A stretch of 13,842 bases of DNA from a bacterium (GTDB taxonomy: Bacteria; UBP15; UBA6099; DSWB01): the NCBI GenBank assembly GCA_020061125.1, contig JAGUYV010000441.1:1-13842 (forward strand), read 5' to 3'. How positions within the stretch are numbered: the stretch's first letter is position 1; every line of letters begins with the position of its first letter. The translations under genes were made by a program, and so were the position numbers. Positions 1-13,842 of the stretch are shown one piece after another. The notes under the pieces were generated by a model that was not told where the DNA came from, did no database searches, and saw only the letters and a program-made list of their open reading frames with translations.

Positions 1-211
1 GGACTCCCGCGCCGCCGCGCCCGAGCTGATCGCACGGCTCGGCTGGGGCGATTCGTGGCCCATCTCCGTGTTCGACATCAACATGGATCTCCAGCGCTTC
101 ACCGTGGCCGCGGCCAGCAACCATTACTCGTTCGTGCCCGGCGATTTCGTGCAGGAACTTTTAAGCGTGTGCGCGGAACTCGATCTTCCGGTCGAATGCC
201 TCAACGGGTGA
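1..211 (+). CDS. C-terminal fragment of a probable L-fucose isomerase-like protein
   Basis: The reading frame is open from the window edge and ends at TGA 209-211, giving about 69 residues whose N-terminal part lies outside the window. The tail contains N-H-Y, then P-G-D-F, then Q-E-L-L and a C-A-E-L-D-L-P-V ending. This order (Asn-His, Gly-Asp, Leu-rich helix, Cys, Leu-Pro-Val) resembles the C-terminus of L-fucose isomerase and related ketol isomerases, where a conserved N-H is followed by a G-D/G-H helix near the end. If right, the protein interconverts an aldose and a ketose in the cytoplasm. Codon use is GC-rich like the rest of the window. No terminator is evident before the next promoter. 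The call rests on a short tail and memory of the family, so it is tentative; the coding nature itself is fairly safe. Confidence 0.5.
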   Translation, partial: DSRAAAPELIARLGWGDSWPISVFDINMDLQRFTVAAASNHYSFVPGDFVQELLSVCAELDLPVECLNG

Positions 212-220
212 AAAACCTGT

Positions 221-248
221 TTGACGATCAGCGGCCTTGTGCTACAAT
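221..248 (+). promoter_or_regulatory. sigma70-type promoter of the MaoC-like/STAS gene group
   Basis: TTGACG (221-226) and TACAAT (243-248) are separated by 16 bases. Each differs from consensus by one position. Transcription would start near 255, about 50 bases before the first dehydratase gene. Confidence 0.6.
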
Positions 249-305
249 GGGCGTTGCAGGATCAAACGGAATACATCATTCACAACAGGGAAGGGAGTGA
301 ACGGC

Positions 306-740
306 TTGGCGGTTGACAAGAAATTCATCGGCAAGAAATATCCGCCGTTCGTTTACGAAATCGGCAAGGAAAAAATCAGGGAATACGCAAAAAGCATCGG
401 CGACATGAACCCGCTGTATCACGACGACGCGGCGGGCGCGGACAAGTACGGCGGCATCATCGCGCCGCCCACCTTCGCTGTGGTCTACGCCAACGGCCCA
501 GTGGGCGCCATGCTCTTCGACAAGGAGCTGGCCCTCAATCTCATGATGCTGGTGCACGGCGAACAGGAATTCGAGTTCGGCGAAGTCGTGCGCCCCGGCG
601 ACATTATCACCACCGACGGCGAAATCGCGGACATCTACGACAAGAAGGGCAAGGACTTCGTGTCCTTCAGTTCCGTGTCCAAAAACCAGAACGGCGCCGT
701 GGTGTGCAAGGCGCGCTGGACATTCGTGATCCGCGGCTGA
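306..740 (+). CDS. MaoC-like (FAS1-like dehydratase, N-terminal type) hot-dog protein, likely non-catalytic subunit
   Basis: A 144-residue hot-dog fold protein. The start is read as TTG 306 because GGGAG (293-297) lies 8 bases upstream; GTG 297 is in frame but has no well-placed ribosome site. The opening F-I-G-K-K-Y-P-P-F and the G-D-M-N-P-L-Y-H block followed by G-G-I-I-A-P-P-T-F are characteristic of the MaoC_dehydrat_N / HadA-type half of (3R)-hydroxyacyl dehydratases. In the hydratase-2 motif D-x4-H the Asp is present (Asp33) but the His position is Tyr38, so this chain probably does not catalyse by itself. The next gene encodes the complementary half with an intact motif, 35 bases downstream. 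By analogy with mycobacterial HadA/HadB, the two likely form a heterodimer hydrating or dehydrating an acyl-thioester in fatty acid metabolism. The substrate is not visible from sequence. Confidence 0.8.
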   Translation: MAVDKKFIGKKYPPFVYEIGKEKIREYAKSIGDMNPLYHDDAAGADKYGGIIAPPTFAVVYANGPVGAMLFDKELALNLMMLVHGEQEFEFGEVVRPGDIITTDGEIADIYDKKGKDFVSFSSVSKNQNGAVVCKARWTFVIRG

Positions 741-775
741 CGCCCGCCCGCGGAAATTCAGGAAAGGAATCCATC

Positions 776-1177
776 ATGGCCAAAATAGATGAAATCAATC
801 CGGGACAGGAATTCCCGCCGCAGTCCAACCCGGTCGGCAAGTACCAGCCCATTTACTACGCAGGCTCCTCGGGCGATTTCAACCCGATACATATTGATCC
901 CGAGTTCGGAAAAATGGCGGGCCTGGGCGGCAACATCCTTCAGGGCCTGTGCACCATGGCGTTCTGCGCCAAAGCAATGACCGATCTCGCCGGGGACCCG
1001 GGCCGGCTCAAAATGCTGCGGGTTCGGTTCGCCAAGCCCGTGTATCCCCTGGACAAGGTCGAGGTCAAGGGCCAGGTCGCGTCCAAGGACGGCGGGCGCA
1101 TCGAAGTGGAACTGGGCGCGTGGACCAAGAACGGCGAAACCCAGGTCATCTCCAACGCGGCCGCGATCATTGAGTAA
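776..1177 (+). CDS. MaoC-like dehydratase, catalytic hot-dog subunit
   Basis: A 133-residue protein starting at ATG 776, with AGGAAAGGA (760-768) 7 bases upstream. It has the MaoC/R-hydratase signature G-D-F-N-P-I-H, giving Asp34 and His39 in the D-x4-H spacing used by (R)-specific enoyl-CoA hydratases, followed by the G-G-N-I-L-Q-G substrate-loop region. It belongs to the single hot-dog MaoC family of about 130-150 residues, which acts on acyl-CoA or acyl-ACP as a dimer. Lying directly after a HadA-type partner lacking the His, it is best read as the HadB-like catalytic subunit of a two-gene dehydratase. The likely reaction is reversible (3R)-hydroxyacyl dehydration; whether it serves synthesis, beta-oxidation or polyhydroxyalkanoate supply cannot be decided from the window. 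Confidence 0.83.
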   Translation: MAKIDEINPGQEFPPQSNPVGKYQPIYYAGSSGDFNPIHIDPEFGKMAGLGGNILQGLCTMAFCAKAMTDLAGDPGRLKMLRVRFAKPVYPLDKVEVKGQVASKDGGRIEVELGAWTKNGETQVISNAAAIIE

Positions 1178-1192
1178 CGGATCGGCAAATGA

Positions 1193-1208
1193 CTGCGCCG
1201 CGGCGCAG
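1193..1208. repeat. perfect 16-nt GC palindrome
   Basis: CTGCGCCGCGGCGCAG reads the same on both strands. It lies between the dehydratase genes and the STAS gene. Its central 12 bases (GCGCCGCGGCGC) recur exactly in another intergenic palindrome at 9195-9210. Confidence 0.6.
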
Positions 1209-1246
1209 CGGAAACGGGGTGGAGATTGCTCGTGGAAGAAATCTTC

Positions 1247-1546
1247 ATGAAAAAACAGGCCACGGACACCGGGGCCGTGCTCCAGCTTTCCGGGGAATTG
1301 GTGTTCATTGATTCCCAGGACTTCATGCGCGAAGCCGCGCTGCGCGTGGAAGACGACGGTCCCAACATCGTGTTCGACATGGCGGGCCTCAAGTTCATTG
1401 ACTCGGCCGGTCTTGGCGCCATTCTGTACCTGTCCGAAGCCCTGCGCATGCGCGGCCAGAAACTCGAAATCCGCAATGCCAACGACAACAACAAAAAGCT
1501 CCTGAAAACCATCCAGAATGTGGGCACCTTCACGGTCGCGGATTAG
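1247..1546 (+). CDS. STAS-domain anti-sigma factor antagonist (SpoIIAA/RsbV-like)
   Basis: A 99-residue single STAS domain. The strand L-Q-L-S-G-E-L (residues 12-18) opens the fold, and I-D-S-A-G-L-G (51-57) is the canonical loop whose Ser53 is the phosphorylation site in SpoIIAA/RsbV proteins. In that family the unphosphorylated form binds an anti-sigma kinase and frees a sigma factor; other members regulate phosphatases or signalling complexes. No kinase, phosphatase or sigma gene is nearby, so the partner is unknown. The start is uncertain. ATG 1247 gives the usual family length and follows a weak GGAAGA. GTG 1232, five codons upstream, has a better-placed GGAG at 1221-1224 and would add VEEIF. 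A strong terminator follows. Co-transcription with the dehydratase pair is possible, since no clear separate promoter is seen. Confidence 0.85.
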   Translation: MKKQATDTGAVLQLSGELVFIDSQDFMREAALRVEDDGPNIVFDMAGLKFIDSAGLGAILYLSEALRMRGQKLEIRNANDNNKKLLKTIQNVGTFTVAD

Positions 1547-1576
1547 CGGCGGCCGGGAGAGACGCGTAAATACAAC

Positions 1577-1611
1577 GGGGCCGCCCCGGGAATGCCGGGG
1601 CGGCCCCTTTT
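1577..1611 (+). terminator. strong rho-independent terminator after the STAS gene
   Basis: A perfect 12-bp stem (1577-1588 with 1596-1607), loop GGAATGC, then TTTT at 1608-1611. It lies 30 bases past the STAS stop codon. The catalase gene ends on the other strand at 1636, so the hairpin may also help end that transcript, but its minus-strand side lacks a clean T tract. Confidence 0.85.
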
Positions 1612-1635
1612 GCGTGCGCGAAAAACGAAATTCCG

Positions 1636-3096
1636 TTACTTGACCTTGCTCATGGGAATGCCCAGCGCCTTGGCCACTCCCTTGCCGTAATCGGGATCCG
1701 CCTTGAGGCAGTTGCCGATGTGGCGGATTTTGATCTCCATGGGCGCGTCGCCCATGGCGGCGGCCGTGTTCTCGAACAGCGCTTTTTTCTGCGCGGCGCT
1801 CATGAGCCGGAACAGCTTGCCCGGCTGTGAGTAGTAATCGTCGTCGTCCTCGCGGTGACTCCAGTGGTCCGCGGCGCCGTCAATGGCCAGGGGCGGCTCT
1901 TTGGCGCCGGGCTGCTCCTGCCATTCGCCGTAGCTGTTCGGCTCGTATCCCAGGGTGCTCCCGAAGTTGCCGTCCACGCGCATGGCGCCGTCCCGGTGGA
2001 AGCAATGCACCGGGCACCGCGCCTGATTCACGGGAATCAGATGGTGGTTCACGCCCAGGCGGTAGCGCTGCGCGTCGCCGTACGAGAACAGGCGGCCCTG
2101 CAGCATCTTGTCGGGCGAGAACCCGATGCCCGGCACCACATTGGCCGGGTTGAACGCGGATTGCTCGACCTCGGCGAAATAGTTCTCGGGGTTGCGGTTC
2201 AGCTCCATCACGCCCACGGGGATCAGCGGGTAGTCCCCGTGCGGCCACACCTTGGTGAGATCGAACGGGTTGAACGGGCACTCTTTCGCCTGCTGTTCGG
2301 TCATGATCTGGATCTTCATGTCCCACTTGGGGAAGACGCCCTTTTCGATGCTCTCGTACAGGTCGCGCTGGTGGCTCTCGCGGCACTTGCCGATCGCGGC
2401 CTCGGCCTGCTTGTCCGTGAGGTTCTTGATGCCCTGGCGGGATTTGAGGTGGAACTTGACCCAGAAGCGCTCGTTTTTGGCGTTGATGAGGCTGAAAGTG
2501 TGGCTGCCGAACCCGTGCATGTGGCGGTAGGTGGCTGGAATGCCGCGGTCGCTCATCACGATGGTGATCTGGTGCAGGGCCTCGGGCAGGCTGGTCCAGA
2601 AGTCCCAGTTGTTGCGCGCGCTGCGCAGGTTGGTGCGCGGGTCGCGCTTGACCGCGTGGTTCAGATCCGGGAACTTGAGCGGGTCGCGCAGGAAGAACAC
2701 GGGCGTGTTGTTGCCCACCAGATCCCAGTTGCCGTCCTCGGTATAGAACTTGATGGCGAAGCCGCGGATGTCGCGCTCGGCGTCGGCCGCGCCGCGTTCG
2801 CCCGCCACCGTGGAGAAGCGCACGAACAGGTCGGTCTTCTTTCCCTTTTTCGAGAAGATCTTGGCCCTGGAGTACTTGGTGATGTCGTGCGTCACGGTGA
2901 ATGTGCCGTAAGCGCCCGAGCCTTTGGCGTGCATGCGCCGCTCGGGGATCACCTCGCGGTCAAAGTGCGCCAGCTTTTCAAGGAACCACACATCCTGGAG
3001 TAACTGCGGCCCCCGCGGCCCGGCGGTGATAATGTTCTGGTTGTCGGCCACGGGCGCGCCCACATTGTTTGTCAATTTGGATTTCTGCTTTTTCAT
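1636..3096 (-). CDS. katA: monofunctional haem catalase (small-subunit, clade 3 type)
   Basis: A 486-residue haem catalase that splits hydrogen peroxide into water and oxygen in the cytoplasm. Catalytic His56 sits in [10 protein letters not shown]. The distal Asn lies in [11 protein letters not shown] (residues 125-135). The proximal haem ligand is Tyr339 in [29 protein letters not shown] (191-205) is also conserved. The length fits the roughly 480-500 residue small-subunit class rather than the 700+ residue class. The ATG at 3094-3096 overlaps the stop of the upstream regulator gene (ATGA), and AAGGAGG lies at 3101-3107 inside that gene's end, so translation is probably coupled. An in-frame upstream extension is possible, but it would run deep into the regulator gene and is rejected. 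Control by the adjacent PerR is the obvious reading. Confidence 0.97.
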
Positions 3097-3581
3097 GTTT
3101 CCTCCTTTTTGCGCGAAGCGCGGATTTTCTTGCTGGAAGCCTTCTGGCATTTCACGCAAACGCCCCTGACTTCCATTTGCTTTATATGCACGGACCCCAT
3201 GGCCCTGACCTCGTCCGGGACCCGGAAAGCATCGCATTCCTCGCAGAAAAAATCATGGGTTGCGCCGCATTGCACGCAAACGAAGTGATGGTGCGGGGCG
3301 ACATTGGCGTCGAAGCGCATCCTGTCGCGGGGCGGCCCCAGGGTGTGGAGAACGCCCAGATCCACGAACAGCCACAGGGTGCGGTACACCGTGTCCAGGG
3401 AAATGGTAGGCACGCGCCGCCGCACGGCCTCGAAAATCGTCTCGGCATCCGGGTGCTCCGCGGATTGCGCCAGCTCGCGGAAAATCTCCAGGCGCTGGTG
3501 CGTCACCTTGATGCCGGCCTGCGAAAGCCTGTGCCGGAATTCGCTTAACCGGCGATCCAGCTCGCCCTTGGAAACCGTCAT
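3093..3581 (-). CDS. perR: Fur-family peroxide-stress repressor, PerR type
   Basis: A 162-residue Fur-family regulator: an N-terminal winged helix (residues 10-85) and a C-terminal metal-binding dimerisation domain. The structural zinc site is visible as two C-x2-C pairs, Cys102/Cys105 and Cys142/Cys145. All five regulatory metal ligands known from Bacillus PerR are found at matching spacing: His43, Asp91, His97, His99 and Asp110. The Asp at the last position is the residue that usually separates PerR from Fur, which has Glu there. A third C-x2-C (Cys113/Cys116) is extra. In PerR, metal-catalysed oxidation of the His ligands by peroxide releases DNA. The gene precedes katA with a 4-base overlap and has a matching palindrome over its promoter, so it probably represses itself and katA together. 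Confidence 0.93.
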
Positions 3582-3595
3582 GTGCGCAACCTTTG

Positions 3596-3612
3596 ATAAG
3601 AATAATTCTTAT
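3596..3612. promoter_or_regulatory. PerR/Fur-type operator
   Basis: ATAAGAATAATTCTTAT is a perfect 8-1-8 palindrome, similar in size and AT content to the known PerR box. A further TAAGAAT at 3614-3620 forms a second, overlapping inverted repeat with the ATTCTTA at 3605-3611. The palindrome covers the predicted transcription start and abuts the -10 element, which suits repression by blocking RNA polymerase. Confidence 0.8.
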
Positions 3613-3617
3613 TTAAG

Positions 3618-3646
3618 AATATACCGCGAATTGGTTTGGATATCAA
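3618..3646 (-). promoter_or_regulatory. sigma70 promoter of perR-katA
   Basis: Read on the minus strand: TTGATA (3641-3646), 17-base spacer, TATATT (3618-3623). Transcription would start near 3611, inside the PerR-type palindrome and about 30 bases before the perR ATG. Confidence 0.75.
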
Positions 3647-3720
3647 GACTATCAAGAAATAATTATATACACATGGGGCAGGGACGATCAATCGGTTCCA
3701 GCAAACAAAAAGACCGGGCA

Positions 3721-3748
3721 AACAAAAAACCGGGGCGCGGCCCCGGTT
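3721..3748 (-). terminator. rho-independent terminator after hsp20
   Basis: On the minus strand, AACCGGGGC pairs with GCCCCGGTT (3728-3748, loop CGC). A T-rich run TTTTTTGTT (3721-3729, overlapping the last stem bases) follows. It lies about 30 bases past the hsp20 stop and upstream of the perR promoter, so it separates the two units. Confidence 0.85.
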
Positions 3749-3779
3749 GATGGTGTATGAAAAATTCCGCGGCGGATTA

Positions 3780-4235
3780 CTAGTCCACGGCCACGGAGAT
3801 CTTCTTGGGCTTGGCTTCCTCGGCCTTGGGCAGGTGTACCTTGAGCACGCCGTCCCTGTAAGTGGCTTTGACATCATCGCCCTTGACCTTGGCGGGCAGG
3901 GTGAAGGACCGCTCGAAGGCGCCGTAGGAGCGCTCCACGAAGTGGTAGCTCTGCTCGTTGACTTCGTTCTCGACCTTTTTCTCGCCGCGGATGCTCAAGA
4001 TGCCGTCGTGCACCTCGACCTCAATGTCTTCCTGCTTCATTCCGGGCAGTTCCGCGGAGATCACGATCTCTTCTTCCTTCTCGTACACATCCACGGGAGG
4101 CGCCCACCGGGTGAGGGCTTCGCGTCCGCCGAACCAGCCCCGCAGGTTGTCGTCAAACAGCCGGTTCATGTCCCTCTGCAATGAGTTCATCTCCCTGAAC
4201 GGATCAAAACCTCTGTTCCATCGTACCAGCGTCAT
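3780..4235 (-). CDS. small heat-shock protein, Hsp20/alpha-crystallin family
   Basis: A 151-residue small heat-shock protein. It has a short N-terminal arm with F-D-P-F-R-E-M (10-16), then an alpha-crystallin domain (about residues 45-137) starting at P-P-V-D-V-Y-E and including A-E-L-P-G (61-65), I-R-G-E (82-85), the F-x-R-S-F strand and the G-V-L signature at 129-131. The C-terminal tail contains I-S-V (146-148), the I-x-I/V motif that docks neighbouring subunits. Such proteins form oligomers that hold unfolding proteins without ATP. ATG 4235 has AAGGAGG (4244-4250) 8 bases upstream. The gene stands alone, with its own promoter and terminator. No CIRCE element or clear sigma32 promoter is seen. 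Confidence 0.95.
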   Translation of the reverse strand: MTLVRWNRGFDPFREMNSLQRDMNRLFDDNLRGWFGGREALTRWAPPVDVYEKEEEIVISAELPGMKQEDIEVEVHDGILSIRGEKKVENEVNEQSYHFVERSYGAFERSFTLPAKVKGDDVKATYRDGVLKVHLPKAEEAKPKKISVAVD

Positions 4236-4269
4236 CTTTATCCCCTCCTTAGAATTTTTAAGTGTTTGC

Positions 4270-4285
4270 GGGTTCTTCTGAACCC
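4270..4285 (-). promoter_or_regulatory. hairpin in the hsp20 5' leader
   Basis: GGGTTC-AGAA-GAACCC on the minus strand is a perfect 6-bp stem with a 4-base loop, located between the predicted transcription start and the ribosome site. hsp20 leaders often carry RNA thermometers, but this hairpin does not itself pair with the AAGGAGG, so its role is open. Confidence 0.4.
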
Positions 4286-4309
4286 CTTTCGGCTCTGGCT
4301 TTCAATTCT

Positions 4310-4338
4310 ATTGTAGGGTATGAGCGGTAAGCTGTCAA
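4310..4338 (-). promoter_or_regulatory. near-consensus sigma70 promoter of hsp20 with A/T-rich UP-like region
   Basis: Minus strand TTGACA (4333-4338), 17-base spacer, TACAAT (4310-4315). A run of A/T (4346-4360) sits just upstream of the -35, where an UP element would be. The leader is about 68 bases long. Confidence 0.8.
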
Positions 4339-4344
4339 GTATTC

Positions 4345-4568
4345 TCAAAAAAAAAATTAGAAAATAGACAAAATAAAATGATGCAATAAAAATAGTTATA
4401 AATAAAGGGTTTTTTTTAGATATGATTTGTCATATAAAGAAATGAGGATATGAAAAAGATATTGACGGCCATGAAAACCAGGTAATCCATGAGCTTCGCG
4501 CATCAGTATCAATTCATGGACTTTCCTCAAAACATCCAGCCCGTCCTGCCGAAAAGTTTTGCTCACGC
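4345..4568. other. AT-rich non-coding stretch between hsp20 and the tRNA operon
   Basis: Base composition changes sharply here, to long A and T runs, compared with the GC-rich genes on either side. No convincing gene is present: the short open frames lack ribosome sites, and the 66-codon minus-strand frame (4396-4596) starts inside the tRNA-operon terminator. An inverted repeat ATATGA-TTTG-TCATAT lies at 4420-4435. It may simply be spacer, or the remains of inserted DNA next to a tRNA gene. Confidence 0.5.
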
Positions 4569-4588
4569 GAAAAAGCCCCTTGCGGAGC
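4569..4588 (-). terminator. rho-independent terminator of the tRNA-rpsU operon
   Basis: Minus strand GCTCC-GCAA-GGGGC (4575-4588, one T-G pair, GNRA-type loop) followed by TTTTT (4570-4574). It lies about 50 bases past the end of tRNA-Phe. Confidence 0.7.
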
Positions 4589-4636
4589 AATATCAAAATG
4601 AAAACAAGAGGAAGCGATATTACCGTTATTTGGAAA

Positions 4637-4709
<73 letters not shown>

Positions 4710-4734
4710 TTATGGCGTGGCTGCAAAGGTGCGG

Positions 4735-4752
4735 CGGGCCTGGGGAGGCCCG
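4735..4752 (-). other. GC hairpin between rpsU and tRNA-Phe
   Basis: A perfect 7-bp stem CGGGCCT/AGGCCCG with a 4-base loop, 9 bases past the rpsU stop. There is no T tract, so it is more likely an RNA processing or stability element than a terminator. Confidence 0.4.
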
Positions 4753-4761
4753 GAACGCGGA

Positions 4762-4956
4762 TCAGCCGCTTTTGCGCGATTTGCGGGCGCGTTTTTTCTC
4801 GTTCTCTTTAATCTTGCGGCGCCGTTTTTCGCTTGGCTTTTCGTAGGTCTGGGCGCGTTTGTAGCTTTCCTGAATCTTTGCGCTCCGGCACACATTGCGG
4901 AACCGGCGCAGCGCCTCATCAATTGTTTCTCCGTCTCTGACTGTGACTCCTGGCAC
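4762..4956 (-). CDS. rpsU: 30S ribosomal protein bS21
   Basis: A 64-residue bS21: the conserved start P-G-V-T-V-R-D-G-E-T-I-D-E-A-L-R-R-F-R is followed by an Arg/Lys-rich helical tail, K-R-R-R-K-I-K-E-N-E-K-K-R-A-R-K. bS21 binds 16S rRNA near the platform of the small subunit, close to the anti-Shine-Dalgarno end, and supports initiation. The start is GTG 4956; GAGGG lies about 9-10 bases upstream, and the following residues match the family N-terminus exactly. The gene lies between tRNA-Asp (32 bases upstream) and tRNA-Phe on the same strand. No promoter is seen between it and tRNA-Asp, so it is probably transcribed with the tRNAs from the promoter at 5437. Confidence 0.95.
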   Translation of the reverse strand: MPGVTVRDGETIDEALRRFRNVCRSAKIQESYKRAQTYEKPSEKRRRKIKENEKKRARKSRKSG

Positions 4957-4988
4957 TTAGCAACACCCTCTTTGCGAATTAAAAAAAA

Positions 4989-5062
4989 CGGGGTTGACGA
5001 GACTTGAACTCGCGACCTCCGGCTTGACAGGCCGGCACTCTAACCAACTGAGCTACAACCCC
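4989..5062 (-). tRNA. tRNA-Asp (GTC)
   Basis: A 74-base cloverleaf. The acceptor stem is GGGGTTG/CAACCCC with discriminator G, as expected for Asp. The anticodon stem CCGGC/GCCGG holds loop CTGTCAA, anticodon GTC. No CCA is encoded; a run of eight T follows the discriminator directly. Confidence 0.97.
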
Positions 5063-5089
5063 TGATGCTGCGGACGCTTTACGCGTCAG

Positions 5090-5161
5090 TGGGCGGGGCG
5101 GGGATTGAACCCGCGACCTCTTGCGTGTGAAGCAAGCGCTCTCCCACTAAGCTACCCGCCC
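5090..5161 (-). tRNA. tRNA-Val (CAC)
   Basis: A 72-base cloverleaf with acceptor GGGCGGG/CCCGCCC, discriminator A, anticodon stem CTTGC/GCAAG and loop TTCACAC, anticodon CAC. No CCA is encoded. A dedicated CAC tRNA for GUG codons suits a GC-rich genome. Confidence 0.97.
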
Positions 5162-5171
5162 GCTATTTCCA

Positions 5172-5244
5172 CGCCCCCAAGGGGACTCGAACCCCTGTCG
5201 CCGCCTTGAAAGAGCGGTGTCCTAGACCACTAGACGATGGGGGC
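5172..5244 (-). tRNA. tRNA-Glu (TTC)
   Basis: A 73-base cloverleaf with acceptor GCCCCCA/TGGGGGC, discriminator G, anticodon loop CTTTCAA (anticodon TTC) and T loop TTCGAGT. No CCA is encoded. Confidence 0.97.
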
Positions 5245-5247
5245 CTG

Positions 5248-5320
5248 TGAGCCGTCCGGGACTCGAACCCGGGACTCCCGGATTAAAAGTCCGGTGCTCT
5301 ACCAACTGAGCTAACGGCTC
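5248..5320 (-). tRNA. tRNA-Lys (TTT)
   Basis: A 73-base cloverleaf with acceptor GAGCCGT/ACGGCTC, discriminator A, anticodon stem CCGGA/TCCGG and loop CTTTTAA, anticodon TTT. It is the first gene of the tRNA-rpsU operon. No CCA is encoded. Confidence 0.97.
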
Positions 5321-5436
5321 GGCTTCAGCTACTGCTTTGGGGCATTCGACCCGGCCTTCCCACCGTTCCGGCAGTCAGTCGTTTCCGGGCACCCTGAATT
5401 GTGGCTTTGTTAAAGGTCCAAAAAAGACTAAACAGT

Positions 5437-5464
5437 ATTATAGCCCGCCCTTTTTTGATGTCAA
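5437..5464 (-). promoter_or_regulatory. consensus sigma70 promoter of the tRNA-rpsU operon
   Basis: Minus strand TTGACA (5459-5464), 16-base spacer, TATAAT (5437-5442): both hexamers match consensus exactly. A second TTGACA at 5474-5479 lies 15 bases further upstream, in T/A-rich sequence. The start near 5430 leaves a leader of about 110 bases before tRNA-Lys. The rest of 5321-5600 holds no gene that I can support. Confidence 0.85.
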
Positions 5465-5601
5465 CATTTTATTTGTCAAAAAACACGCGCCCGCACATCA
5501 CTTATTGTCACCCGCAATGCCTGTTTTTTTGACGGTTTCCGCAAGAATTTCCGCGCCGCGTTCCCGCATGCGAAAATCCGCGTTTAAGCCGCCACTATTG
5601 T

Positions 5602-5630
5602 TTGACGCGTTTCCGGGGTCTCATTATGAT
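5602..5630 (+). promoter_or_regulatory. sigma70-type promoter of the metallo-hydrolase gene
   Basis: TTGACG (5602-5607), 17-base spacer, TATGAT (5625-5630), with a start expected near 5637 and a leader of about 30 bases before the GTG. Confidence 0.7.
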
Positions 5631-5667
5631 ATAGCGTCATAAAATCCGCACAGCCGGGAGGCGCATT

Positions 5668-6303
5668 GTGATCATCAGGCAGCTCGAAGTCAGCCCCTTC
5701 ATGGAAAACGCCTACATCGTGGGATGCGAGGAAACAAAGCAGGCCGTGATCTTCGACCCCGGCGACGAAGCCGGCCGCATCGCCGCGGAAGTTCAGCGCC
5801 TGGGCCTCACCGTCAGCGAGATCATCGCCACCCACGCACACATTGACCATATCGGCGCCGTGCACGCTCTCAAGGAGATGCTCGGCGTTCCTTTCCGCCT
5901 TCATAAAAACGAGGAAATTCTCGTCAAGGCCTATGACCAGCAGTGCCGCATGTTCGGCATCCAGTTCGGCGCCGAGCCGGGCATAGACGGATACATCGAG
6001 GAGGGCGACGAAATCGCCGTGGGCAACCTCAAGGCAAAAGTCCTGCTCACCCCGGGCCACTCGCCCGGCGGCCTGTGTTTCCATTTCCAGGGCAGCCCCG
6101 GCAGCGTCATCGTGGGCGACACCCTGTTCATGGGTTCCATCGGCCGCACCGATCTCATCGGCGGCGACATGAAAACCCTCATCGCCAACATCAAAAACAA
6201 AATCCTCACCCTGCCCGAGGACACGCAGGTGTACTCCGGCCACGGCCCCATGACCACCGTGGGCAGGGAAATGAAAACCAATCCATTTCTGCTGATGTAC
6301 TGA
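5668..6303 (+). CDS. metallo-beta-lactamase-fold hydrolase, glyoxalase II-like
   Basis: A 211-residue single-domain MBL-fold hydrolase. The start is GTG 5668, with GGGAGG (5656-5661) 6 bases upstream; the encoded M-I-I-R-Q-L-E-V start fits the family. The dinuclear metal motif H-x-H-x-D-H is T-H-A-H-I-D-H, giving His56, His58, Asp60 and His61. Further ligands are His131 (P-G-H-S-P-G-G), Asp151 (V-G-D-T-L-F) and His192 (S-G-H-G-P). This set matches the hydroxyacylglutathione hydrolase/YcbL group, which hydrolyses thioesters such as S-lactoylglutathione. The protein lacks the longer C-terminal domain of classical GloB, so YcbL-type is the closer fit; the real substrate is unknown. It ends 18 bases from the convergent minus-strand gene, with no clear terminator between them. 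Confidence 0.92.
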   Translation: MIIRQLEVSPFMENAYIVGCEETKQAVIFDPGDEAGRIAAEVQRLGLTVSEIIATHAHIDHIGAVHALKEMLGVPFRLHKNEEILVKAYDQQCRMFGIQFGAEPGIDGYIEEGDEIAVGNLKAKVLLTPGHSPGGLCFHFQGSPGSVIVGDTLFMGSIGRTDLIGGDMKTLIANIKNKILTLPEDTQVYSGHGPMTTVGREMKTNPFLLMY

Positions 6304-6321
6304 ACCGGGCGCTGCGGCCGC

Positions 6322-6876
6322 TTAATCCCAGGTCACGACCATTTCGCAGCAGTCGTCGCCGTTGCACACGCATTTGGTTTCTTTTGTGGAAACATTTTTT
6401 CCGCCGGACAGCTCGACCATTTTGTTGGCCCAGCCGATGAGGTTGCGGCAGAAGGTGCGGTGGGGCATGCCGTAGCCCTTGACGCGGAACGCGGCGCGGC
6501 CCGGCTGGGTCTCGATTTCCAGGTCGCCGGTGTCGTGGAACGCGCTCCACAACTGGGGCACGCGCGTGAAAGTTTCCTCGGGCGTGGTTTTAATCTTGAG
6601 TTTGTGAATAGTGGTGAGACCCATTTGCGCGGTCATTTCGCCCAATTCTTCCATGGCGCGCGGGTGGGTGAATTTGAGGGCTTTGTCTATGGAATCGTCC
6701 AGGTCTTTGAGCACTTCGGCGGGGTACCAGCTCGAACTGATCACGCCGCCGCCAGTGAGCAGTTCCCGGCTCTCGGGAGTGAGCGCGGCTATGATTTTCA
6801 GATAGGCGTCGTCGCCGTAATGTTCTTTGAGCATCTGGAGCCTGCTAAGAAGCGCCACACCTTTGACTTTTGCCAT
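6322..6876 (-). CDS. uncharacterised cysteine-rich protein with a V4R-like C-terminus
   Basis: A 184-residue protein that I do not recognise at family level with certainty. ATG 6876 is chosen because AGGGAGA lies about 8 bases upstream; an in-frame start 16 codons earlier has no such site. There is no signal peptide or membrane segment, so it is probably cytoplasmic. The C-terminal part, with G-x-M-P-H-R-T-F-C-R-N-L-I-G-W (136-149), E-L-S-G-G-K-N-V (155-162) and C-V-C-N-G-D-D-C-C-E (169-178), resembles V4R/heme-NO-binding-like and DUF2378-type sensor domains, which end in a C-x-G-D-x-C-x-F/V strand. Cys143, 169, 171, 176 and 177 could bind a metal. A ligand-sensing or transcription-linked role is a guess. 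It lies 86 bases past the RNase D start region's operon end, possibly with its own extended -10 promoter. Confidence 0.7.
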   Translation of the reverse strand: MAKVKGVALLSRLQMLKEHYGDDAYLKIIAALTPESRELLTGGGVISSSWYPAEVLKDLDDSIDKALKFTHPRAMEELGEMTAQMGLTTIHKLKIKTTPEETFTRVPQLWSAFHDTGDLEIETQPGRAAFRVKGYGMPHRTFCRNLIGWANKMVELSGGKNVSTKETKCVCNGDDCCEMVVTWD

Positions 6877-6919
6877 GAGGAACTCTCCCTTAACAGAAAT
6901 GCCATTCCCGTGCGTGACG

Positions 6920-6949
6920 ATCATATCACAGCGCGGGGGTGGGGCACAA
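6920..6949 (-). promoter_or_regulatory. possible extended -10 promoter of the V4R-like gene
   Basis: Minus strand TGATATGAT gives an extended -10 (TATGAT at 6920-6925). The -35 candidate TTGTGC (6944-6949, 18-base spacer) is weak. Confidence 0.4.
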
Positions 6950-6962
6950 GCGGGGCGAGGCG

Positions 6963-8165
6963 TCAGGAGTTGGCTTTGACGAGTTCGATGATTTCCGCGC
7001 CGTAAATGTTGGCGCGGCGCGCGCCCACGCCCTGGATGCCGCGCAGTTTTTCCGGGCTGTCCGGCTTTTCACGGGCCACATTTTCCAGGGCGTAGCCGGG
7101 CAGCACGGCCAGGTGGTGGATGCCGCGCTCTTCGGCCTTTTTCAGGCGCCATTGTTTGAGCGCGTCCACCAGCGCCTGGTCGTCCCAGTGGATGCAGCGG
7201 CGTTTGCGGCGGTGGTTCTTTTCCGGCTCGGGGATGCGGTCGGGCTTGCGGGACAGCCCGCGCTGGATGCAGTGGTGCATGTCCCGGCCGCAGCGGTTGT
7301 ACACGGTTTCGGTGATGCCCTTGATGGCGAGCAGTTCCTTTTTGTTTCGCGGGGCGGCTGTGGCCACATCCAGGATGGTGGAGTTGTTGAGCACCTTGAA
7401 CGGGGGCAGGTTGAGGCGCTCGGCGCGTTTTTCGCGCCAGTGGTAGAGTTCGTAGGCGATGGACAGCTCGCGGGGCTTGAGCGCGCGCACGCCCTTGAGG
7501 TTCCAGAAGTCGTGCACATCGCGCGCCATTTCCACGGGCGTGCGCTGCTCCAGGCGGCGGAACTCGATTTCGGCTTCCTCGGTGAGATCTGCTTGTTTGA
7601 GCATCTCGCGCAGCTTGCGCGCCACGGGCACGAGAAACTGCACATCCTGGCACAGGTACACCATCTGGTGCATGCTGATGGGGCGCAGGCCCCAGTTGGA
7701 TTTCGTGAATTTCTTTTCGAGATGAACGCCCTCGAAATGCTCGACCAGGTCGGCCATGCCGATCTTGTCGAAGTTCAGGAACTGGGCGGCGATCATGGTG
7801 TCGAAGATGTTGTTGAATTCCAGGCGGAAGTCGCGCTTGAGGCCGCCCACATCGTAGTCCGCGCCGTGGATGTATTTCACGATGCGCGGGTCGGATGTGA
7901 TGGTGTTCAGCCCCGACAGTTCCTTGAGGCGCATGGGGTCGAAGAGATAGATTTTGCGGCCCGTGCAAATCTGGATCACGCAGATGCGTTCCTGGTACAC
8001 ATACAGGCTGTTGCTTTCCGTGTCGAGCGCGATTTCGCGCGCTTTGGAGATTTGTTCGAGGGCGTCGTGCAGGGCTTCGGGCCGGTCAATGAGAAAAGTG
8101 GGCATCTCAAAGCTGACCTGTTTCATGTGGGTGCCGGGCGCTGTGCCGGTCTGCTGGTCGTGCAT
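6963..8165 (-). CDS. rnd: ribonuclease D (DEDDy exonuclease with two HRDC domains)
   Basis: A 400-residue 3'-5' exoribonuclease. The DEDD catalytic set is visible: Asp48 and Glu50 in A-L-D-T-E-S, Asp105 in H-G-A-D-Y-D, and Tyr170/Asp174 in Y-L-C-Q-D, the Y-x3-D of the DEDDy class. The exonuclease domain spans about 22-195. It is followed by an HRDC domain (about 218-290) with E-L-Y-H-W-R-E-K-R-A-E-R and a second one (about 325-395) with L-x-G-I-Q-G-V-G-x-R-R. RNase D trims tRNA precursors and other stable RNAs. No tRNA in this window encodes CCA, so precise 3' trimming is needed before CCA addition. ATG 8165 lies 4 bases past the upstream epimerase stop, so the two form an operon. Met14 is a possible later start without a ribosome site. 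Confidence 0.93.
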   Translation of the reverse strand: MHDQQTGTAPGTHMKQVSFEMPTFLIDRPEALHDALEQISKAREIALDTESNSLYVYQERICVIQICTGRKIYLFDPMRLKELSGLNTITSDPRIVKYIHGADYDVGGLKRDFRLEFNNIFDTMIAAQFLNFDKIGMADLVEHFEGVHLEKKFTKSNWGLRPISMHQMVYLCQDVQFLVPVARKLREMLKQADLTEEAEIEFRRLEQRTPVEMARDVHDFWNLKGVRALKPRELSIAYELYHWREKRAERLNLPPFKVLNNSTILDVATAAPRNKKELLAIKGITETVYNRCGRDMHHCIQRGLSRKPDRIPEPEKNHRRKRRCIHWDDQALVDALKQWRLKKAEERGIHHLAVLPGYALENVAREKPDSPEKLRGIQGVGARRANIYGAEIIELVKANS

Positions 8166-8169
8166 GCGG

Positions 8170-9159
8170 TCAGTAGGTCCTGTTCCTTTCCCTCACGAAG
8201 TCGCGGTGTTCCGCGTATCCGAGGATCTGGTCCCGCGCGCAGTCTTCGGCCGAATGGCTCGGATCGTAACCCAGCAGGCGCGCGGCTTTTTCAATGGAGA
8301 TGTGCATGGGGTGGAAGGCGTAATCCACCTGGTGATCGGGCACATTGGAGAGGCCCGCGAACACGGCCGCGGTCACGGCGATTCGGGTCAGGCCCCTGCT
8401 TGCCGGGATGAGCGGCGAGCGGCTGCGCACGGCGCGTTTCATGGCGAGCAGGAGACTCTTGTGCGCGGCCGGGGCGCGGGTTGCGATGTTGAACGCCTCG
8501 CCCGGGGCGTTGGGCGAATCCAGGGCCAGGAGGAACGCATCGGCCACATCGCGGTAATGGGCCAGGCTGGCCGGGATGTTTCCGTTGCCGGCCATGGGCA
8601 CGGGTTTGTGCGCGATGATGCGGTCCATGATGTCGAGCATGGGGCCGTGGTTGTAGCTGCCCGGTCCGCACACGCCGGGCATGCGCAGGCTGGTGGACTC
8701 CAGGCCTTTTTGCAGATATTTGAGCAGCAGGCGCTCGACATGCAGCTTGTGACGGCCGTACCATCCCACGGGGTGGTCCCGTGGCGCTTCCTCGGTGCAG
8801 GGCGCTGGGGGCTGCGCGCCGTACAGCTCGATGGTGGAAGCGTTCACCAGCCGCCGCACTTTATGATTGAGCGCGGCCTTGAGCACGATTTCCGTGCCGC
8901 CGACATTGACTTCCCATTTCTCGCGCAGGGGCCGCCGGGACAGGGATTGAATGAACGCCAGGTGAATGACGGCCTCCGCGCCCTTGACGGCTTTGTCCAC
9001 GGCTTCCGCGTCGCGCATGTCCGCTTTTATAAAATGCGCTTTCGGCGGAATGAAGGGCGATGTCTGCACATCGAGGATGCGCACCGCACGGCCCTTGCCG
9101 AGCAGCGCGCCAGCAATGTGGCACCCGAGATATCCCGATCCTCCGGTTATAAGGATCAT
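8170..9159 (-). CDS. NAD(P)-dependent extended SDR, nucleotide-sugar epimerase/dehydratase type
   Basis: A 329-residue Rossmann-fold protein. The start is ATG 9159, with GGAGG 6 bases upstream; the longer open frame adds 38 residues that do not belong to the fold. G-G-S-G-Y-L-G (6-12) is the extended-SDR dinucleotide loop, D-M-R-D (47-50) the adenine-side motif and V-I-H-L-A (64-68) the following strand. N-A-S-T-I-E-L-Y-G (106-114) and Y134-G-R-H-K138 supply the catalytic Ser/Thr and Tyr-x3-Lys. Family members change nucleotide sugars or steroid-like substrates; a specific substrate cannot be read from the sequence. The gene is followed at 4 bases by ribonuclease D. It is transcribed divergently from the bamA operon, with a 242-base shared upstream region. 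Confidence 0.9.
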   Translation of the reverse strand: MILITGGSGYLGCHIAGALLGKGRAVRILDVQTSPFIPPKAHFIKADMRDAEAVDKAVKGAEAVIHLAFIQSLSRRPLREKWEVNVGGTEIVLKAALNHKVRRLVNASTIELYGAQPPAPCTEEAPRDHPVGWYGRHKLHVERLLLKYLQKGLESTSLRMPGVCGPGSYNHGPMLDIMDRIIAHKPVPMAGNGNIPASLAHYRDVADAFLLALDSPNAPGEAFNIATRAPAAHKSLLLAMKRAVRSRSPLIPASRGLTRIAVTAAVFAGLSNVPDHQVDYAFHPMHISIEKAARLLGYDPSHSAEDCARDQILGYAEHRDFVRERNRTY

Positions 9160-9186
9160 GCCGCGCCTCCACGAAATGATGACGAT

Positions 9187-9216
9187 ATCATAATCCGCGC
9201 CGCGGCGCGGGGCAAA
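9187..9216 (-). promoter_or_regulatory. possible promoter of the epimerase-rnd operon
   Basis: Minus strand TTTGCC (9211-9216), 18-base spacer, TATGAT (9187-9192). The spacer contains the GC palindrome at 9195-9210, so a bound protein there would interfere with the promoter. Confidence 0.45.
9195..9210. repeat. perfect 16-nt GC palindrome in the epimerase/bamA divergent region
   Basis: CCGCGCCGCGGCGCGG reads the same on both strands. It shares the 12-base core GCGCCGCGGCGC with the palindrome at 1193-1208. Confidence 0.6.
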
Positions 9217-9257
9217 CGAATGTTTTGCGCCCCCCCGGTTCGCCGCGCCCGGGATTG

Positions 9258-9286
9258 TTGCCCGAACAGGCAAATATTTATATATA
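9258..9286 (+). promoter_or_regulatory. probable promoter of the bamA-skp operon
   Basis: TTGCCC (9258-9263), 17-base spacer, TATATA (9281-9286) within a locally AT-rich tract. An inverted repeat TTGCC-N6-GGCAA (9258-9273) overlaps the -35 and could be an operator. The leader would be about 110 bases. Confidence 0.5.
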
Positions 9287-9401
9287 ACTACTGATATTAT
9301 GATTGAATGCGCGGCCGGGGCGTTGCGCAGACTGTGTGCGCCCGCGATGTCAGGCCGCGCAATGCAATCAAGCCAAAGCGTATTGAACCAAGGGGGTCGC
9401 G

Positions 9402-11165
9402 ATGTTCAAGAAACTGGTCTGTTCGGTGCTTTTTGCGTGCCTGGCGTTGTGCGGAACCATGGCCGCTGCGCAGGATACGGTCGCGGACGAGGATGTCATC
9501 ATCAAAAAAATCGAAGTGGACGGCAATTTCGAGGTATCGGACGAGGTGATCATGGCCGTGGTGCAGTCCCGGACCGGCGAGCCGATCAACACGCAGACGC
9601 TCGAGGACGACCTGCAGCGCATCTTCGACCTGGGCTTCTTTTCCGAGGAAATCAAGGCCCGGCTCTCGGAATACGAGGGCGGCGCCATGATCACCTTCAA
9701 GGTCGTGGAAAACCCGGTGGTGGAAAAAATCGTGATCAAGGGCAACACGGTTATCACCGAACAGGCCATCCGGGAGGCCATGCAGACCAAGGAAAACGCG
9801 ATTCTTAACAAGGTGAACCTGGAGCGCGATGTCAAAACCATCGAGCAGCTCTACAAAGACAAGGGATTCATCGTGGCCCGTGTGGTGGACCTGCAGGTGG
9901 CGCCGGACGGCGCGCTGAACATCGAACTCAAGGAAGGCATCGTCAAGGACATCGAAATCAAATATGTGATCCGCGACGAAGACACCGACGAGATCATCGA
10001 GGAAAGCGCCAAGGGCAAAACCAACCCGATCGTGATTCTCCGGGAAATGAAGACCAAGCCCGGGGACGTTCTGAACGCCGAGCGCATCCGGCTGGACCTG
10101 CAGCGCGTGTTCAACCTCGGATTCTTCGAGGATGTGACATGGGACTTCGACACGGACCCGGCGCGCGTGGACATCGGCAGCATCGTGCTGCTGGTCAAGG
10201 TCGAGGAAGCCAAGACCGGGCAGGTGGGATTCGGCGCGGGCTACAGCAGCAGCACGGGCCTCACCGGGTTCTTGAGCTACTCGGAGCGCAACTTGAGCGG
10301 CATGGGCAGGCGCGTCAGCTCCCAAGTCGAATTCGGCGGCAAGCGCAACGACTTCCAGGTCGGCTACTTCGAACCGTGGATTGACAAAAAGCACACCAGC
10401 TTCGAAATCAACCTCTACAACACCTCGACCGAAAACCTGCGCTACGGCCTGGGCGGCGTGGAAGTGGACGACTATCGCGAAGAGCACCAAGGGTTCGACT
10501 TCACCGTGGGCCGCCCCGTGTCCGACTACACCCGCGCGTTCGTCGGGTTCAAGGCCGAGAGCGTGAACATCGAGCCGACGGCCTACGACTACCTCGACGG
10601 CGCCATCCGCACCATGAGCTTTTCTCTGCGCACCGACACCCGCAACAACATCTTCAATCCCTCCACCGGCCGACTGGACACAGGCACCGTCGAATACAAC
10701 GGCAGCTTCCTGGGCGGCGACTACGATTACAAAAAGTTCAGCCTGGACCTGCGCCGCTTTTATCCCATCAAAAGGGACAAGCAGGTCTTCGGCATTCACA
10801 TGTTCATGGGCTTGAGCCAGGACAATGTGCCGCGCTTTGATTACTACGATGTGGGCGGCGTGAACACCGTGCGCGGATATGAGGAATACGAATTCGCCGG
10901 TTCCAAGGCCGTGTACTTCAACGCCGAGTACCGGTTCGCCCTGGCCGGAAATGTGTCCGGCGTGCTGTTCAGCGACGCGGGCGGCGTGTGGAACAGGGCC
11001 GGCGACATGAGCCTGGACCCCGATGAATATGTGAAGTCCGTGGGCATGGGCCTGCGGCTGAACATCTCGTACTTCGGCGGGCTTGGCCCCATCCGCCTGG
11101 ATTACGCCTACGCCATCAGCAGAGAGCAGACCAAGATTCACTTCGGATTCGGCCACATGTTCTGA
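9402..11165 (+). CDS. bamA: outer-membrane protein assembly factor BamA (Omp85), three POTRA domains
   Basis: A 587-residue Omp85 protein that folds and inserts beta-barrel proteins into the outer membrane. A Sec signal peptide (1-23, ending A-A-A before Q24) is followed by POTRA repeats at about 32-104, 106-178 and 180-270, each with a beta-strand, the G-N/G-F-F turns and paired helices; the third carries an insertion near 190-210. The barrel covers about 272-587. It contains the Omp85 lid-lock motif V-R-G-Y (490-493) and ends in F-G-F-G-H-M-F with the terminal Phe of the beta-signal. Gammaproteobacterial BamA has five POTRAs and about 800 residues, so this is a short form. AGGGGG (9391-9396) precedes ATG 9402. 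It leads an envelope operon with an unknown barrel-like protein and two Skp-type genes. Confidence 0.95.
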   Translation: MFKKLVCSVLFACLALCGTMAAAQDTVADEDVIIKKIEVDGNFEVSDEVIMAVVQSRTGEPINTQTLEDDLQRIFDLGFFSEEIKARLSEYEGGAMITFKVVENPVVEKIVIKGNTVITEQAIREAMQTKENAILNKVNLERDVKTIEQLYKDKGFIVARVVDLQVAPDGALNIELKEGIVKDIEIKYVIRDEDTDEIIEESAKGKTNPIVILREMKTKPGDVLNAERIRLDLQRVFNLGFFEDVTWDFDTDPARVDIGSIVLLVKVEEAKTGQVGFGAGYSSSTGLTGFLSYSERNLSGMGRRVSSQVEFGGKRNDFQVGYFEPWIDKKHTSFEINLYNTSTENLRYGLGGVEVDDYREEHQGFDFTVGRPVSDYTRAFVGFKAESVNIEPTAYDYLDGAIRTMSFSLRTDTRNNIFNPSTGRLDTGTVEYNGSFLGGDYDYKKFSLDLRRFYPIKRDKQVFGIHMFMGLSQDNVPRFDYYDVGGVNTVRGYEEYEFAGSKAVYFNAEYRFALAGNVSGVLFSDAGGVWNRAGDMSLDPDEYVKSVGMGLRLNISYFGGLGPIRLDYAYAISREQTKIHFGFGHMF

Positions 11166-11195
11166 TCGCGGGCCGGCAGAGGAGCGCTCCAGCAC

Positions 11196-12509
11196 ATGAC
11201 GAAAACCACGAGAAGCCTGATTCTGATGCTCGCGGCGGGGCTGTGCCTGTGCGCTGCGGCCGTGCGAGCCGCCGCCGCCCCTGTGGACTCCGTTTCCAAA
11301 GTGTCCGTTTCCGTGAGCTTCACCTCCAACACTCCGCCCGAACCCATGATTGAAAAAATCAGGTTCAGCGTGGAACAGGTCGGTATCAAGGCCCTCGAAG
11401 GCAAGTCCGTACAGGAAGCGGAACAGCTCACAGGTGAGCTGCGCGACCTCATGGGCAAGATTTTCAACCAGGTGCTCGGCGGCTATCTTGTAAGCAACAT
11501 TGACATCGCCATCGGCGTCGAAACCTCCATCGGCGTTCTCCTGGAACCGATCCCGCCGTTCGCGGAAACCTTTGATGTAACCCTCGAGCTGGCGGGCGGC
11601 ACGCACACGCGCTGGAACGAACTTATGGCCGCGGAACGCGACGCCATCAAGAGCCGGTACAGCGGGTTGCTCAAGGATGTCCCCGTATTGAGCGCGCGCT
11701 GGAGCGCCAAGGTCATCGAGGAGTCCATGCTGGACATCGCGCAGATCGAGGCCCTGTTCCCCGGCTTCCGCATCACGCCGAGCCTGGACATTGGCCGGAA
11801 CGCCGTGCTGCATCTGATCCTCACCCCCATGGGCGAAACTGTGCGCATGGTTAATGTGAAAATCCGTTCCGCAACCATTCCGTCGCTCACGCTCGAAAGG
11901 CTCAAGTACGAAGCCGCGGCGCGCGCGGACCTCATCGTGGGGCTGCCACTGGTGTTCGCCGAAAGCCGCCGCGACATCATCTCCGCGGAAATCGCCTCGC
12001 ACCTCGAAGGCACGCACCTGGCGCAGGTGCTGCGCCTGGGCATCACGCCGAGGCTCACGCTCTCGAGCCGCGCGCGCCTGGTTCTGCTTGTGGAGTCCAA
12101 CCGCTACAGCGGATTCCTGCGCGCCAAGATTAATGTGGGCAAGAACAGGGGCGACACCGATGTGGAAGCTCACGCGGGCGTTTTCCTGTTCAACAATGTC
12201 GAGGTTTTTACCGAGTTCAACTTCGACCCCGGCCCGATCTCCCTGGAAAGCAACTTCGGCGTGGGCTGGCGGCCAAGCAAATTCTTTTATGCGGCCGCGG
12301 GCCGCAACTTCACCGAGGGCATCAACCGAATCTGGCTCGACGGGTACCTTTCCGAAGATGTCATCATTTCTTGGGAAAAAGGCGTGTCCCAGGACAAAAA
12401 ACGGGACATCGAGGGCAGCGTCAAGTTCAAGGCTCACGAGTTCTTCAGCTTCGATATCGTCTCGGATTTCAACACCGATGTCTGGGTGCGTTTCAACGCC
12501 AATCTCTAG
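11196..12509 (+). CDS. unknown exported protein: POTRA-like modules plus short beta-barrel-like C-terminus
   Basis: A 437-residue protein that I do not recognise. A signal peptide (1-28, A-A-A-A before P29) marks it as exported. Residues 34-300 look like beta-alpha-alpha-beta modules. The clearest is about 216-300, with the strand V-N-V-K-I-R-S, two helices, and the closing strands I-T-P-R-L-T-L and A-R-L-V-L-L-V-E-S, which recalls a POTRA domain. From about 307 the sequence becomes alternating hydrophobic/polar strands rich in Phe, Gly and Asn (for example V-F-L-F-N-N-V-E-V-F-T-E-F-N-F, and F-S-F-D-I-V-S-D-F), as in a small outer-membrane barrel or beta-sheet. It has no V-R-G-Y motif, and its last residue is Leu, not Phe. 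It sits 30 bases after bamA and 48 before skp, so it likely acts in outer-membrane assembly. AGAGGAG precedes the ATG. Confidence 0.8.
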   Translation: MTKTTRSLILMLAAGLCLCAAAVRAAAAPVDSVSKVSVSVSFTSNTPPEPMIEKIRFSVEQVGIKALEGKSVQEAEQLTGELRDLMGKIFNQVLGGYLVSNIDIAIGVETSIGVLLEPIPPFAETFDVTLELAGGTHTRWNELMAAERDAIKSRYSGLLKDVPVLSARWSAKVIEESMLDIAQIEALFPGFRITPSLDIGRNAVLHLILTPMGETVRMVNVKIRSATIPSLTLERLKYEAAARADLIVGLPLVFAESRRDIISAEIASHLEGTHLAQVLRLGITPRLTLSSRARLVLLVESNRYSGFLRAKINVGKNRGDTDVEAHAGVFLFNNVEVFTEFNFDPGPISLESNFGVGWRPSKFFYAAAGRNFTEGINRIWLDGYLSEDVIISWEKGVSQDKKRDIEGSVKFKAHEFFSFDIVSDFNTDVWVRFNANL

Positions 12510-12557
12510 CCGGAGGCCCCTTCGCGGCTTCCGCCATTCACAGGAGGAGTTTCACCC

Positions 12558-13046
12558 ATGCAAAAGTTTCTGCGCACCGGTCTGATCATTGCGTCCCTGG
12601 CCATCATCGCCTTCGCCGCTGCTGTGTATGTGAAAACCGGCCAGGCCACGGCCGAGGGAGAGCTTGTGGGCTTCGTGGATTCCGAGGAAATCATGGCCGG
12701 ATACGCGCCCGCCCGCCGCGCCCAGGAGGCCTGGGAGCTTTTCGAGGCCCAGCATCAGAAGCAGCTCGAAGACACGATTTTCAAGAAATACAACACCATG
12801 GATTTGAACACTCTGGACGAGGCGCAGCAGGCCGAGGTTCGAAAAATGTTCGACCAGGCCGACCAGGAACTCAAGGATCAGTTTGAAAAGATCCGCGTGC
12901 AGGAATGGGAGCCGGCCCGCAACAAAATTCAGTCGGCCATAGACACTGTGGCCAAAGAAAAGGGCGTACGCGTGGTTCTGGAGAAAAAGGCGGTGCTTTC
13001 CGGCGGAGTGGACATGACCGCGGATGTCGTCGCCAAGCTGAAGTAA
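12558..13046 (+). CDS. skp: Skp/OmpH-family periplasmic chaperone
   Basis: A 162-residue OmpH/Skp-type protein. An N-terminal hydrophobic segment (8-24) is a signal peptide or anchor. It is followed by the family's opening strand L-V-G-F-V-D-S-E-E-I-M (36-46) and the helix start Y-A-P-A-R-R-A. Residues 55-135 are charged and helical, forming the coiled-coil tentacles, and the closing beta part is G-V-R-V-V-L-E-K-K-A-V-L (136-147) with D-M-T-A-D-V-V-A-K-L at the end. Skp trimers hold unfolded outer-membrane proteins in the periplasm and deliver them to BamA. AGGAGGAG (12542-12549) precedes ATG 12558. The helical arms are short for the family. The position downstream of bamA fits the usual bamA-skp order. 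Confidence 0.9.
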   Translation: MQKFLRTGLIIASLAIIAFAAAVYVKTGQATAEGELVGFVDSEEIMAGYAPARRAQEAWELFEAQHQKQLEDTIFKKYNTMDLNTLDEAQQAEVRKMFDQADQELKDQFEKIRVQEWEPARNKIQSAIDTVAKEKGVRVVLEKKAVLSGGVDMTADVVAKLK

Positions 13047-13058
13047 GAAAGCGCTTCT

Positions 13059-13842
13059 ATGAAATGGCTTTTCCCCGCCGCCATGTTCGTGTCGTCCCTG
13101 GTGCTGCTGGCCGCCGCACACCGAGTGCAGCCGCCGCGTCCGCCTGTGGGCGTGGTGCATCATGACCGGCTCCTGGACGCCGATCCCGTGGCCGCGGGTC
13201 TGGCCCGCGTGGAGACGGAGCGCATGCGGCTTCACGCCCGCGGCGCCACCGCTGCGGAGCTGGCCCTCGATGATCGCCCCGATCTCGAAAAGCTGATTGC
13301 GGATGACGGACCGGAACTTGATGCCGGCCTCCGCCAGAGCCGCGATCTGTATCGCGATTTCCTCGCAGATTCCATGGCCGTTTCCATTGATTCCCTGCAT
13401 CGCGAGGCGCAGCAGGAATTCGCGCGGTACGCGGAACAGAGATATCGCGCCATGCTCGAGGAATTCGACGCCGCCCTGGCCAAACTGGAGATCGAAACCA
13501 TGGACGAGCCGCTGCGCGAGGAGCGCCTGCGTTTGCTCAACCTGCGACTGGCCCTGGGCGCTCTCACACGGGACCGCATCGTTCTGTCTCCAGTCCGCAT
13601 CGAGCAGCTCGAATCCGAACTCCAGGCCCTGTTGTTCGTGCTCGAAATCAAGCAGCGCCGCGGCCAGCGCCTCTTTTCCATCAAGGAAAAAAGAACCTTT
13701 GAAGAGCTTCAGAACCTCACGCAGTCCGGCATGGACGAGCGATCCCGCGACATAGACGCAAGGCTCAATGAATTGATTTCTGGCATGGAGCGCAACGCCG
13801 AGGCCCTCATCTCGGGGCGCGAAGCCGATCAGCAACGCACAA
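13059..13842 (+). CDS. second Skp/OmpH-like coiled-coil exported protein (3' end outside window)
   Basis: The frame is open from ATG 13059 to the window end (261 codons, no stop), beginning 12 bases after the skp stop codon. A signal peptide or anchor covers about 1-21. The next segment, V-G-V-V-H-H-D-R-L-L-D-A-D-P-V-A, matches the pattern of the Skp entry strand in the neighbouring gene (V-G-F-V-D-S-E-E-I-M). The rest is almost entirely charged alpha-helix (Arg, Glu, Leu, Ala), suggesting long coiled coils, with two helical stretches (about 60-130 and 135-250). It is already longer than a normal 160-190 residue Skp. It is probably a diverged, enlarged paralogue in the same operon, working in outer-membrane protein transit. 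Plain periplasmic coiled-coil protein is the alternative. Confidence 0.75.
   Translation, partial: MKWLFPAAMFVSSLVLLAAAHRVQPPRPPVGVVHHDRLLDADPVAAGLARVETERMRLHARGATAAELALDDRPDLEKLIADDGPELDAGLRQSRDLYRDFLADSMAVSIDSLHREAQQEFARYAEQRYRAMLEEFDAALAKLEIETMDEPLREERLRLLNLRLALGALTRDRIVLSPVRIEQLESELQALLFVLEIKQRRGQRLFSIKEKRTFEELQNLTQSGMDERSRDIDARLNELISGMERNAEALISGREADQQRT

Follow-up and report, generated by a model that had tools for sequence, protein, structure and literature searches.

The window, that is, the whole stretch of DNA analyzed (13,842 nt), carries bamA, a gene for an exported protein of 437 residues, and skp, in that order and on the same strand. We refer to the product of the middle gene as the POTRA-barrel protein, after its predicted fold. 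The features of the locus are:

9402 to 11165, forward strand: bamA, encoding 587 aa, with matches to Pfam PF01103 (E 2e-40) and, in three stretches, to PF07244
11179 to 11185, forward strand: ribosome-binding site AGAGGAG of the POTRA-barrel gene, read directly, inside the gap after bamA
11196 to 12509, forward strand: POTRA-barrel protein gene, encoding 437 aa (ATG at 11196, stop ending at 12509)
11196 to 11279, forward strand: signal peptide of the POTRA-barrel protein, residues 1 to about 28, from sequence
11298 to 11549, forward strand: predicted POTRA module 1, residues 35-118, from AF2 and column counts
11568 to 11828, forward strand: predicted POTRA module 2, residues 125-211, from AF2, HMM-HMM comparison and column counts
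11847 to 12098, forward strand: predicted POTRA module 3, residues 218-301, from AF2, HMM-HMM comparison and column counts
12105 to 12503, forward strand: predicted ten-stranded C-terminal beta-barrel, residues 304-436, from AF2, VIA and alternating faces
12558 to 13046, forward strand: skp, OmpH-like chaperone (PF03938, E 4e-14)
13059 to 13842, forward strand: further exported protein, placed where a second Skp would lie and truncated by the end of the contig; without a Pfam match

The earlier note had read the gene as encoding an exported 437-residue protein between bamA and skp, and its coordinates are exact. The bamA stop (11165) and the ATG (11196) have 30 nt between them, and no promoter or terminator pattern was seen in 11000-12700. 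The same note had placed two Skp-like chaperones downstream, which is borne out only in part, because the first matches OmpH and the frame starting at 13059 is not recognized as OmpH by Pfam. In the window's order and in the phylum of genome G252, skp is followed by this second exported protein (window 13059-13842, L008:11626-12648, L010:10782-11870, L040:7675-8448), with intact counterparts in relatives, for example at L008:11626-12648; none of three scanned members has an OmpH/Skp match in Pfam, and the protein could be either a Skp that has diverged or a different periplasmic factor. Elsewhere in the window, at 6322-6924 (reverse strand) and 5668-6303 (forward strand), a protein with a V4R domain (scoring under the Pfam cut-off) adjoins an MBL-fold hydrolase.

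Searches of Pfam, NCBIfam and PDB sequences with the 437-residue protein returned noise only, and an RTC match (E 0.013) in one member was rejected as noise since it is absent from relatives. Scanning genome contigs with a single sequence brought up no relatives; an alignment query of the contigs found six, and the gene is present in all seven genomes of the window's order, with 37-40% identity to the window protein. A profile built from these seven sequences and run on 386 diverse genomes detected divergent homologues having 17-22% identity to the window protein. With the grown profile the gene was found in 71 of 81 Synergistota genomes (a phylum we take to be counted among the Terrabacteria), including a genome taken as Thermanaerovibrio acidaminovorans, and in 4/4 genomes of a second phylum and 8/10 of a third; the phyla with the gene thus number four, namely the window's own lineage, Synergistota and two small phyla. 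No further phylum with the gene appeared in another sample of 385 genomes, an absence that is provisional because in these large searches only four candidates were scored per genome. Weak profile matches in G154, G194 and G357 were rejected for want of a bamA context, and the remaining matches above E 0.01 were treated as noise. Homologues are 410-470 aa long and occur as one copy per genome. In a tree of the family each of the four groups forms a single, fully supported branch, as expected for vertical descent of an old gene; ancient transfers among phyla could also have happened. We conclude that the POTRA-barrel proteins are a genuine, divergent family, and that family and fold are both well supported. 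In the open-access literature we found no description of the protein, nor anything on ten-stranded POTRA proteins.

Structure prediction indicates a modular N-terminal region. An AF2 run with 7 sequences (pLDDT 76) and a run with 40 homologues (pLDDT 91, pTM 0.79) gave the same elements: three beta-alpha-alpha-beta-beta modules, for which pLDDT was mostly above 90, followed by ten C-terminal strands. HMM-HMM comparison detects the modules as repeats of one another (modules 1 and 2, P 1e-5; modules 2 and 3, P 4.5e-4; modules 1 and 3, P 1.8e-3). A glycine-aromatic pair before strand 2 is a trait of POTRA domains. Module 1 has such a pair at Gly96, a residue present in 40/40 homologues; module 2 has one at G190 (33/40), together with P163 and W169, which are invariant among the 40; in module 3, P251 is invariant and G249 is present in 39/40. 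In a Foldseek search against the PDB, the best 50 matches were all Omp85 proteins (TamA, BamA, Toc75), the best being TamA 8us1 (E 5e-11, probability 1.0); global TM-scores were low (about 0.2), which we ascribe to different domain orientations and a smaller barrel. The POTRA-like modules that the earlier note had suspected in the N-terminal two thirds are therefore seen as three in the AF2 model, with Foldseek in agreement, and we regard the presence of three POTRA modules as predicted.

The C-terminal third is predicted to form a barrel, as had been proposed from the strand pattern. Both AF2 runs place ten strands in 133 residues, and in this prediction there is no room for six more. A VIA comparison with residues 303-437 gave as closest solved folds the surface adhesin OpcA (Z 13.6 over 128 residues, 2.9 A) and the designed ten-stranded TMB10 (Z 13.3 over 133 residues, 3.2 A), both of which, unlike the POTRA-barrel protein, are without POTRAs. 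Clear hydrophobic and polar faces are seen in nine of the ten strands of the POTRA-barrel protein. The mean hydrophobic/polar alternation exceeds that of 5000/5000 shuffles, and conservation is higher on the polar face than on the variable hydrophobic face (p 0.009). This combination of alternating strands and a more conserved polar face argues for a membrane barrel whose polar interior is conserved. The C-terminal residue is L, F or I in all 40 homologues, and a lipobox is present in none of them. A soluble periplasmic protein, with a nitrobindin- or lipocalin-like barrel that does not span the membrane, would fit the nitrobindin-type soluble barrels found further down the VIA ranking (Z about 10) and the modelled length of some strands, just 7-8 residues; however, the transmembrane barrels rank above, the conservation of the two faces is the reverse of the pattern of a soluble core, and the invariably hydrophobic C-terminal residue also speaks against it, so we consider it very improbable. 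Signal peptide, amphipathic antiparallel strands and hydrophobic C-terminal residue together predict an outer-membrane barrel.

The predicted architecture is Omp85-like in appearance but, on the model, is not that of a standard Omp85 protein. Omp85 proteins are defined by a transmembrane barrel of 16 strands (PMC11116518, PMC13067283), to which, as they are described, one to seven POTRAs are joined (PMC13067283), vs. ten strands here. The VRG(F/Y) motif of loop L6, whose absence from the window protein the earlier note had already recorded, is absent from all 40 homologues, and no scanned homologue matches PF01103 or another Omp85 profile. BamA, encoded just upstream, likewise combines a POTRA arm with a barrel, but differs in its 16 strands, its PF01103 match and its VRGY motif. 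An HMM-HMM comparison with BamA found no similarity between the two families, so that a recent bamA duplication as the origin of the gene finds no support at the sequence level. A TamB-like C-terminus, suspected at first from the strand pattern, was also rejected: no scanned homologue matches PF04357 (TamB/AsmA-like), tamB genes are separate, and POTRAs and barrel are modelled instead.

The gene is tied to bamA. We mapped the neighborhood in 49 genomes using BamA, Skp and LpxD profiles. In 48/48 genomes that have upstream sequence, across four phyla, the POTRA-barrel gene is directly preceded by bamA with both on one strand, and in many Synergistota the open frame of the POTRA-barrel gene overlaps the end of bamA. 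The gene directly downstream is skp in 12 of the 49 and lpxD in the other 37. The pairing exceeds chance: it holds in 7/7 genomes of the order, and the divergent homologues always lie behind bamA. The neighborhood survey for which the earlier note had called thus upholds the pairing, and none of the outcomes set beforehand as refuting that note (no POTRA or barrel fold, a match to an unrelated family, no pairing with bamA in relatives) was observed. A comparable bamA-skp-lpx neighborhood occurs in the TamB/BamA/Skp clusters of diderm Firmicutes and spirochaetes (PMC5007114), but the extra neighbor there is a long TamB, whereas here it is the POTRA-barrel protein, with TamB encoded elsewhere. 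In three of the four phyla, a short protein (about 180-270 aa) is encoded immediately ahead of bamA (L040:3007-3708, L041:4525-5328, L042:9370-9966, L043:10533-11249, L044:10260-10835, L136:3310-3855); on visual inspection its N-terminus is helical and a hydrophobic segment is present, and it is possibly another conserved neighbor at the locus.

The gene was not found in 10/81 Synergistota genomes. Where bamA was found in these, bamA is followed directly by lpxD (9/9), and we conclude that these nine genomes represent clean loss and that those lineages can do without the gene. The BamA of the window has three POTRAs, as the earlier note had counted, and so does BamA in 5/5 gene-free genomes checked. 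The proposal that the protein supplies POTRAs missing from BamA does not survive this result, since BamA has three with or without the gene and some Synergistota have lost the gene cleanly. Two Synergistota without the gene have a BamA with about 100 additional residues (L134:400-2517 and L137:424-2496; 691-706 aa), and these lie ahead of the three POTRAs.

The same neighborhood bears on two other explanations. The protein could be a lipid- or LPS-handling factor linked to the lpx genes of the operon, as the frequency of lpxD as the next gene might suggest; but skp intervenes in the window's order and in the phylum of G252 while the adjacency to bamA is never broken, and no LPS-transport protein (LptD/LptE) is among the structural matches listed, though one may lie beyond them; we consider this role decidedly improbable. 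Alternatively, the protein could form a separate pore for secretion or export, resembling those of two-partner secretion, that serves one or few substrates and stays in the operon for co-regulation. FhaC-type translocators also consist of POTRAs and a barrel, and a single copy per genome and dispensability in some lineages would suit such a pore. However, no substrate gene adjoins, the neighbors being bamA, skp and lpxD in every genome, and single-substrate transporters seldom hold one locus across four phyla; we consider a pore of this kind improbable.

The complement of BAM and TAM components bears on a further alternative. By PF01103 search, bamA is the only Omp85 gene in the window's genome, and BamA is the sole Omp85 protein in 12 of 15 genomes with the POTRA-barrel gene that were searched; no BamD scored above cut-off in 14. 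Most genomes have tamB, never adjacent to the POTRA-barrel gene, and most have long TamB genes but no obvious TamA. The protein could accordingly be a TamA-like outer-membrane partner of TamB, acting in translocation and assembly or in phospholipid transport and replacing TamA in phyla without it: proteobacterial TamA also has an outer-membrane barrel preceded by three POTRAs in the periplasm, and it is the best Foldseek match. Against this, the gene always lies beside bamA, not tamB, and TamB detection does not track the gene in the 81 Synergistota (detected/undetected 50/21 with the gene vs. 7/3 without it; Fisher p 1.0), a comparison made with a TamB profile that is weak there. TamA, moreover, is a 16-stranded barrel with a lateral gate and an Omp85-profile match, and a closed ten-stranded barrel would miss that gate; in Borrelia, TamB has been modelled as pairing with BamA itself (PMC13382580). 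A TamA-like role ranks next after the one that we favor, and we consider it unlikely.

We favor the hypothesis, with a probability of roughly one half, that the POTRA-barrel protein is an accessory of BAM, anchored in the outer membrane, and that its POTRA arm handles substrates next to BamA. This hypothesis is favored because the bamA link is unbroken, the frames overlap and a POTRA arm is present, and it specifies an accessory rather than a core role because the gene is dispensable in some Synergistota. According to this hypothesis, the signal peptide would direct export, the C-terminal ten-stranded barrel would insert into the outer membrane, and the three POTRA modules would be positioned in the periplasm next to BamA's own three POTRAs; the modules may bind unfolded outer-membrane proteins, BamA POTRAs or both by beta-augmentation, substrates may be taken from Skp and handed to BamA, and insertion itself would be carried out by the 16-stranded barrel of BamA. 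We infer the physical complex with BamA and the substrate handling; conserved gene order alone is no proof of a complex, because lpxD and skp share the operon and are not BAM subunits. The two roles offered in the earlier note have fared differently: a second assembly factor is now the leading reading, and lipid handling has gained no specific evidence.

BamG of the Bacteroidota BAM provides a precedent for a BAM subunit that is itself another transmembrane barrel, although BamG is a 14-stranded FadL-family protein for which no POTRAs are described (PMC12611786). Terrabacterial BamA has been described as acting without additional lipoprotein subunits, with the proviso that unknown factors may exist (2026 review, PMC13067283). 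Tentatively, the POTRA-barrel protein may be an ancient, dedicated second membrane subunit of BAM in Synergistota and related deep lineages, working beside BamA or completing an open BamA gate. If so, BamA would have a partner in bacteria in which it was believed to function with no partner lipoproteins, and the known POTRA-barrel architectures would widen to ten strands, vs. the 16 of Omp85. The protein would then be a concrete candidate BAM partner in bacteria far from E. coli, including cultured Synergistota.
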